Part shown: positions 1 to 50,915 of the stretch, piece by piece | Layout: each line of letters opens with the position of its first letter | How positions within the stretch are numbered: the stretch's first letter is position 1 | Notes under the pieces: generated by a model | Databases searched by the model: none | Seen by the model: only the letters and a program-made list of their open reading frames with translations | Told to the model about the DNA's origin: nothing | Source of the DNA: Pirellulales bacterium | Lineage (GTDB): Bacteria; Planctomycetota; Planctomycetia; Pirellulales; JALHPA01 | Direction of reading: 5' to 3' | Length of the DNA stretch: 50,915 nucleotides | NCBI GenBank assembly: GCA_033762255.1 | Contig: JANRLT010000012.1 | Location: 1 to 50,915 of the forward strand | Made by a program: the position numbers and the translations under genes

Positions 1-912
1 GGGCCGCGGTTATTGCGATTGTTGGAGCAGCCAACAGTTTTAACCCGCAATCCCGTCAAAGCCCGCCAAAGTTTGGGCGATTTGGCCGGGAACTGCCAGG
101 GATGGGATTTACTAAAAGAGCCCGCGCCGGTCGCTGCCTTGGATGGGGCGGATGTGGTGTTTCATTTGGCCGGGGAGTCTGTGGCTGGCGGTCGCTGGAC
201 ATCCGCCCGCAAGCAAGCAATCCGCGATACGCGGGTCACCGGCACAAACAATTTGGTTGCCGGTTTGGCAAAATGTGCGCAAAAGCCACGTGTGCTGGTC
301 TCGGCCTCGGCGGTGGGATATTACGGGGATCGGGGGGATGAGATTCTTAACGAACAGTCCCCGCCGGCCAGTGATTATCTGGCTGAGGTTTGCCTTGCCT
401 GGGAAGAAGCCGCTTTGCAGGCGGAAAAACTTGGTATTCGGGTGGTGACGGCCCGCATCGGCATTGTCCTGGGTAAAAATGGCGGCGCGCTCGCGCAAAT
501 GCTTCCCCCCTTTCGCTGGGGAGTGGGAGGACCGCTGGGTAATGGAAAAATGTGGATGCCCTGGGTCCATATCGATGATTTGGCCGGACTGCTTTTGCAC
601 GCGGCGGAGCACGAGGGGATTTCCGGAGCGATGAACGCGGTCGCGCCAAATGCCGTGCGTAACGCGGAATTCACCAAAGCCCTAGCCGCCGCCCTCCATC
701 GTCCCGCGTTTTTACCAATTCCCTATTTTGGCCTGCGGGTACTTTTTGGCGAATTTGCCAAGATATTGTTTGCCTCACAGCATGTAGTGCCGCAAGTGGC
801 CAATCAAACGGGTTACGAGTTTTTGTATCCCACTATCGAGTCGGCCCTGGCCGAAGTGATTTTGGGCAAATCAGCCCCCTCCCGACGTCCGGTCCCGTCG
901 CATTCGGCCTAG
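1..912 (+). CDS. TIGR01777-type NAD(P)-dependent epimerase (5' end cut by window)
   Basis: This is an SDR-superfamily protein of the TIGR01777 (YfcH / SDR39U1-like) type, probably an NAD(P)-dependent sugar-nucleotide epimerase or reductase of unknown substrate. The frame is open from base 1, and the first residues match the second strand of a Rossmann fold (EQPTVLTRNPVKA), so the glycine-rich nucleotide-binding start lies upstream of the window. Visible family landmarks are GADVVFHLAGESVAGGRW, SASAVGYYGDRGDE, RIGIVLGKNGGAL and the C-terminal PNAVRNAEFTKAL region. The gene is followed after 76 bases (to the preferred ATG) by an SRPBCC protein. TIGR01777 proteins are often neighbours of, or fused to, SRPBCC domains, so the two probably act together. 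A TTG at base 13 is internal and should not be taken as the start. Confidence 0.88.
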   Translation, partial: GPRLLRLLEQPTVLTRNPVKARQSLGDLAGNCQGWDLLKEPAPVAALDGADVVFHLAGESVAGGRWTSARKQAIRDTRVTGTNNLVAGLAKCAQKPRVLVSASAVGYYGDRGDEILNEQSPPASDYLAEVCLAWEEAALQAEKLGIRVVTARIGIVLGKNGGALAQMLPPFRWGVGGPLGNGKMWMPWVHIDDLAGLLLHAAEHEGISGAMNAVAPNAVRNAEFTKALAAALHRPAFLPIPYFGLRVLFGEFAKILFASQHVVPQVANQTGYEFLYPTIESALAEVILGKSAPSRRPVPSHSA

Positions 913-988
913 TTAAATCAGGGTGGAGCTTGCGGTTAATTATATAGGTAATGACGCATTAAAACCGCCTCCGATTATCCAAACCGCT

Positions 989-1477
989 ATGCCCCGCACG
1001 CATACATTTATTCGCACCCAATTGATCCGCCGCCCGCTGGAAGAGGTGTTTGCCTTTTTTAGCGATGCGGCAAATTTAGAGGTGATCACCCCTCCCTTTT
1101 TGCATTTCAAAATACTCTCTCCGCAACCGATTCCCATGCATCCCGGGGCGGTGATTGATTATCAACTGCGGCTGTACGGCGTGACCTTTCGCTGGCGGAC
1201 CATCATCGAAAGTTATGACCCACCGCGTCGTTTTAGCGATACTCAGGCCCGTGGTCCGTACAAGCTCTGGCATCACACGCATGAATTTTACGAAGTCCCC
1301 GAAGGGGTGCTGATGATCGACCGCGTCCGGTATCAAATGCCCTATTGGCTGTTGGGAAACCTGGCCCACGGACTGTTCGTCAAGTCGACCCTGGAGCGGA
1401 TTTTTGATTATCGCTATGAGCAAATCGCGCGGCTATTGCCGGATGAGTTGCCCGAAAAGGTATTGCAAACGGCTTAG
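989..1477 (+). CDS. SRPBCC (START/Bet v1-like) family protein
   Basis: A 162-residue protein beginning MPRTHTFIRTQLIRRPLEEVFAFF. It shows the SRPBCC pattern: an N-terminal strand, then 'RPLEEVFAFFSDAANLEVITPPFLHFKIL', a central antiparallel sheet (GAVIDYQLRLYGVTFRWRTIIE) and a long C-terminal helix after MPYWLLGNLAHGLFVKSTLERIFDYR. Such folds bind hydrophobic ligands; the ligand here is unknown. An in-frame GTG at 923 would add 22 residues with no family similarity, so the ATG at 989 is preferred. The gene sits directly downstream of, and in the same direction as, the TIGR01777 epimerase, a recurrent pairing that suggests co-transcription. Confidence 0.82.
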   Translation: MPRTHTFIRTQLIRRPLEEVFAFFSDAANLEVITPPFLHFKILSPQPIPMHPGAVIDYQLRLYGVTFRWRTIIESYDPPRRFSDTQARGPYKLWHHTHEFYEVPEGVLMIDRVRYQMPYWLLGNLAHGLFVKSTLERIFDYRYEQIARLLPDELPEKVLQTA

Positions 1478-1547
1478 GTCGATGGCATCTCTTTGTGGAT
1501 TGCGGGAATGAGTTTGCTTCTTATGTAAAGTCCGAAGCCTATTTCAT

Positions 1548-2687
1548 TTATGGTCCTTCAGCCTGATCCGGGGGGGCAAATTGGTCAATCGCCCGGTCGA
1601 GCTCTGCCTGCAGAGACTGCATGTCGGCATCGATCCGCTCATCACGGCGATTGTTGAACAGCAGGGCCAAATCCCAATTCTGGCTTTGCCGGACCACGGC
1701 GGTGGTGCCAGGTAAGGAACCGAAAAAAATCCAATCCTGGGGATCATCCGCGGGTTGGCGGCGCTGGCCAGAAATCCAATAGTTGCTGAACACCGCGCAT
1801 AAGGCCGGCGCGGACGCCGATAATCCCCCGTGCGCGTCAAAAAGTTCCATTGTCAGCCCATCCGCCGCGGGGGGATATTCCACTTCCCGGGGTGGCCGTC
1901 TTTGTGGATCGCTGCGGGATAAAGCCACAGAACTGATCCGGTGCGGGGTTAACAGATATTTTTCCAGGGCTTGCCAATATGTTCCCCCTGTCGCTGCCTC
2001 TATCACGCGTCCCAAGAGGCAATATCCAAAGTTGGAATACGCCGTCCGCTCTCCCGGAGTAAATTGCAAGGGCTGTCCCAGCATGTATCGCACAACCTCA
2101 CGCGGCGTAGGTTCATCAGTAAGTTTTAGTTCGCGGCGGATTTTTTCCCCGGCAAACATGGGATCTTCCGTCTGATCCCGGTCCCAACCCCCCGTGTGCC
2201 GTATGAGCATGTCGAGTGTGATTTGTTCCCAGCGTTTGTCCGCGGGTGCAATCCCAGCCAAATCCGGCGGCAGCTTGGCCATGACCAGATCTCGGGGGGA
2301 CAGGACTTTGACGGCAAATAATTCTGTCAACAGGGCATGGGTGAGGGGCTTTGTGATACTGGCAATCCGAAACAAGTCGTCCCCCGCGACTGGTATTTTA
2401 CCCGCCTGATCGCGAGTGCCGCATCCGAACGTATGCAACAGTTTTCCGTGTCGGCTGACGGCCAACGTTGCCGCAGACGCGTTGACCCGCTGTTGAAAGT
2501 CCTTTGCGACCTGTTCCAGGCCTTGATAATGATTAGGCAAAGCGTCATTTAGCCTGGTGGGCAGTTCGCCAGGCACGCCCGCCGTCACCTGGGCAGTAAT
2601 CCCCTTGCCAGAAAGAAAAACCCCGGCCACCAAACCACTTCCTTGGCCTAGAAATTTGCGGCGGGAAAAGCGAAAAATATTGCTCAT
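1548..2687 (-). CDS. Tat-exported serine hydrolase (class C beta-lactamase / penicillin-binding fold)
   Basis: A 379-residue protein of the beta-lactamase-related serine hydrolase family (esterase, DD-peptidase or lactamase-like; the substrate cannot be told). The N-terminus SRRKFLGQGSG followed by a hydrophobic run is a twin-arginine signal, so it is exported folded. The catalytic SxxK motif is S110-I-T-K113 (FRIASITKP), the YxN motif is Y217-S-N219 (TAYSNFGYCLLG), and an HGG triad (DAHGGLSASA) lies near the usual third-motif position. The full fold length is present. It stands alone, convergent with the SRPBCC gene and about 50 bases downstream of the AcpH-like gene on the same strand. A true beta-lactamase role is not implied by the sequence. 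Confidence 0.88.
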   Translation of the reverse strand: MSNIFRFSRRKFLGQGSGLVAGVFLSGKGITAQVTAGVPGELPTRLNDALPNHYQGLEQVAKDFQQRVNASAATLAVSRHGKLLHTFGCGTRDQAGKIPVAGDDLFRIASITKPLTHALLTELFAVKVLSPRDLVMAKLPPDLAGIAPADKRWEQITLDMLIRHTGGWDRDQTEDPMFAGEKIRRELKLTDEPTPREVVRYMLGQPLQFTPGERTAYSNFGYCLLGRVIEAATGGTYWQALEKYLLTPHRISSVALSRSDPQRRPPREVEYPPAADGLTMELFDAHGGLSASAPALCAVFSNYWISGQRRQPADDPQDWIFFGSLPGTTAVVRQSQNWDLALLFNNRRDERIDADMQSLQAELDRAIDQFAPPDQAEGP

Positions 2688-2736
2688 AGAGTAATTAAGG
2701 CCGCCAATCGAAATGTGTCGCTGGTCAGACCGTCGC

Positions 2737-3402
2737 TCAGGTTGCGGCAGCGGGCGGTTTATCTGGGAAAGGCACTGGCAAAGTGGGATCGGCGGTAGCT
2801 AAAACGTCTTTACGCCATTGGCAGATATGTTCGACCAGCGCGGGAAAAAACTGGCTAAAATCTTCCGTCAAGGCGGCATCAAGGGCTTCCAAGTCCTTAA
2901 TCGCCGGGGCCAGGTCGATTGCCCGCCCCACACGTTCGCTGATGCGCGCGCTCAGTTTGGTAAGCGCGTCCTGAATTCCCCCCAGCCATTGGTAAGAGCC
3001 GAGCCGATCCACACGAATCATTGACGACAGCACTTCGCGGGCAAAGGGAGGAAGCTCGGCCAGTCGTTCACTGGCCGCCTGATAAAATTGGCCGGTCACC
3101 TGTTCCAGCGTTTCCCCGCAGTATTTCGCCCAATTTTTGGCCAATATATGATCATAATAAATATCGACCAAAATTCCCGCAAAGCGGCTCCAGCAAGCGG
3201 GCAAGCGGGCCACGCTGAGCTGAAAGAGGGGATGTGAATCGGTAAAGTTGTCAATTTCGCGATGGCAGCGCAGCCCCAGCTTGTACAAGGGGCCTAAATC
3301 GCGGCGATCATGCCCCTTGATGACATCGGCCAGCACATTGCCCATCTGGCATTCGATCGGCGGGTCGGAAAGCAACAGGTGGGCCAGCCAATTCATGATC
3401 AA
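2737..3402 (-). CDS. AcpH-like protein (acyl carrier protein phosphodiesterase family, DUF479)
   Basis: A 221-residue protein whose N-terminus MNWLAHLLLSDPPIECQMGNVLADVIKG follows the AcpH pattern (MNFLAH...GN.LADF.KG). It continues with the HREIDNFTDSHP and FAGILVDIYYDHILAKNW blocks that carry the family's conserved His and Asp residues of an HD-like metal site. E. coli AcpH removes 4'-phosphopantetheine from acyl carrier protein; many environmental homologues are unproven. Two start codons lie two codons apart (3402 and 3396); the second aligns better with the family. It may share a transcript with the serine hydrolase 49 bases downstream. Confidence 0.85.
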   Translation of the reverse strand: MIMNWLAHLLLSDPPIECQMGNVLADVIKGHDRRDLGPLYKLGLRCHREIDNFTDSHPLFQLSVARLPACWSRFAGILVDIYYDHILAKNWAKYCGETLEQVTGQFYQAASERLAELPPFAREVLSSMIRVDRLGSYQWLGGIQDALTKLSARISERVGRAIDLAPAIKDLEALDAALTEDFSQFFPALVEHICQWRKDVLATADPTLPVPFPDKPPAAAT

Positions 3403-3737
3403 ATGGATAAAATGAAATTATTGGCGCCAAAAAGCTGTTGATAGCCGATAAAGTGCTTTATTTTGACATTCTTACGCAAATTTGCCTAGGGGAGGCGTAA
3501 CCGCGCGGGTTGGTTCAACTTTCCCCTTACCGGGGGGGTGGACACTCGCATGGATTCCCCCGAGAGAAAGGAATATGATAAGAACTGCCCAGCCAATGAG
3601 CATATTGCAGTGAATCAATTGGGATGTGCGTGGCTTCCCATGCCTTGTCCGCCGGGGCGGTTCCATTCCGCTAGGTACAGTCAACGCGGGCCCGTTTGCC
3701 GCAATTTTTTCAGAATAGTTTGGCAGGAGTGCGATCC
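3403..3737. other. Divergent intergenic region
   Basis: A 335-base gap between the AcpH-like gene (leftward) and the coiled-coil gene (rightward). It should hold both promoters. A clear Shine-Dalgarno (AGGAG, seven bases before the ATG at 3738) is seen for the rightward gene. I see no small gene, repeat or convincing promoter box. A minus-strand open frame across 3472-3903 overlaps the coiled-coil gene and has no protein-like features. Confidence 0.4.
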
Positions 3738-5039
3738 ATGCGACCCAAACCGCGAAACTGTTTATCCAATCAAAGTTGCTTTTTGGCCATTTTGCTGGTG
3801 CTGGGGGAAGGAATGGTCCTGGCGCAGGCTCAGCCGACCAAGGTGAGCGTGGCGGAACTGCGGGAATTATTGGATGCTGGCTGGCAGCCCAGTCTGGCCG
3901 CACTGCAACAGAGCGAAGCGACCTATGCGCGGCTCTTGCGCCAACATGCGGGCGATACCGAACTGGATTATGCCTATTTGCTGACGCTCATGCGGCAAAA
4001 AAAGTTTGACGAGGCCCTGGCCCACAGCGGAAAAATCATCCTGGTCGATCCGGCGCATCTGCCCACCTGGCGAGCGCGGGTGTGGTTGTTGACCCTGCAA
4101 AAAAACTATGCCGCGGCGATTGTCGCGGCCCAATCACTGGCGGATAAGCTGGTTGAAAAGCGGCAACCCCCCCTCCCCCGCGAGCAGGCCCGCGGTTATT
4201 GCCAATTCTTGGGGAGGGTGTACGGTTATTTGCGGGGGCCGGCGGCCAAGGATGTCAACGCGGACAAACTGCGCGAGGCTGAAATCAAGCTCACGGGGCG
4301 GCTAGGCGCGACGGGGAGCAACTGGTTTAACGAAGGTGTCAAGGAAATCACCGTAAAATTTGCCGCCAGCGACGAAGAGTTGAAAATTACCAAAGCGGAA
4401 ACGATCGTCGCCGAAAACCAGCGGAAGGAACAGCAAAAAGTCATATTAGCCGAACAAAAAGTGAATGCCGCCGCTGAACAACAACAGCGCGAGGCCGAAC
4501 TTTCCCAGTTGCAAGCGGAAGCCAACGCTAAGTTGGACCAGATCGACCAACAACTTTCTCCGGCTCAGCGTCAACTGGCCGCCGCCCAGGCAAACTATAA
4601 CGCCGTTCAAGTGCAGCTAATCGATATTGATGGCTCGCTAAGTTATTGGTCCGTGGCGGCGGCCAATGCCTTGACCCCCTTTGAATACGATCAGGCGATT
4701 TACCAGATTCGCCTGTTGGAAAATCAGCGTCGCGGCGTGCTGGCCACCCTGGCGCCGCTGCAAGCGCAACTGAATAGCGCGCTTGCGCAGGTCAATCAAC
4801 TGCAGGCGCAGCGCGACGCGGTGGTCAACCAATACGGGTCTCAGATCAAAGCCCTGCAAAAGCGGTTGCGGGAATTGGCGGGCCAGCAAAATCGGATCGC
4901 CAACGAAGAGAAAAAGGCATTGCAGCCCAGCACCGGCAGCACGACGCAGACACTGTCGATGGCGGGAAAGGTGTACGGCTTTTTGACGTATGAGGAATTC
5001 CCGTTCGAGGAAGAACGCCAGCGCCTGGTGGGGCAGTAG
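3738..5039 (+). CDS. Exported TPR-like / coiled-coil protein of unknown function
   Basis: A 433-residue protein starting MRPKPRNCL behind AGGAG; a longer frame to 3696 is rejected because it lacks this site. Residues 1 to about 32 form a signal peptide ending near LAQAQP. Residues about 60-150 read like tetratricopeptide helices (YARLLRQHAGDTELDYAYLLTLMRQKKFDEALAHSGK, then PTWRARVWLLTLQKNYAAAIVAAQSLADK). From about residue 215 to 415 the chain is almost continuous Gln/Ala/Glu-rich coiled coil (AEQQQREAELSQLQAEANAKL and similar). It probably acts in the periplasm as a scaffold or assembly factor. It converges on the WD40 gene, whose operon also encodes coiled-coil exported proteins. Confidence 0.75.
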   Translation: MRPKPRNCLSNQSCFLAILLVLGEGMVLAQAQPTKVSVAELRELLDAGWQPSLAALQQSEATYARLLRQHAGDTELDYAYLLTLMRQKKFDEALAHSGKIILVDPAHLPTWRARVWLLTLQKNYAAAIVAAQSLADKLVEKRQPPLPREQARGYCQFLGRVYGYLRGPAAKDVNADKLREAEIKLTGRLGATGSNWFNEGVKEITVKFAASDEELKITKAETIVAENQRKEQQKVILAEQKVNAAAEQQQREAELSQLQAEANAKLDQIDQQLSPAQRQLAAAQANYNAVQVQLIDIDGSLSYWSVAAANALTPFEYDQAIYQIRLLENQRRGVLATLAPLQAQLNSALAQVNQLQAQRDAVVNQYGSQIKALQKRLRELAGQQNRIANEEKKALQPSTGSTTQTLSMAGKVYGFLTYEEFPFEEERQRLVGQ

Positions 5040-5055
5040 GATTGAATAACCCCGG

Positions 5056-5135
5056 TAGGGGAATTCGCCAGAAAGTAGCGGAATTCGCCAGAATTCCGAA
5101 GGCGTGGTAGGGTAGCGGAATTCACCAGAATTCCG
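5056..5135. repeat. GTAG-headed REP hairpins, GGAATTC arm family
   Basis: Two full 24-base copies (5075-5098 and 5112-5135) consist of GTAG, then arm CGGAATTC, loop GCCA or ACCA, and arm GAATTCCG. The 8-base arms are perfect complements. Truncated relatives lie at about 5057 and 5179. They sit between two converging gene ends and code for nothing. Confidence 0.75.
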
Positions 5136-5145
5136 CAGCCTTCTC

Positions 5146-5169
5146 GGAACTTTTTGCAAGTTCCGCTAC
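5146..5169. repeat. REP hairpin with CTAC foot (GGAACTT arms)
   Basis: Arm GGAACTT, loop TTTGC, arm AAGTTCC, then GCTAC. On the minus strand this reads GTAG followed by the hairpin. A second copy is at 5354-5376. Confidence 0.7.
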
Positions 5170-5219
5170 GTGCTGCAGTGGAATTCGCCAGAATTCCAGT
5201 GGGGTGCGGTAGGGACAAT

Positions 5220-5350
5220 AATCCCTTGCTGACGCTGCGGGCTGAGTCACTGGCCCCCTGCTCTACGTCCCACTCATATAACCCACATTCCGCCGATACC
5301 ATCGGCGGCTTTGTTGTGTTCGCACATGTCCCTTGCTGACGCTGCGGGCA
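5220..5350. repeat. CCGCCGAT-hairpin composite repeat
   Basis: A perfect hairpin CCGCCGAT-ACC-ATCGGCGG at 5290-5308 is followed by CTTTGTTGT and then CCCTTGCTGACGCTGCGGGC (from 5329). A separate copy of the second half lies at 5220-5246. The same two halves in the same order recur, inverted, at 15521-15600. Confidence 0.7.
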
Positions 5351-5353
5351 TTA

Positions 5354-5376
5354 GGAACTTTTGCAAGTTCCACTAC
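5354..5376. repeat. REP hairpin with CTAC foot (GGAACTT arms), second copy
   Basis: Arm GGAACTT, loop TTGC, arm AAGTTCC, then ACTAC. It ends two bases from the stop codon of the WD40 gene (5379), so it would fold in that gene's mRNA tail. Confidence 0.7.
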
Positions 5377-5378
5377 GT

Positions 5379-8321
5379 TTACTTTGACGGAGCCGGAAAC
5401 ACCACCAGTGGCTCGTTCCGTTCGGGGTCGTATACGCGTAACAGGCCGTCCTGCCCGCCAATCGCGACCCGTTTGCCATCGGCCGAAACCGCGACGGCAT
5501 ACACAAAGTCCCCCCCTCCACCGTATTGCCGCTCGTTGCCGCCGCTGTCGACATTCGTTAGTCGCAAGTTGCCATCCCCACAAGCCACCATTGCCCGCAT
5601 GGTGTCGGCGACAAATGCCAGCCCGGTGATTTCCTTATTAAAGCCCTGGATGGTGCGCAGTTGCTCGCCTGACTTAAGGTCCCAAACCTTGATGGCGTTA
5701 TCCGCGCTGCCGCTCACCAGCGTCCGGCCATCCAACCGCCAGGCAACCCCCAGCACATGATGGGTGTGGCCCTCGAACGCTTTTTGGATCTTGCCGTCGG
5801 CCACGGCAAACACCTTGACAAAGCGGTCCGCCCCCCCGGTGGCCAGCAGTTGTCCATCGGGTGAAAACCGCGCGGCATAGATAGTGTCGCTATGCGGATC
5901 GGTAAGTTGCCGCACTAACGAGCCATCCACGGGATTCCATAGTTTAATTTCGCCGCTGCGCGAGGGTTCTCCTCCGCCGGACACCAGCAAATTTCCATCC
6001 GGGCTAAACTCCAGGGTCAACACACGATCCGCCAGAGTCGCGGGATCATCCGGTTTGCCAATCGTCCGTTCCAATTGCCATTTTTCCTGGGTATTCCACA
6101 AAGCCGCGGATTTTTCGCCCGTTAGCGCCAATACACCATTCTCAATTGTTTGCAGCTTGATCACCGGTGATGGCGTGGTCAGCAACACGCCCAACGATTC
6201 GCCAGTTTGGGGATTCCAGGCTTGCAATAATCCGTCATCGCCCGTGGTGTAGAGGCTGCCTGTAGAGTTGAAAGCCACGGCGCGAAAGGGTCGATCGGTC
6301 TTGCCGGCGGCCTCTTTGCCGGTGTTAAAGGCGGCCTCACTGGCGGTGGCGGCGGCTTCGGCGGTGGTGACGGCCTGCTTGGCTGTTTCCACCTCGGCGG
6401 CGGCCTTGGCGGCGGATTGCTCGGCGGCGACGATTCCCCGCTCCGCCGAGGCAAACGCCAGTTCCGCGCTTTTAAGTTGCTCTGTCGGTTGTCGCAGGGC
6501 GTTGATCCGTTCTTTCACCCGGTTTTGGGCTTGTTTGACCTGCTCGTCGGCTTGTTGCAGTTTTTGTTTGGCTTGGTTAACTTTTTCCTTGAGTTCGTTG
6601 TTATCAGGCGCGGCGGCGGACTCTTTTTCCGCGGCGGCCAGTGCTTCTGGCAAGGGCTTTTGTGCTTCGAGCGCGGCGGCCAGTTCGGCGTCAGCCTTGG
6701 CTTTTTCCTCCGTGGGTTGTTTGATCGCTTCCTTCTTTTCCGTTAGTGTTTTCTCGGAAGCGGTTTTTAGCTCTTTGGCTTTGGGGACGGCGTCAGCCTC
6801 TTTTTTGGCCAGTTCCTCCGCCCCTTGCAGGTCGCGTTTTTGGTCCTCGATTCGTTTTTTTGCCAAGTTCCAGTCCCGTTCCAGCTTGGCCACGATGAAT
6901 CGTTGGCGCGAATCCCCCTTAAGTTCCGGAAGTTGCCGCCCGTCGGAGACTTGCCATTGTTTGACAATGTTATTTTCCCCGGCGGAGGCCACGAATTTAC
7001 CATCCGCGCTCACCGCCACGCCGGTCGCCGGCCCCCCCTGGTTCCATTCAAGTTTTTGATTTTTATCGTCTAAACTCCAGACCCGCACGCTTCCCGAGCC
7101 ATCCGCCGAAATAAACACGCGGCTAGCCGGGTGTGCGTCCAGTAAAAGGACCGACTGCCCATGATTGCGAAATTCGTGCTCTGGCTTTTGCGGTTCGGCG
7201 GGTGGGGGCAACACCGGCGCTTTCCACATGCGAATGACATTATCCCCTTCGGCGGTGAGCAGCTCGTTCCCCTGATTGATGACGCCCAGGGCATGGATCG
7301 GGGCGGGGGTTTCGAGTTTACCGACGGCAGCTCCATCCGCCACATTCCAGGCGCATAATTGCTTATCCGCACCGACGGTGTAGAGCTTGGTTCCATCGGG
7401 AGAAAACCGCACGCCGGTCACGGCACCCTGGTGGGAAGAGAGCGTCTGTTTGAGAGCTAAAGGATTCAGTTCATAAATCAATACCTGGCCGTTTGGCAGG
7501 CCCCAGGCGGCAAATTTCCCATCGGATGTGATCGCCTGGCTGGTGGGTTGCTCGGCGAAAGGGGGAATCTCCGCCAGTTTAGCCGCGGGTTGTTTACGCC
7601 AGAGCTTGATCTCGCGAAAGGCTCCGCTGGCCAATAGTTCCCCTTGGGGATGAAATGCCAGCGATTGCACCAGATCCAAATGGGCGATATTTCCCCGGCT
7701 CCCCGCCTGGGCTGCCAGCGACGGATCGATCAACCGGGTCAATTCCCTCCCCGAGGCTGTCTGTACCAGGATGATTTCGTTCCCCCGGCCCACCGCCGAA
7801 ATTCCCCCCGTGGGCGTGATAGCCGCGGCAAAAATGGGGCTGATGCTGTCGGGTAAGGGCTGCCAGTTGAGCGGGATGGCGGATTCCGCTGTCCCCACCG
7901 CTCCCTGGTCAATCCACAATTTTAAAATACCAAGTTCCTCGGGAGTCAGGTTTCGCGCGTTAACTTTGTTATCGGCCGGGGGCATGACCGGCTCGTCCTG
8001 ATGCGCGGCTAATTTGAACAGCAGGCTGGCACCGCTATTTTTAGCCACGATTGCCGGGCCGCTGTCCCCCCCTTTGAGCATGGCGGCGGGAGATTCCAGG
8101 ATCAGGCTGGCTTCGGCATTGGAGCCGCTATGGCAGGCCAGGCAGTTCTGTCGCAAAATTTTAGCCACTTCGGCATATTCCACAGGCTTGTCGCGTTGGA
8201 CAGCGGCAACGTCAATTGCGGCGGTTGCTGGTTGGGGGATTGTCAGGATACTGCATGCCAACAATGTACACGCGGTCGCCAAAGCCTTGATTAACAAAGT
8301 TTGAGTTGGAGTGGCTGCCAT
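5379..8321 (-). CDS. Planctomycete cytochrome-c domain plus twin WD40 propeller protein
   Basis: A 980-residue exported protein. The start at 8321 gives a signal peptide (MAATPTQTLLIKALATACTLL...PATAA); a longer frame would run into the upstream gene. A planctomycete-type cytochrome domain follows with heme motif C60-L-A-C63-H64 and the closing block EPVMPP...LTPEELGILKLWIDQGA. About seven WD40-like blades run to about residue 480 (e.g. TGVRFSPDGTKLYTVGADKQ), then some 170 residues of Ala/Lys/Gln coiled coil, then about seven more blades (e.g. YAARFSPDGQLLATGGADR). The coiled coil is thus inserted between two propellers. It is the last gene of a three-gene set with the PPC and DUF1549/DUF1553 proteins. 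Such sets in planctomycetes are thought to process complex organic matter, but the substrate is unknown. Confidence 0.9.
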   Translation of the reverse strand: MAATPTQTLLIKALATACTLLACSILTIPQPATAAIDVAAVQRDKPVEYAEVAKILRQNCLACHSGSNAEASLILESPAAMLKGGDSGPAIVAKNSGASLLFKLAAHQDEPVMPPADNKVNARNLTPEELGILKLWIDQGAVGTAESAIPLNWQPLPDSISPIFAAAITPTGGISAVGRGNEIILVQTASGRELTRLIDPSLAAQAGSRGNIAHLDLVQSLAFHPQGELLASGAFREIKLWRKQPAAKLAEIPPFAEQPTSQAITSDGKFAAWGLPNGQVLIYELNPLALKQTLSSHQGAVTGVRFSPDGTKLYTVGADKQLCAWNVADGAAVGKLETPAPIHALGVINQGNELLTAEGDNVIRMWKAPVLPPPAEPQKPEHEFRNHGQSVLLLDAHPASRVFISADGSGSVRVWSLDDKNQKLEWNQGGPATGVAVSADGKFVASAGENNIVKQWQVSDGRQLPELKGDSRQRFIVAKLERDWNLAKKRIEDQKRDLQGAEELAKKEADAVPKAKELKTASEKTLTEKKEAIKQPTEEKAKADAELAAALEAQKPLPEALAAAEKESAAAPDNNELKEKVNQAKQKLQQADEQVKQAQNRVKERINALRQPTEQLKSAELAFASAERGIVAAEQSAAKAAAEVETAKQAVTTAEAAATASEAAFNTGKEAAGKTDRPFRAVAFNSTGSLYTTGDDGLLQAWNPQTGESLGVLLTTPSPVIKLQTIENGVLALTGEKSAALWNTQEKWQLERTIGKPDDPATLADRVLTLEFSPDGNLLVSGGGEPSRSGEIKLWNPVDGSLVRQLTDPHSDTIYAARFSPDGQLLATGGADRFVKVFAVADGKIQKAFEGHTHHVLGVAWRLDGRTLVSGSADNAIKVWDLKSGEQLRTIQGFNKEITGLAFVADTMRAMVACGDGNLRLTNVDSGGNERQYGGGGDFVYAVAVSADGKRVAIGGQDGLLRVYDPERNEPLVVFPAPSK

Positions 8322-8383
8322 AGTAGTGGTCGCTATAAAAATGAGTCGTAAGCCAAAGTTAATAACAAGGAAGCCAGGGGGTA

Positions 8384-11300
8384 TTAGGGGGGCAAAATTT
8401 TTACGGTGATCATCTGCTCCCCTTTCAGTTCCACGCCGTTCCAATTGAGCCGCATGAGGACCGGGAATTGGTGCTCTGCCGGTGGGGGGGCGTCCAGTGC
8501 TTCCAGGATCAGCTTTCCTTCATTTTGATCGCGGGGGATCACGACCTCCGCGTTCTTAAGTCCTTTTTTGTCAGCGTTTTCAATGCGAAAACGAATTTCC
8601 TCGTTAAACCCATAGAACCGCTCGGTTTTGATGGGAAGTTCCACCTTTTCCTTGGGTTTGAGCTCGATGGTGGTTTTTTCCAGCGTCCACTTAAAGGGAT
8701 ATTCGGCGATTTTGACCGTGACCGGTTGGCTATAGAGCACCACGGGCAAATTGCGGGGCTTGGCGGCATTGATTAATTGATCCGCCTGCGAGACTGTTGT
8801 ATTTTTGGCGTTCTCAATGATGGCCCGCCGCTGCTGGGTCTCGGTCACGGCTTTTTCCGCGTCCGCCTTGGCTGCCTCCATCGCAGGCTTTTTGGCTAAT
8901 TCGTCCTGATGGGCTTTTTCGGCGGTTTGTTTAGTTGTGGTGGCCTGCGTGAGTGCGGTTTCAGCCTCGGTCTTGGCCTTGGCAGCGTTTTCCTGATTTC
9001 CCTTAAGGCCGGCATCATCCGGCTTTTCACTGGCGGCCTTGGTCGCGGCCTCCAGCGCGGCATTGGCGGCGTTGAGTTTTTCCTGTGCCTGTTGCACGGC
9101 TTGATTGGCGTTATTGAGCGCGTCGCCGGTTTGGCGGATCATATTTTCAAGATTTTGCAGCGCCTGGTCGGCGGCGGGTTTGGCCTGCTGGGCCTGCTGA
9201 AATTTTTCATCCGCGACCTTAAACTCTTCCAATACAGCGGCTTTCCGTTTTTCGGCGGCTTCGGCTCCCGCGGGATTGCGGCGATAATCCTTCAGATTTG
9301 TGCCCAGTTGCAGGGCAAAAGTGTAAGTCCCCGGAACGGCGTTCTCGCGCACTTCCAGAAGGACTTTGCCTTCATTGCTGTCGCCGCCGATGTCCACGTC
9401 ATTCATGCGGATGCCTTTTGGCAACCCGCCCACATGCACTTTGACCCCTTCCTTGAACTCGCCCCGGCGGTTGAGCTTGATGGGTATTTCCATCCGGCCA
9501 GCGCGACTGGTTTCCACCAGCGCGCCCGGACCCACATCCGCCAATAAGGGTTGGCTTTCGCCGGGATTCACCGAGAGGACCAGATCGCCGGTCAAACGGC
9601 CCCGGCTACGGATTTGACTGCGATCCTGGGTGCCCCAGACCAAGGAGCCAACCGCAGCCGGATGTTCCACGGGTTTGTCGCCGATTTGTGCGCGACCAAC
9701 AATCTTGATTGGTCCAGTCCAGGGTTGCACATCGTCGGCGGATTTAAGGACCAGGTTGGCGACCTGGCAGTTTCCTCCCACGACAATTTCCGGGCAGGTG
9801 ACACCGGCGGGTAGTCCCTCGGCACTGATCCGAATATCCCCATAAAAGTCATCTTGCCGCAGCACATACAGGCGGATACCCTGGGTGCAGCCCTTGCCTA
9901 ACACCGGCGACCAAAGCGTCACCTGATTGGCGTTTTGCTGATTACGGGGGGGTTCGGCCACGGCCAGCAAGCGAAAGTCGGGCGTGGCGGGCCGGACGAT
10001 CAGGCGGTACTGCAACTGCGGATTGCCGCGCGATTGATAATACAAGTCCCGCACCAGGATGCGATACGCGCCGGTCTCGGGCACGGTCAGCTTATACACG
10101 GTATCGCTGGACGAAAAATCAAAGTTGATCAATTCGCGGATTTCAGGTTCCAATTTGCGGGGATCATCCAAATCGACCAAATCCTGGACACTTTCTTGGC
10201 CTTGTTCATTTTTTGTGACCCGTTGCACCAGCAAATAGGGATCGGTCGATTGGCCCAGCCGCTCTGAAATCACCTCAATCCACCAGGTTTCTCCCTTGTT
10301 GGCGTTAAAGGTAAAGTAATCTTGATCACCCCGGGCCTGAAATTGCCCCGCAATTTCGCCGGGCACGGCGATCGTCTGCGCGGTGGCGGCATCGTTGTTG
10401 GGTTCGGTCTCGAGGGAAACGGGGACTTGGGCGAAAAAGATTTGCACGCCGTTGGCCTGTCCATTGGCCAGGTTGGCGCGGTAGAGATGGCTGTCCAACC
10501 CGGCGTCCTGCGGTTCGAGTAAGAGTTCTTGATGAGCGGTGGAAGGGGCCGGCGCGGGGGGGAGCGTGATTTCTTGCTCAATCTGATCAAGGATCGCGCC
10601 ATCGATCGCTTTGACCGCGCTTTTGGTTCCTCCGGCCAAATTTCGGCCGTACAGAGTGTATTTGGCCGTGCTCCCCGCCAATCCGCTATTAGGCACGATA
10701 AATTCCACCCGCGGCGCGGTGCTGACATTGAGGCGATAAACGTGATTTTCGCCCCCGCGAAACAAAAAGTCATATAGTTCCAGGGTGTAAACGCCATCGG
10801 CGGGAGCCGTAAAGTCTAGCAGCGGATCGCGGCGCAAAGCGTCATTGGAACGGGCGACTTCGGTACCGGCCTCATTCGTCAGGGCCAAGGTGGCATCCAG
10901 GGCCGAATCCGCCCGATAGGCCAAGCATTCAATGAGTACCCGTTGTCCCGCGGCTAGCTTGAACTTAAAAAAGTCGGACCGCTCTTGTTCGACCTTGCCA
11001 TTGATGATGGTATTGAGCGGAATTTCCTGGGCTTGGTCCCGCTTATCGTTGGGTTCCACTTCGGCCGCCTCGGGATGCGTCTCAACCACGAATGTCCGCG
11101 GGTTAGACAGGCCAAATACCCCTTTGGCCCGCACTTCATGATATCCACGGGGAACATCCGGGGCGATTTTTACCACAAACTGTTTTTCCACGGGGGCGGG
11201 GGGCTTGTCCAAATAAGGAGAAGCCATTTTTTGCGTCGCGGTTATCCCCGGATGGCTAAAATGCAATTCATGGACGTCATCCAGATCCACTCCCGCGATG

Positions 11301-11527
11301 AGCACCTCAAACTCGCTCCCGGCCTTGCCGCCAAAGGGGGCGAGTGACGTCAATTGCGTGGTAAAGTACTGCCCCCAAAGCTGCATCGGGCATGTGAGCG
11401 CAAAAAACATTAACCAACCTAGGCTCAACGCGGCCCGTGGAGGATAAAAGCGCGGGGCTCGGGGTGCAAATTGTAAAATATTGGGCATTGTTAAATACAG
11501 GCGCAGCAGTTGGGCAAGTCGGATCAT
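8384..11527 (-). CDS. PPC-domain exported protein with C-terminal coiled coil
   Basis: A 1047-residue protein. The ATG at 11527 is fixed by AGGAGG seven bases upstream. A hydrophobic segment at about 33-52 is the export signal. Two bacterial pre-peptidase C-terminal (PPC) domains are seen, each starting with an EPN motif (E158-P-N, AEVEPNDKRDQAQEI; and ETEPNNDAATAQTI near 375) and containing the 'DxFxFxLxAGQ..LIE' / 'QDYFTFNANKGETWWIE' strands. Further beta-rich repeats follow, then about 140 residues of coiled coil near 770-910 and a last beta domain. It lies 62 bases upstream of the WD40 protein, which has a very similar coiled coil, so the two may bind each other at the cell surface or in the periplasm. 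Confidence 0.88.
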   Translation of the reverse strand: MIRLAQLLRLYLTMPNILQFAPRAPRFYPPRAALSLGWLMFFALTCPMQLWGQYFTTQLTSLAPFGGKAGSEFEVLIAGVDLDDVHELHFSHPGITATQKMASPYLDKPPAPVEKQFVVKIAPDVPRGYHEVRAKGVFGLSNPRTFVVETHPEAAEVEPNDKRDQAQEIPLNTIINGKVEQERSDFFKFKLAAGQRVLIECLAYRADSALDATLALTNEAGTEVARSNDALRRDPLLDFTAPADGVYTLELYDFLFRGGENHVYRLNVSTAPRVEFIVPNSGLAGSTAKYTLYGRNLAGGTKSAVKAIDGAILDQIEQEITLPPAPAPSTAHQELLLEPQDAGLDSHLYRANLANGQANGVQIFFAQVPVSLETEPNNDAATAQTIAVPGEIAGQFQARGDQDYFTFNANKGETWWIEVISERLGQSTDPYLLVQRVTKNEQGQESVQDLVDLDDPRKLEPEIRELINFDFSSSDTVYKLTVPETGAYRILVRDLYYQSRGNPQLQYRLIVRPATPDFRLLAVAEPPRNQQNANQVTLWSPVLGKGCTQGIRLYVLRQDDFYGDIRISAEGLPAGVTCPEIVVGGNCQVANLVLKSADDVQPWTGPIKIVGRAQIGDKPVEHPAAVGSLVWGTQDRSQIRSRGRLTGDLVLSVNPGESQPLLADVGPGALVETSRAGRMEIPIKLNRRGEFKEGVKVHVGGLPKGIRMNDVDIGGDSNEGKVLLEVRENAVPGTYTFALQLGTNLKDYRRNPAGAEAAEKRKAAVLEEFKVADEKFQQAQQAKPAADQALQNLENMIRQTGDALNNANQAVQQAQEKLNAANAALEAATKAASEKPDDAGLKGNQENAAKAKTEAETALTQATTTKQTAEKAHQDELAKKPAMEAAKADAEKAVTETQQRRAIIENAKNTTVSQADQLINAAKPRNLPVVLYSQPVTVKIAEYPFKWTLEKTTIELKPKEKVELPIKTERFYGFNEEIRFRIENADKKGLKNAEVVIPRDQNEGKLILEALDAPPPAEHQFPVLMRLNWNGVELKGEQMITVKILPP

Positions 11528-11696
11528 CGCGTTACCTCCTGTCGTTCAGGGTCGGGCGGATGGAACGAGTGGGGCAATGTCGTGGCGGGAGCCGCGAGTA
11601 CGTAACGCGGCTGGTAAATATGGCAGAGTCGCCGGGAATACGGCAGTTGTGCACCACCGTATTCCACTAGGCTCACATTCCCGGCGAAGGGAAGGA

Positions 11697-14222
11697 TTAG
11701 TGATTGAACAAAAACTCTTTGGTGTTAAGCACCACCCAGATCAAATCCTCGAAAGCGATCTTGTCGTTTTTGATTTTTTCCAAATGTGCTTTGGCAATGG
11801 AGAGTTCTTGCGAATTCGGTTTGCGGGCCAGGGCGGCTAAATACAGCTGATCCAGCTTTTGTTCAGGGGAAAGTGTTTTATCTTCAGCAAGTTTATTGGC
11901 CCGGCCGTTTGCATTGCTCAGTTTGGCCTGGATTTCCCCGGAATTTAGCAAGTGCAGGCTTTGTGCCAGATTGGCGTCGTTGGTCCGTTCGCACTCGCAG
12001 GCACTAGCGCCGTCGGGCTTGCCAAAGACCTGCAAAAAGTATGAATTCACCCCGGTATCCGGTAATTGCGTCGCGCGGATTCCCTCGGGCAAACCGCCAA
12101 ATTTCGTAGGAGAAGCCGTGACAGTGTCGATGGAATCCAGCAGCACCTCGGCATTCAGCCGCTTGGGATAGTACCGGGCAAAGCTTTGCTTGTCAGCGCC
12201 GTTCCATTCGTTAGGCTCGGAGCTGAGTTGGTAGGTATTCGACAGGCAAATCGTCCGAATCAGATCCTTGAGGTTGAAGCCGCTTTTAATAAAGTGCTGC
12301 GCGAGCGCCTCGAGCAATTCGGGATTGCTGGGAGGATTGGTCACCCGCATGTCATCCTCGGGATCGACCAAACCGCGGCTAAAAAAGTGCTTCCAATAGC
12401 GATTGACCAGCGCCGGGGCAAAGAACTTGTTGTCCGGCGCGGCCATCCAATCGACAAGGGCGTGGCGCGGGTCCTGTTCAACGGTCAGGTCCATCGGGGC
12501 CGCGTCCAGTCCCGCGGGCTTGACCGCCGCGCCGGTCTTGGTGTTGGTTGATTGCGCCAGTCCGCGCTGGTGAAATATCTTATCTTCCCCTTGAACCGCC
12601 CCGGGCTTGCGTCCCACCCGGCTAAAAAACGCGTTCAAACTAAAGTAGTCCTGTTGGCTCCACTTTTCAAAGGGATGATGGTGGCAATGGGCGCATTGAA
12701 TGCGCATGCCTAAGAACAGTTGCGCTGTGTCTTCTTGTTGTTGAATCGAGTCCTTGACCTCGCGGTACCATACCACCGGGGGATGATCGGTCGCATCGCC
12801 GCTGGCGGCGATGATCTCTCGCACGAACTGATCATAGGGCTTGTTCTCGTTCAGGCTTTGGCGAATCCAGGCATAAAACAGGTATGTCCCCCGTGTCTGC
12901 GATTCTTGCCGCTTCTTGTTGCGCAGGACCGCGCTCCATTTATTGGCAAAGAAATCCGCGTAGTCGCTGCTGGCCAACAGACGGTCAACCAGCTTCTCGC
13001 GCTTGGCCGGGTCGGCATCGGCGATAAAAGCCTCGGTTTCGGCAATGCTGGGTAAGCGGCCCGTGATATCGATCGAGACTCGGCGGATAAACGTGTTATC
13101 GTCGCAAATCTTGGACGGCGGAATGCCTAGTTGCTTCCACTGCGCGGCAACCAAATCGTCAATGAAATTCTTACTGGGGGGTAAATTCTCAACCGGTGCG
13201 CCCAGCGGAATCATCGCCCGAAACACCGCCACTTGTCCCTGAAAGCGGGCCATGATCGCCACCGCGCCGGTCAGATCGTTCGTTTTTACCAGCCCCAACG
13301 GTGTGCAACTGGCCATTTCGGGATCGTTGGCGTCAAACTGCGCCAGATTTGTCACGTCCTTGGTCGTGCCATCGGTGTAGTGGGCCGTTACGGTGATTTG
13401 CTGTTCGGCCTGGGGGCCAAGAGTACGGCTGGCGGGCGTGACTTGAATTTTTGCCACGGTGGGATCCTCAGGCTTGCCATATGGCATTCCCTGGTCGATC
13501 CAACGCTTGAGTACGCGATATCCGGGGCTACCCTGTTCGATGCGCGCTCCCCCGCCATGCGGCGCTGCGCCAATCGCCTTTAGTAGTAACAGGCTCCGCT
13601 CGGGCGCGGCGGGAAAGATTCGCCGCCCACGCGCTTCCTTAACCAAATGCTCAAAATCTTCGCGTGGTTCAAAGCCCAGCAAAGAGAGTTTAAAGCCGTT
13701 TTGGCCGCTGGCCTTGCCATGACAGCCGCCGCTGTTGCAAGAATACTTGGTAAAAACTGGAACAACCTCGTTGGCAAAGTTGACCGGCACATCCTGAACC
13801 AAGTTTTTAACTTCTACCCGCGTGGTGGCTGTTTTGCCACTGGCGTGCTGGATTTTGATCGTGGCTTGACCTTCTTTGGCCGGCATGACCAACCCCGTGG
13901 AGTCGATTGTGACCACATCGGCCGGCTCGGCTGAATAAGCCACCTGACGACTAAAGTCGCGAAGTTGGCCGGAGCTATAATGCCCCGTCACCACTAGTTG
14001 CTGCCGCGAATCCCGCCCCGCCAGGGTAAAAGAGTCCGCGCTAGGCAGGCCAAATTCCACCGTGATTTGTTGTAATTCGCCGGGATCCCCTAGTCCCGGC
14101 GCGGTCCGCACAGGGGGGACTGGATCTTCCGCCCTCAGTAGGTCGGTATCATGAACGGCAAATGACATTGCTATTGCCAAAAATAGCAAACCGCTTGGCA
14201 ACATCCTGAATCCTGAAAGCAT
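11697..14222 (-). CDS. DUF1549/DUF1553 (PSD1-type) planctomycete cytochrome-associated protein
   Basis: An 841-residue exported protein. GGAGG seven bases before the ATG at 14222 sets the start; a GTG five codons earlier lies on the Shine-Dalgarno itself. After the signal peptide come a BIG2-like domain (QLVVTGHYSSGQLRDFSRQVAYS), a cytochrome-like segment with C162-x4-C167-H (CNSGGCHG, the form usual in this family), a second BIG2-like domain (ITVTAHYTDGTTKDVTN), the DUF1549 region (FIDDLVAAQWKQLGIPPS...FIRRVSIDITGRLPS) with CAHCHHHPFEKW, and the DUF1553 region (RHALVDWMAAPDNKFFAPALVNRYWKHFF). It is the first gene of the three-gene set running to 5379. Function is inferred only from the family: redox or degradative work outside the cytoplasm. 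Confidence 0.92.
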   Translation of the reverse strand: MLSGFRMLPSGLLFLAIAMSFAVHDTDLLRAEDPVPPVRTAPGLGDPGELQQITVEFGLPSADSFTLAGRDSRQQLVVTGHYSSGQLRDFSRQVAYSAEPADVVTIDSTGLVMPAKEGQATIKIQHASGKTATTRVEVKNLVQDVPVNFANEVVPVFTKYSCNSGGCHGKASGQNGFKLSLLGFEPREDFEHLVKEARGRRIFPAAPERSLLLLKAIGAAPHGGGARIEQGSPGYRVLKRWIDQGMPYGKPEDPTVAKIQVTPASRTLGPQAEQQITVTAHYTDGTTKDVTNLAQFDANDPEMASCTPLGLVKTNDLTGAVAIMARFQGQVAVFRAMIPLGAPVENLPPSKNFIDDLVAAQWKQLGIPPSKICDDNTFIRRVSIDITGRLPSIAETEAFIADADPAKREKLVDRLLASSDYADFFANKWSAVLRNKKRQESQTRGTYLFYAWIRQSLNENKPYDQFVREIIAASGDATDHPPVVWYREVKDSIQQQEDTAQLFLGMRIQCAHCHHHPFEKWSQQDYFSLNAFFSRVGRKPGAVQGEDKIFHQRGLAQSTNTKTGAAVKPAGLDAAPMDLTVEQDPRHALVDWMAAPDNKFFAPALVNRYWKHFFSRGLVDPEDDMRVTNPPSNPELLEALAQHFIKSGFNLKDLIRTICLSNTYQLSSEPNEWNGADKQSFARYYPKRLNAEVLLDSIDTVTASPTKFGGLPEGIRATQLPDTGVNSYFLQVFGKPDGASACECERTNDANLAQSLHLLNSGEIQAKLSNANGRANKLAEDKTLSPEQKLDQLYLAALARKPNSQELSIAKAHLEKIKNDKIAFEDLIWVVLNTKEFLFNH

Positions 14223-14775
14223 GGTCATTCCTCCCACGTATCAGTTAGAACACGAATCAATCTGTTTTTTACGGATATAACCCCGGCGACAGTTCTGGAA
14301 AAACTCGCGCGGGACGTTATACAATCTGGTAGGCAACTATCTGGCGGGCAGACATATTCCGGCGGGTAGGAAAAATTGCACCAGGGGCTTTTCAACTTAC
14401 AACAGCCAGTTGCTCAGCCATCCCGGCGACAATTTTTCCAATTCCTGCATTATTTCTGCTGCGTAACAAACTTGCAAGCAAATTTTATCTTTGCCAGCAG
14501 TTAACCAAGTCTGAAAATGACGATCCAAAAATTAATTTCCCCCTCTTTACGGCAAGGGAGACTCATCAACAGAGCGATTTTATGTTGAAATATGTCACGA
14601 TAGCCAAAAAGGTTACGAAAATCAGAAGGTTACTTTTAATCTAATCGCTTATGCTGAATAGGTTTGCGGTCATTTTTTACCTGCGATTAATTCCAGCCCC
14701 TTGCATTACACTTATACGAATTGCCACCAATACACTGGGATTTTTCCTTTGTTGCTACAAAAGAGCTTGTGACTT
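14223..14775. other. Divergent intergenic region
   Basis: A 553-base AT-richer gap between the DUF1549/DUF1553 gene and aat, presumably holding both promoters. I see no hairpin repeat of the kinds found elsewhere in the window, no RNA gene and no convincing small gene. Open frames here on the plus strand merge out of frame into aat and look spurious. Confidence 0.35.
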
Positions 14776-15450
14776 ATGGCCACGACCGCTCCTTCCCGCT
14801 TTTTTCCTCCTGCCGATTGGGCCGATCCGCAAGGTTTGGTCTTTATTGGCGGAAAGCTCACTCCCACCTGGCTTCTCGATGCGTATCGGCATGGCATTTT
14901 TCCCTGGCCGCTATTGCCGGATCACGCCGAAATGTTGTGGTGGTCCCCCGATCCGCGGGCGATCTTTGAATTTGACAGCTTTTATGTTTCCCGGCGATTG
15001 GCCCGCACGGTGCGCAGTGGCAAGTTTACCGTGACCAGCGATCAGGCCTTTGCCCAGGTGCTGCATGGTTGCGCCACCGCGCAGGACCGGACGGGAGAGA
15101 CCTGGTTGACGGCGGAACTGCAAGCGGCCTACGGAGAACTGCATCAGTTGGGCCATGCGCACAGCGTGGAGGTCTGGCATGCGGGAGAACTGGCGGGGGG
15201 GACTTACGGCGTATCCGTGGGCGGGTTATTTGCCGCGGAATCGATGTTTCATTATATGACGGACGCTTCGAAGGTGGCGCTGGCGGTATTATTGCCACAT
15301 CTTAGGCGGCAAGGGTATCAGTTAGTCGATATCCAGCAACTGACGAACCACACGGCTAGCCTGGGGGCCATTGAGATCCCCCGCCGGGAATACCTGCGGC
15401 GGTTGAACCAGGCGCTGCGCGTGCCAGCGCGGTTTGGGAGTCTGGGGTGA
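14776..15450 (+). CDS. aat: Leucyl/phenylalanyl-tRNA--protein transferase
   Basis: A 224-residue cytoplasmic enzyme that moves Leu or Phe from aminoacyl-tRNA to the N-terminus of proteins starting with Arg or Lys, marking them for the N-end-rule (ClpS/ClpAP) pathway. Family blocks are all present: FPPADWADPQGLVFIGG, AYRHGIFPW, LWWSPDPRAIFE, FAQVLHGCA, TWLTAELQAAYGELHQLG, AHSVEVWHAGELAGGTYGVSVGGLFAAESMF and LVDIQQLTNHTASLGA. The length is normal. The ATG at 14776 precedes the first conserved block by about ten residues. It stands alone and converges on the DUF2243 gene. Confidence 0.95.
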   Translation: MATTAPSRFFPPADWADPQGLVFIGGKLTPTWLLDAYRHGIFPWPLLPDHAEMLWWSPDPRAIFEFDSFYVSRRLARTVRSGKFTVTSDQAFAQVLHGCATAQDRTGETWLTAELQAAYGELHQLGHAHSVEVWHAGELAGGTYGVSVGGLFAAESMFHYMTDASKVALAVLLPHLRRQGYQLVDIQQLTNHTASLGAIEIPRREYLRRLNQALRVPARFGSLG

Positions 15451-15753
15451 GGGGGGAGTTTGGAGTTTGGAGGATGGAGCTTGGAGGATGGAGTTTGGAG
15501 AGGCGAGAGTCGCGGGGTGCCTCAGCCCGCAGCGTTAGCAAGGGATCAGGGAACATGCGGCGAGGGACGCGAACAACAAAGCCGCCGATGGTATCGGCGG
15601 GATACTGTGGCAAAGCGAGGGTAGAAATTGGTGACTCCACACAACTTTCGCTCAACCCAGGGCGAATGGAGTCATGATACAAATTTCGGCACGTCCCTAA
15701 ATCTTTAGAAACCATACCCCTGCACACATTCCTTTACCAAATGCTCAATTAAC
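15451..15753. other. Repeat-bearing convergent intergenic region
   Basis: A 303-base gap between two converging genes. It starts with a purine-rich run of GGAG/TTGGAG steps (15450-15510), continues with an inverted CCGCCGAT composite (15521-15600) and ends in plain AT-rich sequence. No gene is seen. Confidence 0.5.
15521..15600. repeat. CCGCCGAT-hairpin composite repeat (inverted copy)
   Basis: Read on the minus strand: hairpin CCGCCGAT-ACC-ATCGGCGG (15600-15582), CTTTGTTGT, about 35 bases, then CCCTTGCTAACGCTGCGGGC and CTGAG. Same halves and order as at 5290-5350, with a longer spacer. Confidence 0.7.
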
Positions 15754-16251
15754 TTATCGGGCTACTTGATCCCCCCGGGCCGCGTGAATCAGTCCCCAAC
15801 CGATTAAGATCAATATAACACCCGACGTCAAAAATGCCAAATCCCACAGCAAGTGGCCATCGGTCTCGGTGACGTGATGAATGTGTAACAGATGATGATC
15901 GATGATTCCTTCCACCAGATTGAATAGCCCCCAGCCGCAAAGTAAAGAGCCAACCAGCGTTGTGGTGGATAAGGGAACTTTTTTTAGCCGCACGGCCTGC
16001 CACAAGAGCGCCACGCCCAGCACGGTCATCAGCCAGGTAAACGCATGAAATAGGCCGTCCCAGAACATGTTGATTTCGATGTTGGCGATCGCCGTCTGGG
16101 GATCAACGCCAATTTTAGGATATTTGGCCGAAAGCATCTGATGCACCTGCAGTATCTGGTGAAACAGTATGCCGTCCACAAAGCCCCCCAGGCCTATGCC
16201 CAACACTATTCCGGCGGTGATCAGCGGTTGACGAAGGGGGTTACTGGTCAT
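15754..16251 (-). CDS. DUF2243 family integral membrane protein
   Basis: A 165-residue protein with four predicted membrane helices and the DUF2243 pattern GIGLGGFVDGILFHQILQVHQMLS near the N-terminus and CGWGLFNLVEGIIDHHLLHIHHV in the third helix region. The conserved His and Asp residues beside the helices suggest metal or heme binding, but no function is established for the family. Its ATG overlaps the last 11 bases of the small CPLC protein upstream, so the two are translationally coupled. Confidence 0.88.
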   Translation of the reverse strand: MTSNPLRQPLITAGIVLGIGLGGFVDGILFHQILQVHQMLSAKYPKIGVDPQTAIANIEINMFWDGLFHAFTWLMTVLGVALLWQAVRLKKVPLSTTTLVGSLLCGWGLFNLVEGIIDHHLLHIHHVTETDGHLLWDLAFLTSGVILILIGWGLIHAARGDQVAR

Positions 16252-16540
16252 GATAAGCGCGGGAAAGTGGCTGTGCGGAAGCCAGGGAATGACCCCTGGG
16301 TGCTGTTAGGTGCCGCTGGCTTGGGAGGGATTTATCCGGTAGAGAGCCATAACGGTGGATCGCCAGGACGATTCCCGCCAGGACAAGAAACGGTAATAGT
16401 GTCACGAGCAGGTGGGGCCAAAAATTGTCGCCAAAGAGTTCCGCGCGCACGTGGGCTCCTGTGGCGGAATCACACAAGGGGCACGCCCCTAGATTCGCGG
16501 CATAAAGCAATAGGGTCAATGTCAGGGTGACTCGCAACAT
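16241..16540 (-). CDS. Small CPLC-motif membrane protein next to DUF2243
   Basis: A 99-residue protein starting MLRVTLTLTLLLYAANLGA at 16540, where GAGGAA lies just upstream; a longer frame to 16576 lacks this. The signal-like helix is followed at once by CPLCDSATGAHVRAELFGDN and a second helix (LLVTLLPFLVLAGIVLAIH). The CxxC pair on the outer face could bind a metal or be redox-active. I recognise no named family. The 11-base overlap with the DUF2243 gene points to a joint membrane complex. Confidence 0.65.
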   Translation of the reverse strand: MLRVTLTLTLLLYAANLGACPLCDSATGAHVRAELFGDNFWPHLLVTLLPFLVLAGIVLAIHRYGSLPDKSLPSQRHLTAPRGHSLASAQPLSRAYHDQ

Positions 16541-16619
16541 GCTTTCCTCGCGTGCAGGATTTTCGGCCTGCTTCAAGAGGGAGCAATTTACACGCCAAAA
16601 GCGAACAAAATAATAGCAA

Positions 16620-16638
16620 GACTCAAAAATATTGAGTC
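16620..16638. other. Small hairpin between genes
   Basis: GACTCAA, loop AAATA, TTGAGTC: a 7-base perfect stem 11 bases after the stop of the 185-residue membrane protein. Only a weak T-rich tail follows on the minus strand, so a terminator role is possible but weak. Confidence 0.35.
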
Positions 16639-16648
16639 GCAGGGAGGG

Positions 16649-17206
16649 TTAAGCTGGAAACGAAAAGTCACGCATGGACCAAGTCTGCGCTAGCCGCTGA
16701 ATGTGGTCGCGCATCACTTTACGTTGGTGAAAATAATTCCAGGCGAGTTTGATGGGGACAAAAATCAAGAAGGGAATGAGCAGACTCGACAGCAGCAAGA
16801 TCGCATAGAGTTCGTAGTTGGGCCTGAGATTCTGGAATTCGGAAACTCGCAGATTCAGGTATTTCCCGCGGGCGGTCCGGACAGCATCCTCCGGCAGGTC
16901 CAAGAGGCGTCGCTCAAACTCCTTGAACTGCGTCTCCAGGGAGGCGGAGCTGGGGGCCTGCTGATTCGTGGTTGCGTGTAACAAGCCGCGCCAGTTGCCC
17001 GTGCGGCCCTGGTGTAGCCCCGCCAAGGCACCGATCAGCAAACCTAAAGGGGCAGTGATAATTGTCAAGATAGCAAAGGGAGTGCCAATACCGTTCGCGT
17101 CCCTGCTGGCCAGGACTATTAATAAGCAGATCGCCGCAGGCACGAGGATCCCTAGCGCGCAGCCACCTATAGCGCCGATAAGTGTCCATCCGATGTACCG
17201 TAGCAT
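16649..17206 (-). CDS. Membrane protein of unknown function
   Basis: A 185-residue protein. Two N-terminal membrane helices (IGWTLIGAIGGCALGILVPAAICLLIVLA; FAILTIITAPLGLLIGALAGL) are followed by a soluble stretch of about 60 residues containing FKEFERRLLDLPEDAVRTARGKYLNLRVSEF, then a third helix (LYAILLLSSLLIPFLIFVPIKLAW) and a basic tail. No family recognised. It is in line with the CPLC and DUF2243 genes but separated by 108 bases with a hairpin. Confidence 0.6.
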   Translation of the reverse strand: MLRYIGWTLIGAIGGCALGILVPAAICLLIVLASRDANGIGTPFAILTIITAPLGLLIGALAGLHQGRTGNWRGLLHATTNQQAPSSASLETQFKEFERRLLDLPEDAVRTARGKYLNLRVSEFQNLRPNYELYAILLLSSLLIPFLIFVPIKLAWNYFHQRKVMRDHIQRLAQTWSMRDFSFPA

Positions 17207-17349
17207 TTTTTTGACGAGTGCCGTGTCAAGGTTAAGGATTGGAGTTATAGGCGGATCAGCCGCTGGTCGCTAGCCCACGGTCTTTGCCGCTCTGACCGGG
17301 GGCTAGCGTCTTACGGATTCATCCGAAAACGACTGGTTGACAGAGCAGC

Positions 17350-17411
17350 GTAGGGCAGAACGTGTTTTGTAGATCTTAGCTAAGTTGTGTCGGATCATGA
17401 TCCAGCTCACG
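17350..17411. repeat. Degenerate copy of the A+B REP composite
   Basis: GTAGGGCAGAACGTGTTTTG, a short spacer, then TGTCGGATCATGATCC and CTCAC. This is a decayed version of the composite seen intact at 18451-18544 and 20218-20308; the spacer here is shorter. Confidence 0.55.
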
Positions 17412-17415
17412 GAAC

Positions 17416-18282
17416 TTAGTAACACTGGAGCGACATCCAAACATTTTCAAATTGTTGATTCATGAGGTCATCGCGCCGTATCCAGTAATACAACATGCCG
17501 CAATCACCCCACATAAATCCGTTTACATCATCGGAATCAAGTTGCAGCAGGAGTAACCACTCCTCAGCGCCAGCTTCCAGGATTTTACGCCTGGGGTCTT
17601 CGTAACCTCTGGAGTTGCCGCAGTTCAAGCCGTTGGTAACTAACTGCGCCTCAAGTTGCATGTCACCTTGCACATTTGCGGAATGTCCTAATAAATGATG
17701 ATTACCCATACCATCCACGGTGTGTGAAAGTTTTTCAACTTTCGAAGTTAATTCAGAATAAGCATTATAATCGGCTTCAGACAGCCCCACAGATTCAATA
17801 AACTTGTACGCGGCTCGAGAGCCGAAATGCGGCAAAGTTAGCACCGAATGGAATGTCAACTCGCATTCGGGCATGGGAAAATCTGGATTAGGTATCTCGT
17901 GCTCTGAAAGCATAAGCATTTCTGTGGTGTGGATAACCTTAAAGCCCCCTAAATCGGCAGGATCGTATCCCCAGGGTTGACTATCGAGATCGTAAAAGAA
18001 TGACAATAGGCCGGAGGCAGGCAATAACTTTTGGACATCCAGAGGTGCCACATCGGCTAGATTAATTTGCAATAAAAAGTCTAGCTTTCGACCTTTGTGT
18101 GTTGGCCATTCGAATGTGATTGGCAATGAAGGCCGACCGCCAATTTTTGACGAACCTATGCGGCATGGCGAGAGGACCTTTTTGCCGCTTATGCCAATTG
18201 CGGGTAAAGCCGCATCCAATAATTGTGTTGCAGCTCTTTCTAATCCAACGTCTGTAATGAGTTTCTGGATATGAGGGCGCAT
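17416..18282 (-). CDS. YwqG-like DUF1963 family protein
   Basis: A 288-residue cytoplasmic protein. YwqG/DUF1963 landmarks are SKIGGRPSLPITFEWPTHKGRKLDFLLQINLADVAPLD, LLSFFYDLDSQPWGYDPADLGGFKVIHT, HHLLGHSANVQGDMQLEAQLV and the closing EEWLLLLQLDSDDVNGFMWGDCGMLYYWIRRDDL. The family's role is unknown. Codon and base use is more AT-rich than in nearby operons. It stands alone and is flanked on both sides by REP composites, which may reflect late arrival or tolerance of insertion here. Confidence 0.85.
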   Translation of the reverse strand: MRPHIQKLITDVGLERAATQLLDAALPAIGISGKKVLSPCRIGSSKIGGRPSLPITFEWPTHKGRKLDFLLQINLADVAPLDVQKLLPASGLLSFFYDLDSQPWGYDPADLGGFKVIHTTEMLMLSEHEIPNPDFPMPECELTFHSVLTLPHFGSRAAYKFIESVGLSEADYNAYSELTSKVEKLSHTVDGMGNHHLLGHSANVQGDMQLEAQLVTNGLNCGNSRGYEDPRRKILEAGAEEWLLLLQLDSDDVNGFMWGDCGMLYYWIRRDDLMNQQFENVWMSLQCY

Positions 18283-18676
18283 GCTTAGTATTTGACACCT
18301 AAAAAAGTTTAGTCACGCTCTTCACAGGGATATTAAGCATACCGCCAACTGTAAAAGCGATGTCTTCATTCTACAGACGGAATAATCCCTGTCAAAAATC
18401 GCTTAAGGTTGGTTGCGGTGTTCAAATTGCGTTGTGGAGGGATTAGCTGCGTAGGGCGGAACGTGTTCCGCCATCCCGCGAAAGGTGGGGATGCATTTGG
18501 GTAAAAGAACCGTGTTTGCCATGTCGGAACATGATCCGACCTACGGAACCTTGGCCATACCGCAATACTACCGCGTACCAAGAGAGTTTCACCCGCTGCC
18601 CGGATGATGATTGCTTGTCGGATTCAGCTTTATCGTAATCCTGTTTCTTGCTAGTATATGCATGGAGTACGATCCT
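18283..18676. other. Intergenic region with REP pair
   Basis: A 394-base gap between two divergent genes. It carries the intact A+B REP composite (18451-18544). Elsewhere only ordinary upstream sequence is seen, with GGAG nine bases before the ATG at 18677. Confidence 0.5.
18451..18544. repeat. REPIN-like composite: REP-A and REP-B head to head
   Basis: REP-A (18451-18472): GTAG then a GGCGGAAC/GTTCCGCC hairpin with a GT loop. Fifty bases later, REP-B (18523-18544): a near-palindrome GTCGGAACATGATCCGAC followed by CTAC. The GTAG feet face outward, as in paired REPs (REPINs). Confidence 0.75.
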
Positions 18677-19264
18677 ATGATTGAATTCAAGATTACCGGT
18701 GAAGAGCTTTGGGCGCGAATGGAGCGAGCCGTGGAAAGGGTCAATGAACGCCTGCGAAAAACGGTCACGATTCTGGAGCAGGCCCAAGTGCCGTATGCCG
18801 TCATTGGCGGCCATGCGGTGCGCGCGTGGGTGGCTCAAGTTGACGAGGCGGCCTTGCGCACCACGCAGGATGTGGATATCCTCGTTCGCCCGGCCGACTT
18901 GGCGGCCATGACTCACGCCATGACAGCGGCTGGGTTTTATCACCGCAACACGGCCGGCCTGGATATGTTTGTCGAACATCCGGACGCGTCAGCGCGTGAC
19001 GCGGTGCACGTGTTTTTGGTCGGAAATATCGAGAAAGGGGGGGAGCCGAACCCCGATATCGAACCGGCGGCACGGGCCAACAACTTTCAGACAGTTGCCC
19101 TCGAGACCTTGGTGCGGATGAAGCTGAATGCTTTTCGTCGCAAAGACCAAGTTCACTTACAAGATATGATTTCGCTGGGGCTGATTGATTCAACCTGGCT
19201 GGATAGATATCCCGAAAACCTGCGCCAGCGATTGCAGGAACTGCTTAACGATCCGGATGGATAG
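18677..19264 (+). CDS. Nucleotidyltransferase-fold protein
   Basis: A 195-residue protein starting MIEFKITGEELWARM at the ATG with GGAG nine bases upstream; the frame extends to 18611 but those residues are hydrophobic and repeat-derived. The core PYAVIGGHAVRAWV followed by TTQDVDILVRPADL matches the nucleotidyltransferase fold of the AbiEii/MNT-like or DUF6036-like groups: a GG turn plus a DxD metal pair. A conserved later block (FQTVALETLVRMKLNAFRRKDQVHLQDMISLGLID) also fits these proteins, which often serve as antitoxins or abortive-infection components. No HEPN or other partner gene adjoins it, so a toxin-antitoxin role is only a possibility. Confidence 0.72.
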   Translation: MIEFKITGEELWARMERAVERVNERLRKTVTILEQAQVPYAVIGGHAVRAWVAQVDEAALRTTQDVDILVRPADLAAMTHAMTAAGFYHRNTAGLDMFVEHPDASARDAVHVFLVGNIEKGGEPNPDIEPAARANNFQTVALETLVRMKLNAFRRKDQVHLQDMISLGLIDSTWLDRYPENLRQRLQELLNDPDG

Positions 19265-19268
19265 CGGC

Positions 19269-19366
19269 GTAGGTCTGAACGTGTTTTGCCACCACGTGGT
19301 GGTAGTTTGTTATGGGTTTATGGACTTTGGCTTTTGGTTAGATTGTAGAGCGGAACGTGTTCCGCC
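19269..19366. repeat. REP-A copies, one decayed and one intact
   Basis: A decayed GTAGGTCTGAACGTGTTTTGCC (19269-19290) is followed by the perfect palindrome CCACCACGTGGTGG and TAG. An intact REP-A, GTAG plus AGCGGAAC/GTTCCGCC, is at 19345-19366. No REP-B partner is evident. Confidence 0.6.
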
Positions 19367-19431
19367 AATCCCCTTGGGAAATGTTGTGCCGCGCAGCGGA
19401 ATGATTAATCAGCCGCGCAGCGGCGGAGCCT

Positions 19432-19502
19432 GGGGTCGGGAGTCGTGTGCGGTGCGAGCGCGTATCTCGTGTTGGGCCATTCGCCCAGGACTCATGACCC
19501 CC
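19432..19502. repeat. 71-base inverted repeat (GGGGTCGGGAGTC family), imperfect copy
   Basis: The left arm GGGGTCGGGAGTC and right arm GGACTCATGACCCC pair with a few mismatches around a loop of about 44 bases. The left arm is identical to that of the perfect copy at 38221-38290. Confidence 0.5.
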
Positions 19503-19667
19503 TCAGGGTTTCCCGCGCCAGGGGGATGGGAATCCTTGGCGGCCATGCGATGAAAAAACGAGATGTTTTCTAGCGCCAACGATTCCCGACCCCGGGGGTG
19601 GTGAGCAAATTCGCATCAAGTCTCACAATAAAGAACAAACGCGGCTCCTGGTACGGTGACGGCCAAA

Positions 19668-20101
19668 TTGCTCCACGGCACCGGGACGGTGCCTGCTACG
19701 TTGCTCCACGGCAGCGGGGACGGTGCCTGCCACATTGCTCCACGGCACCGGGACGGTGCCTGCTACGTTGCTCCACAGCATCGGGACGGTGCCTGCTACA
19801 TTGCTCCACGGCATCGGGACGGTGCCTGCTACATAGCTCCACGGCATCGGGACGGTGCTTGCTACATTGCTCCACAGCATCGGGACGGTGCCTGCTACAT
19901 TGCTCCACGGCATCGGGACGGTGCCTGCTACGTTGCTCCACGGCACCGGGGACGGTGCCTGCTACATTGCTCCACGGCACCGGGGACGGTGCCTGCTACG
20001 TTGCTCCACGGCACCGGGGACGGTGCCTGCTACGTTGCTCCACGGCACCGGGACGGTGCCTGCTACATTGCTCCACGGCACCGGGGACGGTGCCTGCTAC
20101 A
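19668..20101. repeat. Tandem array of 13 GGCACC REP units (about 33 bp each)
   Basis: The unit is TTGCTCCAC followed by the hairpin GGCACC-GGGAC-GGTGCC and TGCTACA (GTAG foot on the minus strand). I count 13 units; variants carry GGCATC, AGCATC or an extra G in the loop. Units 4-8 share the GCATC variant and 9-11 and 13 the extra G, which indicates stepwise local duplication. It is not coding. Confidence 0.85.
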
Positions 20102-20151
20102 ATACGTACTGCTGCGCGGTCTCTAATTTCGACTATTTCGGCCTGCCCCCT

Positions 20152-20203
20152 AAAAAAATCACGGCCACAAAGCATTGCGCTGTGTGGCCGTGTTTGCGTT
20201 TTT
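20152..20203. terminator. Bidirectional rho-independent terminator
   Basis: A 10-base perfect stem CACGGCCACA (20160-20169) / TGTGGCCGTG (20183-20192) with TTTGCGTTTTT after it on the plus strand and TTTTTTTA after it on the minus strand. On the minus strand it would end the Gly-rich gene about 120 bases after its stop codon. On the plus strand it would stop any transcript from the repeat array. Confidence 0.8.
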
Positions 20204-20217
20204 AAACTCGACAAGTA

Positions 20218-20308
20218 GTAGAGCGGAACGTGTTCCGCCAGCCATAATAGCTCCTCATTTTTGTCGGTTATGAATCGCTAGGTGGTGTCGGATCATGATC
20301 CGACCTAC
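20218..20308. repeat. REPIN-like composite A+B, second intact copy
   Basis: REP-A (20218-20239): GTAG plus AGCGGAAC/GTTCCGCC hairpin. After 47 bases comes REP-B (20287-20308): the perfect 18-base palindrome GTCGGATCATGATCCGAC followed by CTAC. Same order, orientation and spacing as at 18451-18544, with an unrelated middle. Confidence 0.78.
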
Positions 20309-20312
20309 TTCC

Positions 20313-20612
20313 TTAATATGGAAACGGACTAGGACACGGCTGTGGATACGGTTGAGGGTAAGGCCGAGGATACGGCATGGGATAGGGCCGGGGGAACGGA
20401 TACGGACGGGGAAAACACCCGTCACTGCCGCAGTGCCCGCCGCCATAACCACCGCCAAATCCACCCCCCCAACCTCCGCCCTGTCCATAACCTCCGCCGT
20501 AGCCGCCGCCGTATCCTCCACCCCAGCCGCTCGCCTCGGCCGAAGAACTCACGGTCAGGGCACCCATCGTTAACACCGCACACATGGTCAAAATTCGAGC
20601 AAAACGTTTCAT
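20313..20612 (-). CDS. Small exported Gly-rich / Pro-Tyr-rich protein
   Basis: A 99-residue protein starting MKRFARILTMCAVLTMGALTV at 20612 with AGGAG eight bases upstream; a longer frame to 20894 has no such site. A signal peptide ends near SSAEAS. The mature part is first GGGYGGGYG-type repeats, then a C-x3-C (HCGSDGCF) and a tail of PRPYP / PQPYP repeats. Low complexity prevents a family call. It may be a surface or matrix protein. A REP composite begins five bases after its stop codon, and the terminator lies just beyond. Confidence 0.7.
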   Translation of the reverse strand: MKRFARILTMCAVLTMGALTVSSSAEASGWGGGYGGGYGGGYGQGGGWGGGFGGGYGGGHCGSDGCFPRPYPFPRPYPMPYPRPYPQPYPQPCPSPFPY

Positions 20613-20887
20613 GGCTTGAACTCCTATGGCCAGAAATTTTTTTGTATGAGAGTCGGTTACTGTAACCACCTCTTCAATTAGACTTAGCGTGAATCGCGGA
20701 AATTCGTTACAACCAGCACGAACTTTATTTCGCGAATTGCGTACCAGCCACGTGGTGGGGTAACTTAGATTAATCGGGCAAAGGCGGAATTTAGTCATTC
20801 TCCCGTCCCGATCCAGTCGACAATTCCACCACCAATGGCCAAAAACACCTCTTTTTTGCCTTACTATCTCCCTTGGATAATACGCCC

Positions 20888-22129
20888 ATGTCATTTCCCG
20901 CGGCCGAGACTGAATTCCCTACCCAACGGCAACCTTCCCCGGGGGGCCCTCCCCCGTCGGCGACCTCCCCCCACGCCCTGGCCGCAAATCAAGAGCATCG
21001 TCCTATCCTGGGCTGGTTGCTTTTAGCGCTCGTGGGCCTGGTGGTGTTGCTGCTAATCCCATATTTAATCGAGCAAATTCGCTATCGGGGTCAATTGGGC
21101 GAGAACGAGGCCCTGACAGAATTGATGCGGCAACCTGAATTTGCCAAGTTGGGCAAGCATTACACGCTGGTTTCCAAACGCCTCAAGCCGAGCGTGGTCC
21201 ATATTGATACCAAGCGAATGGATATTCGCGGCAATGACGAGCTAACCGCATTGTTTGGTCCGCGAATGGAGCAAGCGCAGGGCCAGGGGAGTGGCGTCAT
21301 TGTGGACCCGGCGGGCTATATTGTGACAAATTACCACGTGGTGGCCGGAGCGGGAAGCGTGACGGTCCACCTGAGCGATTCGCTGCGGAGCTACTCCGCG
21401 CGGGTCGTGGGCACCGATGACAAGAACGACCTGGCGGTGCTCAAGATCGACGCCAGCGACCTGATCGCCGCCCCCTGGGGGGATAGCGACGCGCTGGAGG
21501 TGGGGGAAATCGTCTTTGCCATGGGAAATCCCTTTGGCCTGGATGGCACATTGACCCAGGGAATAGTCAGCGCCAAGGACCGTCGCGGAGTGAATGAACG
21601 CTCGCGCTATCAAGAGTTTTTGCAGACCGATGCCGCGGTCAATCCCGGTAATAGCGGCGGTCCGCTGGTCAACATTCAGGGGGAAATCGTCGGTATTAAC
21701 ACGGCGATCGTAGGGCCGACGTACCAGGGGATCAGCTTTGCGATTCCCAGTAACGTGGCCAAGCAGGTTTATGAGCAAATTCGCGCCACGGGAAAGGTGT
21801 CAAACGGCTACCTGGGCGTGGGGCTAGCTCCACTTAATCTAGAAATTGCCCGGCAGTTGAAACAGCCGCTGATAGTCAAGGACGAATCCGACCTGCGGGG
21901 AGCGCTGATCACGGCGGTCGCGCCTGAGTCCCCCGCGGCGGCGGCGGGGCTATTGCAATATGACATCATCCGCAAATGGAATCAGCGCGAGATCACCGAA
22001 CCGGGAATGCTAAGCTACTGGGTCGCACGCACGCCGGTGGGGACCAAGGTGCCGGTGGAAATCCTGCGAGATGGCCAGCCACTGACCCTGGATGTGACCG
22101 TGGGAGAACGCCCGGCGGCGCTGCAGTAG
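20888..22129 (+). CDS. Membrane-anchored HtrA/Deg-like serine protease with one PDZ domain
   Basis: A 413-residue trypsin-fold protease. The ATG at 20888 is preferred over a TTG five codons earlier. A cytoplasmic Pro-rich tail of about 40 residues precedes one membrane helix (about 41-60), so the protease faces the periplasm. The catalytic triad is intact: H150 (VTNYHVV), D181 (NDLAVLKI) and S256 (NPGNSGGPL). A PDZ domain spans about 300-405 (GYLGVGLAPLN...LITAVAPESPAAAAGLLQYDIIRKWN). It probably degrades or refolds damaged exported proteins. It is divergent from the Gly-rich gene. A second HtrA-like gene with a different layout lies at 28335-29690. Confidence 0.92.
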   Translation: MSFPAAETEFPTQRQPSPGGPPPSATSPHALAANQEHRPILGWLLLALVGLVVLLLIPYLIEQIRYRGQLGENEALTELMRQPEFAKLGKHYTLVSKRLKPSVVHIDTKRMDIRGNDELTALFGPRMEQAQGQGSGVIVDPAGYIVTNYHVVAGAGSVTVHLSDSLRSYSARVVGTDDKNDLAVLKIDASDLIAAPWGDSDALEVGEIVFAMGNPFGLDGTLTQGIVSAKDRRGVNERSRYQEFLQTDAAVNPGNSGGPLVNIQGEIVGINTAIVGPTYQGISFAIPSNVAKQVYEQIRATGKVSNGYLGVGLAPLNLEIARQLKQPLIVKDESDLRGALITAVAPESPAAAAGLLQYDIIRKWNQREITEPGMLSYWVARTPVGTKVPVEILRDGQPLTLDVTVGERPAALQ

Positions 22130-22136
22130 AGGCATA

Positions 22137-22191
22137 GTAGTAGGCACCGTCCCGGTGCCGTGAGCATTGTAGTAGGCACCGTCCCGGTGCC
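22137..22191. repeat. Pair of GTAG-headed GGCACC REPs
   Basis: Two direct copies (22137-22159, 22169-22191) of GTAGTA plus the hairpin GGCACC-GTCCC-GGTGCC, nine bases apart. They are the same hairpin as the two large arrays but in the opposite orientation, and lie just after the protease stop codon. Confidence 0.8.
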
Positions 22192-22297
22192 GTGCGGGAG
22201 ACGGGAGACGAGAGACAGGAGGGTGGGGGGGCGAGCCTCGGCGAACCCCCGTGCGTGAAGTGAGAAATAGAATGAAGTAGGCGTAATAATTGCAATC

Positions 22298-22331
22298 TAA
22301 TTCTGACTTCTGCATTCATACTCTGACTTTA
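22298..22331 (-). repeat. GAATG-type dispersed element (variant)
   Basis: On the minus strand: AGTCAGAGTATGAATG, then CAGAAGTCAGAATT. It matches the elements found on the stop codons of thiL, gspF and gspE, but here no stop codon adjoins it. Confidence 0.5.
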
Positions 22332-22553
22332 CTAGGGTGTCGAGCCTCGGCGAGCCCCGCGTGGGAGTGTGTCAAAGTAAGTGCGTTGGAGTTGGGGTAC
22401 TAAGGAAATAAAGTGGTTAAGCGCGACGCGCAGAGGGGTGCGACGGGAAAGGGGAGTTCGGCGAGCGGCAGACACTACAATGCCGATTCTTGCTTGGTTG
22501 GGCGGAACACATTCTCCCCGAAATCCCACAAACTTAGACTTATCCACACACGA

Positions 22554-23741
22554 CTAAATATAAAATTGCGATTCAAAGCCGCTCATGGTCAACAACTGCG
22601 ACAGATACATGGAGTTTTTCCAGACCAGCTTGTCCCATCCCAAACCGCCATAAAGCTTCAACGTATGGGCTATAGTGCTGTTTTCCAGCCAGAATTCGTC
22701 ATTCCCGTTGCCAAAGTCGGCGTACAGGCTTTGCAAGGTCGACCCGATGATCTTGAGCTTGTCAACATGATAATTATTTCCTTCCAGCCGCGCCGCGCCG
22801 AGATTGCTGCCGCTAATCTGGGTCATATTGCTTCCCATTCCTTGGCGAATTCGCAGTTCGGTTTGATTGATTACATTATCTAGATTGACAAAGTCCGTGC
22901 CGGTACCTCCGTTGTGATCACTATCAATCCAGATTTTGGGCGATACAAATACCGCCAAGGCGATTGTGTCGCTGCCAAAATTATCCGTCACCTGGGTGGA
23001 TTGTTGCACAGCGGAAGCGAACATGCTAACCAGGTCGTTGCCCGTGTCGTCATAAATCGTTAGCGATTTTTGGGCGTTAAGGTAACCGATCTGCGTGAAC
23101 CCATCGTCACTGCCGGGAAGCAGTGTAACTTCTCCGCCCGCATAGACATTGTAGAGTTTGATATAGCTTGTTCCCGCGCCCCCTTCGATCAGCAGTTCAC
23201 CGGCTAATACGTTGGTATATCCTAGGTTAATGACGTCAAATTCCGCGCCCGCGTCAATCTGCAGTCCCAAGGCAAAATTATTGAACTGGGAAAAGAGCAC
23301 GGGATTGGGATCGTTAAGCGGGGTTTGATACCCGATCTCGATCTCATCCTGCCCGTTGCCTGCCTCAATTAACAGCGATTGCGCGCTCACGCCCCGTAGG
23401 GTAATGTTATCGTCGCCCGCTCCCAAATAGGCTTGAATTGCTCCCGGGATGGTCAGGTTATGAAAAACGATTGAGTCATGACCACTCCCCAAAATGGCGG
23501 AGATCGCGGTTACTCCCGAAAATGTCTGAGCGTAAAAGCTGCCGTTAATAGTCGTCCCCGGCGCGCCGGAGACGCGTATCGATCCATCTCCCCATTGTGA
23601 GACGCGGAACGAGACGTTTTCATCGCCGTCAAACAACAGCAGCGTGCCATTGACAACGCCAGCCACCACATCGCCCACCATGGCATAGCGGTCTTCCAAT
23701 GTCTCAAAATGACGTATTCGCGGAGTGAGTCGTGTGGGCAT
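22554..23741 (-). CDS. Extracellular beta-repeat protein with planctomycete LEDR-type N-terminal motif
   Basis: A 395-residue protein beginning MPTRLTPRIRHFETLEDRYAM. The 'FETLEDRYAM' stretch matches the short N-terminal motif (LEDR/LEPRxLL) that marks many large extracellular planctomycete proteins. The rest is repeated beta-strand units with SGHDSIVFHN, GAGDDNITLRG, GNGQDEIEIGY and TGNDLVSMFA turns. These are Asp/Gly-rich, like calcium-binding parallel beta-helix or RTX-type repeats. It probably sits on the cell surface; the partner or ligand is unknown. No enzyme motif is seen. It stands alone. Confidence 0.72.
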   Translation of the reverse strand: MPTRLTPRIRHFETLEDRYAMVGDVVAGVVNGTLLLFDGDENVSFRVSQWGDGSIRVSGAPGTTINGSFYAQTFSGVTAISAILGSGHDSIVFHNLTIPGAIQAYLGAGDDNITLRGVSAQSLLIEAGNGQDEIEIGYQTPLNDPNPVLFSQFNNFALGLQIDAGAEFDVINLGYTNVLAGELLIEGGAGTSYIKLYNVYAGGEVTLLPGSDDGFTQIGYLNAQKSLTIYDDTGNDLVSMFASAVQQSTQVTDNFGSDTIALAVFVSPKIWIDSDHNGGTGTDFVNLDNVINQTELRIRQGMGSNMTQISGSNLGAARLEGNNYHVDKLKIIGSTLQSLYADFGNGNDEFWLENSTIAHTLKLYGGLGWDKLVWKNSMYLSQLLTMSGFESQFYI

Positions 23742-23999
23742 GATGAAACCAGGTTAATCAAAGTAGTAAGTCGGTAAATACTCGCTGCGGCGCCGAATGA
23801 ATTTCCAAGGCGCTCTGCCTATCTAACTTGAAAAGCGCAGGTAGGGAGAAAATGTTACGGGAAGATTTTAGGTTGGCGGGAAATTACCACTAAAACGGAA
23901 AAGCAATGAATTTTCCGGTTCCAATTATCTAAAAAATTCCTCCGCATGTTTGATTTTGTGCCACGGGGTGTGTTAGGGTGATGTGCGGTTCATACCAAA

Positions 24000-24842
24000 A
24001 TGCTCGCTCAACTCCATCCCCGCACCCTCATGAAATCCCAACTGTTCGACTTTGTTATCTATCGCGACATTCTTGCCTGTTATTGTCTGGCTACGACCAT
24101 AGCGGGATATTCTATTTCACACGCAGCGGATATTCCCCTATCCAATCAAGTCACCACAACATTACCAAACTCCACACCACCAAATACCACAACACCCGCC
24201 CCCCGCGCGTTCATCGACGCCACCGGGCCGGACTGGAAGACCCTGGGCGAGGCCGACTTCACAAACGTAAATTGCACGCCCGACACCTGGATGTGGAAGG
24301 ATGGAGAGGTGCATTGCACGGGTCAGCCGGTGGGCGTAATCCGTTCCCAAAAGGAATACACCAACTTTGAACTGGTGGCCGAGTGGCGGCATCGGCAGTC
24401 CGGCGGTAATAGCGGCATCTTTGTGTGGACGGCTCCCGAGGCACTCAAAGATCTCAAGCCCGGCAGCCTTCCCCCCGGCGGGATCGAGGTGCAGGTGCTG
24501 GACCACGGCTATACCGAGCAGTTTGAAAAAGCGACCGGCAAAAAGGCCGACTGGTTCACGACCAATGGCGACGTATTTCCCGTGGGGAGCGCGCGGATGA
24601 AGCCATTTGCCCCGGTCTCTCCCGGCGGCGAACGCAGCTTTCCGCGCAAGAACCTAAGCAAAGGGGTCGATCAATGGAACCATTATTATATCCGCGCGAT
24701 CAACGGCGAGGTTCGCCTGTGGGTGAATGGCGAAGAAGTCTCCGGTGGGACCGAGTGCGACCCCAAAACGGGCTACCTTTGCCTGGAATCCGAAGGAGCG
24801 TCGGTGGAGTTTCGCGGTTTGAGGATTCGGGAATTGCCGTGA
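24000..24842 (+). CDS. DUF1080 (3-keto-disaccharide hydrolase-like) exported protein
   Basis: A 280-residue protein with one DUF1080 (concanavalin-like glucanase fold) domain. Landmarks are WTWK-like TWMWKDGEVHCTGQPVGVIRSQKEYTNFELVAEWRH, GGNSGIFVWT, PGGIEVQVLDHGY and QWNHYYIRAINGEVRLWVNGEEV, ending GYLCLESEGASVEFRGLRIREL. DUF1080 domains are known as 3-keto-glycoside hydrolases in some bacteria and are very abundant in planctomycetes. A signal peptide ends near SISHAA. The ATG at 24030 is an equally good start, giving a shorter n-region; no clear Shine-Dalgarno decides. A Thr/Pro/Asn-rich linker separates signal and domain. Confidence 0.88.
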   Translation: MLAQLHPRTLMKSQLFDFVIYRDILACYCLATTIAGYSISHAADIPLSNQVTTTLPNSTPPNTTTPAPRAFIDATGPDWKTLGEADFTNVNCTPDTWMWKDGEVHCTGQPVGVIRSQKEYTNFELVAEWRHRQSGGNSGIFVWTAPEALKDLKPGSLPPGGIEVQVLDHGYTEQFEKATGKKADWFTTNGDVFPVGSARMKPFAPVSPGGERSFPRKNLSKGVDQWNHYYIRAINGEVRLWVNGEEVSGGTECDPKTGYLCLESEGASVEFRGLRIRELP

Positions 24843-24855
24843 GCGGAGAGGTCAA

Positions 24856-26238
24856 CTAGATTCTTCTAGTCGCTACAATAATTTTACTTATAATTAAGTA
24901 CACTAATATTGGCAATGCTATCGATCCTAAAAGTAGAAATGTGCTTGGTTCAGGGATTTGTGGAGACAGTTTTGCAATATACGCATCACTACGCCCCAAA
25001 TTTAATCCATCAAGTGAACCAGCTGTATAGCCAGAAATATATACATTACCTGATAAATCTGCCGATACACCCCAGCTATCATCTGCTTCTCTTGTGCCTA
25101 GCTGATGTTTCCAAATAAGGTTGCCGATTGGATCGTACTTCAATATGAATACATCTGCCGCACCGAAATTATGATCGCCAACTAATCCTTCGGTTATACC
25201 AGAAATATACACATTGCCAAGAACATCAACTGTGACTCCATTACTAGAATCGTATTGGCTAGAACCCAATTGCCTTGACCATAGTAAGTTTCCATCTTGA
25301 TCAAATTTACTCAAGAATGCATCAAAATCTCCAGAATTTCCGCCATCTAGTGAACCTCTCGTCCTCCCGGAAACAAAAACACTACCCATGCCGTCAGCCT
25401 TTACACTATAGCTGTCATCATAATCAGCGGTTCCAATTTGACGCTTCCAAATAAGATTACCATCTGAGCTAAACTTAGTGATGAACGCATCTCTTGCACC
25501 TGAAAATGGTCCACCAAAAGCTCCATCAGTAAAACCTGTAAGATATACATTGCCAACACCATCGGCAGAAACGCCCCAGCTATGTTCATTAGATGTTGTG
25601 CCAACTTGTCGAGCCCAAGCTAAATTTCCTGAAATGTCATACTTGCAGATAAAGGCATCAGTGATACCACCAATAGGACCTGCTAATGAACCTAGAGTTG
25701 TTCCCGATACATAAACATTACCTAAGCCATCAGCACTAACGCTCGTGCTGTCATCATATTTTTCCGTGCCTATCTGCCTCGTCCAAGTAAGATTTCCTGC
25801 CGCGTCATACTTGGTCAAAAAAGCGTCTCTAAAACCAAAGTTTGCACCATGAAGTGTTCCACCTGTAATACCTGAAATAAAGATATTTCCAATTCCGTCA
25901 GTAGAAATACTATGACCTTCATCAAGCTGTGTTGTTCCAAACTGTCGCGACCATTGCAAGTTACCCATTTCGTCATACTTGCTTAAAAAAATATCGCTAT
26001 CACCCGAATTGACTTCAGCAAGATCGCCATGAGTTCTACCAGTTATATAGGTAAACCCCAATCTATCAAAACTAACTCCATAACTGTAATCATCCGCATT
26101 AGTTCCAATTTGTTTAATCCAAGAGACATTGTAAGGTGCTTCACCGCTAGAAGCAGTTTTTGGTAATCCCAAAGAATAAAGCAGCAATCCACAGAAGAGA
26201 TGGAATTTGACGAAAAAAATGATGGTTAATTTTTGCAT
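24856..26238 (-). CDS. Seven-repeat SBBP-type beta-propeller protein with PEP-CTERM anchor
   Basis: A 460-residue exported protein. After a signal peptide (MQKLTIIFFVKFHLFCGLLL) come exactly seven repeats of about 57 residues, each of the form W..QiGT...D....VSaDGlGNvYiSG.T.G.l.g.n.G..DaFl.KyD..GNL. This fits a closed seven-bladed propeller of the SBBP type. The C-terminus is PEPSTFLLLGSIALPILVYLII plus a basic tail, a PEP-CTERM sorting signal, so an exosortase should exist elsewhere in the genome. The gene is clearly more AT-rich than its neighbours, which may indicate transfer or recent repeat expansion. It converges on the DUF1080 gene with a 13-base gap. Ligand unknown. Confidence 0.85.
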   Translation of the reverse strand: MQKLTIIFFVKFHLFCGLLLYSLGLPKTASSGEAPYNVSWIKQIGTNADDYSYGVSFDRLGFTYITGRTHGDLAEVNSGDSDIFLSKYDEMGNLQWSRQFGTTQLDEGHSISTDGIGNIFISGITGGTLHGANFGFRDAFLTKYDAAGNLTWTRQIGTEKYDDSTSVSADGLGNVYVSGTTLGSLAGPIGGITDAFICKYDISGNLAWARQVGTTSNEHSWGVSADGVGNVYLTGFTDGAFGGPFSGARDAFITKFSSDGNLIWKRQIGTADYDDSYSVKADGMGSVFVSGRTRGSLDGGNSGDFDAFLSKFDQDGNLLWSRQLGSSQYDSSNGVTVDVLGNVYISGITEGLVGDHNFGAADVFILKYDPIGNLIWKHQLGTREADDSWGVSADLSGNVYISGYTAGSLDGLNLGRSDAYIAKLSPQIPEPSTFLLLGSIALPILVYLIISKIIVATRRI

Positions 26239-26388
26239 TAGCGTCGTCTCGATTGATAGTTATGATGATGTCACTTCACCCACAAAGAATTTAATCGAAC
26301 TTATTCTAAATTGCAAGGAAATAAAACTGTAAATACATTAGAAAGAATAATACTTGACAGGAGTAATTCTAGATGCCATGCCTTTCAA

Positions 26389-26838
26389 CTAGAAAATTAT
26401 CCATCCATTCGTGCTGATAACTTTACGCTCATTTTTTCCACAATGAAGAATCTCCACGCCCAGATACTCTCGCGGCAGGCACATGCGGACGCGGCTGGCC
26501 CATTCGATGATCGTCCAGTTGGACGATGCGAACATCTCCTCGATGCCTAGCTCCCAAAATTCCTCGGGGCTGTTCACGCGGTAGGCGTCCAGGTGAAAGA
26601 TTTTGCCAATGCCGCGGGCGGCCTGTTGGTCGGGGGGGAGCGGGTACTCCTGCACCAGGGTGAATGTGGGGCTGGTGACTGTGGCGGGGTCAATGCCCAC
26701 GCCCGCGGCGATTCCCTGGACGAGGCGGGTTTTGCCCGCGCCCAGGGGGCCATCCAGGGCGATGACCGCGCCGGGAAAGAGCCGCGCGGCGAGTTGCTTG
26801 CCGAAGTCGAATGTGGCGGCTTCGTCGGGGAGAAGCAT
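26389..26838 (-). CDS. tsaE: tRNA threonylcarbamoyladenosine biosynthesis ATPase TsaE
   Basis: A 149-residue P-loop ATPase that works with TsaB, TsaC and TsaD to make t6A37 in ANN-decoding tRNAs. The Walker A motif is G30-PLGAGK-T37. SPTFTLVQEY, FHLDAYRV and WTIIEWASRV are the other family blocks. The length is normal. It lies downstream of thiL in the same direction, but a 231-base gap with dispersed repeats separates them. Base composition returns to normal here, next to the AT-rich propeller gene. Confidence 0.93.
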   Translation of the reverse strand: MLLPDEAATFDFGKQLAARLFPGAVIALDGPLGAGKTRLVQGIAAGVGIDPATVTSPTFTLVQEYPLPPDQQAARGIGKIFHLDAYRVNSPEEFWELGIEEMFASSNWTIIEWASRVRMCLPREYLGVEILHCGKNERKVISTNGWIIF

Positions 26839-26840
26839 GG

Positions 26841-26973
26841 CAATGAAGAATTTAGAATTAAGAATGAAGAATGGGGGAGGGAGAACGATTTGAGATTTGA
26901 GATCTTGGGGTGGTTGTCCCTAGCTGACGCGGCGGGCTGGAGTCATATGTCCCTTGCTAACGCGGGTGGGCTG
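26841..26973. repeat. Dispersed elements upstream of tsaE
   Basis: A GAATGAAGAAT-type element (26841-26875) begins three bases before the tsaE start codon. Two decayed copies of the CCCTTGCTGACGCTGCGGGC half-element follow (26916-26940 and 26949-26973). The hairpin half of that composite is missing here. Confidence 0.5.
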
Positions 26974-27037
26974 ATACTGTGGTGTGGCTTCTCAGGGGAC
27001 TGAGAAGAGTACATTGTTGTCCCGTGCTGGTGCGGTG

Positions 27038-27069
27038 GAATTCTGCATTCAGCATTCATACTTCTCGCT
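27038..27069 (-). repeat. GAATG-type element on the thiL stop codon
   Basis: Directly after the TGA of thiL the minus strand reads AGCGAGAAGTATGAATG and then CTGAATGCAGAATT. The same AGAAGTATGAATG core follows the stop codons of gspE and gspF. Confidence 0.6.
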
Positions 27070-28074
27070 TCACCTGTGTTCGTATCCCCGCGGAGGAAGC
27101 GTCGTGCGCGGGCCATTTGGTAAACCTGACCACAGTCCCGGCTCCGCCACGAATTCGCCGATATCGCTTAACAGCGGGCCTGCATAATTCTTTCCCCCCA
27201 GCGAAAAACGCAACAGCGGCTGGGACGAGATCAGCTCCCCCGCGGCGTCCGGCGGCACTGCCAAGATCAGTTCAAAGTCTTCACCATCGGAGAGGGCGTG
27301 CTCTAACGCGCGGTCCGCATCCCGCGTGGAAAGCGGCGCTTCTTTGCTAAACTCTGGGGCCTCACGGGTCAATGACCGTTGGGCCAGTTTATACGCGGCG
27401 GCGGCGATGGGTACCTTTGTTAAATCCACAACCGCGCCACACTGGCTAGCCTGGCAGATGCGCCATAAATCCAGGCTTAGTCCATCGCTACAGTCGATAC
27501 CGGCATGCAAGGAAAAATTTTCCATGAGAAAGAGCGCTTCGGCAACGCGCGGTTCCACATCCAAATGCCGGCCCAGGATACTGCCCCCAAAATCGCCCGT
27601 TAGGATAATTCGGTCGCCGGGACGCGCGCCGCTACGCAAGAGTCCTCCTCCGGAGGGGACTTCGCCAATCGCGGTGATGCTGATGACCAAGGGGCCGTGC
27701 CAGGTGTTGGTGTCGCCGCCGGCGATGCACAGGTCATGACGCTCCGCCAGGGGCAGCATTCCCTCGTACAGTTCACGGGCGAGATCTGCGGGGTTGTTGG
27801 CCTGCGGTAAGAGGAGCGCCACGACCGCCGCCACGGGTCTCGCGGCCATGGCCGCCAGGTCGCTCAGATTAACCGCCAGAGACTTGTGGCCTATGCGGCG
27901 CGGGTCGCAGGACGCGAGGTCAAAGTCGACTCCGTCGCTGAGGAGGTCGACAGTGACGGCGCATTCCCGCTGGTGCACCAGCCGGAGTAGGGCTGCGTCG
28001 TCACCGGGCCCCAACCGCAAGCGCGGGTGAGGCGGCAGCCGGCTCCGTAGCCACTGGATAAAGTCGAATTCCAT
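27070..28074 (-). CDS. thiL: Thiamine-monophosphate kinase
   Basis: A 334-residue cytoplasmic enzyme that phosphorylates thiamine monophosphate to thiamine diphosphate, the last step of thiamine cofactor synthesis. It has the PurM/ThiL fold landmarks: EFDFIQWL at the N-terminus, LGPGDDAALL (metal site), TVDLLSDGVDFDL, IGHKSLAVNLSDLAAMAA, AGGDTNTWHGPLVISITAIGEVP, GDRIILTGDFGGSILGRHL, DCSDGLSLDLWRIC and LSDGEDFELILAVPP. The length is normal. It has no thiamine gene next to it in the window. tsaE follows on the same strand. Confidence 0.94.
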   Translation of the reverse strand: MEFDFIQWLRSRLPPHPRLRLGPGDDAALLRLVHQRECAVTVDLLSDGVDFDLASCDPRRIGHKSLAVNLSDLAAMAARPVAAVVALLLPQANNPADLARELYEGMLPLAERHDLCIAGGDTNTWHGPLVISITAIGEVPSGGGLLRSGARPGDRIILTGDFGGSILGRHLDVEPRVAEALFLMENFSLHAGIDCSDGLSLDLWRICQASQCGAVVDLTKVPIAAAAYKLAQRSLTREAPEFSKEAPLSTRDADRALEHALSDGEDFELILAVPPDAAGELISSQPLLRFSLGGKNYAGPLLSDIGEFVAEPGLWSGLPNGPRTTLPPRGYEHR

Positions 28075-28334
28075 GCAACACCCGCCATGCGGGGCCCGGG
28101 CTGATCAGCGGCAAAATTGGCCAAATTGGGCCTCGCTAGCATTATGGCACGCGCGGAGGGTGTATTGCAAACGGCGGAATTGTACGGCGAATGTCGTCGG
28201 GGAAGATAGGCCATTGCTACAATTCGGTCGAATTTTAACGTTACCCCAACATAAATCGCGAAAAAGTGCCTGAAAATTACCTTTGTGTGCTTATACCGCC
28301 GCCTCTCCAGCCATCTTAGCGTCATCCCGCGGTG

Positions 28335-29690
28335 CTAGCGTTTAATAGTTACCGGCAGATGGCCAAACAGCACTTCGCCATTCCGCATAATTAAAAATTT
28401 GAGCGGGGCAAACTCGGCAAAGTCGGGACGATTAATGACATAATCGACATTTTCCGGGCTGATCGTTTCCCAGACATGCATCCCCACCAAAATGTCCCCT
28501 TTGCGAATCCCTTGCTTGGCCGCAGGGCTATCGGGACGCACGGCATTGACCGCCAGACCGCCGCGATAGCGGGTTTGGCCTGATTTGAACAACTGGGCGG
28601 GAGCCTGGACTAGCTTCATGCCCAGTACTTGCCAGTGTTGATCGGTGTCTTCGGCGGTTTTGGGTTTTGGGACAAGAGTGAGTCGTTTTTCGAGGGTTTC
28701 GTCTTGGCGGCGGGTGACTAGTTTGACATCGCTGAGGGATTTTCGTCCGATCAAGGCCCGTTCCAGGTCGAGCGCCCTCTGGATGGGTTGATTTTCCACG
28801 CTAATTAATTGATCACCCGGCTGCAATCCTAACTCGGCGGCGGGGCTTCCTTTTTGGACGGATTGGATTACAACTCCTCCCGGCGCGCTCGAATTTCCCT
28901 TGGCCTCTATGCCATGCCAGCGATTTTCCATTCGTTCGACGTTAAGCAGTTCCGCGGCCACGTCCAGGGCCTTATCCACGGGAATGGCAAAGCCGATGCC
29001 CGCCGCTCCGGCTCGCACTGCCACGTTAATGCCTATGAGCTGCCCCTCGGCGTTCAGCAGCGGTCCGCCGGAGTTGCCGGGATTGATGCTGGCGTCGGTT
29101 TGAATCAGGTCGGAGTAGCTTTGGGTGTCGCTGATTTGCACGTCGCGATGCAGGGCCGAGATAATTCCGCGGGTGACGGTGTGTTCATAGCCGTAGGCGT
29201 TCCCCATGGCGATGACCGGTTCGGCGACCAGCAAATCGCTGGAAGTCCCCAGCGGCATAACCCGCGCCTGGTAGGGTAGGTCGAGTTTAATGACGGCCAG
29301 GTCTTCTTCGGCGTTACTGGCGATAAATTTGGCGATATGCGTGGTTTTATCCGCGAGGGTCACTTCAATCCGTTTGACGCCGTCCACGACATGGTGGTTG
29401 GTCAAAATGTAGCCCCGCTCATCGATAAAGACTCCCGTTCCCATGCCATTGACGCGGCGGGGTCCTTCATTGCGCAGGGTGGGATCCTCGGCGGCGGTGA
29501 TGGTTTTTTGGCCGTGGATATTCACCACGCACTCGGCGGCGGTCTGCACCGCCCGCACGAGGGGCGTGTGCCGCGCCTCGGAGATTTCCCCCGCTGGGGA
29601 CGAAGGCCCCTTGAGCAACAGCAGCATGCCACACAGACCCAACGCCAACCGGGGACCTTGACACATAAGATAGCGGGAAAGCATGCGCAT
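28335..29690 (-). CDS. HtrA/Deg-like serine protease with two PDZ domains
   Basis: A 451-residue protease. The start at 29690 gives a signal peptide (MRMLSRYLMCQGPRLALGLCGMLLLL); the frame stays open to 29855 but the extra residues are basic and without family similarity. The Shine-Dalgarno is weak, so the start is not certain. The catalytic triad is intact: H100 (LTNHHVV), D130 (EEDLAVIKL) and S207 (NPGNSGGPL). PDZ1 (GVVIQSVQKGSPAAELGLQPGDQLISVEN) and PDZ2 (GGLAVNAVRPDSPAAKQGIRKGDILVGM) follow. Probably a periplasmic quality-control protease; it differs from the 20888 protease in having a signal peptide and a second PDZ domain. It is divergent from the small EF-hand gene. Confidence 0.92.
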   Translation of the reverse strand: MRMLSRYLMCQGPRLALGLCGMLLLLKGPSSPAGEISEARHTPLVRAVQTAAECVVNIHGQKTITAAEDPTLRNEGPRRVNGMGTGVFIDERGYILTNHHVVDGVKRIEVTLADKTTHIAKFIASNAEEDLAVIKLDLPYQARVMPLGTSSDLLVAEPVIAMGNAYGYEHTVTRGIISALHRDVQISDTQSYSDLIQTDASINPGNSGGPLLNAEGQLIGINVAVRAGAAGIGFAIPVDKALDVAAELLNVERMENRWHGIEAKGNSSAPGGVVIQSVQKGSPAAELGLQPGDQLISVENQPIQRALDLERALIGRKSLSDVKLVTRRQDETLEKRLTLVPKPKTAEDTDQHWQVLGMKLVQAPAQLFKSGQTRYRGGLAVNAVRPDSPAAKQGIRKGDILVGMHVWETISPENVDYVINRPDFAEFAPLKFLIMRNGEVLFGHLPVTIKR

Positions 29691-30083
29691 GGCTGTCCGG
29701 GATCGGCGGTGATGCAAAACAGGCGCGGGCCGGGGAACGCGCCCGCGGGCGCGCTTGCCGTTTTTTTTAAACGGAGTCCATAGCCGCTGATAATTTGCGA
29801 TAGCATCCAGCCGGTGCAGGCCGGTGCTACTGCCAATCATCGGCCCGCCCGTCAAAGACCCTGCAATTTGGCATGCTAGCGGCGTTAGAGCTTACCTAGG
29901 TTGTGCCGCGATCGGTTCAACCCTTGTTCGTTGTTTTTCAAAACTCGGGGAATTCCCGAGTAGCGAGTGCTTGCAGGCATGTTTTTTTAAACTAGCTGTC
30001 CGCCTCTGCCACTACCTCACGCTGGGACAGTCGGAACAGGTAGTATCATTTGCCCGGTAATTGCCGTACTTTTGGTGGGAAAT
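29691..30083. other. Divergent intergenic region
   Basis: A 393-base gap with presumed promoters for the protease and the small EF-hand protein. A short imperfect palindrome (CTCGGGGAATTCCCGAG followed by TAG, near 29944) is the only structure I see. It lacks the CTAC foot on the proper side, so I do not count it as a REP. Confidence 0.35.
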
Positions 30084-30755
30084 ATGGGATTTTCGCGATT
30101 TTTTACGTTCCTGAGCAGCTTATTCTGCACCCTCTGCTTTTTACAGGTGGGCCAGGCGGGCACGTTGGTCGCCGTGGATAATGCCGCCAAGCGGCATTTT
30201 AAAAATGCGGACTTAAACCATGATCAGCAATTAAGCGAAGCAGAACTGCTGAAAATCCAACCCGGTATTGCCAGAAATGCGATAGCATTTGTCTCTAGTG
30301 GAAATGTCCCCGCGGAAATCCTCGCATTAGCCCCCGCGCCGTTGGACTTGCGTAAGGAAACCCCTGTTTCATATGAGCGCTTTCGCCAAGCGTTTCATCT
30401 TTACCTGCGAAATGTACAACAAGAAGCGGTTGACAGGATGGCCAGAGAACAAGAACTGGCGCGACAAAGGCAAAACCCGCTAGGTATGGTACCCCCCGCC
30501 GTGCTGGGCAATCCCCAGGTATTTGGTCAAGGTCGTCATCACCAGGATGATGAAGATAATTCAACGGCTACTAAAAAGAAATTCAAGCCAAAGAAGCCCA
30601 CGCGCTCGGGCAATCTAGCGGGCAACGGTCGGGGAACTCAATCTACTCCAAGAAATAATTTAGGTGGAGCTTCCCCCAAAGCCCCTGATGCCAAGGCGTT
30701 ACTGACGGAAAGCTTTCGCAATGTTCCCGGCAAAGCCCGCCAGTTTGGCAATTGA
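30084..30755 (+). CDS. Small exported protein with one EF-hand
   Basis: A 223-residue protein starting MGFSRFFTFLSSLFCTLCFLQ (ATG at 30084; a TTG at 30072 is less likely). A signal peptide ends near VGQAG. Residues 43-55 (DLNHDQQLSEAEL) form one canonical calcium-binding EF-hand loop. The rest is charged and low-complexity, with a Lys/Pro-rich stretch (KKKFKPKKPTRSG) and an Asn/Gly-rich end. EF-hand secreted proteins are common in planctomycetes; function unknown. It converges on the secretion operon. Confidence 0.68.
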   Translation: MGFSRFFTFLSSLFCTLCFLQVGQAGTLVAVDNAAKRHFKNADLNHDQQLSEAELLKIQPGIARNAIAFVSSGNVPAEILALAPAPLDLRKETPVSYERFRQAFHLYLRNVQQEAVDRMAREQELARQRQNPLGMVPPAVLGNPQVFGQGRHHQDDEDNSTATKKKFKPKKPTRSGNLAGNGRGTQSTPRNNLGGASPKAPDAKALLTESFRNVPGKARQFGN

Positions 30756-30892
30756 GCCGTAAATCGGGTTTGGCAAAGAATTGACAGAGTAAACGTCTGT
30801 CAGCATCCGCAGTTGATCACGGACCGTTACCGACGGGTGCCTCTGCTGGCTTGTCCAGCAGGTGCGGGATTAAACACCATTACTCCCACCCA

Positions 30893-30917
30893 GTCCCGTC
30901 CGGCGGACGGGACCTAC
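30893..30917. repeat. REP hairpin with CTAC foot at the end of the secretion operon
   Basis: A 9-base perfect stem GTCCCGTCC-GGC-GGACGGGAC followed by CTAC. It ends three bases from the last stop codon of the operon (30921), so it would fold in the mRNA tail and might protect it from decay. There is no T-run, so it is not a classical terminator. Confidence 0.72.
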
Positions 30918-30920
30918 GAT

Positions 30921-31865
30921 TTATAACCGGCCCACGCGGTCTCCGCGCGGCTCGGCCAGGGTATCCCCCAGCTTAACCAGCAGGGATTTGCCCCCAATGG
31001 TAAATTCCACCAGTTTCTTATCCACGTCGATTTTGGTCACTTGTCCTTTTTGCTTGTCAATTTCAAACTCGTCCCCTTCAAAAAGCTCCAGCTTGAGATC
31101 CTTGGGCAGGATGCGAATCCAGGCTTGCGGCCGGTCGTCAATAAGCAGGATGCCCACGAGCTTGGTGTAGGCGCGGGTGTCAAACGGCGGAGGAACGGGA
31201 GGTGGGGGCGGAGGAGGGGGACGATCAACAATCACGGGTGGGGGAGTGTATGCCGCAAAGAGGTTGCGCTCTTGAATACGCTTGACCAGTTCTCCCACCG
31301 AGTTGGCGGGATAATCAGGCTTGTTCTTTTCGGACAGTTGGGTGCCTGTAGCGCCATTTAGAAGTAACGCCTCCAGATCCAATTTAATTTTTAGTTCGCT
31401 GCTTTTGTCTTGTGGTTCCACAATTAACAGCCGAATGGTCTGCATTCGTTCGGGGGAGGAAACCTGGTACAAAAAGCTTCCAATTTGTTCTAAGGAGCCT
31501 TGCCCGCTGATGGCATAAGTCACCTTTTCAAAAACATTTTTGGACGAACCTGCGGACTTGCCCACGATGTTGACATCGCGCAGCTTGGCGGTTTTGGCCG
31601 CTTCGGCTAGCCAATTTTGGTAAAGGTTTTGGGCGGAGGGGGACTTGGCGGGTAGTGCCGTGGCCTGCCATTCCTCCCGTAAGCTGCGCACGCGATTAAC
31701 GTAGCCTTGTTGCGTTTCCAAATCGCGCAGCTTCGTCTTCGCGGCGGCGATCGCCTGGGTTTGGGTGGTGATCTGCTTTTGCCACCAGGTGTAGCCAAAG
31801 TAACCGACAATGGCGATAAAGAGCGTTCCCACCAGCAGTGCCAGGGTCTTTTCACGCTGGGTCAT
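30921..31865 (-). CDS. PilO/GspM-like plus PilP/GspC-like fusion, type II secretion / type IV pilus inner-membrane protein
   Basis: A 314-residue protein. One N-terminal membrane helix (LALLVGTLFIAIVGYFGYTWW) is followed by a coiled coil and a ferredoxin-like PilO/GspM-type domain (about 70-170: LYQNWLAEAAKTAKLRDVNIVG...SFLYQVSSPERMQTIRLLIVEP). A proline bridge (PPPPPPPPVPPP, near 215-227) leads to a beta domain (YTKLVGILLIDDRPQAWIRIL...FEGDEFEIDKQKGQVTKIDVDKKLVEF) like the homology region of PilP/GspC that contacts the secretin. Two parts normally made as separate proteins are therefore joined. Its start overlaps the PilM/N-like stop by four bases (ATGA). Confidence 0.75.
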   Translation of the reverse strand: MTQREKTLALLVGTLFIAIVGYFGYTWWQKQITTQTQAIAAAKTKLRDLETQQGYVNRVRSLREEWQATALPAKSPSAQNLYQNWLAEAAKTAKLRDVNIVGKSAGSSKNVFEKVTYAISGQGSLEQIGSFLYQVSSPERMQTIRLLIVEPQDKSSELKIKLDLEALLLNGATGTQLSEKNKPDYPANSVGELVKRIQERNLFAAYTPPPVIVDRPPPPPPPPVPPPFDTRAYTKLVGILLIDDRPQAWIRILPKDLKLELFEGDEFEIDKQKGQVTKIDVDKKLVEFTIGGKSLLVKLGDTLAEPRGDRVGRL

Positions 31866-33595
31866 GATGTCCTCCCCGGAACTGGCCGAGTGTTGGCGGT
31901 TGTGCCGGAGCGCGACTTAGCGGCGGCGGGCCCTAATTGAGCGGTGATCGGGCTGGGATTATCAATAGTCACGGATAGCTTAAAAGCAATGCTGTAACCC
32001 TTGTGCGTGGTGTCGGCGTCAGTGCTATCGATTTTTACCAAATAGCGGCGCGTGGGAGCGGCGTTGGCCCGACCCGCTAAAGTTCTGCCGGGCGGATTTT
32101 TTTGGTTGGGGGTGCCTGCCTGGGTGGACGGTGTGGCCTGGGCGGTTGCGGGGGTGGTTGGTGAGGACTTTGTCGCAGATGCCGTGTTTACGGCGGTTGG
32201 TTCTGATTGCTGATTTAGGCCTTCAATCGCCTGGGCGACCGCCTGGACTTGCTTTAGATCATTGACCACGCCATTGAGCCGCAAAACGCCGCCGGTTTTG
32301 GTTGCGGAATAATTGAGTTGAGTTATCTTAAGCTCCTTGGCGGGGGGCAATAAACGGCTAAGCGCGCTCAGTTCCTTAATCAAGGGCAAATCCGCCGTCA
32401 GCCAGGTGTCAATCTCCGTGGTTTCCTTGAGGAAAGTCTCGTTAGGCTTGACATTCTTTTGGAGTGTGCTGATTTGTTTATTTAAAGTCGACAGTTCGCC
32501 GCTTAACAAAGAAAGTTTCCACCAACCTAGCGCCACCAGCGCCAGGGTGGCCACCGCGGCCAGGCTCCCCGCCAACGCCCAAACGCGGGATTGGCTTTGG
32601 GGGACGGGTTTTTGGCGGGGGTGCAAAAAGTCCAATAAGGGCCGCGTTTCCCGCGCGGCCCCCGCCAGCAAGCCAATGAGCGGGGCAAAATGGCTATGCT
32701 GCGCGGGTAGTTCGCGTTCTTGCGCGGGGGTGGTCACAACCGCCCGCAAGGGGTCAAATGTGGTAATGGGCAGCTTTAGTTCTTGTTCCAATAGTTTGGC
32801 CAACTCGGCCTGCTGCTGGTCGTCACCGCACAAAATGACGCTATCGATGCGCCGCCCATGCAACCGGTTGGAGGCGGAAGCCAGGGTGCGGCGTATTTCG
32901 TTAAGCAGCGCGCGCTGTAATTCCGCGGGTGGCAGCTCGGGATGCAGCCGCGCGGTCCGCATGAGTTGCGGAGTCTCGGCCACGAGGACCGTCAAGTCAA
33001 TTTCCTCCGCCAAGATATCCACCAGCAACCGTACGCCGCGCTGGTCGGGAAGGCACTGATTCACCAGGCTGGCCGCGGCACAGGGACGCAATACGACGCT
33101 ATCCAGTTGCAGGCCCGCGTTATGACAGATTTGACGGATTGCCTGCAGGGCCGATGGGGGGAGCGCCGCAGCCAGCACGCTGCGCGGCTGGGCCGGGTCG
33201 CCGGGAATGGGCAAATAATCAAGCGGCCAATCCTCGGCATAGTTATTGAACTCGCGCAGTGCCTGAAACCGGACCAGTTCGGGTAGGTCCTCGTCCGGCG
33301 CAGGGGGAAGCGACAAATCCTTTAATTCCAGATTTGAACGACCAATAGAGACCAAGGTGCGCGTCTTGCGCAAGCCACGGTCGGCAATGGCTTGTTTAAG
33401 GGCATTTGTGATGGTGGAGGCGGGGACTTCAGGCGCAAGCGTCACCGGTCCGTTGGGCACGCCATCCCCGGCTGTGGCCATCACCGGCAGCGGCATGCGC
33501 CAGATGTGCTCCAGCACCAACTCCGTTCCGCGCGGAGAACCCGCCACGGCACGGATTTCATGATCGTCCCATTCCAGGGCTAAAAGTTTGGACAT
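31862..33595 (-). CDS. PilM-like plus PilN/GspL-like fusion, assembly platform protein
   Basis: A 577-residue protein. Residues 1 to about 320 have the actin-like PilM/GspL cytoplasmic fold (LLALEWDDHEIRAVAGSP, TRTLVSIGRSNLELKDLSLPPA, VRLLVDILAEEIDLTVLVAE, RIDSVILCGDDQQQAELAKLLEQEL). One membrane helix (VWALAGSLAAVATLALVALGWWKL, about 348-371) is followed by a coiled coil and a PilN-like periplasmic domain (ELSALSRLLPPAKELKITQLNYSATKTGGVLRLNGVVNDLKQVQAVAQAIEG). A Thr/Ala/Pro-rich insert precedes the last strands. GspL has this same layout, so the pair with the following gene equals GspL-GspM(C). It links the ATPase to the periplasmic parts. Confidence 0.8.
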   Translation of the reverse strand: MSKLLALEWDDHEIRAVAGSPRGTELVLEHIWRMPLPVMATAGDGVPNGPVTLAPEVPASTITNALKQAIADRGLRKTRTLVSIGRSNLELKDLSLPPAPDEDLPELVRFQALREFNNYAEDWPLDYLPIPGDPAQPRSVLAAALPPSALQAIRQICHNAGLQLDSVVLRPCAAASLVNQCLPDQRGVRLLVDILAEEIDLTVLVAETPQLMRTARLHPELPPAELQRALLNEIRRTLASASNRLHGRRIDSVILCGDDQQQAELAKLLEQELKLPITTFDPLRAVVTTPAQERELPAQHSHFAPLIGLLAGAARETRPLLDFLHPRQKPVPQSQSRVWALAGSLAAVATLALVALGWWKLSLLSGELSTLNKQISTLQKNVKPNETFLKETTEIDTWLTADLPLIKELSALSRLLPPAKELKITQLNYSATKTGGVLRLNGVVNDLKQVQAVAQAIEGLNQQSEPTAVNTASATKSSPTTPATAQATPSTQAGTPNQKNPPGRTLAGRANAAPTRRYLVKIDSTDADTTHKGYSIAFKLSVTIDNPSPITAQLGPAAAKSRSGTTANTRPVPGRTS

Positions 33596-33689
33596 GTAGG
33601 GTGCTGGAGGATGGAGTTGGGAGAAGTGGAGAAATGGAGTTAAGAGGAGTGGAATCCGTGTAAATTATTAATTCTTAATATTTAATTAT

Positions 33690-35249
33690 TCACGGCGCCG
33701 CCGCTCCCAGGTCCGTCAAGCTAAATCCCCGGCCCAAATGGCTCATATCTTTCCAGAATACTAGCTGGGGCAGCCCGGAGCTAGTGTCGATGATCGCTTC
33801 CACCCGGGCCGCCGGGCCTTCATCCCCAAAAAAACCGATAATTTGGGCACGATGAGCGCTTCCCTGGGCACAGACAAACGGCATCATGGTTTTCATTTCG
33901 TCCAAAGTGACTAAACCCTCGGACAATAGCCAGGTTTCGTGCCGCTGGGCGGGATTCATGCTGGCCGGGTCAACCGTCCGGCGGGAAAGAATCCGCTCAA
34001 CGATTTCCTGGCTCATGCCGGGAATCCCCTTGAGGATCATTTCCGACGCCTGGTTGATATTGACCCTCCCGGGGATGGTGGCGGCGGAATTGGTGGTGAC
34101 CTTGTCCAAAAAGTCCGGCAACGCCGCGCTCAAGAGACCTGGCTCGTTGGGAAAAGGGGATTCCAAGACTACGCCGCTGTCAGAGTTCCCGCCCCGACCG
34201 CTGGCCGCCTGCATCTCATTGCTAATTTGCACCTTGGACCCGATCAAATCCAATATACTGGTAAATTTGACTTTAGAGGGTTTTTTCATGTCCAGCGGGG
34301 CGTTGGATTGTTGCGAACCAGCCCGGCTACCCGTGTAAGGTCCATTCTGGCGATAGGCAATCACATACGTGGCATACGTCGTGTTAAACGCGGTGGAGAT
34401 GTCGTCATAAAGCGTCTGCAGATCGTCGCTATTCAGATCGATCTTGGGCGTCTTATCCGGTTGAAGGTTGCCTTCCAGGCTGTAAAGCGTCAAGTAGGCC
34501 GCCCAGCCGCGGTCCGCCTCGGCGGGGGCCTCGGCCGTGTCGGAGATACGGGGATTGGCGGCTTCGCTTTCGTCGATCAGGCCGTTGCGGTTGGTGTCCG
34601 CCCCGTAGAGCAATTCGGGAGTAACCCCCTGCACCAGCAACAGTTCATCGATCGTCTCGAGCGGGGCGTTCTTGCAGGAATAAGGGGGATCCAGCGCGCT
34701 GTAGACGTCGGACTCGGCCCCCAGTTCGCGGGGACTGTCGTCCTCGTCGAGATAATCCAAAATTTTATCGGCCAGATCCTCGGTCATGCCAGGCAGGGTC
34801 ATCAGCAGGCTTTGTCCCGCGCCGGGCTGCTGCTGGTCGGCAAAAGCCAGGATATTGATGTTAAGCTTGGTCGATTCATCCTCTAGCCCATAACGCAGGC
34901 CAGCGACTTCGCCATTTTCGATGGATTGGGAAACGATCGAAAACGCCCCTTGGTTAGCGGCGGTTTCTCCCGGCAAAACGATGCGGTTTTGAAATAGATC
35001 GGGATTGTCATAAAGGCCCCCCGCTTCTAACAAAGCGGTCGATTCTTGTACCAGCAGCCTTTTTAACAGTTCCACGCCCGAATCGGTCAGCGCGCGGGCC
35101 TGTCCCTGCCGCTGGCTGATTTGCGTCGCCCGCAGTTCGGTAAATGAAAGTTGGGAAAATGTCAGCGCTCCCAGCGAGAGCATGACCACCACCACCAGCA
35201 CGATGATGAGGATGCCCCCCCGACGCTTTTTATTGCCATACATGGGCAT
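33690..35249 (-). CDS. gspK: Type II secretion minor pseudopilin GspK
   Basis: A 519-residue protein. The prepilin leader KKRRG is followed by the helix GILIIVLVVVVMLSLGALTF. Position +5 is not Glu, as is usual for GspK. The T2SSK domain shows GLEDESTKLNINIL, MTEDLADKILDYLDEDDSPRELGAESDVY, NAPLETIDELLLVQGVTPELLYG and the second helical part PGRVNINQASEMILKGIPGMSQEIVERILSRR. The protein is longer than E. coli GspK (about 325 residues) because of an inserted stretch at about 215-370. It caps the pseudopilus tip together with GspI and GspJ. It starts one base after the gspJ stop. Confidence 0.9.
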   Translation of the reverse strand: MPMYGNKKRRGGILIIVLVVVVMLSLGALTFSQLSFTELRATQISQRQGQARALTDSGVELLKRLLVQESTALLEAGGLYDNPDLFQNRIVLPGETAANQGAFSIVSQSIENGEVAGLRYGLEDESTKLNINILAFADQQQPGAGQSLLMTLPGMTEDLADKILDYLDEDDSPRELGAESDVYSALDPPYSCKNAPLETIDELLLVQGVTPELLYGADTNRNGLIDESEAANPRISDTAEAPAEADRGWAAYLTLYSLEGNLQPDKTPKIDLNSDDLQTLYDDISTAFNTTYATYVIAYRQNGPYTGSRAGSQQSNAPLDMKKPSKVKFTSILDLIGSKVQISNEMQAASGRGGNSDSGVVLESPFPNEPGLLSAALPDFLDKVTTNSAATIPGRVNINQASEMILKGIPGMSQEIVERILSRRTVDPASMNPAQRHETWLLSEGLVTLDEMKTMMPFVCAQGSAHRAQIIGFFGDEGPAARVEAIIDTSSGLPQLVFWKDMSHLGRGFSLTDLGAAAP

Positions 35250-35250
35250 T

Positions 35251-36747
35251 CTACATGCCTCCCGTCATATCGGTGTCCGTCATGGGTGTACTCATGGGTT
35301 GACCGCCAGCGGGGGCACCCCCGCCGGAGCCGCCACCACCCGGGTTGCCACCACCTCCTCCTGGACCGCCTCCTCCTGGACCGCCTCCTCCTGGGCCGCC
35401 TCCTCCTGGACCGCCGCCGCCCGAACCGCCACGTCCGCCACCACCACCGCCACCCATCGGTCCGCCGCCACCCATCGGGCCGCTGTTACTAGAGCCGCTA
35501 TTAGAACGACCGCTGCTGGAAGAACTACTGCCGGAGCCACTGGAACTACCCGATGAGGCGCCGCTCCCGCTAGAATTGCTGCCACTCGAATTGCCATCGC
35601 CCGTGGAGCCACTACCCGATTCGCCGGATTCCTCGCTCGTTTCCAGAGGGATCGCCGCGGGCAAATTCACCGTGAGGTAAAAGACGGCGGAATCCGCATC
35701 AGTGGCGGGATCGTTGCCGTTATCTGTCGTGGAGTAAGGATCCGTGGGGTCATTGTCCGTCCCCAGGTTTTGCAGCCGTGGGGAGGAAACAACCATCCGA
35801 ATGAGAATGGCCATCGGCAGGCCGCCGTTGGTTTCGGTATCCCAGGAGGATAGAAGCTGCGTCCCGTCAAAATATTGAAACTCGAGTTCGGTCACTTCCG
35901 AAGCCAGATTTTGACCGTTACTGGCGGGGGTGTTGCCGTTCTCCAGGGAAAAAACAGTCGTCGCGCGGCCTTGCTCAGTGCGGACCAGGCCGGGTGTCGC
36001 GTCGGTCTCGGTCGTGGTAATGGCGTAGGTAATGGTGCGGACATCGCTGGCGATTCCCCCCTGCCCCGCCGTCCCTAGGCCCTGGTATTCGTCGGGTCGG
36101 GGGATGCGGCAAATATCCAGTTGCAAGGTGGCGGCATCGCCATACACGCCGGGGACCGGGGGTGTCGTGTCGTCCGATTCTGCCTCACCAGAGCTACTGG
36201 AACCGCCGCTCCCGGAACCGCTCCCGCCGCTCCCCCCACTCCCACTCCCAGAACTGCCACTACCGCCAGAGCCGCTGGAACGACTGCCCCCACTCGAACT
36301 GCCGCTACTACTTGAACCGCTACTACTTGACCCGCTGCCCGCTGACCCACTACCTGCTGAACCACTTCCACTGGAACTTGCTCCGCTAGAGCCACTGGAG
36401 CCACCGGAGCCACCGGAGCCACTGCCGCCGCTCCCCGCATTAGCGCCGGTGCCTCCACTGCCCCCTGCCGCTCCCAGGGCGCTCTGGACGGATGAGGCCG
36501 ACCCCCCCGCCGCTCCCATAAAGCCGCTGGTGTCAAATTTTTGAAATTGCACTGTCGCGCGAATATCATCCGCCATTCGCCGCAACAGCACCCGCGCCAA
36601 TTGATCACGCTCGGCCTGAGCCTGGGTCTTTGTCAGGGAAGTATAATAAACGTTGATCGCGGTATTGATGCCCAACAGCACAATGGCGGTCAGGGCCAAC
36701 CCCAACATCAACTCCAACAGCGTCCAACCAGCGTTCGTGCGGCGCAT
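35251..36747 (-). CDS. gspJ: GspJ-like minor pseudopilin with Ser/Gly-rich insert and Gly-rich tail
   Basis: A 498-residue protein, about 2.5 times the usual GspJ length. The leader MRRTNAG precedes W-T-L-L-E (Glu at +5) and the helix LMLGLALTAIVLLGINTAINVYY. The GspJ core is recognisable (RVLLRRMADDIRATVQF at 50-66; DICRIPRPDEYQGLG; SEVTELEFQYFDGTQLLSSWD; LPMAILIRMVVSSP). A run of about 105 almost pure Ser/Gly residues (about 85-190) splits the globular domain, and after residue about 375 a second Ser/Gly block is followed by GGGGPGG repeats. It lies between gspI and gspK with gaps of two and one bases. Such linkers are odd in a pseudopilus tip protein; see findings. Confidence 0.85.
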   Translation of the reverse strand: MRRTNAGWTLLELMLGLALTAIVLLGINTAINVYYTSLTKTQAQAERDQLARVLLRRMADDIRATVQFQKFDTSGFMGAAGGSASSVQSALGAAGGSGGTGANAGSGGSGSGGSGGSSGSSGASSSGSGSAGSGSAGSGSSSSGSSSSGSSSGGSRSSGSGGSGSSGSGSGGSGGSGSGSGGSSSSGEAESDDTTPPVPGVYGDAATLQLDICRIPRPDEYQGLGTAGQGGIASDVRTITYAITTTETDATPGLVRTEQGRATTVFSLENGNTPASNGQNLASEVTELEFQYFDGTQLLSSWDTETNGGLPMAILIRMVVSSPRLQNLGTDNDPTDPYSTTDNGNDPATDADSAVFYLTVNLPAAIPLETSEESGESGSGSTGDGNSSGSNSSGSGASSGSSSGSGSSSSSSGRSNSGSSNSGPMGGGGPMGGGGGGGRGGSGGGGPGGGGPGGGGPGGGGPGGGGGNPGGGGSGGGAPAGGQPMSTPMTDTDMTGGM

Positions 36748-36749
36748 GA

Positions 36750-37346
36750 TTAGGATCCTCCGCCAGAGTTAGAGCCGGTGTTGGAACCGCCGCTGGAACT
36801 AGAAGACCCGCTCGAGCTAGCAGCGCTTTCTTTTTGCTGGGCGATGGCGTCCAACTCCGCCTGGCGATCGGCTTTTTCCTGCTCGACCACCGCGGGGTCG
36901 CACATCCACTGCGACAGCACCGCGCGATAATTAGGCTGGTTGTCCGGCACATTGCGGGCCACGATCACCTGCACAGTTAGCAGGCCAGCCACATCGGTCT
37001 GTTCGACGTTGACGGTGTATACCCAGTTCGAGTCGTTTTCGTAAGTGGCATTCGCGACGCTTTCCGGCAGCATGATACCGCTGGCGATTTCGCTTAATTT
37101 GCTTTCAGCGATAAGTGCTGCCTGCACCTCGTATTGAGAGGATTCGATATTACGCAGCCCGCCGATGACCAAACCGCTAATCACCACCAGCGACATGCCC
37201 AGGATGGCAATCGCCAAGAGGACCTCCAACAGCGAAAAACCCGCCGTGCGCGCGATGGATCGCGGTTTTGTGCTGGATAGCAAAGTTGACCGTTTCGTTG
37301 TCAAGTCAAGCGTCAGGGAGGGTGCTGGCGGGGAGAATGGATTCAT
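36750..37346 (-). CDS. gspI: Type II secretion minor pseudopilin GspI
   Basis: A 198-residue protein. A leader of about 35 residues ends in RTAG, then F-S-L-L-E (Glu +5) and the helix VLLAIAILGMSLVVISGLVIGGL, with the family's NIESSQYEVQAALIAESKLSEI block after it. The leader is unusually long and Ser/Thr-rich, but no later Met is available. The last 30 residues are a Ser/Gly/Asn tail. Its ATG overlaps the gspH stop by four bases (ATGA), so translation is coupled. Confidence 0.87.
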   Translation of the reverse strand: MNPFSPPAPSLTLDLTTKRSTLLSSTKPRSIARTAGFSLLEVLLAIAILGMSLVVISGLVIGGLRNIESSQYEVQAALIAESKLSEIASGIMLPESVANATYENDSNWVYTVNVEQTDVAGLLTVQVIVARNVPDNQPNYRAVLSQWMCDPAVVEQEKADRQAELDAIAQQKESAASSSGSSSSSGGSNTGSNSGGGS

Positions 37347-37993
37347 AAATTCCCCCCCGTGGCCGCTGGCGCGGGAGGATTGCCGCTGGCGTACATTTCG
37401 GACACGAGCGCTGTGCCGGTCAGACCGCGCAACTGGATTTTGATCGCCAAGCCGGTTTCGTTGACAAGCTGGACTTCAGCGGTGGAGGTGCTGCCGTCGG
37501 GATAAAAGTAGAGTTGCTGGCCGGTACCGGCGTTTGTGCCGTTCCCGCTGCCAGTGGCGGATTGATTAGCGGCGTTGGCCCCTTCGGCGGTTGCCGCGGC
37601 GGTGGAGCTGCGTTGATCCTCCACGCTTGCTAGTTCGGCATAGGTCACACCATCCGGCAGGGTAAATTGCTCTGTAAATACCTGGGTGCCGGGATTGGCC
37701 TCGACGCTATCGGTAAAGCCACTCAGTGGCTGAACCGAGTATTGGCTGGCGGTCGGACCAAACGTCAACGTATGGGCCTGCCCACTGGTGATGGCCCGCG
37801 CGCGGGCGGTGGACATGGCGATGCGCAGTTGGTCCGCGGCGGACCCCAACCGGGCCGAGCTGGCCACGCCAAAGAGGACCGGCAACGTCAAGGAAACCAA
37901 AATTACCCCTAGCGCAACCACAAGCAGCAGCTCCACCAGCGTAAACGCCGAGCGGGAAGTCCTGCACTGGTAAGGGCGTGATCGGTGGGGCAT
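37343..37993 (-). CDS. gspH: Type II secretion minor pseudopilin GspH
   Basis: A 216-residue protein starting MPHRSRPYQCRTSRSA; a longer frame to 38062 runs into intergenic repeats. Prepilin signal: Ala at -1, then F-T-L-V-E (Glu +5) and LLLVVALGVILVSLTLPVLFG. Typical GspH features follow: RLGSAADQLRIAMSTARARAITSGQAHTLTFG and, near the end, LYFYPDGSTSTAEVQLVNETGLAIKIQLRGLTG. An Ala/Thr/Gly/Asn-rich insert lies at about 140-170. It is separated from gspG by 595 bases of repeats but coupled to gspI. Confidence 0.87.
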   Translation of the reverse strand: MPHRSRPYQCRTSRSAFTLVELLLVVALGVILVSLTLPVLFGVASSARLGSAADQLRIAMSTARARAITSGQAHTLTFGPTASQYSVQPLSGFTDSVEANPGTQVFTEQFTLPDGVTYAELASVEDQRSSTAAATAEGANAANQSATGSGNGTNAGTGQQLYFYPDGSTSTAEVQLVNETGLAIKIQLRGLTGTALVSEMYASGNPPAPAATGGNL

Positions 37994-38054
37994 AGAATTC
38001 GACTTGGATATCAAGAGCGTTGTAAGTTGCGGGTCAAAGGCATTTGATTCTTTG

Positions 38055-38108
38055 CGGGCCAAAGGCCCGACCTATCTCAGCCTAGGGCAAGCGCAGCGTC
38101 GCCCTAGG
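38055..38108. repeat. Two hairpins upstream of gspH
   Basis: CGGGCC-AAA-GGCCCG followed by ACCTAT (a near-match to the CTAC foot), then CCTAGGGC with a 12-base loop and GCCCTAGG. A third short one, GGGCC-AAC-GGCCC, is at about 38132. Confidence 0.5.
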
Positions 38109-38181
38109 TAAATCGTTGTACAAAATTGACAGGGCCAACGGCCCGATTCATCATTGTTGTCGTCATTGCAAAAAGTTCTTA

Positions 38182-38478
38182 TAGCCACGGATTGACACGG
38201 AGGAAACACGGAAGCTAAAGGGGGTCGGGAGTCTTCCGCGATCAAGCCTGTTTACCAAAAGCGTATTCACCGCGTCAGACTCCCGACCCCGTGGTGTTAC
38301 ACAAATTGAATTGATTTGCGCGGATGGGAAGTTCTGAAACATATCAGCGTCATCGGCGGTTCACAAAGCGATCATCCTTACAATGCCAAAAGCGGGATTT
38401 CTTAAGGGATTTCAGCACTGAACTAACACAGATTCCTACTGAAAATATCCGCGTATCATCTGTGAAAATCCGTGGCTA
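38182..38478. repeat. 297-bp block bounded by perfect 12-bp inverted repeats
   Basis: Left end TAGCCACGGATT (38182-38193), right end AATCCGTGGCTA (38467-38478), exact complements. Inside the left end the sequence continues as GACACGG and inside the right end (minus strand) as TTCACAG, so similarity goes on in weaker form. No open frame fits inside. This could be a small non-autonomous element or two facing dispersed repeats. Confidence 0.55.
38221..38290. repeat. 70-base inverted repeat, perfect arms
   Basis: GGGGTCGGGAGTCT (38221-38234) and AGACTCCCGACCCC (38277-38290) are exact 14-base complements around a 42-base loop. A related copy with mismatched arms is at 19432-19502. Confidence 0.65.
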
Positions 38479-38560
38479 AAAAATCTTAATCCACAGATCT
38501 TCCCGCTCTGTGAATTTCCTTGTGTACTCTGTGCCTTCGTATCGGCAACGGGTACGTATC

Positions 38561-38581
38561 GGCAACGGAGTTGCCTCCTAC
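38561..38581. repeat. REP hairpin with CTAC foot after gspG
   Basis: GGCAAC-GGA-GTTGCC followed by TCCTAC, eight bases from the gspG stop. A half copy (ATCGGCAACGG) lies just upstream at about 38540. The closest relative is at 48280-48300 (GGCGAC arms, same TCCTAC foot). Confidence 0.68.
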
Positions 38582-38588
38582 AAGGCCC

Positions 38589-39050
38589 TTAATTAAAACT
38601 TGAAATGTCGTCCTCGGTCCCTTGGCTGCGGTCGGGACCGGCGCTGAGCACTTCGATTTTGCTGTCATACTGGTCGGGCTGGCCGATGATGTAGTCGCTG
38701 CCCCAGGGATCGGGTTTGACACTGTTGAGGTACGGTCCGCGCCAGGTGGCGACATCCATCCCGCTGGGTACATTGACCAACACATCCAGGCTTTCGGGCC
38801 ATTGCTTGTGGCGGGTTTTATACAGCAGCATGGCGTCGGCGATGGCTTTGACTTCGATCTTGGCGTTGTCGATGTCGGCCCCGGCCTGCACGCCGGTGTA
38901 CACGCCGATCGCCATCCCGGCCAGAATGACCAAAATCGCCAGGACCAGCAAAACTTCGATCAGCGTAAACGCGGCCCGCCGCGCGTGTGTGCGGGAACCC
39001 CCGCGATACAAGCTGTACTGACGAAAACGAACTTGACGATCACGCGACAT
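38589..39050 (-). CDS. gspG: Type II secretion major pseudopilin GspG
   Basis: A 153-residue protein starting MSRDRQVRFRQY at 39050, with GAGGAG nine bases upstream; the frame extends to 39134 without such a site. Prepilin signal: RRA, Ala at -1, then F-T-L-I-E (Glu +5) and VLLVLAILVILAGMAIGVYTG. The C-terminal region DPWGSDYIIGQPDQYDSKIEVLSAGPDRSQGTEDDISSF is the calcium-binding GspG signature, so this is a true T2SS major pseudopilin and not a type IV pilin. It forms the shaft of the pseudopilus that pushes substrates through the outer membrane. Confidence 0.92.
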   Translation of the reverse strand: MSRDRQVRFRQYSLYRGGSRTHARRAAFTLIEVLLVLAILVILAGMAIGVYTGVQAGADIDNAKIEVKAIADAMLLYKTRHKQWPESLDVLVNVPSGMDVATWRGPYLNSVKPDPWGSDYIIGQPDQYDSKIEVLSAGPDRSQGTEDDISSFN

Positions 39051-39123
39051 GGTCTCTTGCTCCTCAAAAAAAAGTATTAACTTGTTGGTAAGTTGAATCA
39101 AGTTCCAGCGATACAACTGTCCG

Positions 39124-39160
39124 CAATTCTTCATTCTTCATTCATACTTCTTACTTTGAC
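39124..39160 (-). repeat. GAATG-type element on the gspF stop codon
   Basis: From the gspF stop the minus strand reads TGAGTCAAAGTAAGAAGTA, then TGAATGAAGAATGAAGAATT. It matches the element at the end of gspE, including the stop codon itself. Confidence 0.6.
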
Positions 39161-40366
39161 TCATCCTCCCGCCGAAATCTTGAACATCGGCAAGAGCAAC
39201 GCCACCACCACAAACAGGACCAACCCCGCCAGCACGACCAACAGCAGCGGTTCCAAGAGCTTGATAAACAAGTCGAGTTGCCGCCAGGTCTGCTTTTCCA
39301 CTCCGTCGGCGATCTCCACCAGCACCGTATCCAGCGTGTTGGACTCTTCCGCTACGGCGATCATCTCGGTAATCGTGGGGGGAAAGTGTCCGCTGGCGGT
39401 GAGGGGTTTGGCCAGGGATTGCCCGGCGGTGATGTTTTCGCTGGCGGCGTTGATGGCGGCGGTCAGCACCTGATTGCCGGCCGCTTCGGCGCTGATCTGC
39501 AATGAGCGGATAATCGGTACGCCATTGTGCAATAGCGTCCCCAGCACGCGGCAAAATTGAGCCACACTGAGGTTCAGTAATATCCCTCCCGCCCCGGGGA
39601 TGCGAATTGACCATTTATCGCGTAAATATTTTCCAGCGGGCGTGCTAAAATAGTGCTTAATACTCCAGACCACGCCAATGATCACCAGCGCGATCAGCCA
39701 CCAGTAACTAGCCAAAAAGCCGCTCATGTAGAGTAAAACTTCAGTCACCAGGGGCAAGGCCCCCTTCGCGCGGAGGCGGTTAAAATGCTCTTCAAAACCG
39801 GGAACGATAAAAATCAACAGCCCCGCGACCACCAACAGGCCGATGCTAATCAGTACCAGCGGATAAACCAAAGCGCCGATTGTGCGGCTTTTTAGGTCGG
39901 CCTGTTGTTCGGTGAATTGGGAGACACGTTTGAGGGCGTCCTCTAAAAAACCCCCTTCGCTCCCCGCCCGGACCATGTTGATCGCCATGTCGCTAAATGT
40001 CCGTGGATAGCGGGCCATCGCGTCCCCCAGGCTGGTCCCATCTTCCACGGTGGCGTGCACCTGGGTGAGGACCTCTGTTAGGGCGGGATTTGTCGATTGC
40101 TTTTTAAGGACCTCCAGCGATCGCAATAGAGGCACGCCGCTTTTTAACAAACTGGCCAGTTGATTGTAAAACGTGGCCATCAACTGCGGCTTGACCCGTC
40201 GCCCCGCGACCTGTTGCGCGACCTGTTGTGCTTTGGTATCGACATGCAGCGGAAACAGCGCGCGCGTCGAGAGCGTCGCCAGCACTTCCCGCTGGTTGGC
40301 GGCGCTGATCGTGCCGGTCACGCGCTGACCTGACTTATCTCGGGCAATATAGGCAAAATCGGGCAT
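39161..40366 (-). CDS. gspF: Type II secretion inner-membrane platform protein GspF
   Basis: A 401-residue polytopic protein. The N-terminus DFAYIARDKSGQRVTGTISAANQREVLATL and the duplicated cytoplasmic T2SSF domains (FYNQLASLLKSGVPLLRSLEVLKKQ; FCRVLGTLLHNGVPIIRSLQISAEAAGN) are typical. Three membrane helices are seen (VYPLVLISIGLLVVAGLLIFIVPG; SYWWLIALVIIGVVW; LLEPLLLVVLAGLVLFVVVALLLPMF). It transmits GspE motion to the pseudopilus. It lies 195 bases downstream of gspE and 110 upstream of gspG, both gaps carrying dispersed elements. Confidence 0.95.
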   Translation of the reverse strand: MPDFAYIARDKSGQRVTGTISAANQREVLATLSTRALFPLHVDTKAQQVAQQVAGRRVKPQLMATFYNQLASLLKSGVPLLRSLEVLKKQSTNPALTEVLTQVHATVEDGTSLGDAMARYPRTFSDMAINMVRAGSEGGFLEDALKRVSQFTEQQADLKSRTIGALVYPLVLISIGLLVVAGLLIFIVPGFEEHFNRLRAKGALPLVTEVLLYMSGFLASYWWLIALVIIGVVWSIKHYFSTPAGKYLRDKWSIRIPGAGGILLNLSVAQFCRVLGTLLHNGVPIIRSLQISAEAAGNQVLTAAINAASENITAGQSLAKPLTASGHFPPTITEMIAVAEESNTLDTVLVEIADGVEKQTWRQLDLFIKLLEPLLLVVLAGLVLFVVVALLLPMFKISAGG

Positions 40367-40429
40367 GCGGGGAAATGCGAGGGGTCAGGGAACAGGGGAT
40401 GGGGAACGGGGGAGTGGGGGGAAGCAAAG

Positions 40430-40448
40430 CCGCCGATGGCATCGGCGG
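40430..40448. repeat. CCGCCGAT hairpin, hairpin half only
   Basis: CCGCCGAT-GGC-ATCGGCGG with AAGCAAAG before it, in the gspE-gspF gap. The second half of the composite is missing. GGAGT-type purine runs follow at 40453-40497. Confidence 0.65.
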
Positions 40449-40516
40449 TGAATTGGAGGAGTGGAGTTTAGAGTATTGGAGTTTGGAGCGGTGGAGTAAT
40501 GATAAACACGCTTATC

Positions 40517-40561
40517 AATTCTTCTCATTCTTCATTCTTCATTCATACTTCTGCATTTGAC
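40517..40561 (-). repeat. GAATG-type element on the gspE stop codon
   Basis: From the gspE stop the minus strand reads TGAGTCAAATGCAGAAGTA, then TGAATGAAGAATGAAGAATG. It is nearly the same as the element after gspF. Confidence 0.6.
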
Positions 40562-42250
40562 TCAGTCTCCCTTGGTCGCGCGTAAAATTTCATCCACGGA
40601 TGTATCGCCAGCCAGCACCTTTAGCCAGCCATCTTGACGCAGCGTCAGCATCCCCTCGGCCAGGGCCGCCTGCTTGATCGCCAGCGTGCCAATCCTTTCC
40701 TGTGATATCTGCCGAATGCGGTCGCTATTGACCAGTAATTCATAAATACCAAACCGCCCCTGGTAGCCCAGGTTCCGGCATAAGCGGCAGCCAACGTGCT
40801 TGTACAACGTTTGGCCCAGTTCGCGAAATTTTTCCCAGGGAAAGTCGCGCGGCATTTCATCGGCCGCCGGTTGATAAGGGACTTTGCAGTGGGGGCATAA
40901 CCGCCGAACCAACCGCTGGGCCATGACGGCCTCTACCGTGCTCGATACCAAAAATGGCTCCACGCCCATGTCCACCAAACGAGTGTAGGCCCCGGCGGCG
41001 TCGTTGGTGTGGAGCGTGCTAAAGACCAAGTGCCCGGTCAAGGACGCCTGGATGGCGTTTTCGGCCGTTTCCAAATCGCGGATTTCCCCCACCAGCACGA
41101 TATCCGGGTCATGCCGCAAGATACTGCGTAGCGACGCGCCAAACGTCAGGCCGATCTTGGGATGGACCTGGATCTGGTTGATACCCGGCAGTTGGTATTC
41201 GACCGGGTCTTCGGTCGTGATGATTTTGGTCGTGTCGTCCCGAATTTCCACCAGCGAACTGTACAACGTGGTCGTTTTGCCGGAGCCAGTCGGTCCCGTA
41301 ACCAGGATGATTCCGTGCGGCAGGCGGATCAGTTCTTGATAGCGGGCGTACAGTTCCGGCCCCATGCCCAGCTTGCGCAGGGAAAATTCCATGCGTCCTT
41401 TGTCCAGAATACGCATGACGATCCCCTCGCCATGAATCATCGGGATGACGCTAACGCGCACGTCCACTTCGCGTCCTTTGATCTTCAGCTGGATCCGGCC
41501 ATCCTGCGGCAAACGTTTTTCGGCGATGTTCAGCCGCGACATGATTTTGAGGCGGCTGATAATCGCCGCCTGAAATCGTGATAGCTCAGGCGGCGTGGGT
41601 TGGGTGTTCAAGATACCGTCGATCCGGTAGCGAATATGCAGCCCATCCCCCTGTGACTCGAGGTGGACGTCGCTCGCGCGCGTTTCGATCGCCTCGATGA
41701 GGATTTCGTTTACCAGCCGCACCACGGAGGGTTCTTGGGCTTCGTTGGATAGCTCCGACCCGTCGGTGACCAGGTCTTCCAGCAACTGCACCTGCTCATC
41801 GGTATTGGCGATCAGGTTGGTTACCGTTTCGCTGCCAACGCCCAGGCGGGATTTGATCAGCTTGGCAATTTCGGCGCGGCTGGCCAGGACGGGAATAATA
41901 TTTAATCCGGTGCTAGCCCCCAGTTCGTCCAGCGGATACAGGTCAAACGGGTCGCTGGTGGCGACGATCATGCTGCCGTTTTCCCGCCGAATGGGATAAA
42001 GGGCCTGACGGTGCAACAATTTTACGGGAAAGTTGGCCAGCAGCGATTCGTCAAATTTGGCCTCGGCCAAGTCGATAAAATCCAGCCCGACCTCCGCTCC
42101 GATGGCGCGCAGGGCTTGTTCCTCGGTCAAAATCCCTTTTTCCACGGCGATTTGATCAAGGCGCGTGCCGTTATGCTGCAAGGCTCGCAATTGTGCGACC
42201 TGCTGCGTGTCCAGCAATCCTCGTTTGAGCAGGATTTCTCCGGCTTCCAT
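40562..42250 (-). CDS. gspE: Type II secretion / type IV pilus assembly ATPase GspE
   Basis: A 562-residue cytoplasmic hexameric ATPase that powers pseudopilus growth. An N-terminal MshEN-like domain (about 1-150: LLKRGLLDTQQVAQLRALQ...VEKGILTEEQALRAIG) is followed by RASDVHLESQGDGLHIRYRIDG (N2 domain), Walker A G319-PTGSGK-T326, the Asp box, Walker B (DPDIVLVGEIRDLETAENAIQASLTGH), the His box (STLHTNDA) and a zinc-binding tetracysteine C452-x2-C455...C488-x2-C491. All active residues are present. It is the first gene of the operon; its leader (42251-42777) carries no obvious Shine-Dalgarno. Confidence 0.96.
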   Translation of the reverse strand: MEAGEILLKRGLLDTQQVAQLRALQHNGTRLDQIAVEKGILTEEQALRAIGAEVGLDFIDLAEAKFDESLLANFPVKLLHRQALYPIRRENGSMIVATSDPFDLYPLDELGASTGLNIIPVLASRAEIAKLIKSRLGVGSETVTNLIANTDEQVQLLEDLVTDGSELSNEAQEPSVVRLVNEILIEAIETRASDVHLESQGDGLHIRYRIDGILNTQPTPPELSRFQAAIISRLKIMSRLNIAEKRLPQDGRIQLKIKGREVDVRVSVIPMIHGEGIVMRILDKGRMEFSLRKLGMGPELYARYQELIRLPHGIILVTGPTGSGKTTTLYSSLVEIRDDTTKIITTEDPVEYQLPGINQIQVHPKIGLTFGASLRSILRHDPDIVLVGEIRDLETAENAIQASLTGHLVFSTLHTNDAAGAYTRLVDMGVEPFLVSSTVEAVMAQRLVRRLCPHCKVPYQPAADEMPRDFPWEKFRELGQTLYKHVGCRLCRNLGYQGRFGIYELLVNSDRIRQISQERIGTLAIKQAALAEGMLTLRQDGWLKVLAGDTSVDEILRATKGD

Positions 42251-42777
42251 GGCGGATACACTTATTAAAAAAGGTGGGTGGGGGTCGGCGGGGTGCAGCG
42301 TCGCGAAACGTGCAGGCGTGTCGCAAACGTCGGGGAATCATTTCCGCTGGGGACTCATGGCCAGAGGGAAAGTCTCTCTCCCCCCCGTACGGTAATCTGA
42401 CCAAACTGGCAGAATAATATCCCCATAGCAAATTCGCGAATTAGGCGGGATATCGCATTAAGCCTAAATCCCTTAATGACTTAGATGCAATAGCAAGGGC
42501 TGTGTCGCGCGTGCTAAGTCATTTTTGCCATATCCCCAACAGGAATTCTCTCATATTCATACTAATTAACCAAGCAAATTCCCGCCAGTTTCGGTTGAAC
42601 CCCGGAAATGCGGCGAATTTTACAGGTTTTTAGCCAGATGTTCAAATTCCAACCGACAAACTTTGCACATATAAAAATTCCCGTGAAATAAAAAAACCAC
42701 CGGCCAGAGCATGTAGGTGCCCTAGACCGGTGGCAAAGTTTACAACGCGAATGTTGGCTAAGTTTTAGTCTGAGAGA
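42251..42777. other. Leader region of the secretion operon
   Basis: 527 bases between gspE and the next minus-strand gene. It holds a terminator for that upstream gene (42686-42733) and then AT-rich sequence that should include the operon promoter. A small palindrome AATTCGCGAATT occurs near 42430. No gene or repeat family is seen. Confidence 0.45.
42686..42733 (-). terminator. Rho-independent terminator of the Gly-rich LTXXQ-like gene
   Basis: On the minus strand a stem with CCACCGG (42733-42727) and CCGGTGG (42703-42697) is followed by TTTTTTTATTT. It lies 44 bases after the stop codon at 42778. Confidence 0.85.
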
Positions 42778-43674
42778 TTAGAGTTCCGGGCCATCGACCG
42801 GGGGCCGTGCGGGACCACCCCCTTCGCCACCGCCAGGACCACCCCCTTCACCTCCGCCGGGACCACGTCCGCCGGGACCCCCAGGACCACCCCGACCACC
42901 ACGTCCGCCGCGGCCAAATTGGGCAAAGTCCATTTCAAACTTAGCGCCTTTCATTTTTTCCAGGCTGGATTTTTGATCGTCAGTCAGGACAGCCATCGAG
43001 CGGGATTCCAGTTCTTTTTGCAGTTCTTGCATGGCTTCACGGTTGCCGCCGCCAGGACCGCCCCCTCCCGGACCACCCCGTCCGCCAGGACCCCCGCGAC
43101 CGAATAACTTGCTGATTTCCTCACGAATTTCAGTGCTAATTTCTTCGAGCTTGGTCTTTTGTTCGTCAGTGATTTTGAGAGCGGTCGCCACTTCGGGGTT
43201 TTGCAACGCGCGGACGCCCTGCATTTGGATGCTGATTTCCTTGAGGCGGGTTTTTTGCTTGTCATCCAGCACCCCCTCTAGCTTGGTTTGCAGTTCCTTA
43301 GTCTTTGGCTCCATCTTTTTGCGCATGTCTTCCATCATGGTGCGGCGTTCTTCGTCACTGGCGTCGCGCATTTTTTCACGCATGTCGCCAAAGGCCTCTT
43401 GCATGGCGGTGCGGGATTCCTCGCCAATTTCTTTGATTTTGGCGATTTGATCCTCGGTAATGGCCAGTTCTTTTTGCAGTTGTTCGTTCTGCAGCAGCAT
43501 CACATTGTTACCACCAGGCCCGCCAAATCCTCCCCCAGGGCCCCCAAACCCCCCAAAGCCGCCAGGCCCGCCAAAGCCCCGGCCACCACCAGGTTGGGCA
43601 AAAACTGCGCTCTGGCTGGCCAATGCCAAGCCACAGGCGATAGCAACGCTTAACACGAACGTGCGTGCGGACAT
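42778..43674 (-). CDS. Exported Gly-rich protein with Spy/LTXXQ-like helical segments
   Basis: A 298-residue protein; CAGGAG seven bases upstream supports the ATG at 43674. A signal peptide ends at VFAQ. Two helical, highly charged segments (QKELAITEDQIAKIKEIGEESRTAMQEAFGDMREKMRD...; ATALKITDEQKTKLEEISTEIREEI) have the 'L.iT.eQ..k' pattern of Spy/CpxP-like proteins. Three Gly-rich blocks (GGPGGFGGFGG; GRGGPGGRGG; GGPGGGEGGG) separate and follow them. Probably a periplasmic or surface chaperone-like or metal-responsive protein, though this is inferred from the repeat pattern alone. It is divergent from a Gly-rich EF-hand protein with the same GGPGG repeats. Confidence 0.7.
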   Translation of the reverse strand: MSARTFVLSVAIACGLALASQSAVFAQPGGGRGFGGPGGFGGFGGPGGGFGGPGGNNVMLLQNEQLQKELAITEDQIAKIKEIGEESRTAMQEAFGDMREKMRDASDEERRTMMEDMRKKMEPKTKELQTKLEGVLDDKQKTRLKEISIQMQGVRALQNPEVATALKITDEQKTKLEEISTEIREEISKLFGRGGPGGRGGPGGGGPGGGNREAMQELQKELESRSMAVLTDDQKSSLEKMKGAKFEMDFAQFGRGGRGGRGGPGGPGGRGPGGGEGGGPGGGEGGGPARPPVDGPEL

Positions 43675-43939
43675 AAATAACTCCTGCTAATGGAAAATGC
43701 GATAAGTTTAAGGGCATGTTTGCCACTCTGGTTCTGATAAACACCCACGTGAATCAGAGGTTTCGCGGTTTTCCGATATAATTTGACATTATCCGGCCTA
43801 AAGCGCGAATTATCATAAAATGGAACTTTCCTCGGCGCGCGGGGTTAAATTATCATCAAATTAGATGAGTTTTCTCTGAATATGTCTTCCTGATGCTTTC
43901 CGTCCACGCGAAAAATCCATTTTTTTATTGCTTATTTCC

Positions 43940-45376
43940 ATGCTGACACGTAACAAATGGCTGTTTTTCACTGGTCCCGACGCCATGTGGGGGAATTACC
44001 TGGGTCTGATGGGTGCCACGTTGCTGTTTTTCCTAAGCGCGGGGCCAGCACCGGTTTTTGCCCAGGATGCGGATTTAGATACGTACTTGTCCCGCAAGGA
44101 TGAAAACCAAAACGGGATGCTAGAACCAGAGGAAATCGCCAACGGGCGTACCCTAAAAAACGCCATTGAACGGGGAATCAAGGACCGTCAAGTAAGCCAA
44201 AATCAGGCTTCCCTACCCATTGCCAAGGCCAAAACGGTCATGTTGCGTTATAAAAACGACATGGTCAAGGAAGGCCGCTGGAATATTGATGCGGGGGGAG
44301 GAGGAGGAGGATTTGGTGGCGGACCGGGGGGGGGTGGGCCCGGAGGTGGTGGACCCTGGGGAGGTGGCGGTCCCGGCGGAGGTCCCTGGGGAGGCCGTGG
44401 TGGACCGGGTGGCGGCGAAGGTGGACCGTGGGGAGGCCGTGGTGGACCTGGCGGCGAAGGTGGCCCCTGGGGAGGCCGTGGTGGACCTGGCGGCGGCGAA
44501 GGTGGACCGTGGGGCGGTGATCGCGAACGCAACCGCGATAACGCTAGCGAGAGTGGGTCGGGAGGGGGAAAGAAATCTGAACGCAAATCATCCGGAGAGG
44601 CTCCTGGAGTTCCGGGTTTTGGCGTGGCACGTGAGATACCAGAAATAAAGGGTTTTGGTGGTGCGCTCCAGAGCGCCGCCGCCGACAAATCTGACGTGGG
44701 ACGTGATCCACCCCCGGAAAATCGTGAAAACCGCGATGGCCCCCGTGAAAACCGCGATCGTGAAAACCGGGAAGTCGTTACCAACCCCGGCAATCCAGCA
44801 CCCGGAGGACCTCGGGGTGGACCGGGGGGCGGGCCCGGGCCGGGACGCGACCGTGAGCGAGAAGATCGCGAACGCCGGGAAAAAACGAAAGAAGCCGCCC
44901 GCAGTATGATTAAGCAATACGACAAAAATAAAGATGATGTCCTGAGCAAAGCCGAAGGGGAATGGGATAAATTTCGCGGCGATCCCTCCAATGCCGACTA
45001 CAACAAAGATGGCATTATCACCCATGATGAGTTGACTGATCGGCTGGTTGAAAAAAGCCGCGAAGGAATGGGAGGGGGGGGGGCCGGTCCTGGTCCTGGT
45101 GGCGGCGGTTATGGGGGGGGCGGAGGCTATGCCAGCAAGCCCAGTGTGGGGGCCAATGGCAAACCGTTGCGACATTTGACCCCGACGGAACGCCTGCCCG
45201 AGGGGTTGCCCGGTTACTTTTTGCGTAATGACACGAATGGCGATGGCCAGGTGAGCATGTCGGAATACGCGGCGAGTTACAGCAACGAAAAAGCGGCCGA
45301 ATTCATGCGAATTGACGCGAATGGGGATGGCATCATTACCCCGGCGGAATGTTTAGCCGCGGAACGGCGAAAATAA
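43940..45376 (+). CDS. Exported EF-hand protein with Gly-rich middle (five EF-hands)
   Basis: A 478-residue protein from the ATG at 43940 (a TTG at 43928 is less likely). A signal peptide ends near PVFAQD. EF-hand loops are DENQNGMLEPEEI near the N-terminus, then DKNKDDVLSKAE, DYNKDGIITHDEL, DTNGDGQVSMSEY and DANGDGIITPAEC in the C-terminal third. The last two pairs are canonical calcium sites. Between them lie about 90 residues of GGPGGGGPWGGRGGPGG repeats and an Arg/Glu/Asn-rich stretch (RENRDGPRENRDREN). Probably a calcium-dependent surface or matrix protein. It is divergent from the LTXXQ-like gene and may share its regulation. Confidence 0.75.
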   Translation: MLTRNKWLFFTGPDAMWGNYLGLMGATLLFFLSAGPAPVFAQDADLDTYLSRKDENQNGMLEPEEIANGRTLKNAIERGIKDRQVSQNQASLPIAKAKTVMLRYKNDMVKEGRWNIDAGGGGGGFGGGPGGGGPGGGGPWGGGGPGGGPWGGRGGPGGGEGGPWGGRGGPGGEGGPWGGRGGPGGGEGGPWGGDRERNRDNASESGSGGGKKSERKSSGEAPGVPGFGVAREIPEIKGFGGALQSAAADKSDVGRDPPPENRENRDGPRENRDRENREVVTNPGNPAPGGPRGGPGGGPGPGRDREREDRERREKTKEAARSMIKQYDKNKDDVLSKAEGEWDKFRGDPSNADYNKDGIITHDELTDRLVEKSREGMGGGGAGPGPGGGGYGGGGGYASKPSVGANGKPLRHLTPTERLPEGLPGYFLRNDTNGDGQVSMSEYAASYSNEKAAEFMRIDANGDGIITPAECLAAERRK

Positions 45377-45449
45377 CTGGATATTATCCCCGGTGAAATG
45401 TCTAATAACCAGCAGCGAGGATCATTCCTGAGTATGCTGGCGGACATTT

Positions 45450-46142
45450 ATGGGACTAACCATCCATTTTGAATTTAAGTTTCAAGGGACCAGCGCGGCC
45501 GCGTTGACCGTGGTGGAAACATTATTCGCAACGGCGGAACAGCAAAAGTTCCCGACCCTCTTGGAAGTTACCACGGTCCTTGATCCGCCGCCGGACGAGG
45601 AGTATCCCGGCGGATTTATCGGTATTTTTTCCATCCGCTATCTGCACAAAATCAAAACTCCGTTGCGCGAACTGCACGCATTTGTTACGGATCCCGGTGA
45701 AGGGAGCGAATCCGCCGAAATTGGATTGGCGCGTTTTGATGAACAACCCGGGGCAAACGGTGAGTACTCTTGGTTCTGGAACGGCTTTTGTAAAACCCAA
45801 TATGCCAGCGATCCGCGGCATGGCGGGATCGAGAATTTTTTGCGCTGCCATCTGGGCCTGGTGGCCATTTTTGATCGGGCGGGTCAAATCCCCGGCATGC
45901 AGGTCCGGGTGGTCGACGAGAGTGATTATTGGGATCACCGTGATCTCGATAAGCTGGTCCAGCAAATCAATCGCTGGAATCAAATGATCGCCGCCTTTGC
46001 GGGAAAGCTAAAAGACCACTTGCCGGGCCAAGTAACCGGTCCCATCCTGGAAAATCCCCGCTTTGAACATTTGGAAGCGGAAGGTGTTCGCGAGTGGGAA
46101 TCTTGGAATGACGGAAATGACAATGAAACAAAGCCTGCCTAA
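45450..46142 (+). CDS. Conserved-looking protein of unknown function
   Basis: A 230-residue soluble protein with no signal peptide, starting MGLTIHFEFKFQGTSAAAL. It alternates predicted strands and helices, with aromatic-rich segments (EYSWFWNGFCKTQY; DYWDHRDLDKLVQQINRWNQMIAAF) and an acidic end. I recognise no family. It sits 73 bases after the EF-hand gene and about 175 bases before amn, all in one direction, but the gaps give no sign of tight coupling. Confidence 0.6.
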   Translation: MGLTIHFEFKFQGTSAAALTVVETLFATAEQQKFPTLLEVTTVLDPPPDEEYPGGFIGIFSIRYLHKIKTPLRELHAFVTDPGEGSESAEIGLARFDEQPGANGEYSWFWNGFCKTQYASDPRHGGIENFLRCHLGLVAIFDRAGQIPGMQVRVVDESDYWDHRDLDKLVQQINRWNQMIAAFAGKLKDHLPGQVTGPILENPRFEHLEAEGVREWESWNDGNDNETKPA

Positions 46143-46317
46143 CCTGCTTTCCCGGTCATGACCGAAAATTTGGCGGCACTTCGTGGAGCGGGGCAAACTT
46201 CTCTTGCGGTTTTGCCGGTGGCCCGATTCAATGCAGGGATGAAATGGAGGCGTTGGCGGGATAGCCATTCTCCTTGCCAATATCTCCCCACTCTATCCGC
46301 CATGACGGGGAAAACCC

Positions 46318-47091
46318 ATGAAAGACCGCCTGGACATTGCCCGTAATTGGCTCCCGCGGTATACCGGCATGCCGCTGGCCGAATTTGGCGAGTACATCCT
46401 GCTCACCAATTTTCAGTATTACGTGGAACGGTTTGCCAATAAGTTTGCGGCGCGGGTCTATGGGGATGGCCGCCCGATGCAGGCGGTGACGAATTCCGCC
46501 GGACTGACGCTGATTAACTTTGGCATCGGTTCCGCCAATGCCGCCACGGTTATGGATTTGTTGTCGGCCATCCCCCCCAAGGGGGTGTTGTTTCTGGGGA
46601 AATGCGGGGGGCTAAAGAAATCCACGGAAATCGGCCATTTTATATTGCCCATTGCCGCGATCCGGGGAGAAGGGACCAGCAGCGATTACTTTCCGCCCGA
46701 GGTCCCCGCGTTGCCGTCATTCAAGCTGCACAAGTTTGTCTCGGACAGGATCGTCGAGCGCAACTTAGAATACCGCACCGGTGTCATCTACACCACCAAC
46801 CGCCGTTTATGGGAACATGATGAAGAGTTTCGTCGGCGGTTGGAACGACTGACATGCATTGGCATCGATATGGAGACCGCCACGATCTTTATCGTGGGCC
46901 ACTATAACGAAATCAGCCGCGGAGCGTTGTTGTTGGTCTCTGATGTGCCCACGACGCCTGATGGGGTCAAGACCGAGGAATCCGACCGCTTGGTGACCCA
47001 TAATTGGTCTGATGTGCACATCGACATTGGCATCGAGGCGATGACCGAAATTGGCAGCCGGGGAGAGCGGATCAAGCACTTTCGGCATTAA
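46318..47091 (+). CDS. amn: AMP nucleosidase, short form
   Basis: A 257-residue enzyme of the PNP/UDP phosphorylase fold that splits AMP into adenine and ribose 5-phosphate. Landmarks are FGEYILLTNFQYYVERFA, ITLINFGIGSANAATVMDLL, GVLFLGKCGGLKKSTEIGHFILPIAAIRGEGTSSDYFPPEVPALPSF, YRTGVIYTTNRRLWEHDEEF, GIDMETATIFIVGHYN and LLLVSDVPTTPDGVKTEESD, the Asp of the last being catalytic in the family. It lacks the N-terminal regulatory domain of the 484-residue E. coli Amn, like the short forms in Bacteroidota. It stands alone, with a hairpin just after its stop. Confidence 0.92.
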   Translation: MKDRLDIARNWLPRYTGMPLAEFGEYILLTNFQYYVERFANKFAARVYGDGRPMQAVTNSAGLTLINFGIGSANAATVMDLLSAIPPKGVLFLGKCGGLKKSTEIGHFILPIAAIRGEGTSSDYFPPEVPALPSFKLHKFVSDRIVERNLEYRTGVIYTTNRRLWEHDEEFRRRLERLTCIGIDMETATIFIVGHYNEISRGALLLVSDVPTTPDGVKTEESDRLVTHNWSDVHIDIGIEAMTEIGSRGERIKHFRH

Positions 47092-47096
47092 TGTAC

Positions 47097-47117
47097 TCAT
47101 CACACTCCGTGTGATGA
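47097..47117. other. Hairpin after amn
   Basis: TCATCACAC-TCC-GTGTGATGA: a 9-base perfect stem six bases after the amn stop. No T-run follows. A partial echo (CAGTGTGATGGTGTGACG) lies at 47127-47144. Confidence 0.5.
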
Positions 47118-47300
47118 AATCCAAACAGTGTGATGGTGTGACGAGATTCAAACCGTGTGTGGAATCGATGGTTTGCCGCGACACGCGGCGGAGCGTGGAT
47201 TTCCGAACAAGGGAGGCGGTTCGCAAGGGAAAACTTTCCGCCCTAACACCTCAAATTTGAAATCCAAAAATCTCAAATTTGGCAACCATAGACCACCACT

Positions 47301-48197
47301 TTAATGATCAGTCTGGGAATGCTCCCCGCTGGAGGCCGCATTGGTGTGTCCCTCTGCGTGCCCATGTCCGTCATCAGACGCGTGCCCATGTCCCTTTTCG
47401 TGCGCATGTTCCGCTTCGTGGCCATGCCCCTCTCCGTGGGCAGGCGACTCATGAGTGTTTCCCTGTTCGCCCGCTGGCGCGTGGGCTTGGCTGACATCCT
47501 CGATCAACTCATTGAGCAGGTAAATCTCCACTCGCGAGCTATGGTTGAGCCATTCGGCGTTGGATTGAAACGGCAGCGGTTCATAACTGGCCGATTGGCT
47601 GAGGCGAATCCGGCGCGGATCAATCCCCGCCTCCAATAACAACCGCATGACCGTGTCGCAACGGGCATAGGCCAATTCCCAGGAGCTGCCGTGTGCGCTG
47701 TCAGCGGGAAGCGCGCGGCGTCCTGTATGCCCCCGAATTTCGATGCGGTTGGTCTTGCCCAAGAGCAGTGGCGTAAAGGCTTGCAGTTGACGCTGCTGGT
47801 CGGGGGTGAGTTCGGTGGAGAATTCTTCAAAGGGGATCATCGTGCCGACGCTGGATCGCTGGCCCGCGAACGGCATCAGAGGGGGAATCACCTTCAGGCT
47901 GTCACCACGGATCACAATTGTGTCGGGAGGGGGTTTGTCGGTTGGCTCGGCCGAGCTATTGGTTTTGGTCTGTTGTTTGATGCGGCTGCCGCCGGGATGC
48001 AGGTTTTTGCGAAACTGGGGCAAAGGGCTGCCCGCGGGCCGATCTTTCGTTCCATAGGGATCGCTAAAATACTGGGCGACCGCCTCCTTGACCGGTTTAT
48101 TTTGGGAAACGAGCCACATCACCATAAAAAAGGCCATCATCGCCGTCACAAAGTCGGCGTAGGCCACTTTCCAAGCTCCCCCCCCCTTTCCAGCCAT
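47301..48197 (-). CDS. motB: Flagellar stator protein MotB with His-rich tail
   Basis: A 298-residue protein. The N-terminus GAWKVAYADFVTAMMAFFMVMWLVSQ contains the single membrane helix and the essential proton-binding Asp of the A-Y-A-D-F motif. A plug-like segment and linker follow, then an OmpA-like peptidoglycan-binding domain (RQLQAFTPLLLGKTNRIEIRGHTGRR...SWELAYARCDTVMRLLLEAGIDPRRIRLSQSA...NHSSRVEIYLLNE). The last 60 or so residues are an extra tail with 14 His in HGH, HAH and EH patterns, not a usual part of MotB. The gene follows motA, with 296 bases between that carry repeats. Confidence 0.93.
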   Translation of the reverse strand: MAGKGGGAWKVAYADFVTAMMAFFMVMWLVSQNKPVKEAVAQYFSDPYGTKDRPAGSPLPQFRKNLHPGGSRIKQQTKTNSSAEPTDKPPPDTIVIRGDSLKVIPPLMPFAGQRSSVGTMIPFEEFSTELTPDQQRQLQAFTPLLLGKTNRIEIRGHTGRRALPADSAHGSSWELAYARCDTVMRLLLEAGIDPRRIRLSQSASYEPLPFQSNAEWLNHSSRVEIYLLNELIEDVSQAHAPAGEQGNTHESPAHGEGHGHEAEHAHEKGHGHASDDGHGHAEGHTNAASSGEHSQTDH

Positions 48198-48279
48198 GAG
48201 TCGTGCCTTCTGTTAATTCAATGACTAAGTGCGAATTACGAAATGCGAAATCAATACAAAATTCTATAGCGTGCCATTC

Positions 48280-48357
48280 GGCGACAGAGTCGCCTCCTAC
48301 AACTCTCTCTGCGTGCCCCTCCGCCCCCCAGCACTTACCGGCGGACTAACGTCCGCC
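48280..48357. repeat. REP hairpins in the motA-motB gap
   Basis: GGCGAC-AGA-GTCGCC followed by TCCTAC (48280-48300), and GGCGGAC-TAAC-GTCCGCC followed by GCTCG (48340-48357). The first carries the CTAC foot; the second does not and may belong to another hairpin family. Confidence 0.62.
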
Positions 48358-48372
48358 GCTCGCCAAATTTTA

Positions 48373-48480
48373 TCCCTCTCCTCCCGTCTCCCGTCTCTCG
48401 TCTCCCATCTCCCGCCTCCCATCTCCCATCTCCCGTCTCTCACCTCCCACCACTCGCCCCTCGTCCCTCGTCCCTCGCCC
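48373..48480. repeat. Pyrimidine tract of CTCCCGTCTC-type steps
   Basis: About 108 bases of near-pure pyrimidine built from CTCCCGTCTC and CTCCCATCTC steps, then TCGTCCC steps, ending just before the motA stop (48494). The complementary purine version (GGGAGACGGGAGACGAGAGAC) occurs at 22194-22222. It could form triplex-like structure or be slippage-prone. Confidence 0.6.
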
Positions 48481-48493
48481 CGCATCTCGCCGC

Positions 48494-49360
48494 CTATTTC
48501 CCCGCCGCGTCCACCTCGGCCAGCATCTTGTCCAGTTCCTCGCGGTTCGGTCGGACATCGCTAGTCAGGCCGCGGCGGGCTTGCTCGATCGCCACGCGGG
48601 GGGGGACGTTATCCACAAAGGCCAAAATGATCGCGGCGGTCGTGCGAAAAAATGCAAATTCCGCCATCCCCCGCAGTTCTAGTTGCGCGGCCAAGGGGGC
48701 CAAAAAACCGTAAGACATCAAAATCCCCAAAAACGTCCCCACGAGCGCGGCACCGACTTTGTGGCCGATCTCTTCGACCGGTCCGCTGATCGCCCCCATC
48801 GTGATCACGATGCCCAACACCGCCGCCACGATCCCAAACCCCGGCAGGGCGTCCGCGGTTTTAGTTAGTACAATCAACGGAATATGGTGCTCGTCCTCCA
48901 TGACTTTGAGCTCTTTATCCAGCATCGCGGAAAGCTGCTGTGGGCTGGCCGAACCGTCGATCACGGTTGAAAGCGCGCCGCTGATAAATTCCGACAAGTG
49001 GTGGTTCTTGGCCACTAGGGGATATTTTTGAAAAATCGCGCTGTCATGCGGATGCGAAATGTGCGATTCCAGCGCCAGCAGCCCCTCGCGGCGGGCGGTC
49101 TTGAGCAGGTCGTACATGCACATCATCAGATCGCGGTACGCCGCCTTGCTAAAGGGATTCCCCCCCATGCTGGCGAGTATCATCTTAAACAGATCAATCA
49201 CGACCTTGGGCGAGGAACTCACCAGCATCCCGCCAAACGCTGCCCCGCCGATGGTGACAATTTCGGACGGGTGGATCAGCGCGCCAATCTCTCCCCCGGC
49301 CATGGTAAAGCCGCCCAAGACCGAGCCGATCACCACGATAAAGCCGACGATGACGATCAT
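48494..49360 (-). CDS. motA: Flagellar stator protein MotA
   Basis: A 288-residue protein with four membrane helices. Family landmarks are IVGFIVVIGSVLGGFTMAGGEIGALIHPSEIVTIGGAAFGGML, the cytoplasmic charges in ARREGLLALESHI that interact with FliG, the conserved Pro segment DALPGFGIVAAVLGIVITMGAI, and GHKVGAALVGTFLGILMSYGFLAPLA. With MotB it forms the ion-driven stator of the flagellar motor. It precedes motB on the same strand. No other flagellar gene lies in the window. Confidence 0.96.
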   Translation of the reverse strand: MIVIVGFIVVIGSVLGGFTMAGGEIGALIHPSEIVTIGGAAFGGMLVSSSPKVVIDLFKMILASMGGNPFSKAAYRDLMMCMYDLLKTARREGLLALESHISHPHDSAIFQKYPLVAKNHHLSEFISGALSTVIDGSASPQQLSAMLDKELKVMEDEHHIPLIVLTKTADALPGFGIVAAVLGIVITMGAISGPVEEIGHKVGAALVGTFLGILMSYGFLAPLAAQLELRGMAEFAFFRTTAAIILAFVDNVPPRVAIEQARRGLTSDVRPNREELDKMLAEVDAAGK

Positions 49361-49737
49361 GGGGGGGGTTCAATTAAGAATTAGGAATTAAAAATTAAGA
49401 ATGGGCGGCTGGGTGGTGTTACTGGTATGCCGAGTCGGGGCGAGATACTGACCAAAACGGGGCCAAAGGCACGTTTGTCAACAACGCGACTGGCGCGCAC
49501 GGGTCCCTGGAATCTTTATCGAACCGGGTGCCCCGCCGATATGAGCACCGGGCCGGGAAGTGAGAATTTGCGGGTGGTAGGGGTTAATTGGGCGTGAGAT
49601 TGGCGAGACAAAATGTTTTTAATAGATGATGTAATTAGTGATACGGAAAACGCCATTATAAGGCTGTTTGAAAAATCATTAGAATAATTACCGTCTTACC
49701 AGGTCCGTGTTTTTGTTGAGACTCAGATACCGACCAT

Positions 49738-49766
49738 TCGCCGCTGCCATTGGCGGCTTTGTTTGT
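49738..49766. repeat. Decayed CCGCCGAT hairpin
   Basis: CGCCGCTGCCATTGGCGGC followed by TTTGTTTGT, a mutated version of the hairpin plus CTTTGTTGT seen at 5290-5318. Confidence 0.5.
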
Positions 49767-49780
49767 CTAAGGTCACTTAC

Positions 49781-50216
49781 CAAGAAAGTTGACAGCACCG
49801 GGACGGTGCCTACTACGTACGGTCTCTTGCCAAGAAGTTGACGGCACCGGGACGGTGCCTGCTACGTAGCGTCTGTTGCCAAGAAGTTGACGGCACCGGG
49901 ACGGTGCCTGCTACGTACGGTCTCTTGCCAAGAAAGTTGACGGCACCGGGACGGTGCCTGCTACGTACCGCCTCTTGCCAAGAAAGTTGACGGCACCGGG
50001 ACGGTGCCTGCTACGTACCGCCTCTTGCCAAGAAAGTTTACGGCACCGGGACGGTGCCTGCTACGTACGGTCTCTTGCCAAGAAGTTGACGGCACCGGGA
50101 CGGTGCCTGCTTCGTAGCGTCTCTTGCCAAGAAAGTTTACGGCACCGGGACGGTGCCTGCTTCGTAGCGTCTCTTGCCAAGAAGTTTACGGCACCGGGAC
50201 GGTGCCTACTACGTAC
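49781..50216. repeat. Tandem array of 9 GGCACC REP units (about 50 bp each)
   Basis: The unit is CAAGAAAGTTGAC, the hairpin GGCACC-GGGAC-GGTGCC, TGCTACGTA and CGGTCTCTTGC. I count nine units with 49- to 50-base spacing; variants differ in GAAAG/GAAG, TTGAC/TTTAC and CTACGTAC/TTCGTAGC. The hairpin and TGCTAC are the same as in the array at 19668-20101, but the spacers are unrelated. The array ends four bases from the stop codon of the small Pro/Val-rich protein. Confidence 0.85.
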
Positions 50217-50220
50217 CCCC

Positions 50221-50646
50221 CTACCAGCCCCAGCGGGTCGTACTGCGGACCGGCCAGCCACGGCGATAGACGGTGCGGCTGTTGACCACGCCGGGCGAGA
50301 CAAAGACCGGGGACGGTTGTACGACAACGGGGGCGGGGGCAAAGAACGTTGTCTGGCGAACCGGCGGGGCATAAAACGTGGTCACGGGGGCCGCCTGGAC
50401 CACCGGAAATGCCGGTTGACTTACAAATGCAGGCCCAGCGACGACGGGCGCGGGGCTATAAAAAGTCGTCACCCGCCGGGGCGCGCTCCACACCACCGGA
50501 GCCGGTTGCACAAACACGGGCGCTGGCTGAACAAAGACTGGCTGCGCCGGAAAAAAGACCTGCGCCGAGGCTGACGGGGTCAAGCTCGGCAGACTGACGC
50601 TGGAACAGGTGGCCAGGACCAAAAAGGTGACAATTTTGCGAATCAT
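50221..50646 (-). CDS. Small exported Pro/Val-rich protein
   Basis: A 141-residue protein starting MIRKIVTFLVLATCSSVSL at 50646 with GAGG upstream; the frame stays open to 50787 but the added residues are not protein-like. A signal peptide ends near SASAQ. The mature part is built from PAPVFVQPAPV-type repeats and several copies of VTTFYAP/TTFFAP, ending in a basic aromatic tail (YRRGWPVRSTTRWGW). Low complexity; no family recognised. Its 3' end joins the REP array directly, so its mRNA tail would carry up to nine hairpins. Confidence 0.65.
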   Translation of the reverse strand: MIRKIVTFLVLATCSSVSLPSLTPSASAQVFFPAQPVFVQPAPVFVQPAPVVWSAPRRVTTFYSPAPVVAGPAFVSQPAFPVVQAAPVTTFYAPPVRQTTFFAPAPVVVQPSPVFVSPGVVNSRTVYRRGWPVRSTTRWGW

Positions 50647-50915
50647 CGTAACGCCTCGTGGAAAGGGATTGGTCAAACTACTATCATTATACCCAAGCCA
50701 AGTGGGCTTGTGACAGTTGCCCTCCGGAAAGATTTTACCCGCCCAACAGGGGTTTTGGGGGCCTACCCTTGCGGATTTTACGCCCAAGAATTAGCATAAA
50801 GCAGGATTTGTGGCCGCTTGCAGCCTGACTGCTAAAGAGCCATCGCCGGGCCTGCCTGGATATTTGGCGGATATGTGGATCGCCAAATAAGAAATTTCAC
50901 GGGGAAATTGGCGAT
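50647..50915. other. Window end, upstream of the Pro/Val-rich gene
   Basis: 269 bases with the presumed promoter of the leftward gene. An 8-base hairpin ATTTGGCG/CGCCAAAT (50862-50888) lies near the end. No gene is seen. Confidence 0.3.

Follow-up and report, generated by a model that had tools for sequence, protein, structure and literature searches.

At positions 19667 to 20100 of the window analysed here, thirteen copies of a short REP hairpin are stacked head-to-tail between two convergent reading frames. The locus raises the question of what this stack is, and how a REP came to be repeated in this way. The window comprises 50,915 nucleotides and is an entire contig (C12) of a Pirellulales assembly of 5.47 Mb in 72 contigs, which is 96.6% complete.

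Structure and surroundings of the 13-unit array

The array was called by Tandem Repeats Finder at 19653-20101 with a period of 33, 13.5 copies and 92% matches. Splitting of the minus strand at GTAG divided the assembly sequence into 13 units of 33-34 nt each, with the first GTAG at 20100 and the last spacer finishing at 19667. On this strand the unit consists of GTAG, CA, GGCACCG, TCC(C), CGGTGCC and the spacer GTGGAGCAAY. It can thus be written as GTAGCAGGCACCG-TCC(C)-CGGTGCC followed by 10 nt of spacer, with GTAG close to the base of a 7-bp hairpin. An earlier note on this DNA had described a 13-fold stack of about 33-bp units with a CTAC foot. The stack was recovered with coordinates differing by one base, and CTAC is the complement of GTAG, so the foot is a minus-strand GTAG. 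The identification as a REP was also correct, since GTAG foot, hairpin, many scattered copies and stem covariation are all present. With up to two mismatches, GTAGCAGGCACCG matched the window 25 times (including position 13586, which is no REP), compared to 1.16 expected matches and a maximum of 5 in 100 shuffles. Chance is therefore ruled out for the array.

Variants are shared between units as the note had listed them. Counted on the plus strand, units 4-8 carry GGCATC or AGCATC and units 9-11 and 13 an extra G. Unit 2, which had been overlooked, has an extra G as well, plus a GTGG foot. These variants had been taken as evidence of stepwise duplication, and this interpretation stood only in part. 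The five GCATC units stand next to one another, as in 9 of 1287 possible placements (p=0.007, post hoc), and for 11 of 12 units the nearest relatives are confined to the array. However, neighbouring units were overall no more alike than units in shuffled order (p=0.29).

The proposal that the array is a structural RNA was not supported. The array folds little better than its shuffles (100 per strand), with z -1.77 on the plus strand (5/100 shuffles as good) and z -0.69 on the minus strand (23/100), and a search of the whole window against Rfam at gathering score gave 0 matches. A CRISPR array was rejected, because the spacers are not unique but repeat one 10-nt sequence with little variation. 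An intrinsic terminator made of the array units was rejected likewise; there is no T-run behind the units on either strand, and the terminator scan lists none inside the array. The array may act as a protein-binding platform.

Upstream on the plus strand lies a nucleotidyltransferase-like gene (18611-19264, plus strand), identified by a Pfam match below the curated cut-off. The convergent reading frame on the other side (20313-20894, minus strand) is a Gly-rich ORF with a signal-peptide-like start and no Pfam match, which was missed by our home-made gene caller. Between array and convergent ORF, where a strong terminator had been claimed at 20152, a terminator-like hairpin that is T-rich on both sides indeed folds at 20160-20192 (z -3.08 and -2.35), but it is not listed by a simple terminator scan. 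This hairpin intervenes between the array and the end of the nearest minus-strand ORF, 213 bp away, and the array has no adjoining called same-strand stop codon.

Two further arrays with the same REP core were found in the window, both with spacers unlike those of the 13-unit array. A two-unit array at 22132-22194 (plus strand) has its first GTAG at 22137, 7 nt past the stop of a protease gene (20873-22129, plus strand; Pfam Trypsin_2 and PDZ_2). This gene had matches in 30/30 genomes searched, own genome included, with a best identity of 55% outside it. A nine-unit array at 49772-50217 (minus strand) has units of 49-50 nt, and its first GTAG, at 50212, lies 8 nt past the stop of the ORF at 50221-50787. 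Other types of GTAG hairpin were also seen. Beside the 13-unit array are GTAGGTCGGATCATGATCCGAC (20287-20308, minus strand), found also near the Y1 gene of locus L009, and GTAGAGCGGAACGTGTTCCGC (20218-20238, plus strand), with an identical 23-bp copy at 19345-19367 (plus strand). A tandem pair of GTAGCGGAATTCGCCAGAA is located at 5055-5093 (plus strand).

The REP family in the genome and in the order

The exact 23-nt core GTAGNAGGCACCGTCCCGGTGCC was found 62 times in the own genome and in 0/391 other genomes of the phylum. Allowing two mismatches, the own genome yielded 113 copies and the reversed control 0. At the same threshold, 3/295 other genomes of the order contained the core with 1 to 3 copies each. 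The reversed control gave one match apiece in five other genomes, and the single REP match in G592 may therefore be chance. A first count in the own genome using a 13-mer with one mismatch resulted in 151 copies, but the reversed-pattern control gave 50, and therefore longer patterns were relied on for copy counts. The exact core had no match in a collection of named genomes' contigs, which may omit the own genome. One match of a looser pattern, in a Duganella stretch, was taken as chance.

Defined by the hairpin, 115 REP copies were counted in the stretches examined, in clusters of 1 to 18. This definition is stricter than a grouping by GTAG split, which gave 27 groups, among them some that misread the opposite strand. 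The copies are mostly extragenic, with 1/40 groups inside a called gene. Among REP neighbours within 250 bp, 79 were in the same orientation and 3 inverted, and 13 clusters contained three or more copies. By this ratio the copies are not organised as REPINs, in which an inverted REP pair is the unit; rather, one REP together with adjoining DNA is repeated in tandem, as in REP VNTR loci of the SMAG type. The longest head-to-tail array of this REP has 17 units (contig C5). Spacers are near-constant inside an array and mostly differ from array to array. In an array of 50-bp units, 8/8 units have their nearest relatives only within their own array, and likeness of adjacent units reached p below 0.05 (uncorrected) in 2/5 arrays. 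In four short arrays (L081, L082, L094 and window position 22137) the spacer, judged by eye, combines the beginning of the 3' flank with the final bases of the 5' flank, which is expected from duplication of a REP with a short stretch of flank. Two arrays about 4 kb apart on contig C5 have one identical unit in common, and neither flank matches their spacers.

Several loci show other arrangements. One longer dispersed repeat bears the REP as one to three tandem units (L072, L082, L083, L084:7169 and L094). At L114:12371-12684, a 91-bp tandem unit contains two opposed REPs with the stems GGCAGCG and GGCACGG, a BIME-like exception. Long-unit arrays (107-185 bp) of the same REP lie near the ends of contigs C11, C16 and C31 (L075, L077, L086), and arrays of this kind therefore probably break the assembly.

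The fully paired stems of dispersed copies were GGCACCG, GGCACGG, GGCATCG, GGCAGCG, GGCACAG and one TTCACAG. The covariation score of the stem was 0.268 compared to 0.061 in shuffled rows, and 0/500 shuffles scored as high. The 14 rows (12 distinct) were chosen for variety from listings including one of 33 copies, and the score therefore shows that compensated variants exist, not their frequency. The compensated stem GGCACGG was observed in same-orientation groups at C33:22107-22460, C10:9797-10027 and C30:85771-86064. A general excess of GTAG hairpins was not shown in a 400 kb sample of the own genome, with places set independently of REP matches (2.5 per 100 kb vs at most 2.0 for other tags). 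The same sampling in four relatives gave 0-3 GTAG hairpins vs up to 8 for other tags.

The REP type is shared between genomes of the order. G275, which belongs to another family, has 32 copies within three mismatches of the GGCACAG form, with one match of the reversed control. Its close pairs, 39-78 bp apart, are nine inverted vs one in the same orientation (Fisher p 2.4e-9 against the 79:3 of the own genome). G396 has 13 copies, and the listed ones include a single inverted close pair. Three genomes contain more than three copies, and among them head-to-tail stacking was observed in the own genome only.

Stop codons, unit boundaries and transposase genes

For placement relative to genes 41 REP groups were counted, of which 5 had no called upstream gene. 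A same-strand stop codon was located -6 to 30 nt away in 23 of the remaining 36 groups, in 16 of them within 15 nt. Among 20,000 random intergenic positions, these distances were seen for 2.6% and 1.4%, respectively (p about 6e-28). The stop-adjacent set includes L090:5575, which is no REP (22/35 without it), and counts L114 on both strands; the home-made caller also overlooked ORFs that seem genuine. In three groups, the in-frame stop is the TAG of GTAG itself. The 13-unit array departs from the placement seen in most groups. REPs near stop codons follow a placement rule published for other REPs (PMC3733652).

Directly before GTAG an A/T triplet is usually found. The base at -3 is A in 76% of the 34 groups read, five of which belong to one longer repeat and hence are not independent. 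Spacers typically end in A/A/T-like triplets. In nine copies read in G275 and G396, AAA precedes GTAG in 6/9 and GT follows the hairpin in 8/9.

The own genome has 10 Y1_Tnp matches, and within 1.5 kb of these genes the exact REP was found at 0/10 loci. A REP stem variant lies about 240 bp upstream at the Y1 locus L005, but the gene there has inverted repeats of its own on both sides. A sister REP, GTAGGAGGCGACTCYGTCGCC, is built in the same way as the array's REP. It has 94 copies at up to two mismatches (none in the control), of which 62 are single, and its close pairs are 16:1 in favour of the same orientation. Two copies in opposite orientations to those across the gene stand on each side of the Y1 gene C17:56080-56415 (C17:55825-56653, L004), and this gene with its flanking sister REP is a canonical REPtron. 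A RAYT origin of the array's REP is thus plausible. In G275 (99% complete) no Y1_Tnp match was found. G396 has 12 Y1 matches, and a search for a cognate RAYT in the hairpin listing shows the REP at 0/12 of these loci. The idea that tandem stacking was caused by loss of the RAYT is weakened, because G275 has inverted pairs yet no Y1 match.

Origin of the tandem arrays

The arrays were compared with known systems in published reports. The closest known kind is the SMAG arrays of Stenotrophomonas maltophilia (PMC2613905), in which a monomeric GTAG REP and flanking DNA are likewise repeated in tandem at several loci. One SMAG locus has 50-bp units of 24 bp REP and 26 bp flank. SMAG unit numbers vary from strain to strain, reaching 17 in a table of that report, whereas the array here is known from one assembly. 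SMAGs also occur as dimers, whereas inverted neighbours are rare in the own genome. In arrays of Pseudomonas fluorescens SBW25 (PMC3116915), REPs likewise share one orientation and are regularly spaced, with 12 GI and GIII sequences in the two largest arrays. Unlike the array here, the large SBW25 arrays have GI and GIII REPs in alternation, spaced at 112 and 72 bp, and most SBW25 REPs are inverted doublets (REPINs), unlike those of the own genome. The GTAG families described by Di Nocera et al. 2013 (PMC3733652) have in common with our REP the GTAG end, a short stem and loop, and proximity to ORF 3' ends. Use of the TAG of GTAG as a stop codon and several families per genome are reported there too, as in the own genome, and such families are known in planctomycetes including R. 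baltica. Both tandem GTAG-REP arrays of variable unit number and the placement of REPs next to stop codons have thus been described before. The earlier statement that REPs are normally single or paired holds for many genomes. All three of these reports, however, describe tandem REP arrays, and the 13-unit array is therefore not exceptional in kind. It is a large example of known GTAG-type REP stacking and mostly ordinary.

We observed a dispersed hairpin, compensated stems, head-to-tail stacks and array-specific spacers. We consider it quite probable that this is a tandem GTAG-type REP cluster that arose by past RAYT-type dispersal and then by local expansion through slippage or unequal recombination. 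Single REPs would once have been dispersed in trans by a RAYT-type (TnpA-REP, HUH Y1) single-strand transposase. Later, a REP with short flanking DNA would have been duplicated and expanded locally via replication slippage or unequal recombination. Array-specific spacers, the internal kinship of units, stem covariation, flank-derived spacers and the sister REPtron argue for this model, and strain-variable unit number in tandem GTAG-REP arrays is a precedent for expansion (PMC2613905). The absence of the exact REP from all ten Y1 loci, and the retention of the REP type in G275 without a Y1 match, speak against it. Simple stepwise slippage is opposed by the lack of greater likeness between adjacent units and by the unit common to the two C5 arrays. 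With regard to the recombination hot spot proposed in the note, local expansion at the 13-unit locus is likely.

The shared C5 unit would also suit a model in which arrays grew as monomers were inserted site-specifically, time after time. In this model, a TnpA-REP-type enzyme would cut between an A/T triplet and GTAG, and a second time where the spacer ends in a similar triplet, and new units would be placed before existing ones. The A/T triplets before GTAG, the triplet-like spacer ends and the AAA in copies from G275 and G396 are consistent with such cuts. However, units mostly resemble those of their own array and not those of other arrays, five of the 34 boundary groups are non-independent copies, known TnpA-REP enzymes are described as cutting at CT or CA (PMC8266576), and no cognate enzyme was identified among the Y1 loci of the own genome. 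We therefore regard repeated insertion as improbable. Similarly doubtful is the reading that the REP type changed form, with REPINs in G275 and, here, transposase-built ladders of one orientation whose units start at A/T-GTAG and mostly stand behind stops.

It is unlikely, too, that the unit number is an assembly artefact from a collapsed or misassembled repeat. The assembly is fragmented and same-REP arrays lie near the ends of C11, C16 and C31, but the longest exact self-repeat inside the 13-unit array is 65 bp, the unit variants fix the order, and arrays with other spacers recur at many loci. Selection might instead retain the array, as a binding platform or as a 3'-UTR hairpin ladder that alters mRNA stability or translation termination. 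The frequent placement of REP groups behind stop codons and the covarying stems fit this, and ribosome stalling in E. coli is reported for REPs that lie no more than 15 nt from a stop (PMC12306157). The 13-unit array itself, however, is separated from the nearest minus-strand ORF by 213 bp and the terminator-like hairpin, its folding is close to that of shuffles, and the exact family is restricted to the own genome. Retention by selection thus appears very unlikely, and the array in its convergent intergenic region probably has no dedicated role.

In summary, our data favour dispersal followed by local expansion. On its own, the 13-unit array is mainly a possible typing marker. The family adds a lineage whose REP stacks are almost exclusively head-to-tail, with an unusually one-sided orientation. 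The contrast of 79:3 with 1:9 (same to inverted) between the own genome and G275 offers a comparison for what decides between life as a REPIN and life as a tandem array, and for whether REPs behind stop codons influence translation in this group.
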